A DNA stretch of 64,000 nucleotides from an uncultured Pelagibacteraceae bacterium (lineage in GTDB: Bacteria; Pseudomonadota; Alphaproteobacteria; Pelagibacterales; Pelagibacteraceae), in the NCBI GenBank assembly GCA_902573465.1, contig CACGJX010000003.1, positions 62,001-126,000 of the forward strand, given 5' to 3'. The translations under genes were made by a program, and so were the position numbers. Positions 1 through 64,000 of the stretch are shown one piece after another. Within the stretch, counting starts at the first letter, position 1. Each line of letters starts with the position of its first letter. The notes under the pieces are model-generated. The model worked only from the letters and a program-made list of their open reading frames with translations. It was not told where the DNA came from and made no database searches.

Positions 1-237
1 AGATGTTATTTAACAGATAGCCCTCCTGGAACATCCTCAGAAAATCCAACTTCTGGAATGATATCAAAATTAGAAGATTTTGATTACACTATGGAACAAA
101 GTGAAGAAGGATATAAAAACTTTACTGTCATTAAATGTATGATTAAATCTATTGAGTGGCTATATCTTGCTGCTAAAGGTCACCGAAGAGCAAAGTTTGA
201 TTTGGAAAATAAAAAAGAAATCTGGTTAGTTCCTTAA
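1..237 (+). CDS. Pyridoxamine 5'-phosphate oxidase-like flavoprotein, C-terminal part (5' truncated by window)
   Basis: Frame 1 is open from base 1 to TAA at 235-237: ...EWLYLAAKGHRRAKFDLENKKEIWLVP*; RR-x-F ... W-x-x-P end resembles the PNPOx C-terminus. Confidence 0.6.
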   Translation, partial: RCYLTDSPPGTSSENPTSGMISKLEDFDYTMEQSEEGYKNFTVIKCMIKSIEWLYLAAKGHRRAKFDLENKKEIWLVP

Positions 238-441
238 AAAATAAGTAGTTTAACTGATTACAAAACTTAAAAAGTAACTTCCCATAATTAATGAAATAAA
301 TATGAGCAAATTTAAAATCATGAGTTCGTATTTAAAAATTCACAAATTTTTTAAAAATTAAATTATTTTTTTCATCATTAGTATATAAAAATATCTAAGT
401 AAGAAATTTTAAATTAATTTAAAAGAAATATTAAGTTATTG

Positions 442-954
442 TTAAAAAATTGATTTAGAATATCTTTTCCAATTATCTTGATAATGCTTTGTGTTTTCTA
501 TAATAGCTTTTTTTTCATCTTCGGTAATTTCTCTTACAACTTTACCAGGTGAGCCAATCACTAAGGAGTTATCTGGAATTTCTTTATTTTCTGTAATTAA
601 TGCTTTTGCTCCGATTAGACAATTTTTTCCAATCTTGGCATTATTTAAAATTACGGCTCCGATTCCAATTAAACTATTATCCCCTATCGTACAGCCATGA
701 AGCATAACCATATGTCCAACGGTAACATTTTTTCCAACCCTTAAAGGATAGCCTGGATCAGTGTGTAAAACACTTCCGTCTTGTATATTAGAGCCTTCAC
801 CAATATGAATATTTTCTACATCGCCTCTCAAGGTTGCATTAAACCAAATACTAGAATTTTTTTCTAAGGTAACATCACCTATTATAGTTGCATTAGGCGC
901 TACCCAATTTTCGCCAGAGTTTTTTGGTTTTTTATCTTTTAAATCGTAAAACAT
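442..954 (-). CDS. Gamma-carbonic anhydrase family / left-handed beta-helix hexapeptide protein
   Basis: 170 aa with hexapeptide repeats ([69 protein letters not shown]). Confidence 0.85.
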
Positions 955-974
955 AATTTATATATTATTACATT

Positions 975-1529
975 ATGCCTATACAAACTCCAATATGTGA
1001 TTTTGGTCAAAAAGCTCATGACTTTGAGCTTAAATCAACAGAGGGTAAAATCCTTTCCTTAGCAGATGTCAAAGGTGAAAAAGGTACATTAATAATGTTT
1101 ATCTGTAATCACTGTCCATATGTTAAAGCGATAACAAAAGATATTGTTGATGATTGTAATAAATTAAAAAATATGGGTATTAATTCTGTAGCTATTTGCG
1201 CTAATGATGCAGAAAATTATCCTGAGGATTCATTTGAAAATATGATTAAATTTTCAAAAGAAAATCAATTCGGTTTTCCATATTTAGTTGATGAAACTCA
1301 AGAAATTGCAAAAACTTATGATGCAGTATGTACGCCAGATTTTTTTGGTTATAACAAAGATCTGGAACTTCAATACAGGGGAAGAGTAAGAGAACTTAAA
1401 AAATTAATCCCGGTAAGAGATGGAGATAGTGATCTTTTAAAAGCAATGAAACTAATTGCAGAAACTAATAAAGGACCAAAGAAACAAATTCCTAGTGCTG
1501 GATGCGGTATTAAGTGGAAAACTAATTAA
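975..1529 (+). CDS. Thioredoxin-like/AhpC-TSA family redoxin
   Basis: 184 aa; FICNHCPYVKAI and AICANDAENYPEDSFENM typical of the thioredoxin family protein with NHCPYV motif. Confidence 0.85.
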   Translation: MPIQTPICDFGQKAHDFELKSTEGKILSLADVKGEKGTLIMFICNHCPYVKAITKDIVDDCNKLKNMGINSVAICANDAENYPEDSFENMIKFSKENQFGFPYLVDETQEIAKTYDAVCTPDFFGYNKDLELQYRGRVRELKKLIPVRDGDSDLLKAMKLIAETNKGPKKQIPSAGCGIKWKTN

Positions 1530-2611
1530 TGTATATTCTTGTTACAAGGGCTTTTCCACCAGAATTAGGTGGAATGCAAAGTTTAATGTGGGGTTTATCT
1601 CGTGAAATGTCCAAAAATTTTATGATTAAAGTTTTTGCAGATTATCATGAAAATCACAAAAATTTTGATGAGCAAGCAAGTTTTTCAATTGAAAGAGTTG
1701 GTGGAATAAAATTTTTAAGAAAAATAAGAAAAGCTCAATTAATAAATGAATTTTTAAAAGAAAATAAAGTTGAGGGAATTATTGCAGATCACTGGAAAAG
1801 TTTAGAATTAATTAAGACTGATAAAAAAAAGTATTGTTTAATTCATGGTAAGGAAATCAACCATCCTATAAGAAGCTCACTTAATAAAAGAGCTGTAAAA
1901 GTTCTAAATAATGTAGAAAAAGTAATTGCGAATTCTGAATATACTAAAAACTTAGCAATAAATAATGGTGTAGACCAAAATAGACTAATAGTTATAAATC
2001 CTGGAGTTGATCCAGTTCAGGAATTAAATAAAAAATCACTTGAGAAAGTTGAAAGTTTATTAAAAATTAAAACACCAAGACTTATTACTGTTTCTAGATT
2101 TGATAAAAGAAAAAATCATGAAAAAGTAATTATGGCATTAAGAAATTTAAAACAACTATACCCAGATATTGTTTATATTTGTATTGGTTATGGTGACGAA
2201 GAAGAGAATATAAAAAAATTAGTTGAAGAATTAGATCTAACTTCACAAGTAATGTTCTTTAAAGATATAAGTTCTGATTTAAAAAATGCGTTAATTGCTA
2301 AATCAAATATCTTTGTAATGCCCTCTATAATAAATAAAACTTCTGTTGAAGGTTTTGGAATAGTTTATATTGAGGCTGCACAATACAGAATTCCCTCTCT
2401 TGGGGGAAAAGATGGTGGTGCATCAGATGCTATTCAACACAATAAAACTGGATTAATTTGTGACGGTAACAATTTAGATGATATTTATACATCATTAAAT
2501 TCTATGATAGAAAATAAGAAATACATTGAACTTGGAAAAAATGCTCAAGAGTATGTTTCAAAATTTCAGTGGGATAAAACTCTAGAGGAATACAAAAAAA
2601 TTCTTAATTAA
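1529..2611 (+). CDS. Glycosyltransferase family 4-like (GT-B)
   Basis: 360 aa; PPELGGMQ N-terminus, VSRFDKRKNHEKV, EGFGIVYIEAAQ motif. Confidence 0.85.
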   Translation: MYILVTRAFPPELGGMQSLMWGLSREMSKNFMIKVFADYHENHKNFDEQASFSIERVGGIKFLRKIRKAQLINEFLKENKVEGIIADHWKSLELIKTDKKKYCLIHGKEINHPIRSSLNKRAVKVLNNVEKVIANSEYTKNLAINNGVDQNRLIVINPGVDPVQELNKKSLEKVESLLKIKTPRLITVSRFDKRKNHEKVIMALRNLKQLYPDIVYICIGYGDEEENIKKLVEELDLTSQVMFFKDISSDLKNALIAKSNIFVMPSIINKTSVEGFGIVYIEAAQYRIPSLGGKDGGASDAIQHNKTGLICDGNNLDDIYTSLNSMIENKKYIELGKNAQEYVSKFQWDKTLEEYKKILN

Positions 2612-3549
2612 TTTAAAGATTTACTTAATCTTTCAAAAACTTTTTCTGCACTTAAATTATTAAGGTCTGTAACTTCGATTGCTTTAAAATTTTCTCTTTC
2701 GATACTAACTTTGTAAGCAGTTGTATGTTTTCCGAACAAAGTTAACCCTTTCGCGCCCACATGAGCTGCGATGTGAGCTGGTCCAGTATCATTTGCCACC
2801 ACAAAAGAGCTTTCTTTAATTAAGGATGTTAATTGAGAGATACTAAGTGCTTTTCCATTATCCAATAAAGGCTCAGCATTAATTTCCTTAGCAATATTTA
2901 TTTCTGTAGGTCCAGGAGCTGTAATGATTTTATATTCGTTACCAAATTTATCAGAAATAAGTTTTATTAGATTATTGTAATAAGGCCATTTTTTAATATC
3001 AAGATGCTGGGAGCAAAAAGGAAATAGTAAAATAAATTTATCCAGTTTAAAATTTTTTTTAATTTTACTGATCTCAGAACACGCCCAGCTAAAATCAGGA
3101 TTTAAGGTGCAAGATGTTTTCACACCTGATGCTTGTAATTGATGATTGAACCTATCTAAAACAGAATGTTTATCAAATTCTTTTTTATTTATTACTTCAG
3201 GTAAAGTTGTAATAGAGCTAGACCATATTTCTTTTTTTGCTTTAGGAAAAAGAATATTTTTGTAAAAATTTGTTCTCGATGAATTTTGTAAATCAAAAAC
3301 TTTTGAAAATTTGAATTTTTTAAGTTCTTTCATCAAAAAATACAAATAAATTAAATTATATCGAGGCAACCTTTTGTCTAAAATCACTTCATGAATAAAT
3401 GGATTTTTCTTAAATACTTCAAAATAAGCTTTTGTAGTTAACAAATAAATTTTATCATTTTTGTGATTTTCAGATATGTCTTGAATTGCACCACTTGCTT
3501 GAGCTATATCTCCTAGTGATCCATGTTTAATTATTAAAATATTAGACAT
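2608..3549 (-). CDS. Glycosyltransferase family 9 (heptosyltransferase-like)
   Basis: 313 aa; IIKHGSLGDIAQASGA and VANDTGPAHIAAHVGAKGLTLFG motifs. Confidence 0.85.
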   Translation of the reverse strand: MSNILIIKHGSLGDIAQASGAIQDISENHKNDKIYLLTTKAYFEVFKKNPFIHEVILDKRLPRYNLIYLYFLMKELKKFKFSKVFDLQNSSRTNFYKNILFPKAKKEIWSSSITTLPEVINKKEFDKHSVLDRFNHQLQASGVKTSCTLNPDFSWACSEISKIKKNFKLDKFILLFPFCSQHLDIKKWPYYNNLIKLISDKFGNEYKIITAPGPTEINIAKEINAEPLLDNGKALSISQLTSLIKESSFVVANDTGPAHIAAHVGAKGLTLFGKHTTAYKVSIERENFKAIEVTDLNNLSAEKVFERLSKSLN

Positions 3550-3581
3550 ATTTATAACAAAATAACACAGTATTTAATTTT

Positions 3582-3971
3582 ATGAATAAAATTATAATAG
3601 AAATTTCTGTTGGTGAACTTTTGGATAAAATTTCAATTCTAGAAATCAAACAAGTTAAAATAAAAGATCCTGATAAAATTAGATATATTAATAATGAGTA
3701 TTCTATTTTAAAGAGTCAATTTGAAAAAAATGTAAAATCAGATGATAAACTTAATCAACTTTATAAGTCACTTAAAGAAATTAATTCAAAACTTTGGATC
3801 ATAGAAGATGATAAAAGACAATGTGAAAAAAACAATGAGTTTGGGGAGAAATTCATCAAACTATCTAGAGATGTTCATTTTCTTAACGACGATAGAGCAA
3901 AAATTAAACTTGAAATTAATATCCACTCAGGCTCAAAAATAAGAGAGATAAAACAATACAAAAAATATTGA
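3582..3971 (+). CDS. DUF6165-like small protein
   Basis: 129 aa; IEISVGELLDKISILEIKQVKI N-terminal pattern; overlaps the next gene by 4 nt. Confidence 0.55.
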   Translation: MNKIIIEISVGELLDKISILEIKQVKIKDPDKIRYINNEYSILKSQFEKNVKSDDKLNQLYKSLKEINSKLWIIEDDKRQCEKNNEFGEKFIKLSRDVHFLNDDRAKIKLEINIHSGSKIREIKQYKKY

Positions 3972-4696
3972 TGTTTAAAAAGATTTTAAAAAAAATTACA
4001 GCATTTGCAGGATATAAATTTATAAAAAAAATTGACCATGAATTAGAGAATACTTCTAAATTTAATAAAGAATTGATAAAAAACTTTTCCGAATACACCA
4101 TGACATCTAACATGAAAATTTTTTCACTTATCAAAGCATTCGAATACATAAATGAATTCAATATAGAAGGAGATTTTGTTGAGTGTGGAGTTTATACAGG
4201 TGGGAATATAATGATACTTAAAAAGTTAATAAAGCATCATAATTTAAGAAGAAATATTTACGCCTATGATACATTTGAAGGAATGACAAGTCCAACGTCT
4301 TACGATATTAAAATTGATGGAACTGTTGCAAGTAAAAAATTTTTAAAAAAAGATAGTTGGTCTAGCTGTTCATTAGAAAAAGTAAAAAAAAATTTTAAAG
4401 AAATGAACCTTGATTTAAATGATATTAAATTTGTGAAGGGAAAAGTAGAAGATACACTTAAAATTCAAGATAATTTACCAAAAAAAATATCAATTTTAAG
4501 ACTAGATACTGATTTTTATGAGAGTACTAAAATAGAATTGGAATACTTATATCCCTTAGTAGTAGATGGTGGAATATTGATTATTGATGATTACGGTAGT
4601 TGGTTAGGATCTAAAAAAGCTACAGATGAATATTTTTCAAAAAAAAGAAATTTTATGCATTTTATTGATCACTCAGCGAGAATGATAATTAAATAA
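3968..4696 (+). CDS. TylF/MycF-like SAM-dependent methyltransferase
   Basis: 242 aa; GDFVECGVYTGGN, YAYDTFEGM, LRLDTDFYESTKIELEYLYPLVVDGGILIIDDYG. Confidence 0.8.
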   Translation: MMFKKILKKITAFAGYKFIKKIDHELENTSKFNKELIKNFSEYTMTSNMKIFSLIKAFEYINEFNIEGDFVECGVYTGGNIMILKKLIKHHNLRRNIYAYDTFEGMTSPTSYDIKIDGTVASKKFLKKDSWSSCSLEKVKKNFKEMNLDLNDIKFVKGKVEDTLKIQDNLPKKISILRLDTDFYESTKIELEYLYPLVVDGGILIIDDYGSWLGSKKATDEYFSKKRNFMHFIDHSARMIIK

Positions 4697-4711
4697 TTAT
4701 TAAATATTCCG

Positions 4712-5863
4712 ATGGCACTTCATTTTTCACAAGAAGAATTTTCTAATAGAAAAAGTAAAGTATTAAATTCTATGAAAGAGCAAAACCTGGATGCTCTTTT
4801 AATGTTTAGACAAGAGTCTATGTATTGGTTGACTGGTTATGATACTTTTGGTTATGTTTTTTTTCAAACATTAGTATTAGATAAAAGTGGAAATATAATA
4901 CTGCTCACAAGAGCTCCAGATTTAAGACAGGCTCAAAATACATCTAACATAGAAAATATTAGAATTTGGGTTGATAAAGATGGATCGAATCCAACTGATG
5001 ATCTTAAAGTTATTTTAAATGAGTTAAATCTTAAAGGAAAAAAATTAGGAATTGAATATGAAGCCTATGGTTTAACTGGTCGTAATGCTCTTCGATTAAA
5101 CAAGTCTTTAGAAAATTATTGTTCTCTTGAAGATAAATCGGACTTAATAACAAAAATAAGAGTGGTTAAATCAAAAGAAGAGATTATTTATGTTAAAAAA
5201 GCTGCAGAGCTTGCAGATAAAGCTTTAGATGAAGTATGGAAACATGCAAAAGCTGGTGTTAGTGAGTCTAAAATATTGGCTGAAATGAATAAAGTTATAT
5301 TCGAAGGTGGGGGAGATTACCCTGCAAATGAATTTATAATAGGTTCTGGTAAAAATGCACTGCTTTGTCGCTATCAAGCAGAAAAACAAATTTTAGATAA
5401 TAAAGACCAATTAACTGTTGAATGGGCTGGTACCTATAGACATTACCATTCTGCAATGTTTAGAACTATTCCTATTGGTAAAGCAGATCCTAAACATTAT
5501 GAAATGCATAAAGCATGTGTTGAAGCTCTTAAAAATTGTGAAAGTAAATTAAAACCTGGTAATAAAGTTGGAGAAGTTTTTGATATTCATGCAAAAACTT
5601 TTGATGATCTTGGTTTTAAAGATGCTAGAATGAACGCCTGTGGTTACTCTTTAGGAAACACTTTTTCTCCCAACTGGATGGATTGGCCAATGCTATATGC
5701 AAAAAATCCTTATGTGATTCAGCCTGGAAATGTTTTTTTTATGCATATGATATTAATGGACTCTAAAAACCAGTTAGCAATGAATTTAGGTGAAACTTAT
5801 TTGGTTACAGAGAATGGTAATGAGAGACTTGGTAAACAAAAATTAGATTTAGTAATACTTTAA
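4712..5863 (+). CDS. M24/creatinase-fold hydrolase (Xaa-Pro peptidase family; ectoine hydrolase/creatinase-like)
   Basis: 383 aa; N-terminal creatinase-type domain followed by pita-bread domain; metal ligands appear substituted (see findings). Confidence 0.75.
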   Translation: MALHFSQEEFSNRKSKVLNSMKEQNLDALLMFRQESMYWLTGYDTFGYVFFQTLVLDKSGNIILLTRAPDLRQAQNTSNIENIRIWVDKDGSNPTDDLKVILNELNLKGKKLGIEYEAYGLTGRNALRLNKSLENYCSLEDKSDLITKIRVVKSKEEIIYVKKAAELADKALDEVWKHAKAGVSESKILAEMNKVIFEGGGDYPANEFIIGSGKNALLCRYQAEKQILDNKDQLTVEWAGTYRHYHSAMFRTIPIGKADPKHYEMHKACVEALKNCESKLKPGNKVGEVFDIHAKTFDDLGFKDARMNACGYSLGNTFSPNWMDWPMLYAKNPYVIQPGNVFFMHMILMDSKNQLAMNLGETYLVTENGNERLGKQKLDLVIL

Positions 5864-6534
5864 TTAAAACTGTATTTCTTCTCTAAAAACTTTATCACAT
5901 TATGGATAACAAAAGTCATAAATAGATAAATCCCACCAGCTACAATAAATACCTCTATTGGTTTAAAAGTTGTAGAAATTATATATTTTGCAACACCTGT
6001 AAGGTCCATTATGGTGACTGTGCTCGCTAAAGAAGTTCCTTTCATCATCAGGATAATTTCATTTCCATAAGCTGGTAAAGATTGTCTTATGGCGATAGGT
6101 ATCTGAATTTTATAAAAAATTACTTTATTTGAGATGCCCAAACTTTTACCAGCCTCTATTATTCCGGGTTTAATTGTTTGAAATGCTGATCTTAATATCT
6201 CTGAGGTGTAAGCACCAGTGTTTAGAGCAAAAGCAATAATTGCACACCAATATGGTTCTTTTAAAATTACCCATAAAACTGTAGATCTTAAATATTCAAT
6301 CTGACCTAATCCAAAATAAATTATAAAAATTTGTACTAAAAGTGGTGTGCCTCTAAAAATATATGAATATCCGTAAGCAAATCTGTTGATAAAAATATTT
6401 TTATTTAATCTTAGAATTGCAAAAAACAATCCAATCAACAACCCTATTATTAATGAAACTGAAAGAAGTTTTAAAGTTATCACTGCTGCACTTAATAATT
6501 TAGGGAAACTATTAATCATTAACTCAAGATCCAT
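5860..6534 (-). CDS. Polar amino acid ABC transporter permease (HisM/ArtM-like)
   Basis: 224 aa; IFRGTPLLVQIFIIYFGLGQ, EAGKSLGISNKVIFYKIQIPIAIRQSLPAYGNE EAA-loop. Confidence 0.9.
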   Translation of the reverse strand: MDLELMINSFPKLLSAAVITLKLLSVSLIIGLLIGLFFAILRLNKNIFINRFAYGYSYIFRGTPLLVQIFIIYFGLGQIEYLRSTVLWVILKEPYWCAIIAFALNTGAYTSEILRSAFQTIKPGIIEAGKSLGISNKVIFYKIQIPIAIRQSLPAYGNEIILMMKGTSLASTVTIMDLTGVAKYIISTTFKPIEVFIVAGGIYLFMTFVIHNVIKFLEKKYSFN

Positions 6535-7226
6535 TAGAACCCCCTACTATATTTAACTTCTAATCTATTTATTAATTTCATACTTACAAAAGTAAGTAAT
6601 AAATACAAAACTGCAGCAAATGAATAAAAGAATAATGGATCTCTTGTAGATCCGGCAGCAATATAAGATTGTCTCATGATTTCAACTAAACCTGTAACTG
6701 AAATTAGAGAAGTGTCTTTTAGAGTTATTTGCCAAACATTACTTAGATTTGGAATAGCTAATCTTAATGTTTGAGGTAAAATTATCTTAAAAAATTTTCC
6801 AAACTTATTAAGTCCTAATACATTTGCAGCTTCAAACTGGCCTTTATCGATTGATTGAATAGCTCCTCTAAAAACCTCCGTTGAATAAGCACCAGAGATT
6901 ATTCCAATCGCAAAAGCACCTGTGATAAATGCGTTAATTTCAATATATTCGTTATAACCAAATATTGATGCAACGAACATAACTGCGCCAGTTCCACCAA
7001 AAAAGAAAAGGTAAATTACTAATAATTCTGGAACACCTCTTATTATAGTTGTGTAAGAATTGGCAATAAAATTTAAAAACTTATTTTTAGATAATTTTAA
7101 TGGAGTGAAGATCAATGCAAAAAGAAAACCTATAAACATTGCCGTTATCGAAACAGCTATAGTCATTAGGGTTGCATAAAATAATTCATCACCCCAACCA
7201 GTATCTCCAAATGCTAGAAGTTCCAT
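6534..7226 (-). CDS. Polar amino acid ABC transporter permease (HisQ/ArtQ-like)
   Basis: 230 aa; TIIRGVPELLVIYLFFFGG, EAANVLGLNKFGKFFKIILPQTLRLAIPNLSN. Confidence 0.9.
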   Translation of the reverse strand: MELLAFGDTGWGDELFYATLMTIAVSITAMFIGFLFALIFTPLKLSKNKFLNFIANSYTTIIRGVPELLVIYLFFFGGTGAVMFVASIFGYNEYIEINAFITGAFAIGIISGAYSTEVFRGAIQSIDKGQFEAANVLGLNKFGKFFKIILPQTLRLAIPNLSNVWQITLKDTSLISVTGLVEIMRQSYIAAGSTRDPLFFYSFAAVLYLLLTFVSMKLINRLEVKYSRGF

Positions 7227-7271
7227 ACAGATCGGCGACTATACATGATAGTCGCCAAATCTAAAATTTAA

Positions 7272-8099
7272 TTACATAGAAGCGTCGAAACCAAACCACT
7301 TAGTAGCAATTCTACTAATGTCTCCGTTTTTTCTCGCTTTATTAATAGCGGCATTAAACTTTTTCAAAAGTTCAGTATCATCTTTTCTAATACCTACTCC
7401 AACACCATTTCCAAATGCACCACCTGAGAAAGTTGGTCCAGTTAAGACAACTGGCTTACCAGATTTTTCTGCATAATCGCTAAATGCAACAGCAGCAGCT
7501 AATGCAGCATCACATCTTCCTGATGCTAAATCTAAGTTAACTTCGTCTTGTGTTTTGTATGTTCTGACATTTACTTTTCCTACATCACCAGAGTCTAAAA
7601 AGTTTTGGTGAATCGTAGCAGTTTGTACACAAACAGTTTTACCTGCTAATGCAGCAGTAAGTGTTTTAAGATCTTTTTTAGCTGCAGCATTTGGTTTTGT
7701 AAGATTTATCCCAGCAGATGTATCTAAACCTTCAAGGCTAGATCCTTTCATGACTGCTAAAGATGCAACCTCATCTGCATATCCTTGAGAAAAGCTAATA
7801 GCTTTTTGTCTTTCTGCAGTAATTGACATTCCTGCCATTATTGCATCAAACTTTCTCATGATTAAAGCTGGAATCATTCCATCCCAATCTTGTTCAACTA
7901 TTACACATTGTTGTCCAATGTATCTGCATAGCGTGTAAGCTAATTCAACTTCGAATCCTATTAACTTACCTGCCTCATTTTTTGAGTTCCATGGAGGATA
8001 AGCACCCTCTGTTCCAATTCTTATTTTATCAGCATTGACATTTCCCATTACCAATAGAGAAAATAAAACTGAAAAAATGGTTTTCTTGAATATATTCAT
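7272..8099 (-). CDS. Periplasmic amino-acid-type substrate-binding protein
   Basis: Start placed at the internal ATG at 8099 (track start 8135) because aaaggagataaca-ATG gives a good RBS and signal peptide MNIFKKTIFSVLFSLLVMGNVNA; KIRIGTEGAYPPWNSKNEAGKLIGFEVEL motif. Confidence 0.9.
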   Translation of the reverse strand: MNIFKKTIFSVLFSLLVMGNVNADKIRIGTEGAYPPWNSKNEAGKLIGFEVELAYTLCRYIGQQCVIVEQDWDGMIPALIMRKFDAIMAGMSITAERQKAISFSQGYADEVASLAVMKGSSLEGLDTSAGINLTKPNAAAKKDLKTLTAALAGKTVCVQTATIHQNFLDSGDVGKVNVRTYKTQDEVNLDLASGRCDAALAAAVAFSDYAEKSGKPVVLTGPTFSGGAFGNGVGVGIRKDDTELLKKFNAAINKARKNGDISRIATKWFGFDASM

Positions 8100-8161
8100 T
8101 GTTATCTCCTTTAATAAAAAAAAATAGTATTTCACAGATTATGGATATTAAAAAGAAAAAA

Positions 8162-9202
8162 TTAATGATTTATCGATGAAGAAAAATTCCAAGAACAATC
8201 AAAACTAGGTATGTAAACTCTGGATAAATTAGTGTTTCCAAAATGATGGTTAAATACATTTAACCAATTTTCAACTTGAAGAGGTTTTTTATCCTGACTT
8301 CCTACCTGGGCAGTAATAACTCCTTTGGGTTTGAGTATTCTTACTAAAGAGTCCATATTTTTAGCAGCAAGATCTATACAAAACTGGTCATCATTTAGAT
8401 CAACAAAAATATGATCATATGTATCTTCGTTTACTGTTTTTATACTTTCGAACGCATCACCCCATACACATTTTACAGAATTCTTTTCTGTTGATTTTTT
8501 TCCTATATCACCAAGATGTTTGTTGCAAACCTCCACAACTTCTGGATCTAATTCATACCAATCTATAAAATTAAACTTTTTTGAAATACATTCCCTTGCA
8601 ACACCACCATCGCCACCACCAATTATCGCTGCTCTCTCATTTTTTTTATTTAACTTCAGACCCGCTCCAACAAAAGTTGAACTGTATAAATGTTCATCTG
8701 ATGCCGCTACCTGTATTTCACCATCAATAAATAAAGATTTTCCAAATTGTTCTAATTCTAAAATTTCAATGTGTTGACCAACTTTTGATTTAAAGTCTTC
8801 TAAAACTTCATTTACAACATATGATTTTTGTAATCCAGGTGAACTATAAATATCATGGTAAAGAGATCTGGTATCTCTATTAAATTCTTTTTTAACTATA
8901 CGCTTATGTTCAAATTCTTTTTTAACAATATCGATTGCTACCGATGGACTTATTTTTCCACAGGTAAAAAAATCAAAACTTATTATTCCATTTTCTGGAA
9001 ATGTATGAAAACTGATATGACTTTCGGCCAATAAAGCTAAAATAGTAAAACCCTGAGGTTCAAATTTATATTTAGAAATGTTTAAAATAGTTACATTAGC
9101 TGCTTTAGCTATTTTATGTATCACTTTTTCATAGATTGAAGGATCGTACTCTTTTGTAGTACCTATAATATCTAAAGTAATATGCTCCCCAACTTTAATC
9201 AT
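8162..9202 (-). CDS. Fused S-adenosylmethionine decarboxylase-like (SpeD) + spermidine synthase-like (SpeE) protein
   Basis: 346 aa; N-terminal LLAESHISFHTFPENGIISFDFFTCG (SpeD self-cleavage region) followed by AAIIGGGDGGVARECISK...WYELDPEVVEVC (SpeE). Confidence 0.88.
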   Translation of the reverse strand: MIKVGEHITLDIIGTTKEYDPSIYEKVIHKIAKAANVTILNISKYKFEPQGFTILALLAESHISFHTFPENGIISFDFFTCGKISPSVAIDIVKKEFEHKRIVKKEFNRDTRSLYHDIYSSPGLQKSYVVNEVLEDFKSKVGQHIEILELEQFGKSLFIDGEIQVAASDEHLYSSTFVGAGLKLNKKNERAAIIGGGDGGVARECISKKFNFIDWYELDPEVVEVCNKHLGDIGKKSTEKNSVKCVWGDAFESIKTVNEDTYDHIFVDLNDDQFCIDLAAKNMDSLVRILKPKGVITAQVGSQDKKPLQVENWLNVFNHHFGNTNLSRVYIPSFDCSWNFSSSINH

Positions 9203-9203
9203 C

Positions 9204-9857
9204 TTACCCTTTTTTATAGTTTTTAGCCTTATCTAAAACTTTTTTCATTTCTTCAAATGAAAGTATCTTAGGTTGTCCTAATTTTAAAGCAATAGTGTAT
9301 TGATGACAAATATTTTCTATCTCTTGTGCGAGTTCAAATGCATCCTCTAAATTTTTTCCAAAAGCAACCTGGCCGTGATTAGACATTAAACACGCACTTC
9401 TATTATCTAAAGCTTTGATAACATTTTTAGATAACTCTTCAGTTCCAAAAGTAGCGTATTCTGCACATTTAATGTCTTCTCCGCCTGCAAGAGCAATCAT
9501 ATAATGAAATGGTGGAATAGGTTTTCCATGTGAAGATACAGCCGTTGCGTGTGGAGAATGAGCATGAACAATAGCCTGTGCTTCATTTTTATTTACATAA
9601 ATATCTCGATGAAATCTCCATTCAGATGATGGTTTGTTAGTTGGGTCGTTTTTTTCATCCTCATTTAAACCCATAAAAACAATGTCTTCAGGTTTTAATG
9701 TATCATATTTTTTTCCTGATGGGGTAATTAAGTATCCGTCTATATCATTCTCCGTTCCTCTTAATGATATATTCCCAGATCTAAGAGGTGAAAGGTTTGT
9801 AGAATTTAATCTTAATGAGTACTCAATAATTTGATTTCTTTGATCTAAATTCTTCAT
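9204..9857 (-). CDS. Class II aldolase/adducin family protein (candidate 5-methylthioribulose-1-P aldolase or MtnB-like)
   Basis: 217 aa; SGNISLR, SSEWRFHRDIY, AIVHAHSPHATAVSS, LMSNHGQVAFG; start overlaps the stop of mtnA. Confidence 0.85.
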   Translation of the reverse strand: MKNLDQRNQIIEYSLRLNSTNLSPLRSGNISLRGTENDIDGYLITPSGKKYDTLKPEDIVFMGLNEDEKNDPTNKPSSEWRFHRDIYVNKNEAQAIVHAHSPHATAVSSHGKPIPPFHYMIALAGGEDIKCAEYATFGTEELSKNVIKALDNRSACLMSNHGQVAFGKNLEDAFELAQEIENICHQYTIALKLGQPKILSFEEMKKVLDKAKNYKKG

Positions 9858-10924
9858 TTAAATAATTCTTTAAGTCCTTTCTCCGATGCTTCACACACGC
9901 CTTTTTCAGTAATTAATCCAGTAACATATTTTGCAGGAGTTACATCAAAAGCTAAATTCATAGCTTTACTTTTTTTTGGATAAATTTGTATTTTCTTTAT
10001 ATCTCCTTTTTCATCTAAACCTTTAACATGAGATAATTCATCTGAATTTCTCTCTTCGATTGGGATATCTTTACGATCTTTTATGTTCCAGTCAATTGTT
10101 GAACTTGGTAGCGCAACATAAAAAGGAATGTTGTTATCATGAGCTGCTAGTGCTTTTAGATAAGTTCCAACCTTATTACAAACATCTCCATTGGCTAGAG
10201 TTCTATCAGTTCCAACAATACACATATCAACTTCACCTCTTTGCATTAATATACCACCTGTATTATCTGCAATGATTGTGTTCTTAATTCCTTCTTCATT
10301 TAATTCATAAGAAGTAAGATTTGCTCCTTGATTTCTTGGCCTAGTTTCATCAGCCCAAACATGAATGGGAATTCCTTTTTTGTGCGCATGATAAATTGGA
10401 GAAGTTGCGGTCCCCCAATTTATTGTTGCAAGCCATCCTGCATTACAATGAGTTAATATATTAACTATATCTTTTTTTTTATTATAGATTTCCTCAATAA
10501 TTTTTAGTCCATTTAAACCTATACTTTCACAAAATTTCACATCCTCTTCACATATATCTTTTGCTTCATTCAAGGCTATTTCTAGAATTTTATCACTATT
10601 AACACCTGATAATTTATTCATCATTCTATCAATAGCCCACTTCAAATTAATTGCCGTTGGTCTTGAGCTAATTAAATCTTCTGCAGATTTTTTTAAAAAT
10701 GATTGATCATTATTTTCAATTATAGCTAAAACCAATCCATAAGCTGCTGTAGCTCCTATTAAAGGTGCTCCTCTTACCTCCATAACCTTAATTGCATTTA
10801 TTGAGTCCTTAACTGTTTTAAGGTCTTTAATAATAAATTGGTGTGGAAGTTTTGTTTGATCAATAATTTTAACAACATTATTTTCAAACCAAATAGTACG
10901 ATATTCTTTTCCTTCTATTCTCAT
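9854..10924 (-). CDS. mtnA: S-methyl-5-thioribose-1-phosphate isomerase
   Basis: 356 aa; MEVRGAPLIGATAAYGL, LTHCNAGWLATINWGTATSPIYHAHKKG, DETRPRNQGANLTSYEL, GTDRTLANGDVCNKVGTY. Confidence 0.92.
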   Translation of the reverse strand: MRIEGKEYRTIWFENNVVKIIDQTKLPHQFIIKDLKTVKDSINAIKVMEVRGAPLIGATAAYGLVLAIIENNDQSFLKKSAEDLISSRPTAINLKWAIDRMMNKLSGVNSDKILEIALNEAKDICEEDVKFCESIGLNGLKIIEEIYNKKKDIVNILTHCNAGWLATINWGTATSPIYHAHKKGIPIHVWADETRPRNQGANLTSYELNEEGIKNTIIADNTGGILMQRGEVDMCIVGTDRTLANGDVCNKVGTYLKALAAHDNNIPFYVALPSSTIDWNIKDRKDIPIEERNSDELSHVKGLDEKGDIKKIQIYPKKSKAMNLAFDVTPAKYVTGLITEKGVCEASEKGLKELFK

Positions 10925-11793
10925 TAATTTAAAACTCTACCAGCAACAGTTTTAAGTTTTTCTTTTGTCTTTTTTGTTCTTTTTTCAGGTGCTGTAATAA
11001 TTGCAACATCTAAACAATTATTGGTTGGATCATTAGGATCAATGTGATTTTCAAAGTTTTCTATTAAATTTTTAATCATATTTTTTGCCTTAGCAGCATT
11101 ATCTAATAAAACTTTTACTACTTGTTGAACATCAACATTTTCATGATCAGGATGCCAACAATCGTAGTCAGTGACCATTGATACAGATGCATATCTTATC
11201 TCTGCCTCTCTTGCTAATTTCGCCTCTGGCATATTAGTCATTCCAATTACATCTGCTTTCCAAGATCTATATAAATTTGATTCTGCTAAGGTTGAAAATT
11301 GAGGTCCTTCCATAACAACATAAGTACCATTTCTTTGATATTCAATTTTCTCTTTTTTTATTGCCTCTTCACATGCGTTCATCAAACCATTTGATGTTGG
11401 GTGAGCCATAGAAACGTGAGCAACAATTTCATCATCAAAAAATGTTTTTTCCCTTGCAAATGTTCGGTCAATGAATTGGTCAACAATAACAAATTTTCCT
11501 GGTGGCAACTCCTCTTTTAAAGACCCCACTGCTGAAACTGACACAATATCTGTCACACCTAACTGTTTAAGAGCATCAATATTTGCTCTAAAATTAATTT
11601 TTGAGGGAGAAACAAAGTGACCTCTTCCATGTCTTGGTAAGAAGTAAACTTCTTTATTGTTATAATTAGTTTTTAAAATTTGGTCTGAGGGTTTTCCCCA
11701 AGGAGTGTTTAAATCTAACAATTCTCTATTTTTAAATTCTTCAACATCATAAAGCCCACTACCACCAATTATTGCTAATTTATTTATTGTCAT
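10924..11793 (-). CDS. mtnP: S-methyl-5'-thioadenosine phosphorylase
   Basis: 289 aa; LAIIGGSGLYDVE, FLPRHGRGH, VMEGPQFSTLAESNLYRSWKADVIGMTNMPEAKLAREAE. Confidence 0.93.
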   Translation of the reverse strand: MTINKLAIIGGSGLYDVEEFKNRELLDLNTPWGKPSDQILKTNYNNKEVYFLPRHGRGHFVSPSKINFRANIDALKQLGVTDIVSVSAVGSLKEELPPGKFVIVDQFIDRTFAREKTFFDDEIVAHVSMAHPTSNGLMNACEEAIKKEKIEYQRNGTYVVMEGPQFSTLAESNLYRSWKADVIGMTNMPEAKLAREAEIRYASVSMVTDYDCWHPDHENVDVQQVVKVLLDNAAKAKNMIKNLIENFENHIDPNDPTNNCLDVAIITAPEKRTKKTKEKLKTVAGRVLN

Positions 11794-11834
11794 GTTATAA
11801 AATTAATTTATTTATACTTTTATAATTTACTCTT

Positions 11835-12362
11835 ATGAATTTAAAAGACTTTATTAGATCTATTCCAGATTATCCAAAAAAAGGTATTTTATTTAGAGAT
11901 ATCACAACACTAATTAAAAATGAGAAAGCTTTTTCAGAAACAATTGATCAGATTATAGAAAGATCAAAAAAAATGAAGTTTAATAAGATTGCTGCTATTG
12001 AGTCTAGAGGATTTGTTTTTGCCTCAGCAGTATCTTATATTTTAAAAAAACCATTCATAATGTTAAGAAAAAAAAATAAATTACCAGCTGATGTACACTC
12101 TGTTGATTTCGAATTAGAGTACGGTAAAGCTACGATAGAAGTTCATAAAGACTCTATAAGTAAAGAAGATTCTATTTTGATTGTGGATGATTTAATTGCT
12201 ACTGGTGGTACTGCACATGCTGCAGCAAAACTTGTAGAAATTTCAAAAGGAAAAGTTGCCGGATTTGTTTTTGTTATTAATCTTTTTGATCTTAATGGTT
12301 CTGACAGTTTAATTAAAAAAGGATACCAGGTAGAAAATTTAATTGAATTTCCTGGTCATTAA
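11835..12362 (+). CDS. apt: Adenine phosphoribosyltransferase
   Basis: 175 aa; IRSIPDYPKKGILFRDITTL, IESRGFVFASAV, ILIVDDLIATGGTAHAAAKLV. Confidence 0.93.
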   Translation: MNLKDFIRSIPDYPKKGILFRDITTLIKNEKAFSETIDQIIERSKKMKFNKIAAIESRGFVFASAVSYILKKPFIMLRKKNKLPADVHSVDFELEYGKATIEVHKDSISKEDSILIVDDLIATGGTAHAAAKLVEISKGKVAGFVFVINLFDLNGSDSLIKKGYQVENLIEFPGH

Positions 12363-12366
12363 ATTT

Positions 12367-13239
12367 TTAAATATTTGGTCTATAGTAAGAATTTTTTCCT
12401 ATCATAGAACTTATCAACCCTAATAATCTCATCTGATATATTTTTCTTTTAAAAGTGTTGAAAGTAATTAAATAATAAAAAAATTTTATTTTTGCAGAAA
12501 TTAAATTTTTAAAAACTTTTAATAATGCAATCAAATAGCCGTAATGTTTTTTATTAAAATAAAACTTTGACCACATCCAATGCCAATTTCTTAAATACTC
12601 AATTTCATTTTTATACTTCGGATCTACTGCTTTTCCTCCTAGATGATGAATTTTAGATTTTGGAACGATATAAATGTCCTCATTTTTTTCTGTTAATCGC
12701 TTACACAAGTCCTCGTTTTCAAGATATAAAAAAAAATTCTCGTCGAAAAAATTAAAATTCTCTATTTTTTTTAATTTTTTTAGATTTAAAAGCATGGCAT
12801 ATCCGTCGACACTTTTAACTTTAAAAGGTTTATTGGAGTCAAAATAATGATCCTTTTTTATAATATAGTTTGGATATTCATCTTTGCTGGAAATTGGAGC
12901 AATAATTCCAAAATTATCAATTTGTTTTGATGCAAACATTATCTCATTCATTGAGTTATTTTCTAGAGCAACATCTGGATTCAATATTAATGCAAAATCT
13001 TTGCTCACATTTTTAATACCTAAATTATTACCTCCACCCATCCCTAAATTTTCTTTTGACAAAATACATTTTACATTCTTGTATTTAGTCTCAATTTTGT
13101 CTTTAAATTTATCATTATTAGAATTATCAATGACAACTATTTCAATTTCGCTATCAATAGAGTTAATACAATTTTCAATTACATGATCACTCTTATAACT
13201 GACTATGATCACTGAAAGATTTTGCCTAGTTATTGACAT
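12367..13239 (-). CDS. Glycosyltransferase family 2
   Basis: Start likely the ATG at 13239 (MSITRQNLSVIIVSYKSDH; track start 13290); NLGMGGGNNLGI, LNPDVALENNS. Confidence 0.85.
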   Translation of the reverse strand: MSITRQNLSVIIVSYKSDHVIENCINSIDSEIEIVVIDNSNNDKFKDKIETKYKNVKCILSKENLGMGGGNNLGIKNVSKDFALILNPDVALENNSMNEIMFASKQIDNFGIIAPISSKDEYPNYIIKKDHYFDSNKPFKVKSVDGYAMLLNLKKLKKIENFNFFDENFFLYLENEDLCKRLTEKNEDIYIVPKSKIHHLGGKAVDPKYKNEIEYLRNWHWMWSKFYFNKKHYGYLIALLKVFKNLISAKIKFFYYLITFNTFKRKIYQMRLLGLISSMIGKNSYYRPNI

Positions 13240-13293
13240 AATATATATATACTCGACTATACTAAAATTTATTTTTAATGTAAAAATCAAAAA

Positions 13294-14307
13294 ATGAAAA
13301 AGATCATTGTTACTGGTGGATTAGGATTTATTGGAAGCAATCTCATAGAGTTATTATTAAAAAAAAATTTTTATGTAATCAATATTGACAAAGGTACTTA
13401 CTCTTCAAATTTATATAATACAAAAGATTTCAAAAATTCAAAAAAATATAAATATGTTAAACTTGATATTTCAAATAAAAAAATCTTAAAAATATTTACA
13501 AAATACAAACCCTCAGGAATTTTCAATTTAGCTGCTGAAACACATGTAGACAGATCAATTGATAATCCAGGAAATTTCATTCAAAGTAACATTGTTGGTG
13601 TTTATAATCTCCTTGAATGTTTCAAAATTTTTTCAAAAAAATATAAATCTAGATTAATTCATATTTCTACGGATGAAGTTTACGGTGATGTTTTGAATGG
13701 AAGATCCGATGAAAATTATCCTTATCAGCCAAGTTCACCATATGCCGCTAGCAAAGCTTCATCAGATCATTTAGTAAGTTCATATATAAGAACTTATAAT
13801 TTACCTGCTATAGTAACAAATTGTTCAAATAATTATGGTCCTAAACAACATCCAGAAAAATTAATTCCGAAGCTTATATTTAATATAATAAATAATAAAC
13901 CTCTACCTATTTATGGAAAAGGTAAAAACTCTAGAGAATGGATATATGTAAAAGATCATTGTGAAGCATTAATTAAAGTTTTTCAAAAAGGAAAGCTTGG
14001 AGAGTTTTATAACATTGGATCTAATAAAAACCTAAATAACTTACAAGTTACAAAAGAGCTCATAAAGAACTCAAAAAAAATAATTACTCTTGGTAAAAAA
14101 GTTAAGATTAATTTTGTTAAAGATCGTCCTGGTCATGATATTAGATATGCTCTTAATAGTAATAAGATTAAAAAAAAATTAAGATGGTATCCAAAAACAA
14201 ATTTTTCAAAAGGAATAAAAATGACACTTAATTGGTATTTTGAAAATAAATCATATTATAAATCACTTTCAAAAAAAGATATTATAAATAGATTAGGAAA
14301 AGTATGA
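13294..14307 (+). CDS. rfbB: dTDP-glucose 4,6-dehydratase
   Basis: 337 aa; TGGLGFIGSNLIE, AAETHVDRSIDNP, HISTDEVYGDV, YAASKASSDHLV. Confidence 0.92.
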   Translation: MKKIIVTGGLGFIGSNLIELLLKKNFYVINIDKGTYSSNLYNTKDFKNSKKYKYVKLDISNKKILKIFTKYKPSGIFNLAAETHVDRSIDNPGNFIQSNIVGVYNLLECFKIFSKKYKSRLIHISTDEVYGDVLNGRSDENYPYQPSSPYAASKASSDHLVSSYIRTYNLPAIVTNCSNNYGPKQHPEKLIPKLIFNIINNKPLPIYGKGKNSREWIYVKDHCEALIKVFQKGKLGEFYNIGSNKNLNNLQVTKELIKNSKKIITLGKKVKINFVKDRPGHDIRYALNSNKIKKKLRWYPKTNFSKGIKMTLNWYFENKSYYKSLSKKDIINRLGKV

Positions 14308-15170
14308 TCAAAAAAGGAATTATTTTAGCTGGAGGTAAGGGTACAAGGATGAGTCCCTTAACAAAAGCGGTTAATAAACAGTTGCTGCCTATTTATGATA
14401 AACCGTTAATCTTTTATCCATTGTCAATATTAATGTTAGCTAAAATCAAAGATATCTTAATTATAGTAAATAAAGGTCAACTTAAACAATATAAAAGAAT
14501 ATTACCTAACGGTGATAATTTAGGAATTAAGATAAGTTATATGGAACAAAATGAGCCAAGAGGATTGCCTGATGCATTTGTAATTGGAGAAAAATTTATT
14601 GGAAAAGAAAATGTTGCAATGATTTTAGGTGATAATTTTTTTTATGGTCAAAATCTTTCCAGTTTACTTCAGGCAAATACAAAATTAAAAAAAGGTGCAA
14701 GAGTAGTTTTACATAAAGTATTAAAACCAGAATTATTCGGTGTAGCTAAGATAAATAAAAATAAAAAAATTATTAAGATTATAGAGAAACCAAAAAAATT
14801 TTTTTCAGACCTTGCAATAACTGGTCTTTATTTTTTTGATAATGATGTCGTAAAATATTCAAAACAATTAAAACCATCAAAAAGAGGTGAGGTAGAAATT
14901 GTTGATTTATTAAATTTTTATAAAAAAAAAAACAAACTTTCGGCAGATTTAATTGGAAGGGGTGGAGCCTGGCTAGATACTGGATCAATGGATGATTTTT
15001 ATAAAACTAGTAATTTTGTATCTGCTATTGAAAATCGGCAAGGATTAAAAATTGCTTGTCTTGAGGAAATTTCGTTTAATAATAAATGGACAAACAAAAA
15101 AAATATTAAGAAATCTATAAAATTTTATGGAAATTGTGAATATTCACAATATTTAGCTAAACTTTTATAA
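14304..15170 (+). CDS. rfbA: Glucose-1-phosphate thymidylyltransferase
   Basis: 288 aa; KGIILAGGKGTRMSPLTKAVNKQLLPIYDKPLIFYPLS, RGGAWLDTGSMDDF. Confidence 0.93.
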   Translation: MIKKGIILAGGKGTRMSPLTKAVNKQLLPIYDKPLIFYPLSILMLAKIKDILIIVNKGQLKQYKRILPNGDNLGIKISYMEQNEPRGLPDAFVIGEKFIGKENVAMILGDNFFYGQNLSSLLQANTKLKKGARVVLHKVLKPELFGVAKINKNKKIIKIIEKPKKFFSDLAITGLYFFDNDVVKYSKQLKPSKRGEVEIVDLLNFYKKKNKLSADLIGRGGAWLDTGSMDDFYKTSNFVSAIENRQGLKIACLEEISFNNKWTNKKNIKKSIKFYGNCEYSQYLAKLL

Positions 15171-15689
15171 ATGAAAATTTTAAAAACAAAATTTAAAGAT
15201 TTATTAATTTTTAAGTCCAAAAATTTTTATGATAAAAGAGGATATTTTAGAGAATTAGCTTTAGAAAAAAAAATCAAAAAAAAATTACCTTTCACAGTCG
15301 TATCAAGATCAAAAAAAAATGTCCTTAGAGGTTTACATATGCAAAAAAAGTATCAACAAGGTAAGTATATTTCTTGTATCAAAGGAAAAATCTTAGATGT
15401 GGTAGTAGATTGTAGAAAAAAATCAAAGACATTTGGAAAACACTATAAAATAATTTTAAGTGAAAATAATTGTAAATCAATTTATATTCCTCCAGGTTTC
15501 ATTCATGGTTTTTTAGGTTTGGATAATGAAAATATAGTTATCTACAGCTGTACAAACTATAGAGATAAAAATTCAGAAATTGGAATTAATTGGAATGACA
15601 AAGATTTAAAAATAAACTGGAATATTAAGTCACCAATATTATCTCAAAAAGATAAGAAAAACCTCAAATTCAAAGATATAAGGTTTTAA
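15171..15689 (+). CDS. rfbC: dTDP-4-dehydrorhamnose 3,5-epimerase-like
   Basis: 172 aa; FYDKRGYFRE, NVLRGLHMQ, YIPPGFIHGF. Confidence 0.85.
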   Translation: MKILKTKFKDLLIFKSKNFYDKRGYFRELALEKKIKKKLPFTVVSRSKKNVLRGLHMQKKYQQGKYISCIKGKILDVVVDCRKKSKTFGKHYKIILSENNCKSIYIPPGFIHGFLGLDNENIVIYSCTNYRDKNSEIGINWNDKDLKINWNIKSPILSQKDKKNLKFKDIRF

Positions 15690-15690
15690 A

Positions 15691-16506
15691 ATGCAAAATT
15701 TAAAGATGTATTGTATTTGCATACACAATGAGCTTTTCTCAAAAGTTAAAAAACTCAATTACATACCTGTAGGATTAGGTGAAGAAAAATTTGATGCTAA
15801 TTGGACAACAGATTACTTTGGACCAAATATATCTAAAAAAAATAAGTTTTATGGTGAATACACTTTTCATTATTGGTTTTGGAAAAATGAATTAATTAAT
15901 ATTAGTGAAAATGATTGGATAGGTTTTTGTGCTTATAGAAGATTTTGGCTTAATGAGAAAAAAAACAATATTAAAAATAATAATTTTCAAGACAAAATAC
16001 TAAAACAAGTTCCAGAGTTTTGGAAAGATTATCAGGTTATTTTGGGAAATAAAATTCAAGTTAACAACATAAAATGGATTAAAATTTTAAAGTATGGAAA
16101 AATTTCATTACTAAATAATCCTAAGGCTTTTTTCAAAAAAAATAGATCAATAAAATTTCATTTTGATATGTTTCATGGGAATGGTGTCTTAGATAAGGCT
16201 ATAAATGTTCTTAATGAAAATGATAGGGAGGATTTTAGAGATTTCGTTAATACTAATAACTCTTATAATCAAGGTAATATGTTTATATGTAAATCAAAAA
16301 AATTGATGATGAGATATTATGAAACTATTTTTCATTGGTTGAGCGAGTGTGAAAAAATATTTGGTTTTGATTTAAATGGATATGGAAGAATAAGGATTTA
16401 TGGATTTTTAGCTGAAAGGTTTTTACCTTTTTGGTTTAACAAATACTCAAAGTGTCTTGAATGGCCAATAATATTTAATGATTTGAGAAAGGAAAAAATA
16501 AATTGA
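15691..16506 (+). CDS. DUF4422-like putative glycosyltransferase
   Basis: 271 aa; MYCICIHN..., PVGLGEEKF, WIGFCAYRRFW, FHGNGVLDKAINVL, NMFICKSKKLMMRYYETIFHWL. Confidence 0.6.
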   Translation: MQNLKMYCICIHNELFSKVKKLNYIPVGLGEEKFDANWTTDYFGPNISKKNKFYGEYTFHYWFWKNELINISENDWIGFCAYRRFWLNEKKNNIKNNNFQDKILKQVPEFWKDYQVILGNKIQVNNIKWIKILKYGKISLLNNPKAFFKKNRSIKFHFDMFHGNGVLDKAINVLNENDREDFRDFVNTNNSYNQGNMFICKSKKLMMRYYETIFHWLSECEKIFGFDLNGYGRIRIYGFLAERFLPFWFNKYSKCLEWPIIFNDLRKEKIN

Positions 16507-17690
16507 AAAATAAAATTAATTTTTTGGATCTTGGATTTCAACCATTGGCAAATAATTATTTAAGAAAAAATCAATTAAACAAAAAAGAAAAAAAATATAG
16601 GTTAAAAATAGGAATTAATACTAATACAAAGCTTGTTTCTATAAATAAACCCATATCTAGCAAAATGATGTTTAATAATAAATACCCCTATAGGTCATCA
16701 ATGTCTAAAACGATGCTTAAATCTTTTAAGAATTTAGCAATATCAATTAATAAAAATTTAAAACCAAAAAAAATTCTTGAAATTGGTAGTAATGATGGAA
16801 GTTTTATTAAAAATTTTTCAAAAAAAAAAGTAATTGGAATTGAGCCTTGTTCTAATATTGAGAAAATTACAAAAAAAAAAGGCTTTAATACATATTCATT
16901 ATATTGGAATTTAAAAACTGCGAGGGAATTATTAAAAAAAGAGGGTAAAGTAGACTTAATTTACTCAGCTAATACAATAAGTCATATTGAGAATCTCGAT
17001 GAAGTTTTTAAATCCATAAATATTCTTTTAAACGATAATGGAACTTTAATTGTAGAAGACCCATCTTTATTAGAATGCTTAAAAAAAAATACTTATGATC
17101 AATTTTATAACGAACATATTTATGTCTTTTCCCTTCTGGGTATTGAAAATATTTTAAAGAAACATAACTTTGAAATTTTTCATGTTCAAAATCTAGATAT
17201 TCATGGTGGATCGAATAGATATTTTATAAAAAAAAAAATTAATAAAGGTCAAATTTTATCTAGTGTAAATAAACAGAGAAAAAAAGAATTAAGTTATGGT
17301 ATTCAAAAAATATCAACATATAAAAAATTTGCTAAGAGAGTAAAATCATCAAAAGACGAATTAAAGAGAATTTTCTCAAAAATTTCCTCAAAAAATAAAA
17401 AAGTTATTGGTTATGGAGTTACTGCTAAATCTGCAACAATATTGAATTATTGTAAAATTGGTAAAGGGCTAATTTCATACTTTATTGATACTACTAAAGA
17501 TAAACAAAATAAATATACCCCAGGGACTAAAATTCCAATATTAAAATACCAAGGATTTATTCAAAAAGATGTTGATTTTGTATTTCTTGGAGCATGGAAT
17601 TTTCAAAAAGAAATATTTAATAAAGAGAAAAAATTTATCAAAAGAGGCGGTAAATTTATTATCCATACACCAAGGCCAAAAATTTTATGA
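16503..17690 (+). CDS. C-methyltransferase (sugar C-methyltransferase family), N-terminal zinc-binding region lost; TTG start
   Basis: 395 aa; FLDLGFQPLANNYL, ILEIGSNDGSFIKNF, C-terminal VIGYGVTAKSATILNY...YTPGTKIPI as in C-methyltransferase C-terminal domain. Confidence 0.8.
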   Translation: MKNKINFLDLGFQPLANNYLRKNQLNKKEKKYRLKIGINTNTKLVSINKPISSKMMFNNKYPYRSSMSKTMLKSFKNLAISINKNLKPKKILEIGSNDGSFIKNFSKKKVIGIEPCSNIEKITKKKGFNTYSLYWNLKTARELLKKEGKVDLIYSANTISHIENLDEVFKSINILLNDNGTLIVEDPSLLECLKKNTYDQFYNEHIYVFSLLGIENILKKHNFEIFHVQNLDIHGGSNRYFIKKKINKGQILSSVNKQRKKELSYGIQKISTYKKFAKRVKSSKDELKRIFSKISSKNKKVIGYGVTAKSATILNYCKIGKGLISYFIDTTKDKQNKYTPGTKIPILKYQGFIQKDVDFVFLGAWNFQKEIFNKEKKFIKRGGKFIIHTPRPKIL

Positions 17691-18403
17691 AAAAAATAGT
17701 ATTTACAGGAGGTTCGGGCAGATTTGCTAAAGAATTTAAAAAGTTAAAACACAAATATAAGATTGAATATCCTCCCAAAAACCAACTTAACATAGAAAAA
17801 TTTGAATCTATTTTGAAGTATCTTAACAAAAAAAAACCAACTCATTTAATACATTGCGCTGGATTATCAAGACCTATGAAAATTCATGAAAAGAATGTAT
17901 CTAGAAGTATATTAATAAACATAATTGGAACTTCTAACATTGTGAGAGCTTGTGCAAAAAAAAAAATTAAGCTAATTTATTTTTCAACAAACTATGTATA
18001 TCCTGGAACTAAAGGAAATTATTCTGAGACAGATCCAGTTCTTCCAATAAATAATTATGCAATTTCAAAATTAGGTGGTGAATGTGCGGTTCAAATGTAT
18101 CAAAATTCTTTAATATTAAGAATTTGTATGACAGAAAAACCATTCATACACAAAGTAGCTTTTAAGGATGTGGAAATGAACTTTATGTTCCATGAAGACT
18201 TGGCAAAAAATTTATTAAAATTAATTGATAAAAAAGGTATTATAAATATAGGTGGGAAAAAACAAATTGTTTATAAATTTGCTAAAAAAACAAATTATAA
18301 AGTAAAACCAGTATCTGCCAAAAAAATGTTAGGTAAAAAATTTCCTCTCAAACAATCAATGAATATTGAAAAATATTTAAATATCTTAAAAAATAAAGGT
18401 TAG
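17687..18403 (+). CDS. RmlD-like NAD(P)-dependent sugar nucleotide reductase/epimerase (SDR)
   Basis: 238 aa; IVFTGGSGRFAKEFK, HLIHCAGLSRP, YFSTNYVYPGTKGNYSE, YAISKLGGE (YxxxK). Confidence 0.8.
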   Translation: MKKIVFTGGSGRFAKEFKKLKHKYKIEYPPKNQLNIEKFESILKYLNKKKPTHLIHCAGLSRPMKIHEKNVSRSILINIIGTSNIVRACAKKKIKLIYFSTNYVYPGTKGNYSETDPVLPINNYAISKLGGECAVQMYQNSLILRICMTEKPFIHKVAFKDVEMNFMFHEDLAKNLLKLIDKKGIINIGGKKQIVYKFAKKTNYKVKPVSAKKMLGKKFPLKQSMNIEKYLNILKNKG

Positions 18404-19218
18404 TTAGTAATTAATTTAAAATATTTTTTTATAATACTATTTTCATAAATTCTATATAAATAGCTTCTTTTGGATATTTTCTTAGTTAAAAAATTTGAAA
18501 ATTTTTTTTTTTTAATTTCTTTAGAAAAATTTTTTCTTTTATATCTATAATCAACAAAATAATTTCTCAATTTTTTATTATTTTCAAGGTTTTTGGATTT
18601 ATTCAATCTTTTTTTAGCAATATTTATTACAGTAATAGAATCATAATATTCAATTGAATTAATTTTTTTAGATATAAAATTAAGTTTTTTATTTAAATTA
18701 GGATTTCTCCTATGAATAATTTCAATTATTGATAATGTAAAATTAATAAATGAATATTTGGATGGATTTCTAAAACCCTTATTTTTCATAAAACTTGTGT
18801 GAGTATCTTCAATTATTATCATCCCCCCAGGTTTGATAAAGTTAATCGACTCAACCAAAGTAGTTATTTGTTGGAGATTTGTATGACCTCCGTCATCAAT
18901 TAGAATATCAATCTTACCTATTTTTTTATAAAAACTTTTCCAAAAATCAGAACTAGATTGATCCCCATTGTAAATTTTAAAACCATTTTTCTCTAGATTT
19001 TTTGCCTCTGGATTTAATTCTATTCCAATTATTTTTGCATTTTTACCAAAAAAATTTTTCCACATGAATAATGATCCACCATCTCCTATTCCTACTTCTA
19101 CAATTTTAATTTTCTTTTTTAAAAACTTTTGAAATAGATTTTCATAAATATCAAAATAATTACTCCATTTTATAGAGTATTTTGGTGATGCTTTAAAAGA
19201 TTTAAAAATTTTACTCAT
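18400..19218 (-). CDS. Class I SAM-dependent methyltransferase
   Basis: 272 aa; IVEVGIGDGGSLFMWKNFFGKNAKIIGIELNPEA, DILIDDGGHTNLQQ, GGMIIIEDTH. Confidence 0.75.
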   Translation of the reverse strand: MSKIFKSFKASPKYSIKWSNYFDIYENLFQKFLKKKIKIVEVGIGDGGSLFMWKNFFGKNAKIIGIELNPEAKNLEKNGFKIYNGDQSSSDFWKSFYKKIGKIDILIDDGGHTNLQQITTLVESINFIKPGGMIIIEDTHTSFMKNKGFRNPSKYSFINFTLSIIEIIHRRNPNLNKKLNFISKKINSIEYYDSITVINIAKKRLNKSKNLENNKKLRNYFVDYRYKRKNFSKEIKKKKFSNFLTKKISKRSYLYRIYENSIIKKYFKLITN

Positions 19219-19225
19219 TCTATAA

Positions 19226-19302
19226 TGGTAGCGGGAAGTGGGATCGAACCACTGACCTCGGGCTTATGAGTCCCGCGCTCTAACCAACTGAGCTACCCCG
19301 CC
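19226..19302 (-). tRNA. tRNA with CAT anticodon (elongator tRNA-Met most likely; tRNA-Ile2 not excluded)
   Basis: Reverse complement GGCGGGGTAGCTCAGTTGGTTAGAGCGCGGGACTCATAAGCCCGAGGTCAGTGGTTCGATCCCACTTCCCGCTACCA folds as a cloverleaf, 77 nt with encoded CCA. Confidence 0.93.
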
Positions 19303-19393
19303 AATTATTATTGTTGATTTATAATATTTATTAAATTTGATTCAATAATTATTAATCATTAAATTTAAGTGAATTTGAAGAAATTTTCTAAAT

Positions 19394-19603
19394 TTAGCTA
19401 AAAACTATAAGCCCAAATAAAATCAAACCAGTAGAGGCTGCTGCAGAAAAATAAAACTTTTTTTTAGTTTCTTGTTTCTTATCCAATTTCACTCTGTTTA
19501 AAAGAACATTTATATCTGTACTTCTAGAGTTAGTTTGTGGATTGTCAGAAACAGTATATTTAGAAACAAGTTTTTGTTTAAGAGAATTTGTTAAATTTTT
19601 CAT
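19394..19603 (-). CDS. Small single-TM protein with DINVL motif
   Basis: 69 aa; STDINVLLNRVKLDKKQETKKK then C-terminal hydrophobic helix. Confidence 0.6.
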   Translation of the reverse strand: MKNLTNSLKQKLVSKYTVSDNPQTNSRSTDINVLLNRVKLDKKQETKKKFYFSAAASTGLILFGLIVFS

Positions 19604-19645
19604 TTGGCGTAACTAACCATTCTTTAGATTTATTAGCAAATAAAA

Positions 19646-19876
19646 TTATAGAGACAGAAATATTCCAATTGAACCTAACAAAAGAACACAAAATGAAAAA
19701 ATAAAAATATTTTTTCTAAGCTCTTTGCCTTGTTCAGCCTCTAATTTTGACTTCAAAACATTGATATCAACTCTTCCAGTACTAATTTTCTTTGGATTTA
19801 AAGGCTTTTCAGAAACATTAATATCATTTGGGGTCTCGATATTATCAGTATTCTCTGTAAAGCCTTTAGATGTCAT
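19646..19876 (-). CDS. Small single-TM protein with DINVL motif (related to preceding)
   Basis: Likely start MTSKGF at 19876 (track start 19927); GRVDINVLKSKLEAEQGKELRKNIFIFSFCVLLLGSIGIFLSL. Confidence 0.6.
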   Translation of the reverse strand: MTSKGFTENTDNIETPNDINVSEKPLNPKKISTGRVDINVLKSKLEAEQGKELRKNIFIFSFCVLLLGSIGIFLSL

Positions 19877-19989
19877 AGTCCTATTAAAACATAATATCAA
19901 AAAAAAACAATTTTCTTGGAAGTTCAAACTGGGTCAATAATAAATTGACACATGTCCAATTTGGGTCTTTACTGCCCTTCTTATAATTT

Positions 19990-20967
19990 ATGAGCATCCA
20001 AGTAATAGATTTTTCAAAAACCCTTACTGATGATCAAGTCTATGAGTCTATTATGTCTCACTATTCTACTCTAAGCAAAGATTGGATATCTCATCAATGG
20101 AATTGGATGAATAATGTTTATGCATCATTTAATGATCATTACAAATATATGATAATAATTTCTTTAGTTGAAAAAACTCTTCAATTTTATGACCAAATGA
20201 ATATTCAATATTCTTATGAAGAATATTATTCGAAATCATATCTACAAATAGAGAAATTTAGTATTACTGAACTTTGTGAAAAATTAGATCTACCAAAAGA
20301 AACTGTTAGAAGGAAAGTTTTAGAACTGGAAAAAGAAGGGGTTATAACACGTAGTAAAAAAAAAATAATCATTGATAGGAAAGCATTTCCGTTTGTTAAA
20401 CCTGATAACCAAATAAAATTTTCAGCAAAATATATTTACTTAGTTTCACAAGCTTTAAATAAAGATAAAGTTTATACAAAAAAACTTGATCAAAAAACTA
20501 TTGAAAATATAATAAAAAAAAAATTTTCATTATCGTGGAGATGGTTTTATAGAATGCAGATTCCTTTAATTATAGGATATCATAAATTTTTTCAAGATTT
20601 GACAACTTTTCATATTTGGGGGACGATTTGCATGAATCAGGTTTTAAATGTTTCAAGCCAACTAAATTCAGATAACAAAAAAAATTCATTAGATTACTTT
20701 ACTACAAATAATATTCTCATAGAAAATTTTGGTATAAATACGGGTATTAGTGCAATGTCAATTTCCGATATGACAAAAATTCCCCGAGCAACAATAATTA
20801 GAAAGTGTAAATATTTAATAAAAGAAGATTTGATAAAGTTAAATGAAAAAAAACAATATGTACTAACTTCTATGAATTTTAGAAAAATTTTACCTTATCA
20901 AACAGAAATTTTTAAATACAAAGCTAAATTTATTCGTAAAGTTTTAAATCTTCTTGTAATTTCTTAA
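19990..20967 (+). CDS. Putative transcriptional regulator with two helix-turn-helix regions
   Basis: 325 aa; SITELCEKLDLPKETVRRKVLELEKEGVITRSKKK and SISDMTKIPRATIIRKCKYLIKEDLIKLNEKKQYVL. Confidence 0.65.
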   Translation: MSIQVIDFSKTLTDDQVYESIMSHYSTLSKDWISHQWNWMNNVYASFNDHYKYMIIISLVEKTLQFYDQMNIQYSYEEYYSKSYLQIEKFSITELCEKLDLPKETVRRKVLELEKEGVITRSKKKIIIDRKAFPFVKPDNQIKFSAKYIYLVSQALNKDKVYTKKLDQKTIENIIKKKFSLSWRWFYRMQIPLIIGYHKFFQDLTTFHIWGTICMNQVLNVSSQLNSDNKKNSLDYFTTNNILIENFGINTGISAMSISDMTKIPRATIIRKCKYLIKEDLIKLNEKKQYVLTSMNFRKILPYQTEIFKYKAKFIRKVLNLLVIS

Positions 20968-21006
20968 ATCTTTAATAAATTCTCTTAGAGTATTACACAG
21001 AAGGTC

Positions 21007-21858
21007 ATGGGAATAGTAACAACAATAGCGCCATTTGCGCTAGCTCTTATTATGTTAGGGCTTGGTGCCTCATTAACAGTAAAAGATTTCACAAGAGTTT
21101 TTAAGCATCCAAAAGAATTTTTTGTTGGTTTAATTTGTCAATTAGTTGTTCTTCCAGTTATTGGGTTTTTATTAATAATCATTTTAAAAACTCCTGTAGA
21201 GTTGGCATTAGGGGTAATGTTAATTGCAGCTGCACCTGGTGGAGTAACTTCAAATGTACTAACTAAATTTGCAGATGGCGATGTTGCACTTTCTATATCT
21301 CTTACTGCTTTTACTAGTTTAATAAGTATTGTTTCAGTTCCCTATATTGTTTTTTTATCAATTGATCTATTTGATGTTACTTACGTTAGAAAAGAAGTTT
21401 CAATGCTTGGTATATCATTAAAGATGTTTTTTGTTGTGACTGTGCCAGTAATAATTGGAATGATTTTTAGAAAATTTTTTAATGATTTTATAGAAAATAA
21501 TATGAAAATTATTGAGAAAATATCTATAGGATTATTTTCAATTGTTTTTATTGCTATCTATATTCAGGAATGGGATAGTATTATAATGTTCCTCACTACA
21601 GCAGGAACTATTGCTTTAGTTCTAAATATTTCCATGATGTTTATAGGTTTCTATGTTGCTAAATTTTTCGCATCAGGTGTTGCTCAACAAAGATGTATAT
21701 CTCTTGAATGTGGATTACAAAATGGAACGTTGGCTGTTTTTGTAGGAACACAGTTATTTGGTCAAAACATGACTTATATGGTTCCAACTGCAGCATATGC
21801 TTTGATTATGATGATGACTTCTGTTCTTTTTGTATTTTTTTTAAGAAGAAAAACTTAA
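21007..21858 (+). CDS. Bile acid:sodium symporter (BASS) family protein
   Basis: 283 aa; LALIMLGLGASLTVKDF, AAAPGGVTSNVLTKFADGDVALSISLTAFTSL, LECGLQNGTLA. Confidence 0.88.
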   Translation: MGIVTTIAPFALALIMLGLGASLTVKDFTRVFKHPKEFFVGLICQLVVLPVIGFLLIIILKTPVELALGVMLIAAAPGGVTSNVLTKFADGDVALSISLTAFTSLISIVSVPYIVFLSIDLFDVTYVRKEVSMLGISLKMFFVVTVPVIIGMIFRKFFNDFIENNMKIIEKISIGLFSIVFIAIYIQEWDSIIMFLTTAGTIALVLNISMMFIGFYVAKFFASGVAQQRCISLECGLQNGTLAVFVGTQLFGQNMTYMVPTAAYALIMMMTSVLFVFFLRRKT

Positions 21859-24299
21859 TTATTTTTAAAATTTGTTTGTTTTAAAGGTTTGTAGATCACC
21901 TCTATTGGATATTTTTTTTTCTCTACTTCAATAAATAAATCTTTTTTGTGAAGCTGATCATTTGAAATGTCATTATTAATATAACCAAATGCTAAATTTT
22001 TCCTAAAATTAAAAGAATAATTACCAGACGTTGATCTACCTATAATTTTATTTTCTAAATAAATAGGCTCATCATGTAGCAATAATGGCTCACCTGGTTT
22101 GCTATCTTTTAAATTAAACATTGCAAATCTACTTTTAATTTTTTCTTTTTTAATTTTTTCTAAAGCTTTTTTGCCAATAAATTCATCCTTTTTTTTATAG
22201 CTAATTGTGAAATCTAAACCTGCTTGATATTGATTTTCCTCTGGTGAAATATCGTGTCCCCAATGTAAAAATCCACTTTCCATTCGCATAATATCCATGG
22301 CGTGCATACCACAATTAGAGAGGTTAAAATCTTTACCTTTATTAATCAGTAATTCATAAATTTTTTTAGCATCTTTAGATTTAACGTATAATTCGTAACC
22401 TAATTCTCCAACATATGACAATCTTTGAGTCCAAATTTTAATTCCTTCAATAGTGATATATTTTGCTGTACTAAATCTAAAATTATCATTTTCAAAATTA
22501 TCTTTTGAAATTGATTTCATTAAAGCTCTACTTTTTGGTCCAAAAACTCCAAAAACACAATAATCATCAGTAACGTCTTTTAACTCAACATCTTTTGCAA
22601 GGTGTTTATTTATATGAAATTTGTCTCTTTCTCGCGTAGCTGCAGAGCTTATTATTCTAAAGTGATCTTTATCGATACAAACAACTGTTAGATCTGTTTC
22701 AATACCACCATCAGGATTTAACATATGTGTATAAACACATTTTCCAATCTCATTTTTAATATTAGCTGTGCAAATTTTTTGTAATTCTCTATGAGCCTGA
22801 TTAGATTTTATCTCAAATTTCGAAAAAGGAGTTAAATCAAATAAACCAACATTTTTTATAGTATTATTTGTTTCATATTCTGCTGAAGGGTACCAATTTT
22901 GGTAATCATAACTGTATTCATACTCTGTTTTTTCTCCATCTAAAGCAAACCACATTGGTCTTTCGTATCCACCAGAAACACCAAAACACGCCCCGAAACT
23001 TTTTAGTTCTTCGTGATATGGAAGTGTTTTTATATTTCTAGAGGTTTTATGTTGTTTAAAAGGCCAATGCATGCCATATAAATCTCCTAACGACTCCGTA
23101 ATTCTTTTTTTAATAAAACCTAACTCAGAGTGAAATTTTTGAAATCTTTTTATGTCATAACAGAAAATATCCTCATTTATATGTCCATTGATTAACCACT
23201 CAGCTGTAACTTTACCAACGCCTCCTCCACTTCCAATTCCAATACTATTTAAACCACAACATACAAAAAAGTTTTTTACTTCTGGCACTTCTCCAAGCAA
23301 TGTATTTGTATCTGGAGTAAATGACTCTGGACCTGAAAAAAATTTTCTAATTCCTGCTGTTTCTAAAACTGGAAATCTTTTAATTGCTGTAGCTAAATAA
23401 GGCTCAAAATGCTCAAAATTTTCTTGAAATTCTCCAAAGGAAAAATCCTCTGGAACTTTATTAATTTTATCCCATGCTGGGATTGATTTAGACTCAAAAA
23501 TTCCAACTAATATTTTTCCAGCATCTTCTTTTATATAAGTTCTGTTATCAAAGTCTCTTATCACTGGTAAAGTTTTAGAAAGATTTTCAATTGGCTCAGT
23601 AATTATATAAAAGTGCTCTGCTGGATAAAGAGGAATGCTTACTCCAGCTTTTTCTCCAATTTGGCGTGACCACATTCCTGATGCTAAAACTATATACTCA
23701 CAATCAATTTTTTGACCATTTACTTTTACACCAGAAATTTTTCCATTTTTACTTATAATCTCATCAACGGGGGATTTTTCAAAAATCTTTGCCCCTTCCA
23801 TTCTTGCTGCTTTTGCTAACATATGTGTTACACCAGAAGGATCTGCAGCACCGTCGCCTGGCATCAAAATTCCTCCTAAAACTTCATCAGTATTTACAAT
23901 TGGATAATCTTTTTTAATTTGTTCTTTATCTAAAATTCTAACATCAACATCAAAAAGTTGTGCAGTTGTTGCTTGTCTTTGAAGCTCTTGCCATCTACCT
24001 TTGTTTTCTGCAATTGAAAGAGCACCATTCAATCTTAACCCAGCTGAATGATCAACTTTCTTTTCAAGTTCTTTATAAAGATCCAAAGTATATTTTCTAA
24101 TTTTGGTAATTGCTGCTGAGGGGCCTAATTGACTTACTAATCCAGCTGCATGCCAAGTCGTGCCTGATGTTAACTGATCTCTTTCTAAAAGGATTGTATC
24201 TTTCCAACCAAATTTAGCTAAATGATAAGCGACTGAGCAACCTACCACTCCACCTCCGATAACAACAACTTTGGTGCTACTTGGAAGTTTTTTTTCCAT
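21855..24299 (-). CDS. FAD-dependent oxidoreductase with GcvT-like C-terminal domain (dimethylglycine/sarcosine dehydrogenase-like)
   Basis: 814 aa; VVVIGGGVVGCSVAYHLAKFGWKDTILLERDQLTSGTTWHAAGL; C-terminal aminomethyltransferase region GELGYELYV, MDIMRMESGFLHWGHDISPEENQYQAGLDF. Confidence 0.88.
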   Translation of the reverse strand: MEKKLPSSTKVVVIGGGVVGCSVAYHLAKFGWKDTILLERDQLTSGTTWHAAGLVSQLGPSAAITKIRKYTLDLYKELEKKVDHSAGLRLNGALSIAENKGRWQELQRQATTAQLFDVDVRILDKEQIKKDYPIVNTDEVLGGILMPGDGAADPSGVTHMLAKAARMEGAKIFEKSPVDEIISKNGKISGVKVNGQKIDCEYIVLASGMWSRQIGEKAGVSIPLYPAEHFYIITEPIENLSKTLPVIRDFDNRTYIKEDAGKILVGIFESKSIPAWDKINKVPEDFSFGEFQENFEHFEPYLATAIKRFPVLETAGIRKFFSGPESFTPDTNTLLGEVPEVKNFFVCCGLNSIGIGSGGGVGKVTAEWLINGHINEDIFCYDIKRFQKFHSELGFIKKRITESLGDLYGMHWPFKQHKTSRNIKTLPYHEELKSFGACFGVSGGYERPMWFALDGEKTEYEYSYDYQNWYPSAEYETNNTIKNVGLFDLTPFSKFEIKSNQAHRELQKICTANIKNEIGKCVYTHMLNPDGGIETDLTVVCIDKDHFRIISSAATRERDKFHINKHLAKDVELKDVTDDYCVFGVFGPKSRALMKSISKDNFENDNFRFSTAKYITIEGIKIWTQRLSYVGELGYELYVKSKDAKKIYELLINKGKDFNLSNCGMHAMDIMRMESGFLHWGHDISPEENQYQAGLDFTISYKKKDEFIGKKALEKIKKEKIKSRFAMFNLKDSKPGEPLLLHDEPIYLENKIIGRSTSGNYSFNFRKNLAFGYINNDISNDQLHKKDLFIEVEKKKYPIEVIYKPLKQTNFKNN

Positions 24300-24303
24300 C
24301 TAA

Positions 24304-25422
24304 TTAATTTTTGATTGCATCTCCTGGGTTAACATATTCATGTCCAAAAACATCTGCAACAGCTTTATAAGTCACATGACCCTTATGAACATTTAATCCT
24401 GCTAAAAAATTTTTATCTTCACCAAGAGCTTTTTGATAACCTTTATTGGCTAATTTGACTAAATAAGGAAGTGTTGCTTTGTTTAATGCAATAGTTGAAG
24501 TTCTAGGAACCCCTCCTGGCATATTAGCTACACAATAATGAACAACATTATCAACTATAAAAGTTGGATCATTAAAAGTTGTCGGTTTACTTGTTTCTAC
24601 ACAACCACCTTGATCAATCGCAACGTCAACAATAACAGAGCCTCTTTTCATCAATTTTAACATATCTTTAGTGACTAATTTAGGCGCCTCCGCTCCGGGG
24701 ATTAAAACTCCTCCTACTATTAAATCTGCCTCGGCTACTAACTTTTTTAAATCTATCTTATCACTTTGTTCTGGAATAATTTTATCTCCAAACATTTCAA
24801 CTAATTGTTTTAGTCTTGCTTCTGATTTATCTACAACATGAACTTTTGCTTTCATACCAGTTGCTATAGTTGCAGCATTTTCTCCTACTACACCTCCACC
24901 TAAAATTAAAACGTTGGCTGGTTCACCACCAGGAGCTCCACCCAATAATACTCCTCTACCTTTTTGGTTTTTTTCTAAACAATGTGCTCCTGCTTGAACT
25001 GACATACGTCCTGCTACAGCACTCATCGGTGCAAGTAAAGGAAGCCTTCCATTATCATCAGTGATGGTTTCATAAGCTATATTTATACTTTTTGATTTTA
25101 CTAAACCCTCCGTCAATTCTTTGGCAGCGGCCAGATGTAAATAAGTATATACGATTTGATTTTCTTTAATCATTTCAACCTCAACTTTTTGAGGTTCTTT
25201 AACTTTGACAATTATTTCTGAGTCATTAAAAATGTCATTAGCTTTTTCTATAATTTTTGCACCAGCATTTTTGTACTGTTCGTTGTCAAAACCTGCTTCA
25301 AAACCTCCATTGTTTTCGACTAGCACTTCATGTCCTTCAGAGACGAGAGTTTTTACACTATCTGGGGTTAAGCCTATTCTATTTTCTTGAGGTTTAATTT
25401 CTTTAGGTACGCCAATTCTCAT
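24304..25422 (-). CDS. ald: Alanine dehydrogenase
   Basis: 372 aa; MRIGVPKEIKPQENRIGLTPDSV, LGGGVVGENAATIATGMKAKVHVVDKS, VHYCVANMPGGVPRTSTIALNKATLPY. Confidence 0.93.
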   Translation of the reverse strand: MRIGVPKEIKPQENRIGLTPDSVKTLVSEGHEVLVENNGGFEAGFDNEQYKNAGAKIIEKANDIFNDSEIIVKVKEPQKVEVEMIKENQIVYTYLHLAAAKELTEGLVKSKSINIAYETITDDNGRLPLLAPMSAVAGRMSVQAGAHCLEKNQKGRGVLLGGAPGGEPANVLILGGGVVGENAATIATGMKAKVHVVDKSEARLKQLVEMFGDKIIPEQSDKIDLKKLVAEADLIVGGVLIPGAEAPKLVTKDMLKLMKRGSVIVDVAIDQGGCVETSKPTTFNDPTFIVDNVVHYCVANMPGGVPRTSTIALNKATLPYLVKLANKGYQKALGEDKNFLAGLNVHKGHVTYKAVADVFGHEYVNPGDAIKN

Positions 25423-25431
25423 TAACGAAAT

Positions 25432-26778
25432 TTAGTTCTTTTTACTTTTTGCGTAATTAGTTATTCCAGTTCTAAGTTTTTCTATAATTTCATCAATATG
25501 TTTTTTTTCACAAATAAACATCGGTGCTATAATTAAACAATCACCAGTGGCTTTAAAATTTACTCCGGCATCATAACAATGTTTAAAAGTAGCTAAGCCT
25601 GCTTTACCAGGTCTACCATCAGTTTTAATATCAATACCACCCATCATTCCATAGCCTCTAATGTTATCGACTACATCAATATCTTTTAGAGAAAATAAAC
25701 CTTCTTGGAAGTAAGGAGCAAGTTCTTTTGCTCTATTGAAAATATCTTCTTTTTCAAAAATATCTTGAACAGCTAATGCTGCTGCAACAGAAACTGGTAT
25801 TCCTGAATACGTGTAACCATGAAATAATTCTATCGCACCTTTTGGAGAATTATCCATAACGGCATCGTAAATTTCTTCTTTACAAGCAACTACACCAAAT
25901 GGAACTATCCCATTGGTTGTTGCTTTTGCCATAGTCATTATGTCAGGTGTTACACCAAACTCTTGAGCTCCAAAAGCTGAGCCAGTTCTTCCCCATCCAG
26001 TAATAACTTCATCAAAAATCAAAAGTATTTTATGTTTATCACAAAGTTCTCTTAATCTTTGTAAATATCCAACTGGTGGAACTAAAGTTCCTGTTGAACC
26101 AGCAATTGGCTCAACAATACAAGCTGCAATATTTTCTGAACCAAAATTAGTACAAATTCTTTCTAAGTCATTAGCAATTTCAGCACCTGTTTCAGGTTGA
26201 CCTGATATAAATTTATGTTCATCTAAATGTGTATGTCTCATATGAACAACACCTGGCATCAAAACACTTGCATAAGCTTTAACATTATTAATCATGCCAC
26301 CTACTGATGTTGCTCCAATATTCATCCCATGATATGCACGTTCTCTTCCAACAAATCTAAATCTTTGTCCTTCACCTCTTGCTTTATGGTAAGCAATACT
26401 AATTTTGATCGCTGTTTCAACTGCAGTAGACCCACAGATTGTATAAAATATTTTATTTAAATTTCCTGGTGTATGTTTTGAAATTCTAGTCGCTAATTCA
26501 AAAGATCCCCCAAATCCTTGTTGGAAGGGTTGACAATAATCTAAAGTTTGTAATTGATTTGTTATTGCCTCAATAATTTCTTTTCTACCATGTCCTAAAG
26601 GATTGCAGAATAATCCTGAGCTAGCATCAATTTGGGTTTTACCTTGGTGATTTTTTAAATATACACCTTTTGCCTCCACTATAAGTTTTGGATTTTCTTT
26701 AAAATCTTTATTAGATGTAAATGGCATCCAATGTTCATTTAAAGAATTAGGTACAGATGTTCTTTTTTCTGAGCTCAT
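25432..26778 (-). CDS. Class III pyridoxal-phosphate aminotransferase (omega-amino acid/taurine-pyruvate-type)
   Basis: 448 aa; LIFDEVITGWGRTGSAFGAQEFGVTPDIMTMAKATTNG, KAMGIVP context; divergent from taurine-type transporter. Confidence 0.85.
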   Translation of the reverse strand: MSSEKRTSVPNSLNEHWMPFTSNKDFKENPKLIVEAKGVYLKNHQGKTQIDASSGLFCNPLGHGRKEIIEAITNQLQTLDYCQPFQQGFGGSFELATRISKHTPGNLNKIFYTICGSTAVETAIKISIAYHKARGEGQRFRFVGRERAYHGMNIGATSVGGMINNVKAYASVLMPGVVHMRHTHLDEHKFISGQPETGAEIANDLERICTNFGSENIAACIVEPIAGSTGTLVPPVGYLQRLRELCDKHKILLIFDEVITGWGRTGSAFGAQEFGVTPDIMTMAKATTNGIVPFGVVACKEEIYDAVMDNSPKGAIELFHGYTYSGIPVSVAAALAVQDIFEKEDIFNRAKELAPYFQEGLFSLKDIDVVDNIRGYGMMGGIDIKTDGRPGKAGLATFKHCYDAGVNFKATGDCLIIAPMFICEKKHIDEIIEKLRTGITNYAKSKKN

Positions 26779-26851
26779 TTTAAAAATTTATAAATGGTTA
26801 ATTAATGAATCCTTAGACTAATTAAGACTAATAAACCACCAAAATAATTGT

Positions 26852-26868
26852 CACAACTTCAAGTTGTG
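26852..26868. promoter_or_regulatory. 17-bp palindrome CACAACTT-C-AAGTTGTG, candidate operator between divergent aminotransferase and tauA-like genes
   Basis: Perfect 8-bp arms with 1-nt centre in a 143-nt divergent intergenic region. Confidence 0.55.
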
Positions 26869-26954
26869 TAACTAGAATGAGCATTTTTTTGTTTTACATA
26901 TAGGTCAAATTAATCTTAAAATTGGAACATATAAATAAACAAGGAAGAGGAAAA

Positions 26955-27896
26955 ATGAAAAAAATAATTAGTTTTATTCTTGGATGTTTTGTTGCTCTTA
27001 ATCTTTCAATTTCAGTTGCTAATTCAGCAGCTAATGAAGTTAGAGTTGCATACTTCTTAGAGTGGCCAAGCCCAAATTTAGAGGATATGATGAAGAAAAA
27101 CTTCGCTAAGGCTTTAGGGGTTCCTGTTAAGTGGACAAACTTTACTAACGGTGGTGCAATGACTGATGCTATGTTAGCAGGAGATATTGATATCTCTTAC
27201 TCTCAAGGTTTAGTTCCATTCATTAATGCTGTTAAATCTAAAGCACCTATCAAACTTGTAGATATTGCTATGGAATACGGAATGGGTGGTACAACATGTG
27301 TAACATCTAATGCTTCGGGTATTACAAAGGCTAACGCTACTGAACTTGAAGGTAAAAAAGTTGCTGTTCCACTAGGTACAATGGCTGAATACGTTTTTGA
27401 CGAAAGTATGAAAGTTGTTGGTGCGGACAGAAAAAAAATGGATATCATTCAAATGGACCCAGAAGAAGGTGCTGCTGCTTTAGTAAGCGGTGATGTTGTA
27501 ATGGCATGTTTATTTGGTGGTAACTCAATTAAAGCTGCAACTGCAGTTGGATCTAGATTACTTACAGTACAGGAAGCTAGAGACGCAGGTATCTTAGGTA
27601 TTGATATCACTTCAGTAACTACTAAGTTTATGAAGGAAAATCCAGGTATGCTAAGAACTTTTATTGAAGTAACACATGAGGCTAATGCGAGATATAGAGC
27701 TGGTAAAAGCGATATGAACTCAATGTCAAAAGCTTCTGAAATGAAAGTTGCTGATATGAAAGAAACTTTAAGTGGCTTTAAATTTCTAACACCAGAGGAA
27801 ACTAAACAATCTATGGAAAGTGGAAATCTTGATGCATTCTTAAAAGGAATGGGAACACCAAGAGGAAACGTAGATACTAGTTTCTTACCTTTATAA
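26955..27896 (+). CDS. tauA: Taurine/aliphatic sulfonate-type ABC transporter substrate-binding protein
   Basis: Start moved to 26955 (track 26922) after aaggaagagg-aaaa RBS; MKKIISFILGCFVALNLSISVANSA signal peptide; EVRVAYFLEWPSPN, TNFTNGGAMTDAMLAGDIDISYSQG. Confidence 0.8.
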   Translation: MKKIISFILGCFVALNLSISVANSAANEVRVAYFLEWPSPNLEDMMKKNFAKALGVPVKWTNFTNGGAMTDAMLAGDIDISYSQGLVPFINAVKSKAPIKLVDIAMEYGMGGTTCVTSNASGITKANATELEGKKVAVPLGTMAEYVFDESMKVVGADRKKMDIIQMDPEEGAAALVSGDVVMACLFGGNSIKAATAVGSRLLTVQEARDAGILGIDITSVTTKFMKENPGMLRTFIEVTHEANARYRAGKSDMNSMSKASEMKVADMKETLSGFKFLTPEETKQSMESGNLDAFLKGMGTPRGNVDTSFLPL

Positions 27897-27917
27897 TTTA
27901 AGGATAATTTAAATTTT

Positions 27918-27957
27918 AATAGGCACCAATTGTAATAAATTGGTGCCTATTTTTTTA
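27918..27957 (+). terminator. Intrinsic terminator/attenuator between substrate-binding protein and ATPase genes
   Basis: AATAGGCACCAATT-gtaata-AATTGGTGCCTATT, 14-bp perfect stem, followed by TTTTTT. Confidence 0.9.
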
Positions 27958-27984
27958 TTAAAAATTCAAATATAAAGTCTCTTT

Positions 27985-28782
27985 ATGAGTGATTTAGTTT
28001 CACAAAATCTAAATATGATTTTTAAAACTCCTAAAGGAGAAACTGTTCACGCATTAAAAGATTTAAATTTTACTCTCAAAAAAGGAGAGCTTCTTACGGT
28101 TCTTGGGCCATCTGGTTGTGGAAAGACCACATTACTAAATATTACTGCAGGATTTATTAGACCAACTTCAGGAAGTATTACACTGAATAATAAAGAAATT
28201 GATGGACCAGGAGTTGAGCGAGGAATGGTTTTTCAGCAAGGTGCTTTATTTGAATGGCTAACGGTTTCTGAAAATGTCAACTTTGGATTAAGAATGAAAA
28301 AAGAAGATCCAGTCGAAACTCAAAAAAAAGTTGATGAATGGTTAGAGATAGTTGGATTAAAGGGTTTTGGGAATACACCAACTTATCAATTATCTGGAGG
28401 AATGCAGCAAAGAGTTGCCCTTGCAAGATGTTTAATCAATAACCCAGATTTGATTTTAATGGATGAACCATTAGGAGCTCTTGATGCTCTTACAAGAGAA
28501 AAAATGCAGTCCCTAGTTTTAAAAATTTGGAAAGAGACAGGTAAAACAATTATTCTTATTACTCATTCAGTTGAAGAGGCCTTGCTTCTTGGGGAAAGAT
28601 TGTATGTGATGGCTCCAAGACCAGGAAGGATACATAAAGAATATAATCTGCCGTTCGCTTCAATGGGATTAAAAGAAGATTTACGTGAAATTAAAAAAAA
28701 CAAAGAGTTTTCTCAAAAACGAGAGGAAATCCTTGAAATGATCTGGAACATGGAAGAGGAAATTATGGGGAAAGATAATTAG
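27985..28782 (+). CDS. tauB: Taurine-type ABC transporter ATP-binding protein
   Basis: 265 aa; Walker A GPSGCGKTT, signature LSGGMQQRVALARC, LILMDEPLGALDALTREKMQ. Confidence 0.85.
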   Translation: MSDLVSQNLNMIFKTPKGETVHALKDLNFTLKKGELLTVLGPSGCGKTTLLNITAGFIRPTSGSITLNNKEIDGPGVERGMVFQQGALFEWLTVSENVNFGLRMKKEDPVETQKKVDEWLEIVGLKGFGNTPTYQLSGGMQQRVALARCLINNPDLILMDEPLGALDALTREKMQSLVLKIWKETGKTIILITHSVEEALLLGERLYVMAPRPGRIHKEYNLPFASMGLKEDLREIKKNKEFSQKREEILEMIWNMEEEIMGKDN

Positions 28783-30708
28783 ATGTTAACTCAGATAATA
28801 ACGTTTCTTATATTATTCGCTGTAATCGGCTGTATTCTTTATGGAAGAAGATTAATAAGAACTGAAAAAGTAGATGCTGTATTTGGAAATCCAGAGAGAG
28901 CACTAGGTGGTACTCACTGGGTAATTGTTGGAAGTAGTTTTTTGCTTTTAATTTGGCTCTATTATTCTTGGGATATTGCAAAAGGATTTTATCCAAAATC
29001 TGCCAACGAACTATGCCAAGTTGCAAAAGTTAATGACTCTTTGCTTGGATTAAAATATCAATTTCCAATTGAGGAAAGGGAGTTCAAAAGTACTTCACAA
29101 ATCAAAAAAGAGAATAAAAATTTAAAATTAATTCAAAATGAGATTCAAAATTCCGAAGAACTAAATAGCCAACAAAAAACAATACTAATTAGTTATATAA
29201 GTAAAACTAATCAACTCATTCCATTACTTACAAATGAGGATTTATTAGAAATTGAGACTCAGCAAAAAATAGATGATATCACTGGAAAAATTAATCTATT
29301 AACTGAAAATTTCCAAAAATCTGATTATCCATTTGAAACAGAGCAAGAGCTAAATGAAAGACTGAAAGCGGTAGAGGAAGAAGGTGGTTGGGGTATAACT
29401 AAAGTAAATGCAGGCTCAGGTTCTATTGAAAATACATTAGAAGTGCCTTTAGTACCTGCAACGTATAAAGGTTTAAAGTTTCATACTGCTGCACAAGAAT
29501 TAAATTTAATAAGTGATGAATTTTTTAAGTTAAGAAATCATAACCCTCAATTTAAAAATAAGATTAAAGAACTTAAAGATGAAATTAAATCTTATAGAAA
29601 AAGTATAAGTGATAGTGAGGAAGTAGCTTCAACATACGCAAAAAATATTGTTAAGATTGCTAGAAGAATTGAATTTGCAAGCATCTACCCTCCAAATGCA
29701 TTAGATAAGATGCAGGCAGCAATTGTTAAATTTGATAATGCTCAAAAAAAAGAACAAGGTGGTTTGAGATTAATTGATATTTTCTTATTTCCTGCTGGAA
29801 CTATCGTTGCTAGTGGTCCAAGTTGTTCAGAACAGGGTTCAGGTAGATGGCTGCCTAAACCATCAGATACTTTTAATAAATTTATATTAATGTCAAAACC
29901 TAGTGTTGGTTACAAGGATATTCCTCTATTGTGGATACAGATGGTTGATGTGAGTAAAATGATTGGCTTCATTTTACCAGATTGGATTGCAGATATCTTG
30001 CCAGGTGAATATCCTGTTCATAGTAAAGATGGAATAGTAAAACAAAACTTTAAAGGTGGAGTTTTAAAAATTGTAACAGGTGATTTTAATTTATTTAAGG
30101 TACCTGTTCCTTATGGACATATTTGGGATTCTTTTTTAAGAGTTTTTCTTGGTCTAGTTTTTGGAATATTAATTGGTGTCCCTCTTGGTCTATTTATGGG
30201 TTTAAATAGATTTGCAAAAGGTTTTTTTGATCCTTTGATTGAGCTTTATAGGCCTGTTCCTCCTCTTGCATGGGCTCCACTTATAATTTCCGTCCTGGGA
30301 ATTGATAACACTGGAAAAGTATTCTTATTATTTATGGTTTCTTTATCTATAATGATTATTTCTGCAAGAGCAGGTGCATCAGGAACACAGTTATCAAAAA
30401 TCCATGCAGCTCACTCATTAGGAGCATCAAAAAGACAAATATTAAGACATGTTATTTTTCCAAACTCATTGCCAGAGATACTTACTGGTATAAGAGTCGC
30501 GGTTGGTATGTGTTGGGGAACTTTGGTAGCTGCAGAATTTTTAGCTGGTACTACTGGTATTGGTTTTGTTGAAAATGTAGCTAAGAAATATTTTCAATAC
30601 GAGGTGATTTGGATAACAATTTTTATCATGGGAATGCTTGGATTGTTATTTGATATAACACTTAGAAAAATAATTGATAAAACAATTCCATGGCGAGGAA
30701 AAGGTTAA
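28783..30708 (+). CDS. tauC: Taurine-type ABC transporter permease with large N-terminal extension
   Basis: 641 aa; C-terminal permease domain RPVPPLAWAPLIISVLGIDNTGK...HSLGASKRQILRHVIFPNSLPEILTGIRVAVGMCWGTLVAAEFLAG; long N-terminal region with two TM segments and a soluble stretch. Confidence 0.85.
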   Translation: MLTQIITFLILFAVIGCILYGRRLIRTEKVDAVFGNPERALGGTHWVIVGSSFLLLIWLYYSWDIAKGFYPKSANELCQVAKVNDSLLGLKYQFPIEEREFKSTSQIKKENKNLKLIQNEIQNSEELNSQQKTILISYISKTNQLIPLLTNEDLLEIETQQKIDDITGKINLLTENFQKSDYPFETEQELNERLKAVEEEGGWGITKVNAGSGSIENTLEVPLVPATYKGLKFHTAAQELNLISDEFFKLRNHNPQFKNKIKELKDEIKSYRKSISDSEEVASTYAKNIVKIARRIEFASIYPPNALDKMQAAIVKFDNAQKKEQGGLRLIDIFLFPAGTIVASGPSCSEQGSGRWLPKPSDTFNKFILMSKPSVGYKDIPLLWIQMVDVSKMIGFILPDWIADILPGEYPVHSKDGIVKQNFKGGVLKIVTGDFNLFKVPVPYGHIWDSFLRVFLGLVFGILIGVPLGLFMGLNRFAKGFFDPLIELYRPVPPLAWAPLIISVLGIDNTGKVFLLFMVSLSIMIISARAGASGTQLSKIHAAHSLGASKRQILRHVIFPNSLPEILTGIRVAVGMCWGTLVAAEFLAGTTGIGFVENVAKKYFQYEVIWITIFIMGMLGLLFDITLRKIIDKTIPWRGKG

Positions 30709-30719
30709 TTGAAAAAATT

Positions 30720-31616
30720 TTAATTTAAATCTAAATAATTTTTATAGTAATCCGAGTTATCTCTAATAAATTCTGGTAAATCAATTAAGTCTATTTGCTT
30801 TAATTGAAATTCTTTACCATACTTATTCTCCTTGGAGTCAGCTAAATGATCGTGATCAATAACTCTTCTTGCTATTAAATCTCTAATTTTTTCTGGATCT
30901 TTATTTGATAATCTATATTCATCATGATGTTCAGTATCTAATTCTTTTTGATGAATTTTTTCTGGGCTTATTACTCTAGTAAAGTGCCATCCGCCATTTT
31001 TTATAATTTTTAAGTCCATATATTTGTCATTTTTAAAAAAAGTATCTAACCTAAAAAATGGATATTTTTTTGCTTTAATTTGCCTTAACCATTCAAAATT
31101 TATTAGGTCCTTTTTTTTTACAGCTCTAGTTCCATACCAATAAATACGATCACAAAGTAAGTTAAATTTATAGTAAAATAATTTTTGCTCGAAAATAACA
31201 ATTTTACTTTTATTAGTCTTTGGTTGAAATATTTCTAAATTAGGGATTTCATCATTATCACTATAAAGAATATAATCCTCAGGTTCTGCTATATTTTCTA
31301 TTCCCTCAAAAATTTTATTTCTTTGATAAGCAATTCTTTTTATAGAGTTTGCTCTCATATTTTTTTTAGATTCAATTTTTTTTTCATCATTTTCATAAAT
31401 TACATTACTAGGCTCATTATCTAAAACTAAATATATAATTTTATCTTTAAATTTAGAGAATTTATTTATATCAAAATTTAATTTTTTCTTCTTTCCAGCA
31501 TGAGAAAATTTAGCCTCACATACAACAAATTTATCAACATAATTGTTAAGCATATTAAATCTTAAATCTAATATTAGTTCTTCATCATAGTAAGTAGTAC
31601 AATCAAATATTTTCAT
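30720..31616 (-). CDS. Glycosyltransferase family 17-like (MGAT3-like)
   Basis: 298 aa; FDCTTYYDEELILDLRFNMLNNYVDKFVVCEAKFSHAGKKK, DYILYSDNDEIPNLE, GGWHFTRVISPEKI. Confidence 0.8.
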   Translation of the reverse strand: MKIFDCTTYYDEELILDLRFNMLNNYVDKFVVCEAKFSHAGKKKKLNFDINKFSKFKDKIIYLVLDNEPSNVIYENDEKKIESKKNMRANSIKRIAYQRNKIFEGIENIAEPEDYILYSDNDEIPNLEIFQPKTNKSKIVIFEQKLFYYKFNLLCDRIYWYGTRAVKKKDLINFEWLRQIKAKKYPFFRLDTFFKNDKYMDLKIIKNGGWHFTRVISPEKIHQKELDTEHHDEYRLSNKDPEKIRDLIARRVIDHDHLADSKENKYGKEFQLKQIDLIDLPEFIRDNSDYYKNYLDLN

Positions 31617-31680
31617 TATAATTTAATATTCTTATCATATCTAAAATGATATAAAACTAATTCAATCATAATAATTCTAA

Positions 31681-32691
31681 ATGAAAATTAAAAAACAAAA
31701 TCTAGAAAAAATGTTAATCAAAATATTTATGAAACATAAGCTTGATAAAGATCACGCAAAATTATGTTCAGATGCCTTAATAAATGCAGAATTTGTGGAG
31801 GCTTATAGCCATGGTCTTTCAAGGCTTAAAATGTACTGTGATAGAATTCAAAAAAAATTAATTAATCCAAAACCAAAAATCAAAGATATAAAAATTACTA
31901 ATTCTATTTCTCTAATCGATGCCGATAATAGTATTGGATTTGTAGCTGCAGATTTTGCAATCAAAAAAGCAATTCATAATGCAAAAAAAACCGGTATTGG
32001 TTTGGTGGGTATCAAAAATAGTGGTCATTATGGTTTGTCAGGATATTATGCTGAACAGGCTGTTAAAAAAAATTTAATAGCTATGATATTTACTAACGCT
32101 CCTCCTGCAGTAGCACCTCACGGTTCATTAAAAAGTTTATTTGGCACGAATCCAATTTGTTTTGGCTGTCCCTCAGGGTCAAAGATTCCATTTATATTTG
32201 ATAGTTCTATATCGATGATTAATAGGGGCAAAATAAGATTTGCCGCAAGAGAAAATAAAAAAATTCCAGAAAATGTTGCTTTAGATAAATTTGGAAAACC
32301 AACTACTAATGCTAAGCGTGCACTACAAGGAGTACAGTTACCAATTGCAGGATTTAGAGGTTCTGGGCTAGCATGGATGGTTGATATTTTAAGTGGTGTT
32401 GTTACTGGAGGTAATCATGCAGGAAGAGTTAAGGATCCTTTTGATGACTTTAGTGGACCTCAAAATATTGGGCATTTAATGATAACCTTTAAATCAAATA
32501 TATTTAATATTGATTTTAATAAAAGAATTAAAGAAAATATTAAGATTATAAAAAAATTGCCAAAAATAAAAAAAGTAAAAAAAATATTTTATCCTGGTGA
32601 AAATAAATTTCTTAAATTTAGAAAAAATAAAGATCGTTTAATTAATTTAAATAAAAAAACTCAACAAGAATTAAAAGCTTTATTAGATTAA
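31681..32691 (+). CDS. Ldh family oxidoreductase (malate/L-lactate/ureidoglycolate dehydrogenase family)
   Basis: 336 aa; EAYSHGLSRLKMYCDRI, GIGLVGIKNSGHYGLSGYYAEQAVKKNLIAMIFTNAPPAVAPHGS. Confidence 0.88.
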   Translation: MKIKKQNLEKMLIKIFMKHKLDKDHAKLCSDALINAEFVEAYSHGLSRLKMYCDRIQKKLINPKPKIKDIKITNSISLIDADNSIGFVAADFAIKKAIHNAKKTGIGLVGIKNSGHYGLSGYYAEQAVKKNLIAMIFTNAPPAVAPHGSLKSLFGTNPICFGCPSGSKIPFIFDSSISMINRGKIRFAARENKKIPENVALDKFGKPTTNAKRALQGVQLPIAGFRGSGLAWMVDILSGVVTGGNHAGRVKDPFDDFSGPQNIGHLMITFKSNIFNIDFNKRIKENIKIIKKLPKIKKVKKIFYPGENKFLKFRKNKDRLINLNKKTQQELKALLD

Positions 32692-32700
32692 TATAGTTAT

Positions 32701-34560
32701 TTAAGCGTCACCAGCTTCATCAGGTTTAATAAATTTAGGCATTATAGGATCTTCCCAACCTTCAACTGGATCTATTATCATATTATTCTTAAACTCTTTT
32801 CTATCAATGTAAGGATACATGTCCTCTATAGGAGTTTTCCAACCAAATATTCTTGGCTCGTATTCATGATGATCATGACAGTCAACATCAACTACAATTG
32901 ACCCATCTGAGTTTAAAAATTCATCAATTTTTTCATCAAATTCTGAATTATTTTTTATTTCCATTGTTTTTACTCCGTAAGCTTTGGAAATTTTAATAAA
33001 ATCTGGTGGTGTGTAACCTCTTGGACCGCAAGCCTCAGATTTTCCACCAAAATTAGTTTCTTGGAAAGCTTTCGTAATGCCATAGATATGATTATTTAAT
33101 ATTATTGTTTTAATATTAATATTATAATTTATAATAGTTTGTAATTCCTGAATGTTCATATTCATACCACCATCTCCGATAATACATACTATTCTTCTTT
33201 TTGGATTTGCAAAGTATGCACCTATAGCTCCTGAAAAAGAAAAACCCATTGGTGAATTACCATTGTTAGTGAAATATCTTTGACCTTTTTTTGTTTCAAA
33301 AGCATGATTGCATGTGACTATATTTCCACCACAATCTGCAACCAAAACATCATTTTTATTCATCTTTTCTGAGAGTCTTCTTATGAAAGCATATGGCTGG
33401 ACTGTGTTGAAGTTTTTAAAAAAATCTTTTTTCACAGGATCATAAGTTTTTTTCCAATCTAAACATTTGTTTAACCAAACATTTTTATTTTCATTAGTTT
33501 TATAATTATTCTTAATTAAATAATCTTTCAAAATTTTTAGAAATTTTTTTGCATCGCAATTTATATTTTCATCAAAAGGTACTTGTTGAAATTTTTTATT
33601 TAATGTTCCCTCATCAATATCAATCATATATTTTTTTGCAGCCCTAGCAAAAGTCTTCACATTTCCACCAGTTATTCTCCCTGAAACTCTTGATCCAATA
33701 GAAATTAACAAATCAGAATTTTGTATTCCAAAATTTCTACCTGCCCCACCATAAGTTCCAACTCTTCCACAATAATATTTGAAATCACTTGTTACGACAT
33801 CTAAAGCGTTCCAGGTTGGATACATTGGTATTTTTAATAAGTCTCCTATTTTATATAAATCTTCAGAAGCATCCGCATTTTTTACACCACCACCAATTAA
33901 AAATACTGGTCTTGATGACTTATTAATATCAGTAACTAATTTTTCAATTTGTTTTTCGATCAATTGAATATCATCCTCAGACGAATTTTCTAATTTTGGG
34001 TCAAATCCTTTTAAATCATCAGTCTCAATAATTGTTTTCTGAACATCTATTGGAATATCCAATAAAATTGGTCCTGGTCTTCCAGATGTTGCTAAATATA
34101 AAGAATATTCCAGTTCGTATTTAATTGAATTTGGATCAAGAATAAGTTTGGTGTATTTAGTTACAGACTTAAAAATCGCACTCATATCTGCCTCTTGAAA
34201 CCCAATTTGTCTTACAGACTCATCTGGTTTCATAAAATTTGAATTTACTTGGCCAGTAATAAAAACTGCTGGAACAGAATCGTAAAAACAATTACCCGCT
34301 GAAGTAACAAAATTCATTCCACCAGGACCACTTGTAGCAATAGCAACCCCAGGTATTTTTTTTCCTTTTAATTTTGCGTAGCCTTCTGCAGCAAATCCAC
34401 CAGCTTGTTCATGAAGGACTGCTACATATTCTGTTTTTTTATTACGAGAAAATGCATCTATCAAATCACCATTAGCAGCTCCATAAACTACAAATATTTT
34501 GTCTACACCTAAATTGGAGTAAAAATTTATTACGTAATCTGCTAATTTAACTTTTGCCAT
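32701..34560 (-). CDS. Thiamine-diphosphate-dependent enzyme, acetolactate synthase-like
   Basis: 619 aa; catalytic-Glu region VLHEQAGGFAAEGYAK; ThDP motif GDGGMNMNIQELQTIINYNINIKTIILNN. Confidence 0.88.
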   Translation of the reverse strand: MAKVKLADYVINFYSNLGVDKIFVVYGAANGDLIDAFSRNKKTEYVAVLHEQAGGFAAEGYAKLKGKKIPGVAIATSGPGGMNFVTSAGNCFYDSVPAVFITGQVNSNFMKPDESVRQIGFQEADMSAIFKSVTKYTKLILDPNSIKYELEYSLYLATSGRPGPILLDIPIDVQKTIIETDDLKGFDPKLENSSEDDIQLIEKQIEKLVTDINKSSRPVFLIGGGVKNADASEDLYKIGDLLKIPMYPTWNALDVVTSDFKYYCGRVGTYGGAGRNFGIQNSDLLISIGSRVSGRITGGNVKTFARAAKKYMIDIDEGTLNKKFQQVPFDENINCDAKKFLKILKDYLIKNNYKTNENKNVWLNKCLDWKKTYDPVKKDFFKNFNTVQPYAFIRRLSEKMNKNDVLVADCGGNIVTCNHAFETKKGQRYFTNNGNSPMGFSFSGAIGAYFANPKRRIVCIIGDGGMNMNIQELQTIINYNINIKTIILNNHIYGITKAFQETNFGGKSEACGPRGYTPPDFIKISKAYGVKTMEIKNNSEFDEKIDEFLNSDGSIVVDVDCHDHHEYEPRIFGWKTPIEDMYPYIDRKEFKNNMIIDPVEGWEDPIMPKFIKPDEAGDA

Positions 34561-35567
34561 AACTTATTCCACTTGATTGATTTATTTATACCATTAATAA
34601 AATTTGTTTTAAATTTATTTTTAAATTCTAAATGATATTTTTTTGATGAAATTTTTAAAACAGTATAATTTGAGTTTGTATAACTTAATTTTTTATTTTT
34701 AATCAAAATTTTTTTATTGTTGAATAATTTAGAAATTACTTTTGCTACATCCATAATTGACTTATGATCATTACCAGAGACATTGTAAATCATAGATTTA
34801 CCATATTGAATAATATTTAAAATCATTATTGCAATATCCGCTATATAACCCCACGTTCGTATCGATCTTCCACTGTCAAATAAATAAATATGTTTATTTT
34901 TATAAGCTCTCTTTATAAGTTGCGGGATAATTCTTGGGTCATTAAAATCTTGACCAGGCCCATAGGTATGTGCGGGTCTCACAATATAAACAGGTATTTT
35001 ATATTTTTCTTTAAAGACTCTACACAGTTGCTCTCCAATAATTTTGGAGTTTGCATAAACTATTTCACTATCGAAATTACCAATGGCTAGTGGTGACTTC
35101 TCATTAATCAATTTATTTTTTTTTGGTATTTTATAAACTGCAGCTGAACTTGAATATAAAACTTTTGACTTATACTTGACTGAGTGTTCAAGCACTTTCT
35201 TTAAAAGGTTAATATTCAAATTAATTGTACTAATCTCATTATCTTTCCACTTTTTTGGTTGACCATAAGTAGCAAAGTGGAAAATAAAATCAAATTTCTT
35301 ACTTAAAATTTTTTTAATTTTTTTTTCATCGTTAAGATCTGCTTTAATAAAATTTAAATTTTTATTATTTATTTTTTTTAAAATTCCTTTGTGTTTATTA
35401 AGGGAAACTGAAACAATTTTACAATTCACAAAACTTAATATCGCCTGAATGTAAGATGCTAAGAAACTATTTCCGCCTAAAATTAAAATTTTTTTTTTTT
35501 TAAATCTATTTAAACTAATAATTTTAAGTATATCTTGACAATCTTGATTTAAAAATGGGTCTAACAT
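34542..35567 (-). CDS. NAD-dependent sugar epimerase/dehydratase (SDR)
   Basis: 341 aa; ILILGGNSFLASYIQAIL, YSSSAAVYKIP, VYANSKIIGEQL (YxxxK), YIVRPAHTYGPGQDFNDPR. Confidence 0.85.
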   Translation of the reverse strand: MLDPFLNQDCQDILKIISLNRFKKKKILILGGNSFLASYIQAILSFVNCKIVSVSLNKHKGILKKINNKNLNFIKADLNDEKKIKKILSKKFDFIFHFATYGQPKKWKDNEISTINLNINLLKKVLEHSVKYKSKVLYSSSAAVYKIPKKNKLINEKSPLAIGNFDSEIVYANSKIIGEQLCRVFKEKYKIPVYIVRPAHTYGPGQDFNDPRIIPQLIKRAYKNKHIYLFDSGRSIRTWGYIADIAIMILNIIQYGKSMIYNVSGNDHKSIMDVAKVISKLFNNKKILIKNKKLSYTNSNYTVLKISSKKYHLEFKNKFKTNFINGINKSIKWNKLWQKLN

Positions 35568-35574
35568 TTACGAT

Positions 35575-36636
35575 TTAATAATTTTTTATTTCAGATTGGA
35601 TCATCTCAGTTATAAGTTGGTCAAAATTTATATTTGGCTTCCAACCTAATTTTTTTTTTGCTTTTGAGTAATCACCAACTAAATCGTGGACTTCATTGGG
35701 CCTAAAATAAGATTGGTCCTGTTTAACTATAACTTGTGATTTTTTAATCTTTTCTACATTTGACAAAGCTACTGCGTATTCTAAACCTTTTTTGTCTTTT
35801 TTCCACAAGAACTTAATATTTAATTTTTTTAAAACTAAATTTACTAAATCCTTCACTGAATAGTTTTTACCAGTAGCAATTACAAAATCGTCCGCTTTTT
35901 TTTGTTGTAGTATTTTCCATTGCGCTTCAACAAACTCTTTAGCATGTCCCCAATCTCTTTTAGAGTGCAAATTTCCTAAATATAAAGTTTTTTGTTTACC
36001 TTTTAGAATTTTTACTAATGCTATTATTGTCTTCCTGGAAATAAAGTTTTCCCCTCTTCTGGGAGACTCATGATTAAAAAGAATCCCATTCGCAGCATAC
36101 ATTGAGTAAGCTTCTCTATAATTTTTTGTTATCCAATATGAATATAACTTTGCTGTACCATAAGGTGAAACTGGAGCAAATCTACTTTTCTCATTGTAAG
36201 GTTTATCTGGACTATTTCCAAAAATTTCTGAAGTTGAAGCTTGGTAAAATTTAATCTTCTTTTTTTTATCTAATATTCTTAATGCTTCTAAAATTCTTAA
36301 AGTTCCAATAGAATCAGTTTGAGCAGTATATTCAGCTAACTCAAAAGAAACTCCAACGTTACTTTGGGCCGCTAAATTATAAATTTCGTTTGGTTTAGTA
36401 TCATTAATTATTTTAAAAACATTTGAAAAATCAGTTACATCACCATATTTCAAAATTAAATTCGGTTTTGAATGTCTGTCTTGATATATATGGTCTATTC
36501 TAGTTGTATGAATCAAACTCGTTCTTCTTTTAACCCCATAAACAAAGTAGTTTTTACTTAATAAAAATTCAGTTAAATAAGATCCATCTTGTCCTGTGAT
36601 ACCAAAAATTAATGCTATTTTTTTTTTCATAAACAC
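35575..36636 (-). CDS. gmd: GDP-mannose 4,6-dehydratase
   Basis: 353 aa; KIALIFGITGQDGSYLTEFLLSKNYFVYGVKRRTS, NEIYNLAAQSNVGVSFELAEYT, FYQASTSEIFG, NHESPRRGENFISRK. Confidence 0.93.
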   Translation of the reverse strand: MFMKKKIALIFGITGQDGSYLTEFLLSKNYFVYGVKRRTSLIHTTRIDHIYQDRHSKPNLILKYGDVTDFSNVFKIINDTKPNEIYNLAAQSNVGVSFELAEYTAQTDSIGTLRILEALRILDKKKKIKFYQASTSEIFGNSPDKPYNEKSRFAPVSPYGTAKLYSYWITKNYREAYSMYAANGILFNHESPRRGENFISRKTIIALVKILKGKQKTLYLGNLHSKRDWGHAKEFVEAQWKILQQKKADDFVIATGKNYSVKDLVNLVLKKLNIKFLWKKDKKGLEYAVALSNVEKIKKSQVIVKQDQSYFRPNEVHDLVGDYSKAKKKLGWKPNINFDQLITEMIQSEIKNY

Positions 36637-36662
36637 TAGAATTGGACAGTTTTTATAGAATA

Positions 36663-37169
36663 TTATGTAATCTGTCTATCACGAAAAGACAAAATAGGTT
36701 TTTTAATTGGCCATTTAAAATTTATTTTCTCATCATTCCATTTTAAACTTATTTGATCTTTCACATCATTATATTTACCTTTGAAAGAATAATCATAAGA
36801 ATAAATACATTCTTTGCTTAAACAAAGCCATGAATTTAGAAACATTGGTGGTATCAAAATTGACTTTTTATTTTTATCATTCAAATAAAAGAAAGTGTGC
36901 TTAAGGTATGTTTTTGAATTTTTTCTATAGTCAACCACAACATTTAAAATCTCTCCTTTAATACAAGATATTAGTTTCCATGATTTTTTATCCCCATGGA
37001 AACCTCGCAAAACATTTTTTTTTGATTTTGTAAATTTTGAGAGGTTGAAATTGACGTTTTTGAGATATTTTTTTTCCCAATTAGTCCATATTTCACCCCT
37101 AAAATCTTTAAATGAGCCTGGTTTAAATATTTTAATTTCTTTTAATTTTTTATCACGAGAGATTTTCAT
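36663..37169 (-). CDS. RmlC-like cupin (dTDP-4-dehydrorhamnose 3,5-epimerase family)
   Basis: 168 aa; FRGEIWTNW, NVLRGFHGDKKSWKLISCIKGEILNVVVDYRK, ILIPPMFLNSW. Confidence 0.75.
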   Translation of the reverse strand: MKISRDKKLKEIKIFKPGSFKDFRGEIWTNWEKKYLKNVNFNLSKFTKSKKNVLRGFHGDKKSWKLISCIKGEILNVVVDYRKNSKTYLKHTFFYLNDKNKKSILIPPMFLNSWLCLSKECIYSYDYSFKGKYNDVKDQISLKWNDEKINFKWPIKKPILSFRDRQIT

Positions 37170-37171
37170 AA

Positions 37172-38356
37172 TTAAATAACTAATGAATTAAGATCCTTAC
37201 AAAGTTTTCTTATTTTATTTTGATCTAAAAACTGATTGTTACCGAAGTAAACTGAAAAAAAATGCATATGCTCAGTATTTTTCAAACCAATAATATTCCT
37301 TTTATTCATAAATTTTTTTAGGTAAGGCTGACGTAATTGGTTTCCTAAACTCCCTAATCTATATTCTACAGAGTTTTTATCTAATATACTCAAAACTTTT
37401 TTAAAAAGTTTTGAATTTTTCTTTTTAAGTATTAAGTGCAAACCATAGTTACTCGAGCCTTTTAAGTTGAAATCTTTAAAAAATATATCCCCCCTTAATA
37501 ATTTTAAATATAATTTATGATTTTCATTTCTTTTTTTAATACTTTTATTTAACCTTTTTAATTGTTCAATACCTAACACTGCAGCTATCTCCGTATTTCT
37601 AAAATTAAATCCTTCAGTGTTAAAAATAAAATCATTATTTAAATTTTTATATTTCTTAATTGTTTTCTTTATAAAATATTTATCCTGTGAGTCTCTTAAC
37701 AATCCATGTCCACGTTTCATTTTTGCCAACCTGTCTACTTCTTTTGAATTAGTTGAAATCATTCCACCTTCAATAGTTGTCATATGATGTCCATAGTAAA
37801 ATGAAAAATTTGAAATCTCTCCTAATGCACCTGCTTTTTTTGAGCCTAATTTGGCACCATGAGACTCACAAACATCTTCAATTAAATAAATATTTTTATT
37901 CTTTATATACTCAAGAAATTTATTAGATAGACCAATATAACCCATTGCGTGAGTCAGAAAGATCGCCAGTGTATTTTTATTTATCTTTTTTTTTACTAAA
38001 TTTTCATTAAGAGCTAAATTTTCAAAATTTATATCAACAAAGACTGGTTTAAAACCTGCATTAATTACCGAAACTACATCTGAGTTCCATGTAAATGCTG
38101 GGAGAATTATTTCTTTCTTTTTTTTATTTAGTTCTTTAAGTATATGAATTGAAATTAAATTTGCTGAGGCACCTGAGTTTACAAATGTGCTATATTTTAC
38201 TCCTAACCACTTAGACCACCTATTCTCAAAATCTTTTACTTTAGGACCATTAGTGAACTTATTAGATCGATTTATAAAGTTTACCAACACTTTTTTATCA
38301 CTTCTCAATATGTTGTTTGACATTAAAGGCCATTTATAATTTTTCATAATTTGCAC
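37172..38356 (-). CDS. DegT/DnrJ/EryC1 fold PLP enzyme of the ColD/RfbH-type sugar 3-dehydratase subgroup
   Basis: 394 aa; LPAFTWNSDVVSVINAGFKPVFVD, LIEDVCESHGAKLGSKKAGALGEISNFSFYYGHHMTTIEGGM (His at the usual Schiff-base Lys position). Confidence 0.8.
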   Translation of the reverse strand: MQIMKNYKWPLMSNNILRSDKKVLVNFINRSNKFTNGPKVKDFENRWSKWLGVKYSTFVNSGASANLISIHILKELNKKKKEIILPAFTWNSDVVSVINAGFKPVFVDINFENLALNENLVKKKINKNTLAIFLTHAMGYIGLSNKFLEYIKNKNIYLIEDVCESHGAKLGSKKAGALGEISNFSFYYGHHMTTIEGGMISTNSKEVDRLAKMKRGHGLLRDSQDKYFIKKTIKKYKNLNNDFIFNTEGFNFRNTEIAAVLGIEQLKRLNKSIKKRNENHKLYLKLLRGDIFFKDFNLKGSSNYGLHLILKKKNSKLFKKVLSILDKNSVEYRLGSLGNQLRQPYLKKFMNKRNIIGLKNTEHMHFFSVYFGNNQFLDQNKIRKLCKDLNSLVI

Positions 38357-38420
38357 ATTAAATTAATAATCAGTATAATCAATTCATTTAACAATCGAAT
38401 TATTTTATTTAAAAACTTTT

Positions 38421-39353
38421 ATGAAATTATTATCTATAGTTTTCTCTTTCAGAAATGAGGAAGGTAATATTGAACCACTTGTAAAAAGAATTTCAGATAC
38501 AATGCAAAAAATAGAAAATTGGAAATATGAGTTAATTTTTGTAAATGATGACTCTAATGATAACTCAGAAAAAATCTTAATCAATCTTCAAAAAAATCAT
38601 CCTATTAAAATAATTAATATGAGTAGAAAATTTGGTGTTGATCCTTGTGTTTTAGCAGGTTTCAGAAATAGCTCTGGAGATGCAGTTGTTTATTTACATA
38701 CTGATCAGCAAGATCCTCCTGAACTTATTCCTGATTTGATAAAAAAGCATGAAGAGGGAAATGAGATTGTTCACACTGTTCGAACAAAAAGAAAAGGTGA
38801 AGGAAAATTTAGAATGTTTGTCACAAAAATTGCATACAAAACAATACATATGCTCTCAGATATTAATCTACCTATACAAGCCGGAGACTACAAACTAATT
38901 TCAAAAAAAGCTCTAAGTGTAATTTTAGATCAAAAAGAATTCCGACCATATGTAAGAGGATTGTCGGTATGGGTTGGATTTAAACAAGATTTTGTCTACT
39001 ATGAAAGGCAAGCAAGAGGAGAAGGTGAATCAAAAATGCCACTTCTTTCTGCGGGTCCTATTAATGACTATATATTAGGTATAACCAGTTACTCTCTTAA
39101 ACCTCTTTATCTAGGAATTATTTTTGGTTTTTTTGCAATTCTTATATGCTTGTTATTAATTGTTTACGCTCTTTTTTTAAAATTTAATAATTTAGCTATA
39201 CCAGGTTCTACAAGTATAATAATAGCTATTTCATTTTTTTCAGGAATATTACTTTTCACTTTAGGTATACTAGGTATTTATCTAGCCAGAGTATTCGAGC
39301 AAACAAAAGGACGCGAGCAGTACGTAATAAAAGAAATAAAAGATTATAAGTAA
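38421..39353 (+). CDS. Glycosyltransferase family 2 with C-terminal TM helices (GtrB/DPM1-like)
   Basis: 310 aa; LSIVFSFRNEEGNIEPLVKRI, FVNDDSNDNSE, YLHTDQQDPPELIPDLI; two C-terminal TMs. Confidence 0.88.
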   Translation: MKLLSIVFSFRNEEGNIEPLVKRISDTMQKIENWKYELIFVNDDSNDNSEKILINLQKNHPIKIINMSRKFGVDPCVLAGFRNSSGDAVVYLHTDQQDPPELIPDLIKKHEEGNEIVHTVRTKRKGEGKFRMFVTKIAYKTIHMLSDINLPIQAGDYKLISKKALSVILDQKEFRPYVRGLSVWVGFKQDFVYYERQARGEGESKMPLLSAGPINDYILGITSYSLKPLYLGIIFGFFAILICLLLIVYALFLKFNNLAIPGSTSIIIAISFFSGILLFTLGILGIYLARVFEQTKGREQYVIKEIKDYK

Positions 39354-39360
39354 ATACTTA

Positions 39361-41166
39361 ATGAAAAAATATTTTCCGTGGTTTTTTTTAACGATTGGTA
39401 TTTTTCTTGCTACAATCTCATGGAATTATATTTCATTTCCGTACGACCCAACAAATACTATAATAGGTGAATATTCATTAAAAAAGATTAATCCCTTAAA
39501 TGATACTGTTAGGGGTTTATTTTTTATATTTTTTCCTCTTTTGTTATATTTCATTTTTTATTTAATATACAATAAAGAGTTCATCCATTTTAAAATTTTC
39601 GAAGAGAAATTTATAAACTCTAACAGTAATATTAATAATCTTTGTATCATTTTAATATTATTCTCAATCTTAGAATTTTATAGCTTGGACTATAAAAATT
39701 TTTTAGGGTCCCTTGATGTTCATCATGAAGGAACATTTTTGACGGCTCAAATGAATTTTTTTTATAAAGAAGGAATTTGGACCGGAACATTTTTCGATTA
39801 TGGTTTCTTGGGAAACTCAATAGGAATTTTATTTAATTCTTTATTTTCAGAATATAGCATTGGCATTCAAAGATTTTCCTTTAAAATATTAATTCTTATC
39901 AATAAAATTTTGATAATTTTAATTTGTAAAAAAATTGTAGATAGTTTAGATCCCTCAAACCATAAAGAGTCTTTTTTTCTTATCTTTAGCTTGTCAGCAT
40001 TAACTTTGGCCAGTTTTTATGAACATGTAACACCATTTCATCAAAGAATTTTTTTATTCTTAATTTTCACATTAATGTCCTTCAGTATTATTTTATCAAA
40101 ATCTAATAATATTTTCATTTTGTTAATGACAGGTGCATTTTCTTTAATAGCAATTTTATTTTATTGGGATATTGGGACTTATGTAAATGTAATTTTATTT
40201 TTTGTTTTAATCTACTTATTTACAATAAAAAGATATAGTGATTTTAATAAAATCTTAATTGGAATAATTTTTTCGTGGTTTTTATTTTTAGTACTCACTC
40301 CTAAAAACGAGTTCAGGGAATTCATTAATCAATATTTATTTATAATAAATATTTCTGACTACTTAATTGGAATAGAGTATCCTGAGCCATTTTCAAATAA
40401 ATCAACAAGACATACTAAAGCACTTTTATTAATCATATTTTCTGGTGTTTTTTTAATTAATTATTTTTTTGATAATCTTAAAAAAGAAAGCTTACAATCA
40501 AAATTCTTACTTTTTTATCTTTTTATATCATCGATAATTTTTTTTAAATCTGGATTAATGAGATCAGATAGCCCTCATATTAAATATACTTCTGGGCCTT
40601 ATACTCTTTTAATCTTTTTCTTTATTACTTATTATTTGATAAATATCACTGATAAATTGAATATTTTTAAAAACATTTATAAATTTTTTGAAAAAAAAAC
40701 AAACTTCTTACTTTTTTCTTTTTTAATATGTTGTTTATTTTTTTTCCAAAATAATTATTTCAATCTCATAAATTTATTTAATAGTGAAAAAAATTTTCAT
40801 AAAATAACAAAAGTAAAAGATGAGGTTTTTTTGAATGATGAATATTATAATTTTATAAAAATCTTTAAAGAATTAACTAAAAATGAAAATTGTGTCCAGC
40901 AATTTACTGATGACAATTCGATACCATACTTGGTAAATAAACCAACATGCACAAAGTATTATGTGCACGCACATGTGATACAAAATTGGACTGAGAGCGA
41001 TTTTATAAGAGAATTAAATGAAGCTAGGCCAAATTATATTGTTTACTCCTCTAGAATTAATTGGTTTAAATATAGAAACAACGCACCAAAAGCTGATAAA
41101 TTTATAAAAGATAATTACTCTTTATATAAAGATCTTTCACCTTGGCAAATTTATAAAAAAAGATAA
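39361..41166 (+). CDS. Large polytopic membrane protein, possible GT-C type glycosyltransferase
   Basis: 601 aa with many TM segments; directly downstream of a GtrB-like gene. Confidence 0.55.
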   Translation: MKKYFPWFFLTIGIFLATISWNYISFPYDPTNTIIGEYSLKKINPLNDTVRGLFFIFFPLLLYFIFYLIYNKEFIHFKIFEEKFINSNSNINNLCIILILFSILEFYSLDYKNFLGSLDVHHEGTFLTAQMNFFYKEGIWTGTFFDYGFLGNSIGILFNSLFSEYSIGIQRFSFKILILINKILIILICKKIVDSLDPSNHKESFFLIFSLSALTLASFYEHVTPFHQRIFLFLIFTLMSFSIILSKSNNIFILLMTGAFSLIAILFYWDIGTYVNVILFFVLIYLFTIKRYSDFNKILIGIIFSWFLFLVLTPKNEFREFINQYLFIINISDYLIGIEYPEPFSNKSTRHTKALLLIIFSGVFLINYFFDNLKKESLQSKFLLFYLFISSIIFFKSGLMRSDSPHIKYTSGPYTLLIFFFITYYLINITDKLNIFKNIYKFFEKKTNFLLFSFLICCLFFFQNNYFNLINLFNSEKNFHKITKVKDEVFLNDEYYNFIKIFKELTKNENCVQQFTDDNSIPYLVNKPTCTKYYVHAHVIQNWTESDFIRELNEARPNYIVYSSRINWFKYRNNAPKADKFIKDNYSLYKDLSPWQIYKKR

Positions 41167-41184
41167 TTTATCGAAATATTAATT

Positions 41185-42096
41185 ATGCTATCTAACAAAG
41201 AAATTGTAGTCCCAAATAACTTACTAAATTCTGCGCACAAAAATAAAGGAATAAAAGCAGGTATTGTTAATGCGGGGAAACCCTTGCCAATGTTATCTGT
41301 TCAAGATGCAGTCAAAGAAAATTTAATTGAGCCAATATTTATTGGTGATGAAAAAGAAATTCTCAAATGTGCTAGTGATTTAAAATGGGATATTTCTAAA
41401 TATGAAATTATTAATGAACCTGTTGAAAATAATACTGCAGGTATAGCTGCAAAACTAGCTAGTGAAGGAAAAATAAGAATTATAGTAAAAGGACATATAC
41501 ATACAGATATTTTAATGAAAGAGGTTCTAAAAAGAGAATATAACTTGTTGGGAAAAACAAGGTTAAGTCATATCTGGCATATGACGCTAGAAAAAGATGA
41601 TAAACCCCTTATAATTACTGATGGTGCTTTAAATGTTTTGCCAAATGTAAAAACCAAAATGCATATTTTAAAAAACGTAATTAATTTTTCTCATAGAATT
41701 GGAATTGAAAAACCAAAAATTGCAGTGTTGTCTGCGACAGAAGAAGTTTTAGATAGTGTTCCAAGTTCTAAAGAAGCTGAAGAAATTACAAATCTTGCAA
41801 AAAAAGAAAATTTAAATGCCGATGTATTTGGGCCTTTGGCTTTTGATAATAGTATATCAAAAAAATCTGCAGCTATTAAAGGTATTAAAAATGATGTTGC
41901 GGGAATTGCTGATGTTTTATTAGTGCCCAGTGTTGAGACAGGTAATGCATTAGTTAAGATGTTAATATATTTTAGTGGTGCATGTGCTGCAGGAGTAGTT
42001 GTAGGTGGTAAAGTACCTGTGGTAATAACTAGCCGCTCTGATGAAGCGCCCGCTAGACTAGCGTCAATAGCTGCAGCTGTTGTTGCACTAGATTAA
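41185..42096 (+). CDS. Phosphate acetyl/butyryltransferase family protein
   Basis: 303 aa; IRIIVKGHIHTDILMKEVL, ITDGALNVLPN, ADVLLVPSVETGNALVKMLIYFSGACAAGVVVGGKVPVVITSRSD. Confidence 0.85.
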   Translation: MLSNKEIVVPNNLLNSAHKNKGIKAGIVNAGKPLPMLSVQDAVKENLIEPIFIGDEKEILKCASDLKWDISKYEIINEPVENNTAGIAAKLASEGKIRIIVKGHIHTDILMKEVLKREYNLLGKTRLSHIWHMTLEKDDKPLIITDGALNVLPNVKTKMHILKNVINFSHRIGIEKPKIAVLSATEEVLDSVPSSKEAEEITNLAKKENLNADVFGPLAFDNSISKKSAAIKGIKNDVAGIADVLLVPSVETGNALVKMLIYFSGACAAGVVVGGKVPVVITSRSDEAPARLASIAAAVVALD

Positions 42097-42158
42097 ATGT
42101 TTGATTGCAATAAAATTAAATTTGTCTTAAATAATTCATCAATTATAAAAATGTATTA

Positions 42159-43445
42159 ATGGCTATTACTTATTTAAAAAAGTCTCCAAAAACTTCGTCC
42201 ACTGACGATAATAAGACAACAGGGATAGTTCAAGATTTATTAAAAAATATCGAAACAACAAAAGAACAAGGCTGCATCGATTTAACTAAAAAATTCGATA
42301 AGTATGATGGGGAAATCATAGTATCAAAAGATAAAATTGAGGAAATTAAAAAAACGTTAGATCAAAAAACTAAAGATGATATTCAATTTTCATTTGAAAG
42401 GGTTAGAAAATTTGCTGAAGCACAACTTAAAAATTATGGTCAAGATTTCGAGGTAGAACTTTCTGATGGTCTGTATGCAGGTCAAAAATTAGTGCCTATT
42501 AATACAGCGGGTTGCTACATCCCAGGTGGAAGATATGCTCACATTGCATCTGCTGTAATGAGTGTAACTACAGCAAAAGTTGCTGGAGTAAAAAATATTA
42601 TTGCATGTAGTCCTCCTAAAGAAGGTGTTGGTGCCCATCCTACTATTGTGTACACAGCTGATCTCTGCGGTGCAGATGTTATTTTAAATTTAGGGGGAGT
42701 TCCTGCAATTGCAGCAATGACCAATGGATTATTTAAAAACCCCCCTGCAGATATAATTGTAGGACCAGGAAATCAATTTGTAGCTGAGGCTAAAAGAATT
42801 TTGTATGGAAAAGTTGGTATTGATTTATTTGCAGGACCAACTGAAATTGGAATTATAGCTGATGCTAAAGCTGATCCAGAAATTGTTGCGGTAGATTTAG
42901 TAGGACAAGCTGAGCATGGATATAACTCACCATGTTGGCTTTATACAACTAGTAAAGAATTAGCTGAAAAAGTAATGAAAAGAGTTCCAGAATTGATTGC
43001 AGAACTTCCAGAAGTTCCAAGAACAAGTGCTGAAGCAGCGTGGAGAGATTATGGTGAAGTAATTCTTTGTGACACTGATGAAGAAATAGTGAAAATTAGT
43101 GACGAATATGCACCTGAACATTTAGAAGTACAGACCGAAAACTTAGAATGGTTTCATGAAAGATTAACAAATTATGGTTCGTTGTTTGTGGGTGAAGAAA
43201 CAACTGTTGCTTACGGCGATAAATGTTCTGGTACAAATCATATTTTACCAACTAAAGGTGCTGGAAGATATACTGGTGGATTATTTGTTGGAAAATTTAT
43301 TAAAACTTTAAGCTTTCAAAGAATGACAAAAGAATCTACTAAATTGGTAGGTGCTGCTGCAGCTAGAATTTCTAGATATGAGGGGATGGAAGCTCATGCG
43401 AGAACAGGAGATGTAAGACTTAGAAAATATGGTTTTTCTAATTAA
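42159..43445 (+). CDS. Histidinol dehydrogenase-fold protein, HpsN (sulfopropanediol 3-dehydrogenase)-like
   Basis: 428 aa; YLKKSPKTSS N-terminus, VPINTAGCYIPGGRYAHIASAVMSVTTAKVAGVKNIIACSPP, GDKCSGTNHILPTKGAGRYTGGLFVGKFIKTLSFQRM. Confidence 0.75.
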   Translation: MAITYLKKSPKTSSTDDNKTTGIVQDLLKNIETTKEQGCIDLTKKFDKYDGEIIVSKDKIEEIKKTLDQKTKDDIQFSFERVRKFAEAQLKNYGQDFEVELSDGLYAGQKLVPINTAGCYIPGGRYAHIASAVMSVTTAKVAGVKNIIACSPPKEGVGAHPTIVYTADLCGADVILNLGGVPAIAAMTNGLFKNPPADIIVGPGNQFVAEAKRILYGKVGIDLFAGPTEIGIIADAKADPEIVAVDLVGQAEHGYNSPCWLYTTSKELAEKVMKRVPELIAELPEVPRTSAEAAWRDYGEVILCDTDEEIVKISDEYAPEHLEVQTENLEWFHERLTNYGSLFVGEETTVAYGDKCSGTNHILPTKGAGRYTGGLFVGKFIKTLSFQRMTKESTKLVGAAAARISRYEGMEAHARTGDVRLRKYGFSN

Positions 43446-43900
43446 TTCTCTGGTACAAAAATTAAACACAATCCATTATTACAAAATCTTTTTCCAGTAG
43501 CAGTAGGCCCATCTAAAAAAACGTGTCCATGATGTGCACCACAATTTGCACAATGATATTCAATTCTTTTCATTCCAAAAGAATAATCAATCTTAGTTTT
43601 AAAAGCTCCTGGCAAAGCTTCAGAAAAAGAAGGCCAACCCGTGCCACTATCGAATTTTGCTTTTGATGAAAATAACTTTGCTCCACAGTTTGCGCAATGA
43701 TAAAAACCATTTCTCTTTTCTTGAAGTAGTTTACTGGTAAACGGTCTCTCAGTGCCCTCATTAAACATTATATCTTTTTGGGCTTTAGTCAGATCAGGAT
43801 TAATAATTTTTTTTGTAGCTGATTTTAAAAATTGATAAGGCAATGATACAAAAAGTATAGAAAGTCCAAATAATTTCAAAATTTTTCTTCTTAAAAGCAT
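43442..43900 (-). CDS. msrB: Peptide-methionine (R)-S-oxide reductase with N-terminal signal/anchor
   Basis: 152 aa; NGFYHCANCGAKLFSSKAKFDSGTGWPSFSEAL, EYHCANCGAHHGHVF; N-terminal MLLRRKILKLFGLSILFVSLP. Confidence 0.9.
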   Translation of the reverse strand: MLLRRKILKLFGLSILFVSLPYQFLKSATKKIINPDLTKAQKDIMFNEGTERPFTSKLLQEKRNGFYHCANCGAKLFSSKAKFDSGTGWPSFSEALPGAFKTKIDYSFGMKRIEYHCANCGAHHGHVFLDGPTATGKRFCNNGLCLIFVPEN

Positions 43901-43969
43901 ATTAAATAAGATTAATTTGAAATTAAGATTTTAACATGCGCTATAATTGTCACTCAAAAATGCTTTTAA

Positions 43970-44584
43970 CTAAAGAAAATATGCCGTTTCTTTAATTATA
44001 TAAATTGTCAGCAAAGACATGAAACTAATAATGAATCCATTAATATATTTCCACGTTTTATCACTCTGAGCATATCTTGAAAAATATACCGATGAATAAC
44101 CAAGTAAAAAGAAAAATATAAAAGATGCTACTGAAGCTCCAATAGCAAAATAGATTTTTTCATCAAATAAAAAATTTTTTGAAAAATTTCCTAAAAAGAA
44201 AACTGTATCGGAATAAACATGTGCATTTAGGTAGGTGAAACCAAGTGTCTTCAATATAACCTTAGCACTAGTAATCTCTTTTTTTTCAATATTGAAATTA
44301 GCACTAACACTAAAAGATTTAATTTTTGAATATATGAAATAGATTAAAAAAATTATTAAACAGATGTTTAAAGTGAGCTCTACAAATATATTAAAATATT
44401 GATGAAAAAAGTGGAATAAAAGAATGCCTGAAAATATTAAAATTAAGTCTGAAAATGAACAAATTAAACAAACTAAAAAAACATACTGTTTTTTAAGCCC
44501 TTGCTCTATTACAAAAATATTTTGAGCACCAATTGCTAGGATTAAACTAAGCCCGGTAATAAAACCTAATACCAGGTATTCCAT
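43970..44584 (-). CDS. LysE family amino acid exporter
   Basis: 204 aa; MEYLVLGFITGLSLILAIGAQNIFVIEQGLKK. Confidence 0.85.
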   Translation of the reverse strand: MEYLVLGFITGLSLILAIGAQNIFVIEQGLKKQYVFLVCLICSFSDLILIFSGILLFHFFHQYFNIFVELTLNICLIIFLIYFIYSKIKSFSVSANFNIEKKEITSAKVILKTLGFTYLNAHVYSDTVFFLGNFSKNFLFDEKIYFAIGASVASFIFFFLLGYSSVYFSRYAQSDKTWKYINGFIISFMSLLTIYIIKETAYFL

Positions 44585-44595
44585 CTAAACTTAAA

Positions 44596-45006
44596 TTATT
44601 CTGGATTAGCTGTTAAAGTTTTGATCTCTAGAATATTTTCGTTAGGGTCTTTTACAAAAAATGTTTCTTGCTCGTATTTTGTTCCTTTAAATCTTAGATA
44701 AGGTTCATCATAATACTTTGCACCTTTTTCTTTCAATCTATTTTTTAAAGTATCAAAATCTTTTCTTGATAAATGAACTCCAAAGTGTGGAACAGAAACG
44801 TTACCCATATCTACATCGTGTCTTTCGTTATCTAGTTTATGCTCACTTGCATGGAGAGTTAATTCATTTCCCCAAAAGTCAACATCAGCCCACTCTTGTG
44901 CTGAATTATCAAGTCGGCAGCCTAAAGTTTCACTATAAAACTTTTTTGCTGTTTCTAGATCTCCACATGGGATTGCTAGATGAAAACAATTAGTATTTTT
45001 GTACAT
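44596..45006 (-). CDS. VOC/glyoxalase-like family protein
   Basis: 136 aa; FHLAIPCGDLETAKKFYSETLGCRLDNS, FGVHLSRKDFDTLKNRL, FFVKDPNENILEIKT. Confidence 0.88.
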   Translation of the reverse strand: MYKNTNCFHLAIPCGDLETAKKFYSETLGCRLDNSAQEWADVDFWGNELTLHASEHKLDNERHDVDMGNVSVPHFGVHLSRKDFDTLKNRLKEKGAKYYDEPYLRFKGTKYEQETFFVKDPNENILEIKTLTANPE

Positions 45007-45078
45007 TATTTCTCCTTTAAATACTGTTTAAAAGCACTATATAGACATTAATTATTTTTATCAAGCTGACAAAATTAG

Positions 45079-45648
45079 ATGAATGATTTTTTACAATCTA
45101 TAATAGACAGAGATCCTGCGGCAAAATCTAAGTTAAGTCTTATCTTAACTTACCCAGGGGTTAAGGCTATTTTTTTTCATAAAATTGCAAATTTTTTTGC
45201 GATTGCAAAATTTGATTTAGTTGCAAGAATCATTTCTCAATTTTCAAGATTTTTAACAGGAATAGAAATTCATCCAAAAGCAAAGATTGGAAAAAATTTA
45301 TTTATTGATCACGGTATGGGAGTTGTTATCGGCGAGACGTCTGAGATTGGAAACAATGTTACTATTTATCATAATGTTACATTAGGTGGAATTGCTCCAA
45401 GTATTAACACTAATGATCAAAGAAATACTAAAAGACATCCAACTTTAGAAGATAATGTTGTTGTTGGATCTGGTGCTCAAATTTTAGGGCCAATAACGAT
45501 TGGTAAAAATTCCTTAATCGGTGCAAATGCAGTAGTTACTAAAAATGTTCCAGAGAAATCAATAATGGTAGGAATTCCAGCTACAAGAGTTGGTGATGCT
45601 ACAAAAGGATTTCAACCTTATGCTGTTACTGATAAAGATAAAGATTAA
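45079..45648 (+). CDS. cysE: Serine O-acetyltransferase
   Basis: 189 aa; [61 protein letters not shown]. Confidence 0.9.
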
Positions 45649-46649
45649 TGTCACAAATAAAAAATAATTTTATCGAGTCGGTTGGCAATACACCTTTAAT
45701 AAAATTAAAAGCAGCTTCAGAGATCACTGGATGTAATATTTATGGAAAAGCGGAGTACCTAAATCCAGGTGGATCTGTTAAAGATAGAGCTGCTCTTGCG
45801 CTAATAAAAGATGCACAAGAAAAGAAATTAATTTCAGAAGGTGGGATTGTTGTTGAAGGAACTGCAGGTAATACTGGGATTGGTTTATGTCTCCTAGGAA
45901 ATTCCTTAGGTTATAAAACAATTATTGTAATGAATGACAACCAAACCCAAGAAAAAAAAGATACATTAAAAAATATTGGTGCAGATCTTAAACTGGTGCC
46001 ACCCAAGCCATATAAAGATGATGGTAACTATGTAAAAGTTGCGGGCCGTCTTGCTGAAGAATTAAAAAGTACAAATAATAATGGTGTAGTTTGGGCAAAC
46101 CAATTTGATAACACTGCTAATGCAAAAGGTCATTACGAAACGACTGGACCAGAGATTTGGGAACAAACCGGTGGTAAAGTAGATGGCTTTGTCTGCGCAT
46201 CAGGAACAGGTGGCACCATTGGTGGTGTAAGTAAATTTCTAAAAGAAAAAAATAAGAATATAAAAATTTATTTATCAGATCCAACAGGCTCTGCACTCTA
46301 TAATCATATTATGAATGGTGAACTTAAAGCTGAGGGTGGATCAATAACTGAAGGTATTGGTTCAAGCAGAATAACTAAAAACTTTGCTGAAGCAAAAATT
46401 GATGGTGCTTTTTCAATCAGTGATCAAGAGTCTTTACCCGTGCTTTATGATTTAATACAGAACGAGGGGTTAAGTTTAGGAACTAGTTGTGGAGTAAATA
46501 TTGCAGGTGCAATTAGATTAGGAAAAGAGCTAGGTCCGGGAAAAACAATTGTAACAATTCTCTGTGATAGATCAGATAAATACAACTCAAAGATGTTTAA
46601 CAAATCATTTTTAAAGGAAAAAAACCTACCTATTCCTAGCTGGTTATAA
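45648..46649 (+). CDS. cysK: Cysteine synthase (O-acetylserine sulfhydrylase family)
   Basis: 333 aa; VGNTPLIKL, EYLNPGGSVKDRAAL, EGTAGNTGIGL, SGTGGTIGG; 1-nt overlap with cysE. Confidence 0.88.
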   Translation: MSQIKNNFIESVGNTPLIKLKAASEITGCNIYGKAEYLNPGGSVKDRAALALIKDAQEKKLISEGGIVVEGTAGNTGIGLCLLGNSLGYKTIIVMNDNQTQEKKDTLKNIGADLKLVPPKPYKDDGNYVKVAGRLAEELKSTNNNGVVWANQFDNTANAKGHYETTGPEIWEQTGGKVDGFVCASGTGGTIGGVSKFLKEKNKNIKIYLSDPTGSALYNHIMNGELKAEGGSITEGIGSSRITKNFAEAKIDGAFSISDQESLPVLYDLIQNEGLSLGTSCGVNIAGAIRLGKELGPGKTIVTILCDRSDKYNSKMFNKSFLKEKNLPIPSWL

Positions 46650-46664
46650 TATCGCATACCAGGC

Positions 46665-46690
46665 ATGTAACAAAACAGTTACATTTTTAT
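46665..46690 (+). terminator. Weak intrinsic terminator-like hairpin after cysK
   Basis: ATGTAAC-aaaaca-GTTACAT followed by TTTTAT. Confidence 0.6.
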
Positions 46691-46717
46691 ATTAATATTA
46701 TTTAACGTCGGGAGATT

Positions 46718-47089
46718 ATGAAAAAAATTATTATAATTTTATCTTTTTTCATCTTTACATCTGCTAATGCAGAAATAAGTGATAACGATAAATCAAAAGC
46801 ATGGGATTGCGTTGGTATTTATATGGCTAACTACTTTCTGCCATCAGGTGAAAAATTTGAGTATGGAATGAAAGAAAAATCAATTTCAACTGTGAAAGTT
46901 TTAAAAACCTACGCTCTTGAAATAGGTATTCCAGAAAAAGATTGGGATGCTGGAGTAAACAAAGCAGTTGATAAACATTACGGTTCCAAATACGACAAAG
47001 CTAAAACTGACAAATGTCATACGTTTGTTGAAGCTTTGGTTCCTAATGGAGCTGAAAGAGTAAAAAAAGTAGTTCAAACTTTATATTAG
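46718..47089 (+). CDS. Small secreted protein of unknown function
   Basis: 123 aa; signal peptide MKKIIIILSFFIFTSANA; two mature Cys. Confidence 0.65.
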   Translation: MKKIIIILSFFIFTSANAEISDNDKSKAWDCVGIYMANYFLPSGEKFEYGMKEKSISTVKVLKTYALEIGIPEKDWDAGVNKAVDKHYGSKYDKAKTDKCHTFVEALVPNGAERVKKVVQTLY

Positions 47090-47099
47090 GGAGAAATTT

Positions 47100-47384
47100 A
47101 TGGAAAAAGAAATGTTAGTAGTAGCTAAATTAAAAGAGGGAATGTTTGAAAAATTTATGGGATTTATGCAATCACCTGAAGGTTTAGCAGAAAGAGCAAA
47201 AGTTGCAGTAGTAGAAAAAACAATTGGAACAGTAACACCAGATAAAAGCACCGTTATGTTTAAGATTTTTTGTACTGACGAGGCAGCTCTATATAAATTT
47301 ATAGAGGGAACTGAAGTATCAAAACCTATTATGTCAGCAGTATTAGATAGTTACTCAGTTTATCATTTAACCAAAGCAAAATAA
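47100..47384 (+). CDS. Small uncharacterised protein
   Basis: 94 aa between RBS-spaced neighbours; possible ferredoxin-like/dimeric alpha-beta barrel pattern. Confidence 0.6.
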   Translation: MEKEMLVVAKLKEGMFEKFMGFMQSPEGLAERAKVAVVEKTIGTVTPDKSTVMFKIFCTDEAALYKFIEGTEVSKPIMSAVLDSYSVYHLTKAK

Positions 47385-47397
47385 CTGAAAGGAAAAA

Positions 47398-47685
47398 ATG
47401 AAAAACTATATGGTAACTCACACTTTCAAATCGAAAGAAATGAAAGAAAAATTTAGTGAAACAGTAGCTTCAATGAAAATGGAAGACATTGTTAAATCAA
47501 TGACAAGTGATAAAGCAGCATGTCAAATGACTTGGAACACACCAGGTGATACAATGCAAATGTTTTGTTGGTGGAAAGCTAACAGTGAAGCGGATATTAA
47601 TAATCAATTGGGTCAAATGAATGATTTCTTTGAGCCACATAAATTTACTGAGTGTACTGACCAAGTGATGGACTATAACGCTTAA
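47398..47685 (+). CDS. Small uncharacterised protein
   Basis: 95 aa; preceded by gaaagga RBS; MKNYMVTHTFKSKEMKEKFSETVASM. Confidence 0.6.
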   Translation: MKNYMVTHTFKSKEMKEKFSETVASMKMEDIVKSMTSDKAACQMTWNTPGDTMQMFCWWKANSEADINNQLGQMNDFFEPHKFTECTDQVMDYNA

Positions 47686-47696
47686 AAGAGAAATTT

Positions 47697-48011
47697 ATGA
47701 AAGCAATCTATACAAGAACCATTGGTGTTTACGATGATAAACTTGATGAAGCTATGGAAATCTCTAAAGGTTTGGCAAAAGTTAGAAAAAAACATTATCC
47801 AGATCATGAAGTTTACTTTTCATTTCAAATTGGTGGTAACCCAAGGACGGTAAGAGAAACACTTGTGGGTGAGCAGTTTACTGATAAAGCATTTGAAAAT
47901 GATACAAACATGTCAGCTGATCCTGAATTCATTGAACTTCAGAAAAAAATGAAGGGTGTTTTTAAAGAAGGTACAATTCAGGATGAAATGAGAATGGTTT
48001 TTAACGATTAG
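47697..48011 (+). CDS. Small uncharacterised protein
   Basis: 104 aa; co-directional, 11-nt gap. Confidence 0.6.
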   Translation: MKAIYTRTIGVYDDKLDEAMEISKGLAKVRKKHYPDHEVYFSFQIGGNPRTVRETLVGEQFTDKAFENDTNMSADPEFIELQKKMKGVFKEGTIQDEMRMVFND

Positions 48012-48019
48012 GAGAAAAA

Positions 48020-48436
48020 ATGTTAGAAAAATTTAATGGGATATTTTATTTAATAATTTATTTAGTTCACTTTATTGGAGTTGGTGTTTACGCATTTCAA
48101 ACTATTTTTGGCACTAAAAGCTTCATGGAAAGATTTGGTATAGATCCAAGTGGAGCAATAATGATTAGAATGGCAGGAGCATTTATGCTCGCTGTATTTT
48201 TAATGTCAATCTATGTAGGTTTTATAAGACCTGGGGGTTTGGAAAACACATGGGGATTCTTAAATTTAGTTTTTATAAATAACCTATGTATTTTTTTATG
48301 TAATTTTTATTCTATTAAAATAAATAAAACAGGTGTGAATGAAAAAACTACAAACGAGGGTGTTATTGCACCGTTTGTATTTACAATTATGAGTGCAATT
48401 TTATGCTACGGTTTAGCTGATAAAATTTACACTTAA
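48020..48436 (+). CDS. Small polytopic membrane protein
   Basis: 138 aa with about four TM segments; RBS aggagaaaa. Confidence 0.65.
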   Translation: MLEKFNGIFYLIIYLVHFIGVGVYAFQTIFGTKSFMERFGIDPSGAIMIRMAGAFMLAVFLMSIYVGFIRPGGLENTWGFLNLVFINNLCIFLCNFYSIKINKTGVNEKTTNEGVIAPFVFTIMSAILCYGLADKIYT

Positions 48437-48723
48437 TGTCTGGGTTTGCAATATTCAACATAGAGGTAAAAAAACCTGAGGAATATAAAGAGTACGTAGA
48501 AAAAGTGAAACCGATTGCTGAAAAATTTGGTGGAGAATATATTGTTAGAGGTGGTGAAACAAAAGTATTAGAAGGAACTTGGGCATATCCTAGAACAGTT
48601 GTTATTAAATTTCCAAGTTATGACAAAGCTTTAGAGTGGTATAACTCTGATGAATACAAACCAATTAAACAAATCCGTTTAGAAAACTCGATTGGTAACG
48701 GAATAATAATTAAAGGAGTATAA
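48436..48723 (+). CDS. DUF1330 family protein
   Basis: 95 aa; EVKKPEEYKEYVEKVKPIAEKFGGEYIVRGGETKVLEGTWAYPRTVVIKFPSYDKALEWYNSDEYKPIKQIR. Confidence 0.88.
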   Translation: MSGFAIFNIEVKKPEEYKEYVEKVKPIAEKFGGEYIVRGGETKVLEGTWAYPRTVVIKFPSYDKALEWYNSDEYKPIKQIRLENSIGNGIIIKGV

Positions 48724-48724
48724 A

Positions 48725-49045
48725 ATGTCGATATTAAAAAGATATACTGATGCAATAGATAAAAAAGATGAGGCAACTATGAATGAACTTTTGCATGATG
48801 ATTTTAAATTCACGATGCATAAATCTGGAAATTCTTTAGGAAAAGCTGATGTTATAAAATGGGCAATGAGTGGAGATATCAATCAAGATAAAACTAGGGT
48901 TGTATATGAAAATGATGAAGTGGGTGTACACCATTCTTTTGTTACATTTAATGACGGAAATGTTGAAGCTGTAATGGCGGTTTATAGATATAAAGACGGA
49001 AAAATTGTTAGTTTAGAAACTGGCGCTACTCCAATGTCTAAGTAA
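48725..49045 (+). CDS. NTF2/SnoaL-like family protein
   Basis: 106 aa; LKRYTDAIDKKDEATMNELLHDDFKFTMHKSG, YRYKDGKIVSLE. Confidence 0.75.
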   Translation: MSILKRYTDAIDKKDEATMNELLHDDFKFTMHKSGNSLGKADVIKWAMSGDINQDKTRVVYENDEVGVHHSFVTFNDGNVEAVMAVYRYKDGKIVSLETGATPMSK

Positions 49046-49594
49046 GTGAAAAAAATTTCATTCATTTTTATTTTTTTCTTATTTTCATCGTCTTTATTGG
49101 CTGACGATAATAAAAAAGAAATTGATAAATTATTTGTTCAATTAAAAAGTGCTTTAAACTTTGAAAATTCAAAAAAAATAGAGGATAAAATTTGGGATCT
49201 TTGGACTACTCATCCAACTAAAAATAATTTAACAAAGTTATTAGCTGATGGTTCATCTGCAATGATGGAGAATAAACTTGATGCTGCATATGATAAATTT
49301 ACTGAAGTCATTAAACTTGATCCTAATTGGGCAGAAGCTTGGAATAAAAGAGCAACGGTATTATATTTAATGGGTAAATACGAGCTATCACAAGCTGATA
49401 TTGACAAAGTGCTTTTGATGGAAAAAAGACATTTCGGTGCACTAACAGGCCAAGGTTTAGTTCAAACAGCTTTAAAAAACTACGAAAAAGCTATTGATAG
49501 TTACATTGAAGCTCATAAAGTTCATCCGTTTTTGAAGTCTCCTATGATTATGATGGAAAAGCTTCAAATCGAATTGCAGAAACAAAGTATTTAA
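49046..49594 (+). CDS. Secreted TPR-repeat protein
   Basis: 182 aa, GTG start; signal peptide ISFIFIFFLFSSSLLA; KFTEVIKLDPNWAEAWNKRATVLYLMGKYELSQADIDKVL. Confidence 0.8.
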   Translation: MKKISFIFIFFLFSSSLLADDNKKEIDKLFVQLKSALNFENSKKIEDKIWDLWTTHPTKNNLTKLLADGSSAMMENKLDAAYDKFTEVIKLDPNWAEAWNKRATVLYLMGKYELSQADIDKVLLMEKRHFGALTGQGLVQTALKNYEKAIDSYIEAHKVHPFLKSPMIMMEKLQIELQKQSI

Positions 49595-49596
49595 AA

Positions 49597-49818
49597 ATGT
49601 TTCCAAAAAAATATTCTAACCTTTTATTTATATTAGTTATGGGATTTGGGATGAGTCTTTTAATGACACTAATAATTACTTATATAAATACTGGAATGGA
49701 TAATGAGTATGTCGACCGTTTTTTTAAAGCATGGTCAGTAAGTCTTCCAATTGCAATAATTGCTGCTCTTCTTGTAGGTCCCCCGATTAAAAAATTTGTA
49801 GATAAAATTACCAAATAA
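49597..49818 (+). CDS. DUF2798-like two-TM protein
   Basis: 73 aa; LFILVMGFGMSLLMTLIITYINTGMDNEYVDRFFKAWSVSLPIAIIAALLVGPPIKKFVDKI. Confidence 0.75.
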   Translation: MFPKKYSNLLFILVMGFGMSLLMTLIITYINTGMDNEYVDRFFKAWSVSLPIAIIAALLVGPPIKKFVDKITK

Positions 49819-49833
49819 GAATATCTTTTATTT

Positions 49834-50169
49834 GTGAGTAACGTTATAGCTTTTCTAATTCTTATACTTGCTGTCATATTAGGTACTGCAGCAAATAGTT
49901 TTGCAAAAAGTGCAAATGGTTTCACATTGTTAGTTCCTAGTTTAATTACTGCAATCACAATAATTGGTTGCATGTTTACTCTTTCAATAGTGATGAAAAC
50001 TATACCTGTTGGTATTACCTACGCATCTTTTGCTGGTTTATGTATCGTGGCGACTTCGATTGTTGGAATATATAAATTCAATCAAGTACCTGATCTATTC
50101 ACAATCATTGGTTTGATATTAATTATATCAGGAGTCTTAATTGTTAATCTGCTGGGTAAAACAGGATAA
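49834..50169 (+). CDS. SMR (small multidrug resistance) family protein, first of pair
   Basis: 111 aa, GTG start; four TMs; IPVGITYASFAGLCIVATSIVGIYKFNQVPDLFTIIGLILIISGVLIVNLL aligns with SMR C-terminal half. Confidence 0.75.
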   Translation: MSNVIAFLILILAVILGTAANSFAKSANGFTLLVPSLITAITIIGCMFTLSIVMKTIPVGITYASFAGLCIVATSIVGIYKFNQVPDLFTIIGLILIISGVLIVNLLGKTG

Positions 50170-50172
50170 TTT

Positions 50173-50508
50173 ATGGCAAATTTATCTGGTTATATCTTTT
50201 TAGCTTTAGCAATACTTCTTGGAATAACTTCAAATGGTTTTTTAAAATCAACTAATGGATTTACAATAATTGGGCCAACTATTTTTTGTATCATATCTAT
50301 AGTTGCTTGTATTTTTTGTTTATCTAAAGCAATGAATATTATTCCAGTTGGTTTTACTTATGCAACATATGGAGGTTTAACGATTACTGCAGTAACACTA
50401 TTTGGTGTTTTTAAATATCAGCAAATTCCAAACTTGTATGGGATTATTGGAATAAGTTTAATAATTATTGGTGTAATTCTTTTAAATACTTTGGGTAAAA
50501 CTAGCTAG
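50173..50508 (+). CDS. SMR family protein, second of pair
   Basis: 111 aa; same length and pattern as upstream paralogue: IPVGFTYATYGGLTITAVTLFGVFKYQQIPNLYGIIGISLIIIGVILLNTLGKT. Confidence 0.75.
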   Translation: MANLSGYIFLALAILLGITSNGFLKSTNGFTIIGPTIFCIISIVACIFCLSKAMNIIPVGFTYATYGGLTITAVTLFGVFKYQQIPNLYGIIGISLIIIGVILLNTLGKTS

Positions 50509-51304
50509 AAACTGGTTTTAAAATTTTAAGCATTTTTTTATGTAAATTATTATTAGATGAGCAAATAATATTTCCAGCTTTCTTGGCATCATCATTTTTC
50601 CAAGTCGAGACAATCCCTTTTGCAGCCTCAATAATTGGTATTAAGGCATGAATATCCCAAATTTTATTTCCACATTGAATAACAACATCAAGTTTACCCT
50701 CAGCAAAATGAGAATAACTTAAAGCATCCGAGCATGGAAATTGCATTCTTTTTAAAATTTGAGGAATTTTTTTTTGTTTATTTAATGACAGACTGCCGTG
50801 AAATGCTGCTGACAATTTCATTTTAGAATAAGTTGCTTTTTGATTAACAAGTATTTTCTTTTTCTTTCCATTTTCTGAAACATACGCAGAATTAAATGAG
50901 GTATTAAAATAAAACTTTTTAAGAATTGGAAAATTTGCAAGACCTACAACTGGGTTACCTTTATAATTTAAAGATATCAAATTACTCCAAGTTGGATTTC
51001 CTATCACAAATGATCGAGTTCCATCTATGGGATCTATAACCCATGAATAATCGCTTTTAGTTTTTTTATAGCCAAATTCTTCACCTATAATTTGGTGATT
51101 TGGAAACCTTTTTTTAATCTCATTTCTAATGAATCGTTCAAAAGCCTTGTCAGCAGTTGTTACAGGGTCATAACCGCTTCTAAGTTTATTCGATACTTTA
51201 AAGGGTTTATTTAATTTAGAGTAATAAAATCTAGTTAATTTCTTAGCTAAACTTTCAATGAACTTAGAATAAAGTTTATAATCTGATGATTTTAAAATTT
51301 GCAC
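50501..51304 (-). CDS. Inositol monophosphatase family protein (possible histidinol-phosphatase)
   Basis: 267 aa; IIGEEFGYKKTKSDYSWVIDPIDGTRSFVIGNPTW; C-terminal WDIHALIPIIEAAKG. Confidence 0.88.
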   Translation of the reverse strand: MQILKSSDYKLYSKFIESLAKKLTRFYYSKLNKPFKVSNKLRSGYDPVTTADKAFERFIRNEIKKRFPNHQIIGEEFGYKKTKSDYSWVIDPIDGTRSFVIGNPTWSNLISLNYKGNPVVGLANFPILKKFYFNTSFNSAYVSENGKKKKILVNQKATYSKMKLSAAFHGSLSLNKQKKIPQILKRMQFPCSDALSYSHFAEGKLDVVIQCGNKIWDIHALIPIIEAAKGIVSTWKNDDAKKAGNIICSSNNNLHKKMLKILKPVSS

Positions 51305-51369
51305 AACGCTCTAATACTATTTTATTACTATTGATTAAAGCAAAATTTTAAATAATGATTTAAAAATAC

Positions 51370-52470
51370 ATGAAATTAGAGTTAAAAGATAACAAAGTAT
51401 TTTTTGAAAATAAGGGTCATAAAAAAGAGATCCACCCATTTTGGCTTAGAGAAAGAGTTAACGGAGAAAACTTTGTTGATAAGTCTACTCAACAAAGATT
51501 ATTTGACCCAACTCAATTACCAGAAAACATTCAAATCAAAGATTTAAGCTTAAATAGTAATTTTTTAGAAATTAAATTCAATGATGGAGCTTCAACAAAG
51601 ATCTCTATAATTGATATTTTTAAGGAATTCTCAAATATTAATGATGTTAAACAAATTGAAAAAATAAAATGGGATTCTTCATTTAGAGATCAAAATACTT
51701 TCAAATTCAAAGAAAATTTATTTGAAACAGATGAGATGTACAAAGCCTTAATTAATTTTTATCAATATGGTTTTGTAATCTTTAAAAACGTGCCAACAAA
51801 AAATAATTTTATTATAAACTTTGCAAATTCTATAGGAAGTGTGAGACGTACAAACTTTGGTGAGTTTTTTAATGTAAAATCAAAACCAAATCCAAATGAC
51901 TTAGCTTACACTTCTTTACCTTTGGCTCCTCATACTGATAATCCATATAGAAATCCTGTGCCATGTATTCAAATGCTTCATTGTATAGAAAATGAAGTTA
52001 CTGGAGGTTTATCAACTCTAGTTGATGGATATACTGTTTCTGAGAAACTTAAAAAAGATTTTCCAGAATATTATAAAATTTTAACTGAGGTAAAGATACG
52101 TTTTCAATTTATTGATGAAAGTGTGATTTTAGAGGATTGGGCTGAAATGATCCAGTTAGATGAAAACAGTAATTTCAAACAAGTACGTTTTAGTCCAAGA
52201 TTAGATTTTGTCCCATTAATTGATAAAGAAAAACTAGAATTATTTTATTCTGCAAGAAAAAAAATATCTGAACTCTATAACTCAGAAAATTTTAGAATAG
52301 AATTTAAACTTCTTCCAGGGGATCTGTTAATGATGGATAACTATAGATTATTGCATGGCAGAACCACTTATGATGCTAATGAGGGAAATCGTTTTCTTCA
52401 GGGATGTTATATTGATTATGATAGCACTGAGGGAAGGCTTAAACATTTAAAAAGAAAATTTAATTATTAG
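51370..52470 (+). CDS. TauD/TfdA-family dioxygenase, gamma-butyrobetaine hydroxylase-like
   Basis: 366 aa; N-terminal DUF971-like region (IHPFWLRERV...DPTQLP), HTDNPYRNPVPCIQMLHC (HxD), LLHGRTTYD. Confidence 0.85.
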   Translation: MKLELKDNKVFFENKGHKKEIHPFWLRERVNGENFVDKSTQQRLFDPTQLPENIQIKDLSLNSNFLEIKFNDGASTKISIIDIFKEFSNINDVKQIEKIKWDSSFRDQNTFKFKENLFETDEMYKALINFYQYGFVIFKNVPTKNNFIINFANSIGSVRRTNFGEFFNVKSKPNPNDLAYTSLPLAPHTDNPYRNPVPCIQMLHCIENEVTGGLSTLVDGYTVSEKLKKDFPEYYKILTEVKIRFQFIDESVILEDWAEMIQLDENSNFKQVRFSPRLDFVPLIDKEKLELFYSARKKISELYNSENFRIEFKLLPGDLLMMDNYRLLHGRTTYDANEGNRFLQGCYIDYDSTEGRLKHLKRKFNY

Positions 52471-53048
52471 GATAAATTTTCTATCTGTTTCTCAGCCTCT
52501 TTTATTGATTTTTCATAATCTAGGGACATTTGATCAGCACTTACTACCTCTACCTTTTCTATGCCAAAAAAATTTAAAATAAACTTCAACCAAGGAGTTA
52601 GAAAATCCTCATTGCTATTTAGCTTTGTCCCACCCGAAGTAATTACTAAATAAGCTTTCTTATTTTTTAGTAACCCTTCCCTTCTTCCATTGGGTTTAAA
52701 TCTAAAAGTTTCCCCTACTCTTGCTGCAAGATCTGACCAGGCTTTTAAAGTTGCTGGAGGTCCATAATTATAAATTGGAGCAGAAATGATTATAATATCA
52801 CTCTCTTTTAATTCTTTTACAAGTGTATCTGAAAGTTTGAACATTTTTTTATGGGTCTCTGTTTGATCTTTTGGATCTATTTTCATTCCTGACTCTGTTA
52901 AATTAGACACAAAAACCATTTCATCATTTAGATCTCTGTAAATAACTTCATCCTCAGGTTTTTTGATTTTATCCAAAAGTTTTTTTGCTAAAGCTCTTGA
53001 AGTTGAACCATCTTTTCTAGCACTAGAGTCTATTTGATAAATTTTCAT
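52467..53048 (-). CDS. FMN-dependent NADH-azoreductase-like flavodoxin-fold protein
   Basis: 193 aa; IDSSARKDGSTSRALAKKLLD, IISAPIYNYGPPATLKAWSDLAARVGETF. Confidence 0.85.
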   Translation of the reverse strand: MKIYQIDSSARKDGSTSRALAKKLLDKIKKPEDEVIYRDLNDEMVFVSNLTESGMKIDPKDQTETHKKMFKLSDTLVKELKESDIIIISAPIYNYGPPATLKAWSDLAARVGETFRFKPNGRREGLLKNKKAYLVITSGGTKLNSNEDFLTPWLKFILNFFGIEKVEVVSADQMSLDYEKSIKEAEKQIENLS

Positions 53049-53056
53049 AATTTAAT

Positions 53057-53764
53057 TTACCCAAAATTTTGTAAGAATGGAAAAATATTTAATAAATAAT
53101 ATCCCAAGGCTTGCAATTGGTTAGTTAATATCAAAATACCAGTAATTAGTAGAATTATTCCACCAATTTTTGATACTAAATTAATATTCTTTCTAAAATT
53201 TTTTGAAAAGATCAGGAACCTTTGTATTAAATAACCTGATAAAATAAACGGAATAGCTAATCCAATAGAATAAAAAGATAACAACAATATTCCTTGGCTT
53301 AAACTTTCCTCAGTTGCAGCTAAAACTAAAATAGATCCTAAAATAGGCCCAATACATGGTGTCCAACCAAATGCAAATGCCATTCCTATTAATATTGGGC
53401 TAAATATACTTTTATTAATATTTGTTTGAATTCTCTTTTCATAATTTAAAAATTTTAAATTTATTATTCCAATTATATGAAGCGATAAGACTATTATTAT
53501 TAATCCTGCAGCTATTCTTAACTCATAAGAATTTTCTAAAAAAATTTGTCCTAGAAAAGTTGAAGCAGCTCCAAAAGTTATAAAGACTAAAGAAAAACCA
53601 ACTGTAAATAGAATAATTGGAAATAAATTGATATTCTTTTTATCAACAAGCTCATTTATAGAACTTCCAGAAATATAAGAAATATAACCTGGTATGAGTG
53701 GTAAAACACATGGTGATAAAAAACTTATCAATCCAGCTCCAAATGCGATAATTAATTCAATCAT
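53057..53764 (-). CDS. ccdA: Cytochrome c biogenesis protein CcdA family
   Basis: 235 aa; GLISFLSPCVLPLIPGYISYISG, FGWTPCIGPILGSIL. Confidence 0.9.
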   Translation of the reverse strand: MIELIIAFGAGLISFLSPCVLPLIPGYISYISGSSINELVDKKNINLFPIILFTVGFSLVFITFGAASTFLGQIFLENSYELRIAAGLIIIVLSLHIIGIINLKFLNYEKRIQTNINKSIFSPILIGMAFAFGWTPCIGPILGSILVLAATEESLSQGILLLSFYSIGLAIPFILSGYLIQRFLIFSKNFRKNINLVSKIGGIILLITGILILTNQLQALGYYLLNIFPFLQNFG

Positions 53765-54612
53765 TATTTTTCTTTAACAACTTTCAATTTTTGTTCACCA
53801 AGATTATCTACTCTTAAAATCATTTCATCACCATCTTTTAAATAATCAGGTGGTGTCATCCCCATTCCTACTCCAGCAGGTGTACCTGTTGTTATAATAT
53901 CCCCTGGCATAAGAGTTATAAATTGACTGATATGTGAAATTAAGAAATTAAAATTAAAAATCATTAAACTGGTATTTCCAGTTTGTCTTCTTTTTCCATT
54001 AAGATCTAATGATAAATTTAAATTAAATAAATTATCAATTTCATCTTTTGTAACCAAATAGGGACCCACTGGTCCAAAGGTATCTCCAGATTTTCCTTTT
54101 ACCCATTGACCACCTCTATCTTTTTGCCATTCTCTTTCACTTATATCGTTACAAATACAATAACCTAATACATATTTTTGAGCTTCATCCTCTTTAACGT
54201 ATTTAGCTTTTCTTCCAATAACCATTGCAATTTCAACTTCGTGATCTAAAGACTTTGAATTTTTTGGTATTACAATATTATCATTTGGACCAACAATACA
54301 ATTTGGGGATTTATTAAAAACAATTGGCTCTTTTGGAGCATCAGAATTTGTTTCCTCTGCATGAGCCTTATAATTTAAACCTATTGCAATAAAATTTGCT
54401 GGTTTAATTACACAGGGTCCAATTCTGTGGTTCCCTTCAATCAATGGGAGTGAATTTAAATTTAGTTTTTTTATTTTGTCTAGATTTTCAAAATTTAAAT
54501 TCTCTGGTGTAAAATCAGTTATAGTATTTGAAAGGTTTCGAATATTATTTTGATTATCTAAAATTGCAGGTATTTCCTTACCATGCTCACCAACCCTTAA
54601 AAGTTTCATCAA
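53764..54612 (-). CDS. Fumarylacetoacetate hydrolase family protein
   Basis: 282 aa; IGLNYKAHAEE, LDHEVEIAMVIGRKAK, GYCICNDISEREWQ, GDIITTGTPAGVGMG. Confidence 0.9.
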   Translation of the reverse strand: MMKLLRVGEHGKEIPAILDNQNNIRNLSNTITDFTPENLNFENLDKIKKLNLNSLPLIEGNHRIGPCVIKPANFIAIGLNYKAHAEETNSDAPKEPIVFNKSPNCIVGPNDNIVIPKNSKSLDHEVEIAMVIGRKAKYVKEDEAQKYVLGYCICNDISEREWQKDRGGQWVKGKSGDTFGPVGPYLVTKDEIDNLFNLNLSLDLNGKRRQTGNTSLMIFNFNFLISHISQFITLMPGDIITTGTPAGVGMGMTPPDYLKDGDEMILRVDNLGEQKLKVVKEK

Positions 54613-56055
54613 TTAACCTTTAATTCCAAGATGAGTATATTTAATGTTTAGATAATCTTTTATTGCCATTGACCCACCTTCACGTCCATAACCACTTTGT
54701 TTAATTCCCCCAAAAGGTGCTTCTGCAATAGCTACCATAGGTGTGTTAACAGCGACTGAACCTGTTTCTAATTGTTCTGACGCAAGATGTGCTGTCTCCA
54801 TTGAGTTGGTGCATACATAACTACACAAACCAAGCTCATGATTATTAGCTCTTTTAATTACATCATCGAAAGATTTAAATGATAACATTGGAACCAATGG
54901 CCCAAAAGGCTCTTGTTTCATTATTGTAAAATCATCTTTTACATCATCAAATATTGTAGGTTCATAATAAAAACCTTTGTTAAATCCTGATGGTCTCTTT
55001 CCACCCAGTAAGACTTTTGCACCCTCTTGTTTAGTTTTTTCAACTAATTCCTCTATTTCATTCAGTCTCTTTTTTGTGGTTAATGGACCTAATTGAGTTG
55101 AAGGATCCATACCGTCACCTATTTTCAATTTTTTTGTTTTCTCGATAAATAAATTTACAAATTCGTCCTTTTTTCTCTCGTGAATATAAAATCTGTTAGG
55201 TGATATACAAACTTGACCATTGTTTCTAAATTTAGCAGCAATTGCCATATCAGCTGCTTTTTTAATATCAGCATCATCAAACACAATAAAAGGTGAATGA
55301 CCTGACAACTCCATTGTTACTCTTTGAACTTTATCTGCAGCTTGTTTTAATATTAGCTTTCCAACTCTCGATGATCCAGTTATAGAAATTTTTTTGACTA
55401 TATCTGAAGCTATCAATTGTTGAGCGATACTTGGTGGATCACCTGATAAAAGACTCACTACGCCTGGTGGGACACCACATTCTCTACATATATCAACCAT
55501 CTCCATTACAATTCCTGGAGTTATTACATCAGGTTTAACTATAACAGAACACCCAGCCGCTAATGCAGTTGAAATTTTTCTAGCAGATAATACTGCAGGA
55601 AAATTCCAAGGTGTTAATGCTGCAACGACACCAACTGGTTGATAGTAAACATGTACTCTTGTATCCTCAAATCTACTTTCAACAGTTTGTCCATAAATTC
55701 TTTTTGTTTCTTCGGCATTCCATTCAAAAATATCTGCAGCACCTCCTACTTCACCTTTAGCTTCTGCGAAAGGTTTTCCAACTTCTAATGTCATCCATTT
55801 AGCAAGCACATCTTGTTTCTCTCTCATTTTGTCTGCTATTCTTCTGATGATGTAAGATCTTTGCCAAGGAGCAGTTTTTTTCCAGACTTCTAATCCTTTT
55901 GCAGCAGAATTTAATGCTCTATCAACATCCTCTGGCGTAGCTTTAGAGGCTTTTCCCAAAACTTCTTCATTTGCTGGATTAATTACTTCGTAAGTTCCTC
56001 CATCTGATGATTTTTGCCATTTACCATCGATAAATTGTCCAAATTTTTCGTACAT
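54613..56055 (-). CDS. NAD(P)-dependent aldehyde dehydrogenase (succinate-semialdehyde dehydrogenase-like)
   Basis: 480 aa; VTMELSGHSPFIVFDDADIKKAADMAIAAKFRNNGQVCISPNRFYI, FGGIKQSGYGREGG. Confidence 0.9.
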   Translation of the reverse strand: MYEKFGQFIDGKWQKSSDGGTYEVINPANEEVLGKASKATPEDVDRALNSAAKGLEVWKKTAPWQRSYIIRRIADKMREKQDVLAKWMTLEVGKPFAEAKGEVGGAADIFEWNAEETKRIYGQTVESRFEDTRVHVYYQPVGVVAALTPWNFPAVLSARKISTALAAGCSVIVKPDVITPGIVMEMVDICRECGVPPGVVSLLSGDPPSIAQQLIASDIVKKISITGSSRVGKLILKQAADKVQRVTMELSGHSPFIVFDDADIKKAADMAIAAKFRNNGQVCISPNRFYIHERKKDEFVNLFIEKTKKLKIGDGMDPSTQLGPLTTKKRLNEIEELVEKTKQEGAKVLLGGKRPSGFNKGFYYEPTIFDDVKDDFTIMKQEPFGPLVPMLSFKSFDDVIKRANNHELGLCSYVCTNSMETAHLASEQLETGSVAVNTPMVAIAEAPFGGIKQSGYGREGGSMAIKDYLNIKYTHLGIKG

Positions 56056-56156
56056 AAATTCAATTTAACATTACTATAGGTTGTGTCTACTATGTAATTT
56101 TTACACATTAATTATCTTTGATTAGATGATACTCTTTTAGAAAAAAGGAGTTCAAG

Positions 56157-56474
56157 ATGAAAGCATATATAATGGGTAATTACACTGAAAAAGCTTTTCA
56201 GGGTTTTTTAAAAGATCCAACGAGTGATAGAAAAGCTGTTGTAGAACAATTAACAAAAGCTATGGGTGGAACAATGCATAGCATGGATATTGTTAGAGGT
56301 TCTTATGATTTTGTAGTTGTTACTGACGTTCCAAGTTTTGATGATTTTGCAGCAATTAAATTGGTTGTTGAAGCATCAGGAGCTGTAAAAAACTTAACAA
56401 TGCTTGAGGCAATTGATTTTACAAAAGCTACAACAAAAGCTAGTAAAATTGGTTACAAAGCCCCGGGTCAATAA
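56157..56474 (+). CDS. GYD domain protein
   Basis: 105 aa; GNYTEKAFQGFLKDPTSDRKAVVEQLTKAMGGTMHSMDIVRGSYDFVVVTDVP. Confidence 0.85.
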   Translation: MKAYIMGNYTEKAFQGFLKDPTSDRKAVVEQLTKAMGGTMHSMDIVRGSYDFVVVTDVPSFDDFAAIKLVVEASGAVKNLTMLEAIDFTKATTKASKIGYKAPGQ

Positions 56475-56479
56475 TCTTT

Positions 56480-56525
56480 TAATATAACTTCCGGCTGCGG
56501 ACTGGAAGTTATATTAATTTTTTTT
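56480..56525 (+). terminator. Intrinsic terminator after GYD protein gene
   Basis: TAATATAACTTCC-ggctgcggact-GGAAGTTATATTA followed by ATTTTTTTTT. Confidence 0.85.
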
Positions 56526-56987
56526 TAATTTTGAAGAAAATTTAAGATTTTCATTATTAAATTTTGAAGAATGTTTTTGGATAAAATCATCCATAATTTT
56601 TACTTTTTCATCTTCAAATTCAGAAACTTTTCTACTATTTAGATCAACATATAAAGCGAGAACTTCTATAGTTGAGGCGAGAAACTTTTTTTCTTTATGA
56701 ACCATTTCCATTTTATATTGCAGTCTTTTTTTATCGTGATCAAAATAAATTAGATTAACATCAACCTCATCATCAACTTTGAGCTCTTGATTATAGGTAA
56801 TATTTGACTCTACAATCATTGTGCTTTTACCAGTTGTTTTTGCTGAGTGCTCTCCCATTTTGAATATATTATTCAAAGTGTCTGCTCCATATTTATCAAA
56901 GATCAAAAGATAATATGATACGTTCATATGATCATTATAATCTATCCAATCTTTAATGATTTTTTGAGAACTTAAGTAAACAGACAT
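56514..56987 (-). CDS. Thioesterase (hotdog fold) family protein
   Basis: 157 aa; IDYNDHMNVSYYLLIFDKYGADTL, NITYNQELKVDDEVDVNLIYFDHDKKRLQYKMEMVH. Confidence 0.82.
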   Translation of the reverse strand: MSVYLSSQKIIKDWIDYNDHMNVSYYLLIFDKYGADTLNNIFKMGEHSAKTTGKSTMIVESNITYNQELKVDDEVDVNLIYFDHDKKRLQYKMEMVHKEKKFLASTIEVLALYVDLNSRKVSEFEDEKVKIMDDFIQKHSSKFNNENLKFSSKLKKN

Positions 56988-57004
56988 AAAAAATTAATGA
57001 ATAA

Positions 57005-57358
57005 TTAATTTTTCTTTGGGTCGTTATCCACAACCAGACAAATCTCAGATTTTGTCAAAAATCTTTTTCCAGTACCATTATCTAATGAAAACATTCCACC
57101 AATGCCATTAACAGCATCTATTGTTAAATCAGTATGTTTCCACTTTTCATATTGGTCATCGTTCATGTAAAAAGGCACTCCCCCAATTTCTCCAAGTTTT
57201 ACATCACTAGAACCAACCATATACTCATTTCTAGGATAACACATTGGTGCACTTCCGTCACAACATCCACCAGACTGGTGGAATAATAGCTCTTCACCAT
57301 GTTGAGCTTTAAGCTCTTCAATCAATTTTAGTGCTGAACTCGTTGCTTTTACTTTCAT
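57005..57358 (-). CDS. DUF779 family protein
   Basis: Start taken at 57358 (MKVKATSSALKLIEELKAQHGEELLFHQSGGCCDGSAPMCYPRNEY); track start 57391 lies in a hairpin. Confidence 0.88.
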   Translation of the reverse strand: MKVKATSSALKLIEELKAQHGEELLFHQSGGCCDGSAPMCYPRNEYMVGSSDVKLGEIGGVPFYMNDDQYEKWKHTDLTIDAVNGIGGMFSLDNGTGKRFLTKSEICLVVDNDPKKN

Positions 57359-57365
57359 AAAAAAT

Positions 57366-57391
57366 ATGGCCCGTGATTCCTCACGGGCCAT
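57366..57391 (-). terminator. Terminator/attenuator between aldehyde dehydrogenase and DUF779 genes
   Basis: Minus strand ATGGCCCGTGA-GGAA-TCACGGGCCAT, 11-bp perfect stem with GNRA-type loop, followed by ATTTTTT-ATG. Confidence 0.85.
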
Positions 57392-57408
57392 TATATATTA
57401 GATTATTT

Positions 57409-59148
57409 TTAAAAGAAGCCTAATTTCTTTTCACTGTAAGACACGTGAAGATTTTTCACTTGTCTGTAGTGGTTAAGCATCATTTTATGTGTTTCTCTTC
57501 CAATACCAGATTGTTTGTATCCACCGAATGCAGCATGCGCAGGATAAGCGTGGTAACAGTTAGTCCATACTCTACCAGCTTGTATTTCTCTACCCATTCT
57601 GTAAGCGATATTTCCATTTCTAGTCCAAACACCAGCACCTAAACCATAAAGTGTGTCATTAGCAATTTGTAATGCTTCTGCCTCATCTTTAAACTTAGTT
57701 ACTGATACAACTGGTCCAAAAATTTCTTCTTGGAAGATACGCATCGAGTTATTCCCCTCAAAAATAGTTGGTTCAATGTAGTTTCCTTTTTCTAAACCAC
57801 TATTGATTTTTGCAACATTTCCACCACATAGAACTTTGGCACCTTCTTTCTTACCTAAATCTAGATAAGATTTGATTTTTTCCATTTGTTCTAATGATGC
57901 TTGTGCTCCAATCATTGTTTCCATTTTCAAAGGATTGTCTTGTTTTACAGCTTTTGTTCTAGCAATAGCTTTCTCCATGAACTTATCATAGATAGACTCT
58001 TGAACTAGTACTCTGCTTGGACAAGTACAAACTTCACCTTGGTTTAATGTGAACATTGCAAAACCCTCTAAACACTTATCAAAGAAGTCATCATCTTTTG
58101 CCATGACGTCTTCAAAGAAAATGTTAGGAGATTTTCCACCTAGCTCCAACGTAATTGGTATCAAGTTTTGTGATGCATACTGCATAATCAATCTACCAGT
58201 TGTTGTTTCACCAGTGAAAGCAATCTTTTTGATTCTTTTTGATGATGCTAGTGGTTTTCCAGCTTCTAAACCAAAGCCACTTACAACGTTAACTACACCT
58301 GGAGGTAATAAATCTCCAATTAGTTCCATAAGTAACATGATTGATGCTGGTGTTTGCTCGGCTGGTTTTAGCACTACACAGTTTCCTGCTGCTAAAGCTG
58401 GAGCAAGTTTCCAAGTTGCCATTAATAATGGAAAGTTCCACGGTATAATTTGTCCAACTACACCTAGTGGTTCTGGAATGTGATAAGAATATTCACTGTT
58501 ACTGATTTCAGCAACTGAACCTTCTTCTGCTCTGATTACTCCAGCAAAATATCTCCAATGATCTATTACTAGTGGTAAATCAGCAGCCATACATTCTCTT
58601 ATTGGCTTACCATTATCTAAACATTCAGCTGTTGCTAATACATTAAGATTTTTCTCAATGACATCTGCAATTTTAAGAAGAATGTTTGATCTTTCCGTAA
58701 TTGAAGTTTTACCCCAAGTTGGGAAAGCTGCGTGAGCTGCATCTAATGCTGCATCTACGTCTTTTTCATTTGATCGTGCAATCGAACAGATTACCTCATT
58801 TGAAATCGGAGATGTATTATCAAAATACTTTCCAGATTTTGGTTCTACAAACTTACCGTTTATGTAGTTCCCGTATTTTGCTTTGAACGGGAATTTTACT
58901 TTCAAATGAGAAGTATCTAATACAGATGACACTTTCATAGCTTCTGCACTCATTTTTTTTACTCCTCTTGTTTTTTTTGTTGTTTTAAGCTTATTATTTT
59001 TTCTAGATTTTTTAGAACGCTTCTTAGTCGCAGACTTTTTTGTCCTAACTTTTTTTCTCGTCTTTATTTTTTTTCTAGATGATTTGACCAATTTAATTTT
59101 TCTTTTCTTGGTCTTTGGCTTAGCTTTTTTCTTTCTTTTAGTAGCCAT
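57409..59148 (-). CDS. Aldehyde dehydrogenase (acetaldehyde dehydrogenase-type) ORF with Lys/Arg-rich N-terminal extension; alternative start at 58953
   Basis: 579 aa; ALDH core [41 protein letters not shown]; first ~65 codons are Lys/Arg-rich; internal AGAGGAGT-N7-ATG at 58953. Confidence 0.88.
58961..58968 (-). promoter_or_regulatory. Internal Shine-Dalgarno for ALDH core start at 58953
   Basis: Minus strand ...acaAGAGGAGTaaaaaaaATGAGTGCAGAAGC; 7-nt spacing. Confidence 0.7.
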
Positions 59149-59284
59149 AACTAATTAAACTCGTAATATTAGTCTGTGTCTATTTCTTTAAATCTTATTT
59201 ACCACCTACAATTGAAGGAACACAACATCTTGTGGTGAAATTTTGCGTGATTAATATTTTTTTTTCTATAAGTAGTCCTTAAAT

Positions 59285-60193
59285 ATGGACCAAAATTTCT
59301 TTAATAAAGTTAGAATTTTAGATGGTGGTATGGGCCAGGAACTTCTTGCTAGAGGTATGGAGCCTAATGGTACATTGTGGAGTGCTAACGCTTTACTTCA
59401 AGAAAAATACCACCAGCTTTTATTAGATACTCATTTAGATTTTATTAAAGCAGGTGCAGAAGTAATTGTCACTACAACTTTTACAACAAGAAAATCCCGT
59501 TTAAGAGATAATAATGTTTTTGATAAATATGAATATCTCAATAAAAAAGCTGGAGAAATTGCTCAAAAAGCAAAGGAAAATTATCCTAATGTTTTAGTAG
59601 CTGGTGGTTTGCCTCCACAAAACTTAACCTATGAAGCAGATAACAGTGCTGACGATGAGATGAGAGAAAATTTTAATAGTCAAGCAAAACTATTAAATCC
59701 TTATATTGATTTTTTTTATTTTGACGTCTTAAGCAGTATTAGAGAATTTAAAATTGCTATTGAAAGTATAAAAGAATTTAACAAACCCTATTTATTAGGT
59801 GCACATATTTCTGAAGGAAATTATTTACCAAGTGGTGAAAATATTTCAAAAATTATAAATGATATAGAACATTATAAATTAATGGGAATTATATTATCTT
59901 GTGTTTCACCTGAAAATTTTGAACTCAATCTTGAAGAAATAAAAAATTTAGGAGTCCCATTTGGATTTAAATTGAATGCTTTTATAAAAACAAGTTCAAA
60001 ACCTAATTATAATGATGCATATAAAAAACATAAAACTGGAAATCCGAATGAATTCCTTGGGGTAAGGAAAGATTTAACTCCAGAAAAAATGCTAGAATTT
60101 GCAAAAAAATTCAAAGATGCAGGAGCTACAATTATTGGTGGTTGTTGTGAAACTACACCTTTACATATTAAGGCTTTTTCTAAGCTTAAGTAG
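59285..60193 (+). CDS. Homocysteine S-methyltransferase family protein
   Basis: 302 aa; ILDGGMGQELLARGMEPNGTLWSANAL, AGGLPP, IIGGCCETTPLHIKAF zinc motif. Confidence 0.88.
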   Translation: MDQNFFNKVRILDGGMGQELLARGMEPNGTLWSANALLQEKYHQLLLDTHLDFIKAGAEVIVTTTFTTRKSRLRDNNVFDKYEYLNKKAGEIAQKAKENYPNVLVAGGLPPQNLTYEADNSADDEMRENFNSQAKLLNPYIDFFYFDVLSSIREFKIAIESIKEFNKPYLLGAHISEGNYLPSGENISKIINDIEHYKLMGIILSCVSPENFELNLEEIKNLGVPFGFKLNAFIKTSSKPNYNDAYKKHKTGNPNEFLGVRKDLTPEKMLEFAKKFKDAGATIIGGCCETTPLHIKAFSKLK

Positions 60194-61073
60194 TTTTTTT
60201 GTAATCAGCTTTTCTTACAAAATAAATTCCAACTGAAACAGCGATTAAAGAAATTAATACCTTTGTGGTAATTAATTCTTTTAAGAATATATAACTTAAA
60301 ATTGTTCCAAAAATTGGAATTAAGTATGATACTTGTGATTGGAAAATTAAACCATTATTAACTAAAATTCTAAATCGTAATAACCAAGCGATACCTGTTG
60401 AAACAAGACCTAAATATATTACTGACACAGTTGAGTCTAATCTTGGTGTTAAATTCCAAGGCTGTTCTAAAAAACTAACGAGTGGTATCAAAATAATTGT
60501 AGCCCAAATTAGTATAGATCCGGTTACATTTTCATTTTTTTTCTTACTAATTTTTAAAGTTAGTACACCACCAATTACATAGCAAGTTGAGCCTAAAAGA
60601 ATTAATAAAGCAGATAAAAAATTATTTTCATCGATTAACAAATTATCTGAAAATAAATACAGTATTCCAGAAAAACCTATTAAAATTCCAAATGTTTTAA
60701 TAAAATTAAACTTTTCATTTGTCGTATAAAAATGACCTAGAACAGTTGAACTTAAAGGTGTTGTTGACATTAAAATTGCTGCTAAGTTACTTTGAACTGA
60801 TTGAACTCCATAAGCAATCAAATAAAAAGGTGCTACTAAATTTATAAACCCAATCATAGCAAACCAATGCCAATCTTTTGAGAATGCTTCTATTTTAATA
60901 TTTTTATAATAACAAAGTAATAAAACTGGAATAGCTCCAAAAAAAACTCTTAAAAATGCGATGGTAACTGGACCATATGAGTATGTTGCAATTTTAATAT
61001 TAAAAAAAGCAGAAGCCCAAATTAATGCTAGCAAAATTAATAAAAGATAATCTGTAATTTTAGCTTGTCTCAT
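60186..61073 (-). CDS. EamA/DMT family transporter
   Basis: 295 aa; ten hydrophobic segments; LLALIWASAFFNIKIATYSYGPVTIAFLRVFFGAIPVLLL. Confidence 0.88.
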   Translation of the reverse strand: MRQAKITDYLLLILLALIWASAFFNIKIATYSYGPVTIAFLRVFFGAIPVLLLCYYKNIKIEAFSKDWHWFAMIGFINLVAPFYLIAYGVQSVQSNLAAILMSTTPLSSTVLGHFYTTNEKFNFIKTFGILIGFSGILYLFSDNLLIDENNFLSALLILLGSTCYVIGGVLTLKISKKKNENVTGSILIWATIILIPLVSFLEQPWNLTPRLDSTVSVIYLGLVSTGIAWLLRFRILVNNGLIFQSQVSYLIPIFGTILSYIFLKELITTKVLISLIAVSVGIYFVRKADYKKTT

Positions 61074-61549
61074 TCGGTAATCTCCTCAGTAACTCCATTT
61101 GTAATTTTTTTTAAATTTGTAAAATCTATTTTAAATACACAGTTTGGATGACCAGCAGCAGCAAACAATAAGTTAAATCTACTTAAAGATTTATCTATTA
61201 AAATTTCAATCTTTTTTAAATGACCAATAGGTGAAACTCCTCCAATTGTGTAACCTGTGATATTTTTTACATCTTCGGCTGAAGCCATAGATGCATCCTT
61301 TATTTTAAGTGCCTTCTTAATCCTGTTTAATGACGCCCTTTTATCGCCTGCAACTAAGCATAAAGTGAAACTATTCTCAGTTTTAAAGAGTAAACTTTTT
61401 ACAATTGCTCCTACCTCACAACCTAAAGATGAAGCTGCCTCAAGAGCAGTCCTGGCAGAGGTTTCAAGAACTATTATATTTTGAGATTCATCATAATTCT
61501 TAAGGATTTTTTCAACTCTTTGAACTGGCTCTTTGTCTAATAAACTCAT
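61070..61549 (-). CDS. YbaK/EbsC-type aminoacyl-tRNA deacylase family protein
   Basis: 159 aa; ALEAASSLGCEVGAIVKSLLFKTENSFTLCLVAGDKRASLNRIKKAL, TGYTIGGVSPIGH. Confidence 0.88.
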   Translation of the reverse strand: MSLLDKEPVQRVEKILKNYDESQNIIVLETSARTALEAASSLGCEVGAIVKSLLFKTENSFTLCLVAGDKRASLNRIKKALKIKDASMASAEDVKNITGYTIGGVSPIGHLKKIEILIDKSLSRFNLLFAAAGHPNCVFKIDFTNLKKITNGVTEEITE

Positions 61550-61556
61550 TATTCAA

Positions 61557-61631
61557 CTTTTAATTGTTAGTCAATTTGCACATTACCTATTAAACTTATG
61601 TAAAAAATGCATAGGTGATATCAATTAAAAG
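61557..61631 (+). promoter_or_regulatory. Nested inverted repeats in glnA leader/promoter region
   Basis: Outer CTTTTAATTG (61557-61566)/CAATTAAAAG (61622-61631), inner ATTACCTAT (61582-61590)/ATAGGTGAT (61611-61619, one G-U). Confidence 0.4.
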
Positions 61632-61690
61632 AGCATTATCTATCAGTCTTTTTTTGTTATTACAACGCCCAGTATTATAAAGGAGAGATT

Positions 61691-63097
61691 ATGAGTTCAA
61701 GTAATGTATTAAAGACCATTAAAGATAAAGATATTGAATACGTAGATCTAAGATTTACTGATCCTAGAGGTAAACTTCAACATGTAACCATGGATGCCAA
61801 AATGGTGGATGAAGATATGTTGAACGAAGGGATTTTTTTTGACGGTTCCTCTATAGCTGGCTGGAAAGCTATTAATGAATCTGACATGATCCTAAAGCCA
61901 GATAATTCTAGAGCGATCGTAGATCCATTCACATCTCATAATACATTAAATCTTTTTTGCGATGTTTTAGATGCAATTAAAAAGGATCCTTATGAAAGAG
62001 ATCCTAGAGGAACAGCTAAAAAAGCTGAGGCTTACTTAAAAAGTTCAGGAATTGGAGATAAAGCATTTTTTGGTCCTGAAGCTGAATTTTTTGTTTTTGA
62101 TGACGTAAGATTCAAAAATGACATGAATGAAACCGGATTTAAAATAGATAGTAAGGAAGGTCCTTACAATTCAGGAAGAGAATACGAAAACGGTAACATG
62201 GGTCATAGACCTGGAATTAAAGGTGGTTATTTCCCTGTTCCGCCTGTTGATAGTGAACAAGATATGAGGAGTGAATATCTAAAAGCTATGAAAGAAATGG
62301 GAATTAAAGTTGAAAAACACCACCATGAAGTTGCACCTAGTCAACACGAACTTGGAATGTATTTTGGAACTCTTGTGGATCAAGCGGATAACTTACAGCT
62401 TTATAAATATGCTGTTCACATGGTTTCTAACTCGTTCGGTAAGACAGCTACTTTCATGCCTAAACCAGTTAAAGGTGACAATGGTTCAGGTATGCACGTT
62501 CACCAATCGATTTGGAAAGGTGATACTGCATTATTTTCTGGTGATAAATATGCGGGCTTATCTGATACAGCATTACACTATATAGGTGGAATTTTAAAGC
62601 ATGCAAAAGCAATAAATGCTTTTTCTAATGCTACGACGAATAGTTACAAAAGACTAATTCCAGGATTTGAAGCTCCAGTTTTATTAGCTTATTCAGCTAG
62701 AAACAGATCAGCATCTTGCAGAATTCCAATCACTTTAAGTAAAAAAGCAGCTAGATGTGAAATTAGATTTGGTGATGCTGCTGGTAATCCATATTTAACT
62801 TTCTCTGCGATGTTAATGGCTGGTTTAGATGGAATTAAGAATAAAATTGATCCAGGTAAATCATTTGATAAAGATCTTTATGCTTTATCAGAGGATGAAG
62901 TTAAGAAAATTCCAACTGTTTGTGGATCTTTAAGAGAAGCGATGGAAAGTCTTGATAAAGACAGAGATTTCTTAAAACAAGGGAATGTATTTACTGATGA
63001 TCAAATAGATGCTTATATTGCATTGAAGTTTGAAGAAATACACAATTTTGAACACACACCTCATCCGATAGAGTTTGAGATGTATTACAGTTGTTAA
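61691..63097 (+). CDS. glnA: Type I glutamine synthetase
   Basis: 468 aa; [69 protein letters not shown] aaaggagagatt. Confidence 0.95.
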
Positions 63098-63100
63098 TTT

Positions 63101-63271
63101 TTATTGTCTGGTTTTAGCAATTTTATTTTTGCCAGAACCTTTTTTAACAATGTAATCAAGTGTTCCATTTGCTCCAGTATCAACAGACTTTATGAGAGAT
63201 CTTAAAAAAGTTTTTCTCTTCTCTTTTCTGTCTTCGCTGTTTTGCAAATTTCTGATTTCAAAGACGTTCAT
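63101..63271 (-). CDS. Small basic ORF, 56 aa (below the track's length cut-off)
   Basis: Translated by hand: MNVFEIRNLQNSEDRKEKRKTFLRSLIKSVDTGANGTLDYIVKKGSGKNKIAKTRQ*; fills the gap downstream of glnA; no obvious RBS. Confidence 0.4.
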   Translation of the reverse strand: MNVFEIRNLQNSEDRKEKRKTFLRSLIKSVDTGANGTLDYIVKKGSGKNKIAKTRQ

Positions 63272-63327
63272 AGGTAGATATTATCAATCTATGCGTTTAT
63301 TGCAACTCTGGTATGTTCAAAATGGGA

Positions 63328-63660
63328 TTATACTTTAAATGACTCCCCGCAGCCACAACGCTCGGTTTCATTAGGATTATTGAAGACAAATGATGATGAA
63401 AAATCCTCTTTTTTGTAATCCATTTCAGTTCCTAAAAGATACATAACTGCCGCCGAATCAATGTAAACTTTTACTCCTTTATCCTCGATCAACTCATCAT
63501 TAGGATTTACCTCTTTTGAATATTCCATTACGTATGACATTCCTGCACAACCACCTGATTTTACGGAAACTCTAACACCTATCGCATTTTTTTCAGCGTT
63601 AGACATTATTTCTTTAATTCTTAAAGCTGCATTATCACTCAATTTAATAATAGGGTTCAT
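63328..63660 (-). CDS. sufA: HesB/IscA/SufA iron-sulfur cluster assembly scaffold/carrier
   Basis: 110 aa; SVKSGGCAGMSYVMEYS, NPNETERCGCGESFKV (three conserved Cys). Confidence 0.9.
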   Translation of the reverse strand: MNPIIKLSDNAALRIKEIMSNAEKNAIGVRVSVKSGGCAGMSYVMEYSKEVNPNDELIEDKGVKVYIDSAAVMYLLGTEMDYKKEDFSSSFVFNNPNETERCGCGESFKV

Positions 63661-63956
63661 TATAAGTTTAACTCCAATTTTGCTGCATCTGACATCATAT
63701 CTTTATTCCAAGGAGGATCCCAAACCAATTCAAGATTTACATCATCTATTTCCTCTACTTGCATTGCACCCTCTTTTACCTCTTTTGGTAAACTTTCTGC
63801 AACGGGACAATTCGGTGTAGTTAATGTCATCTTAATTTCAGCCTTACGACCATTTACCTGTATATCATAAATTAAACCAAGTTCATATATGTTCACTGGT
63901 AATTCAGGATCATAAATTTTTCTAATTTCCTCAATTATTTTGTTTTTTACATCCAT
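63660..63956 (-). CDS. MIP18/DUF59 family Fe-S assembly protein (SufT-like)
   Basis: 98 aa; IYDPELPVNIYELGLIYDIQV, MTLTTPNCPVAESLPKEV, ELVWDPPWNKDMMSDAAKLEL. Confidence 0.9.
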   Translation of the reverse strand: MDVKNKIIEEIRKIYDPELPVNIYELGLIYDIQVNGRKAEIKMTLTTPNCPVAESLPKEVKEGAMQVEEIDDVNLELVWDPPWNKDMMSDAAKLELNL

Positions 63957-63958
63957 AA

Positions 63959-64000
63959 TTAATTTTCTGTGGTTATTTCTTTCCCATCATTTTCCATTGC
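63959..64000 (-). CDS. C-terminal tail of an upstream gene (partial, likely part of the suf operon)
   Basis: Minus frame reads ...AMENDGKEITTEN* just upstream of the SufT-like start; too short to identify. Confidence 0.3.
   Translation of the reverse strand, partial: AMENDGKEITTEN

Follow-up and report, generated by a model that had tools for sequence, protein, structure and literature searches.

We find that a single site in the genomes of the Pelagibacteraceae, lying between cysK and an inositol-monophosphatase-like gene, carries an array of small genes on one strand whose membership varies between genomes, whose relative order is conserved, and in which a single gene has been replaced. 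We tentatively read this as an operon of small proteins, assembled combinatorially at a fixed site prone to exchange, an interpretation that is quite possible while falling short of probable. The products of the array probably form a mix-and-match kit with which the cell handles small organic molecules, and as a molecular function they may bind, convert or move uncharged or lipophilic compounds of this kind. SAR11 bacteria are among the most abundant in the sea, and their genomes are famously minimal.

In the window (the whole stretch of 64,000 nucleotides analyzed, from an uncultured member of the family), the putative operon occupies positions 46718-50508 of the plus strand and comprises eleven open reading frames, p1 to p11. 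The original prediction of eleven consecutive tiny genes separated by no more than 15 nt is borne out, with products of 73-182 aa and successive gaps of 10, 13, 11, 8, -1, 1, 0, 2, 15 and 3 nt; p8 and p10 have GTG start codons. Upstream lie cysE and cysK, and downstream, as predicted, the array is bounded by the convergent inositol-monophosphatase-like gene (50501-51304), which overlaps p11 by 8 nt. In relatives, the homologues of each of the ten families have dN/dS below 1, with medians of 0.06-0.40. The reading frames are thus genes rather than chance frames, and they are under purifying selection.

A hairpin followed by a run of T resembling an intrinsic terminator lies 3′ of cysK on the plus strand (46665..46689; ATGTAAC-AAAACA-GTTACAT, then TTTTTA). 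This boundary had also been predicted, and it is upheld by RNA folding and by changes in relatives that preserve pairing, i.e., C-G to T-A in L107 and L066, and A-T to G-C in L061. A simple terminator scan did not pick up the hairpin because its stem is too A+T-rich for the filter. The spacing of the genes, their shared strand and this hairpin are together consistent with a putative operon read as a single transcript.

Just ahead of the hairpin is a leader element, GCATACCAG (46654..46662, plus strand), that recurs upstream of the arrays of relatives with the consensus GCATAnCwG. The consensus was found in 50 of 69 array leaders compared with 0.19 expected from mononucleotide shuffles, where the motif was chosen post hoc from the same data and relatedness is uncorrected; it is absent or degenerate in the other 19. 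Leaders that carry it include those preceding other first genes and those behind a reversed p5, and it is also present at a second chromosomal site. Exact copies of GCATACCWG number seven in the genome, against four for the reversed control. Six of the seven are intragenic, the copy in the array leader being the sole one outside genes, and therefore this is not a genome-wide element, so that we reject it as a general SAR11 promoter element. A promoter scan returned no more sites than in shuffles, and a known riboswitch in the leader was rejected since nothing in Rfam matched it at E values up to 1.

The first five genes, p1 to p5, have no Pfam family match above cut-off. The first, p1 (46718..47089), encodes a secreted all-helical protein with two invariant cysteines (31 and 100). 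Its AlphaFold model (pLDDT 87) has five helices after the signal peptide, and nothing in the PDB matched its fold (best E 0.84). There are 332 relatives of p1 in genome contigs, and the best 80 of the 332 all belong to Pelagibacteraceae. The small soluble protein p2 (47100..47384) is probably a dimeric alpha-beta barrel, to judge from its beta-alpha-beta-beta-alpha-beta pattern, and exists as two variants of about 47% identity that alternate between genomes. Another small soluble protein, p3 (47398..47685), has two invariant cysteines (42 and 57). Its weak resemblance to the SCO4226-like family, a nickel-responsive alpha-beta barrel (PF14026, E 0.036, and 0.0046 for a relative), lies below the cut-off, at 14.7-17.6 bits against a gathering score of 28.5. 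The structure of p4 (47697..48011) is better defined. It is modeled with a pLDDT of 91 as a dimeric alpha-beta barrel of the NIPSNAP/ABM type, matching NIPSNAP-family structures in Foldseek at E 6e-6, TM 0.72-0.79 and probability 1.00, and its other fold matches include YgiN, LsrG, PA0709 and the polyketide cyclase OAC. A sequence match of p4 to FICD (E 0.003) was set aside as chance because the model is an alpha-beta barrel. Neither Pfam nor the PDB contained a match for p5 (48020..48436), a membrane protein of four transmembrane (TM) helices that in relatives is sometimes reversed beside cysK or located at another site. Profile-profile comparison tied p2, p3 and p4 only weakly to DUF1330, GYD and DUF3764 (probability 20-28), and stronger links among the secreted families are explained by their shared signal peptides.

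The next four genes belong to recognized families: p6 (48436..48723) is a DUF1330 dimeric alpha-beta barrel (PF07045, E 3e-32, 111 bits), p7 (48725..49045) is SnoaL_2/NTF2-like (PF12680, E 3e-9) and is the only SnoaL_2 match in a search of the genome, p8 (49046..49594) is a secreted TPR protein (PF00515, E 3e-13) and p9 (49597..49818) is a DUF2798 protein with two TM helices (PF11391, E 3.5e-20, 72 bits). Pfam thus supports the family labels given originally to p6 through p10, NCBIfam supports that of p11 as an SMR protein, and the anticipated ferredoxin-like or dimeric alpha-beta barrel and NTF2 folds are found in p4, p6 and p7. The soluble members of arrays comprise dimeric alpha-beta-barrel, NTF2/SnoaL and cupin proteins.

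The last two genes require qualification of their label. The SMR-like assignment stands on profile matches, PF00893 for p10 (49834..50169; E 5e-14, 53 bits against a cut-off of 23.7) and NCBIfam SMR models for p11 (50173..50508; E down to 1e-20), and a search of this genome turned up no SMR genes other than these two, both above cut-off. What does not fit is that the catalytic glutamate, on which proton-coupled drug export depends, is missing from both and from all 108 relatives at this site. In p10 the substitutions are E14 to G and T18 to N; among aligned SMR-like proteins at the array site the central TM1 glutamate (EmrE E14) is replaced by G in 108 of 108, none of which has an acidic residue in TM1 or TM3, and the switch tyrosine (EmrE Y60) is retained in every one. 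Like known SMR transporters (EmrE/Qac, Gdx, MdtIJ, ArnE/F; PMC9574504), p10 and p11 are about 110 aa long with four TM helices, a type that often occurs as tandem pairs, and the array-site proteins share the invariant K22, P55, Y60 and G97 (EmrE numbering). Unlike them, the array-site proteins have G for the central glutamate and Asn a helical turn beyond it (107 of 108), Y or F for W63, and T or C for the second Gly of the TM3 GXG fulcrum. Gdx, Qac and polyamine SMRs cannot function without their central glutamates; lipid SMRs, which are the sole members that move noncationic substrates, often have Asn at that position (PMC9574504). By the missing glutamate the array-site proteins are closest to the ArnE/F flippases, but their profile scores point elsewhere: the NCBIfam profiles place them nearer Qac than ArnE, and the ArnE model gave E values of 0.0085 and 0.097, far below cut-off. 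The missing glutamate suggests that p10 and p11 may transport lipids or neutral compounds.

The eleven genes had been taken for a defined unit, and here the original prediction fails. Their exact content is found only in close relatives, and the same site in 75 Pelagibacteraceae genomes, the window included, holds 60 ordered gene contents and 56 distinct sets, with a median of 9 genes and a median same-strand gap of 9 nt. Relative gene order is nevertheless kept in 1810 of 1911 family-pair comparisons (94.7%). Nor do the genes occur in relatives as unrelated singletons, an outcome named beforehand as counting against the unit; the families recur together in changing subsets. Content or order differs in half of the genome pairs with less than 3% cysK divergence (8 pairs) and in 65% of those at 3-6% (49 pairs). 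On a cysK tree, a single-gene tree from a quick search, the minimum numbers of changes, whether by gain, loss or exchange, are 15 for p2, 13 for p3, 12 for DUF1330, 11 for DUF2798, 9 each for p1 and p4, 8 for TPR, 6 for p5, 5 for NTFa and 2 for SMR, and the p2 variant has changed at least 9 times. In one near relative (L059) p2 alone has given way to the variant of 47% identity; the breakpoints coincide with the ends of the gene, and the flanks are 95-98% identical. No single gene is invariant across the genomes, which would be unusual for a pathway. An integron cassette array was considered and rejected: there is no repeat family at the junctions, the gaps are too short, and the array in the window contains neither an integrase gene nor attC-like sites. 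In some clades the arrays include DSBA-like, CMD and glyoxalase-like genes.

Members of the array also cluster elsewhere. At other chromosomal sites p1/p1b-DUF1330-DUF3764-p2-p5-GYD clusters stand beside unrelated genes. A second family of the order Pelagibacterales has a GYD-ABM-NTFb-(cupin)-p3-(DUF3764) cluster, in another family of the class two genomes have p2-cupin-(p4)-NTFa, and a third family has a cluster of ABM-like, cupin, NTF2-like, cupin and p3. The families therefore co-cluster in at least three family-level groups beyond Pelagibacteraceae, and the grouping is evidently more than a permissive insertion spot.

A literature search, covering papers outside subscription, returned no account of a cysK-linked array and no paper joining SAR11 with DUF1330. 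The hypervariable regions HVR1-HVR4 of SAR11 (Wilhelm et al., 2007, PMC2217521; HVR3 in PMC5069961) resemble the array in their fixed position, variable content among close relatives and many unknown small genes. The genes described for HVR1-3 are different, i.e., a pilin and an ammonium transporter, lipopolysaccharide genes, and bhmT-osmC-ordL (PMC2217521, PMC5069961), and the array varies by individual genes inside a putative operon of one strand and conserved order, rather than as a block. A term search of PMC2217521 found neither cysK nor cysteine synthase. Replacement-type flexible genomic islands (e.g., PMC4033161) likewise occupy one site in all strains and provide similar functions from different genes, exchanging by homologous recombination in the flanks; unlike these, the array exchanges single genes (about 300 bp) internally, and similar sets occur at other sites. 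Aromatic-polyketide tailoring sets (SnoaL cyclase, SnoaB/ABM monooxygenase, cupin cyclases) employ the same cofactor-free NTF2/SnoaL, alpha-beta barrel and cupin folds, but the arrays examined contain no biosynthetic genes, polyketide synthase and acyl carrier protein included.

Could this be a plain flexible genomic island, a harmless insertion site for unrelated small genes whose compact same-strand layout reflects streamlining only? The array does behave as a SAR11 flexible island, its content varying among close relatives at a fixed site with the flanks kept. The number of contents and the repeated gene turnover speak for one, as does the other cargo of some clades (LldD, an epimerase, a peptide ABC transporter and a photolyase-like gene), and hypervariable regions and 'gene indels' are already described for SAR11 (PMC2217521). 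Against it stand the renewed clustering of these families, both at unrelated sites and elsewhere in the order and class, the conservation of order, the purifying selection and a cargo mostly of small-ligand folds, and we regard this explanation as possible but doubtful. A distinctly unlikely alternative is a stress or detoxification operon acting against reactive electrophiles such as quinones and aldehydes, through YgiN/LsrG-like barrels and DsbA-like/HCCA-isomerase-like, glyoxalase-like and AhpD/CMD proteins. The fold matches of p4 and the DSBA-like, CMD and glyoxalase-like genes of some clades agree with this, but those genes are missing from most arrays, the array in the window has no redox enzyme or regulator, and alpha-beta-barrel folds serve many functions.

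In almost every genome of the genus cysE-cysK adjoin the array, and secreted p1 and soluble p3 have invariant cysteines, which might indicate an accessory operon linked to sulfur or cysteine. We consider this very unlikely, given the terminator-like hairpin between cysK and the array, the non-sulfur neighbors at other sites and in other families, and the observation that sulfur limitation did not induce cysK or cysE in Ca. P. ubique (PMC5069961). Defense islands typically vary in content while keeping a fixed site, yet an anti-phage or phage-derived origin is extremely improbable: ten of the array proteins (all but p11) had no PADLOC match at E up to 0.01, PHROGs gave none for the array proteins, IMG/VR contained no viral relative of p2 or p3, and the window's array has no integrase, nuclease or junction repeats. 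In this respect the original statement that no known system was recognizable holds, the array matching no known defense or phage system.

Returning to the combinatorial operon, modules might be swapped by homologous recombination anchored in conserved neighboring genes, and the conserved gene order would keep such swapping possible. The products would act together on small organic molecules: the cytoplasmic alpha-beta-barrel, NTF2 and cupin proteins may bind these molecules, or convert them with no need of cofactors, the SMR-like pair lacking the glutamate may, with the two- and four-TM proteins, pass uncharged or lipophilic compounds across the inner membrane without proton antiport, and secreted p1 and the TPR protein p8 may act in the periplasm. 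The GCATAnCwG leader would control the operon, and different subsets might be matched to different compounds, such as phenolics from phytoplankton, polyketides or oxidized lipids. The fullest version of this scheme, which we judge unlikely as a whole, is a SAR11 mix-and-match operon in which a single promoter with a private GCATAnCwG leader would serve some 30 interchangeable small ligand-handling families, swapped one module at a time between neighboring anchors, so as to give each cell its own cofactor-free enzymes and binders together with an uncoupled, glutamate-less SMR-type channel for neutral organics.

The array supplies a functional context for DUF1330, DUF2798, DUF3764, GYD, a new secreted helical family and the glutamate-less SMR group. 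Even where cysK is nearly identical between genomes the arrays differ in membership, and single genes are exchanged cleanly. If the mix-and-match reading is true, streamlined genomes would have in such an operon a new class of metabolic gene cluster. Provided that the genes act together, the array would offer a direct handle on the dissolved organics that different SAR11 cells handle, and on the way in which diversity is maintained in streamlined genomes that do without mobile elements for it.

All eleven ORFs that the original prediction placed on the plus strand at 46718-50508 (p1 to p11, in order) are present as described, with intergenic gaps of -1 to 15 nt. The terminator-like hairpin expected 3′ of cysE-cysK and upstream of the array lies at 46665-46684, followed by a T-run, and its stem is kept in relatives through pair-preserving changes. 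The convergent downstream gene is also found; it is inositol monophosphatase (IMPase)-like and shares an 8-nt overlap with the last array gene. Pfam and NCBIfam assign the DUF1330, SnoaL_2/NTF2, TPR, DUF2798 and two SMR-like proteins (p6 to p11), and give no curated family for p1-p5. A search of the named genome collection gave 332 relatives of p1; the best 80 all come from Pelagibacteraceae (SAR11), mostly single-cell genomes (SAGs).

For about 100 genomes belonging to the genus, mostly incomplete SAGs, the stretch downstream of cysK was extracted, and 75 (window included) having both cysK and the IMPase/TauD flank were retained. Mechanically called ORFs between these flanks were clustered into families and laid out. 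The eleven genes, predicted to form an operon, are not a constant set: 60 different ordered contents occur on the plus strand of the site (median 9 genes, range 3-14), and only close relatives (L058, L059, L098, L101 and L102) share the exact content of the window's array. A second set of 61 bounded loci from named SAGs, partially overlapping the first, gave 30 layouts. Content or order differs in half of the genome pairs with <3% cysK divergence (n = 8) and in 65% of those at 3-6% (n = 49). Relative order is conserved in 1810 of 1911 family-pair comparisons, running p1, (p2, small TPR, other secreted genes), p3, p4, p5, DUF1330, NTF2, (TPR, DSBA-like), DUF2798, SMR, SMR. On a tree built on cysK alone, the minimum number of state changes per family ranges from 2 (SMR) to 15 (p2). 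In L215 the two SMR genes are separated by an unrelated two-ORF block (481 aa minus, 259 aa plus), a rare insertion within the array.

In other clades (L066, L083, L112, L144, L163 and others) a minus-strand block precedes the IMPase-like gene, containing CMD/AhpD-like, DUF952, glutamine-amidotransferase-like and DUF924 genes and, in some cases, a peptide ABC transporter. This may be a second exchange unit; the CMD family changes only once on the cysK tree.

Exchange of a single gene is seen in L059, where cysK is 98% identical to that of the window and gene order is the same, with p2 a 47%-identical variant. At the DNA level the two loci match at 93-98% until p1 ends, at 49-67% within p2, and at 97% once p3 starts. 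The p2 variant changes at least nine times on the cysK tree. A search for repeats found none marking the gene junctions. The simplest account would be homologous recombination anchored in neighboring genes, made possible by the conserved order, which would swap array members.

Is the array then a plain flexible island? We consider this main rival somewhat less likely than the reading proposed below; it is weakened by the repeated co-clustering of array families at other places. Eight SAG loci carry p1 elsewhere with other members of the set, in varying subsets of p1b, DUF1330, DUF3764, p2, p5 and GYD. Their neighbors are either a TRAP-transporter/HisD-like/ADH block or a TerC/enoyl-CoA-hydratase block. 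In a second family of the order, GYD-ABM-NTFb-(cupin)-p3-(DUF3764) adjoins unrelated genes. More widely in the class, p2-cupin-(p4)-NTFa is present in two genomes of a further family, and a single genome of yet another family carries ABM-like, cupin, NTF2-like, cupin and p3; members lacking a family match were labeled from sequence here. Otherwise p2 and p3 are absent from the class-wide sample; p4 is limited to the window's genus in the order-wide sample, at one copy per genome. In the window's genome (88.6% complete) p7 is the sole SnoaL_2 match and p10/p11 the sole SMR genes. Given families that cluster elsewhere, the grouping at the cysK site is probably more than a permissive insertion spot.

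Several further placements were observed. The second array site in L218, L246 and L249 ends on the right at a SAM-dependent methyltransferase-like gene (235-238 aa; near 10.7-12.8 kb), with differing left neighbors. In another alphaproteobacterial family (L263, L264) a p2-cupin-NTF2 array lies between hisE-like and thyX-like genes, with an additional inserted gene beside it in L264. The 4-TM protein p5 has a second conserved location off the array (L079-L081, L084, L089, L092-L094), with a CysE-like acyltransferase nearby in several genomes and sometimes DUF1330; in other genomes it is reversed, directly abutting cysK. A second DUF1330 paralogue, ~36% identical and in the same genome as the first (G000:C5:12050-12331; loci L002 and L267), adjoins epimerase/sugar genes, outside any small-gene array.

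The motif GCATAnCwG occurs in cysK-site leaders that precede differing first genes or follow a reversed p5, and also ahead of p1 at the second site. Allowing C or T as seventh base, 50 of 69 leaders contain it, where shuffled sequences would give 0.19; this comparison does not correct for relatedness and uses a motif picked after inspection of the data. The other six exact copies in the window's genome all lie within genes. GCATAnCwG is a candidate operon-specific control element; an Rfam search of the array leader gave no matching family.

The model of p4 predicts, with high confidence, a NIPSNAP/ABM-like alpha-beta barrel. DUF1330, GYD, DUF3764 and ABM, all identified among array members by family matches, share this fold class. 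A SCO4226-like match to p3 is sub-threshold. For p1 a secreted five-helix protein is confidently predicted, with no relative of the fold found in the PDB and with two cysteines invariant among aligned relatives.

In the 108 SMR-like proteins of the cysK site, the position of EmrE E14 is Gly in all, that of T18 is Asn in 107, and that of W63 is always Tyr or Phe. In the TM3 fulcrum, Thr or Cys (one Ala) takes the place of the second Gly, and K22, P55 and Y60 are invariant (EmrE numbering). A review of the SMRs holds that Gdx, Qac and polyamine members cannot do without their central glutamates, and that only lipid SMRs, whose substrates are noncationic, often lack them (PMC9574504). In light of that review and the missing glutamate, p10 and p11 belong to the SMR superfamily, but an annotation as proton-coupled multidrug exporters should be avoided.

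Hypervariable regions in SAR11 are established (PMC2217521, PMC5069961), as is island exchange by homologous recombination (PMC4033161); the gene lists given for HVR1-3 in those first two papers differ from that of the cysK-site array. Searches of openly accessible literature found no description of a modular array whose genes are exchanged singly within a conserved order and whose membership recurs at several sites.

The architecture of the array and its evolution are well supported. Its chemistry we infer: the mix of ligand folds, glutamate-less membrane proteins and helical and TPR proteins of the periplasm suggests that uncharged or lipophilic small organics are taken up, released or converted. 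The cofactor-free ligand-binding or catalytic folds would bind or convert these compounds, and the membrane proteins lacking the proton-coupling glutamate may join in, together with the periplasmic proteins. As a whole, we tentatively propose an exchange-prone array for handling such compounds, whose membership would be tuned to those that the cell encounters.
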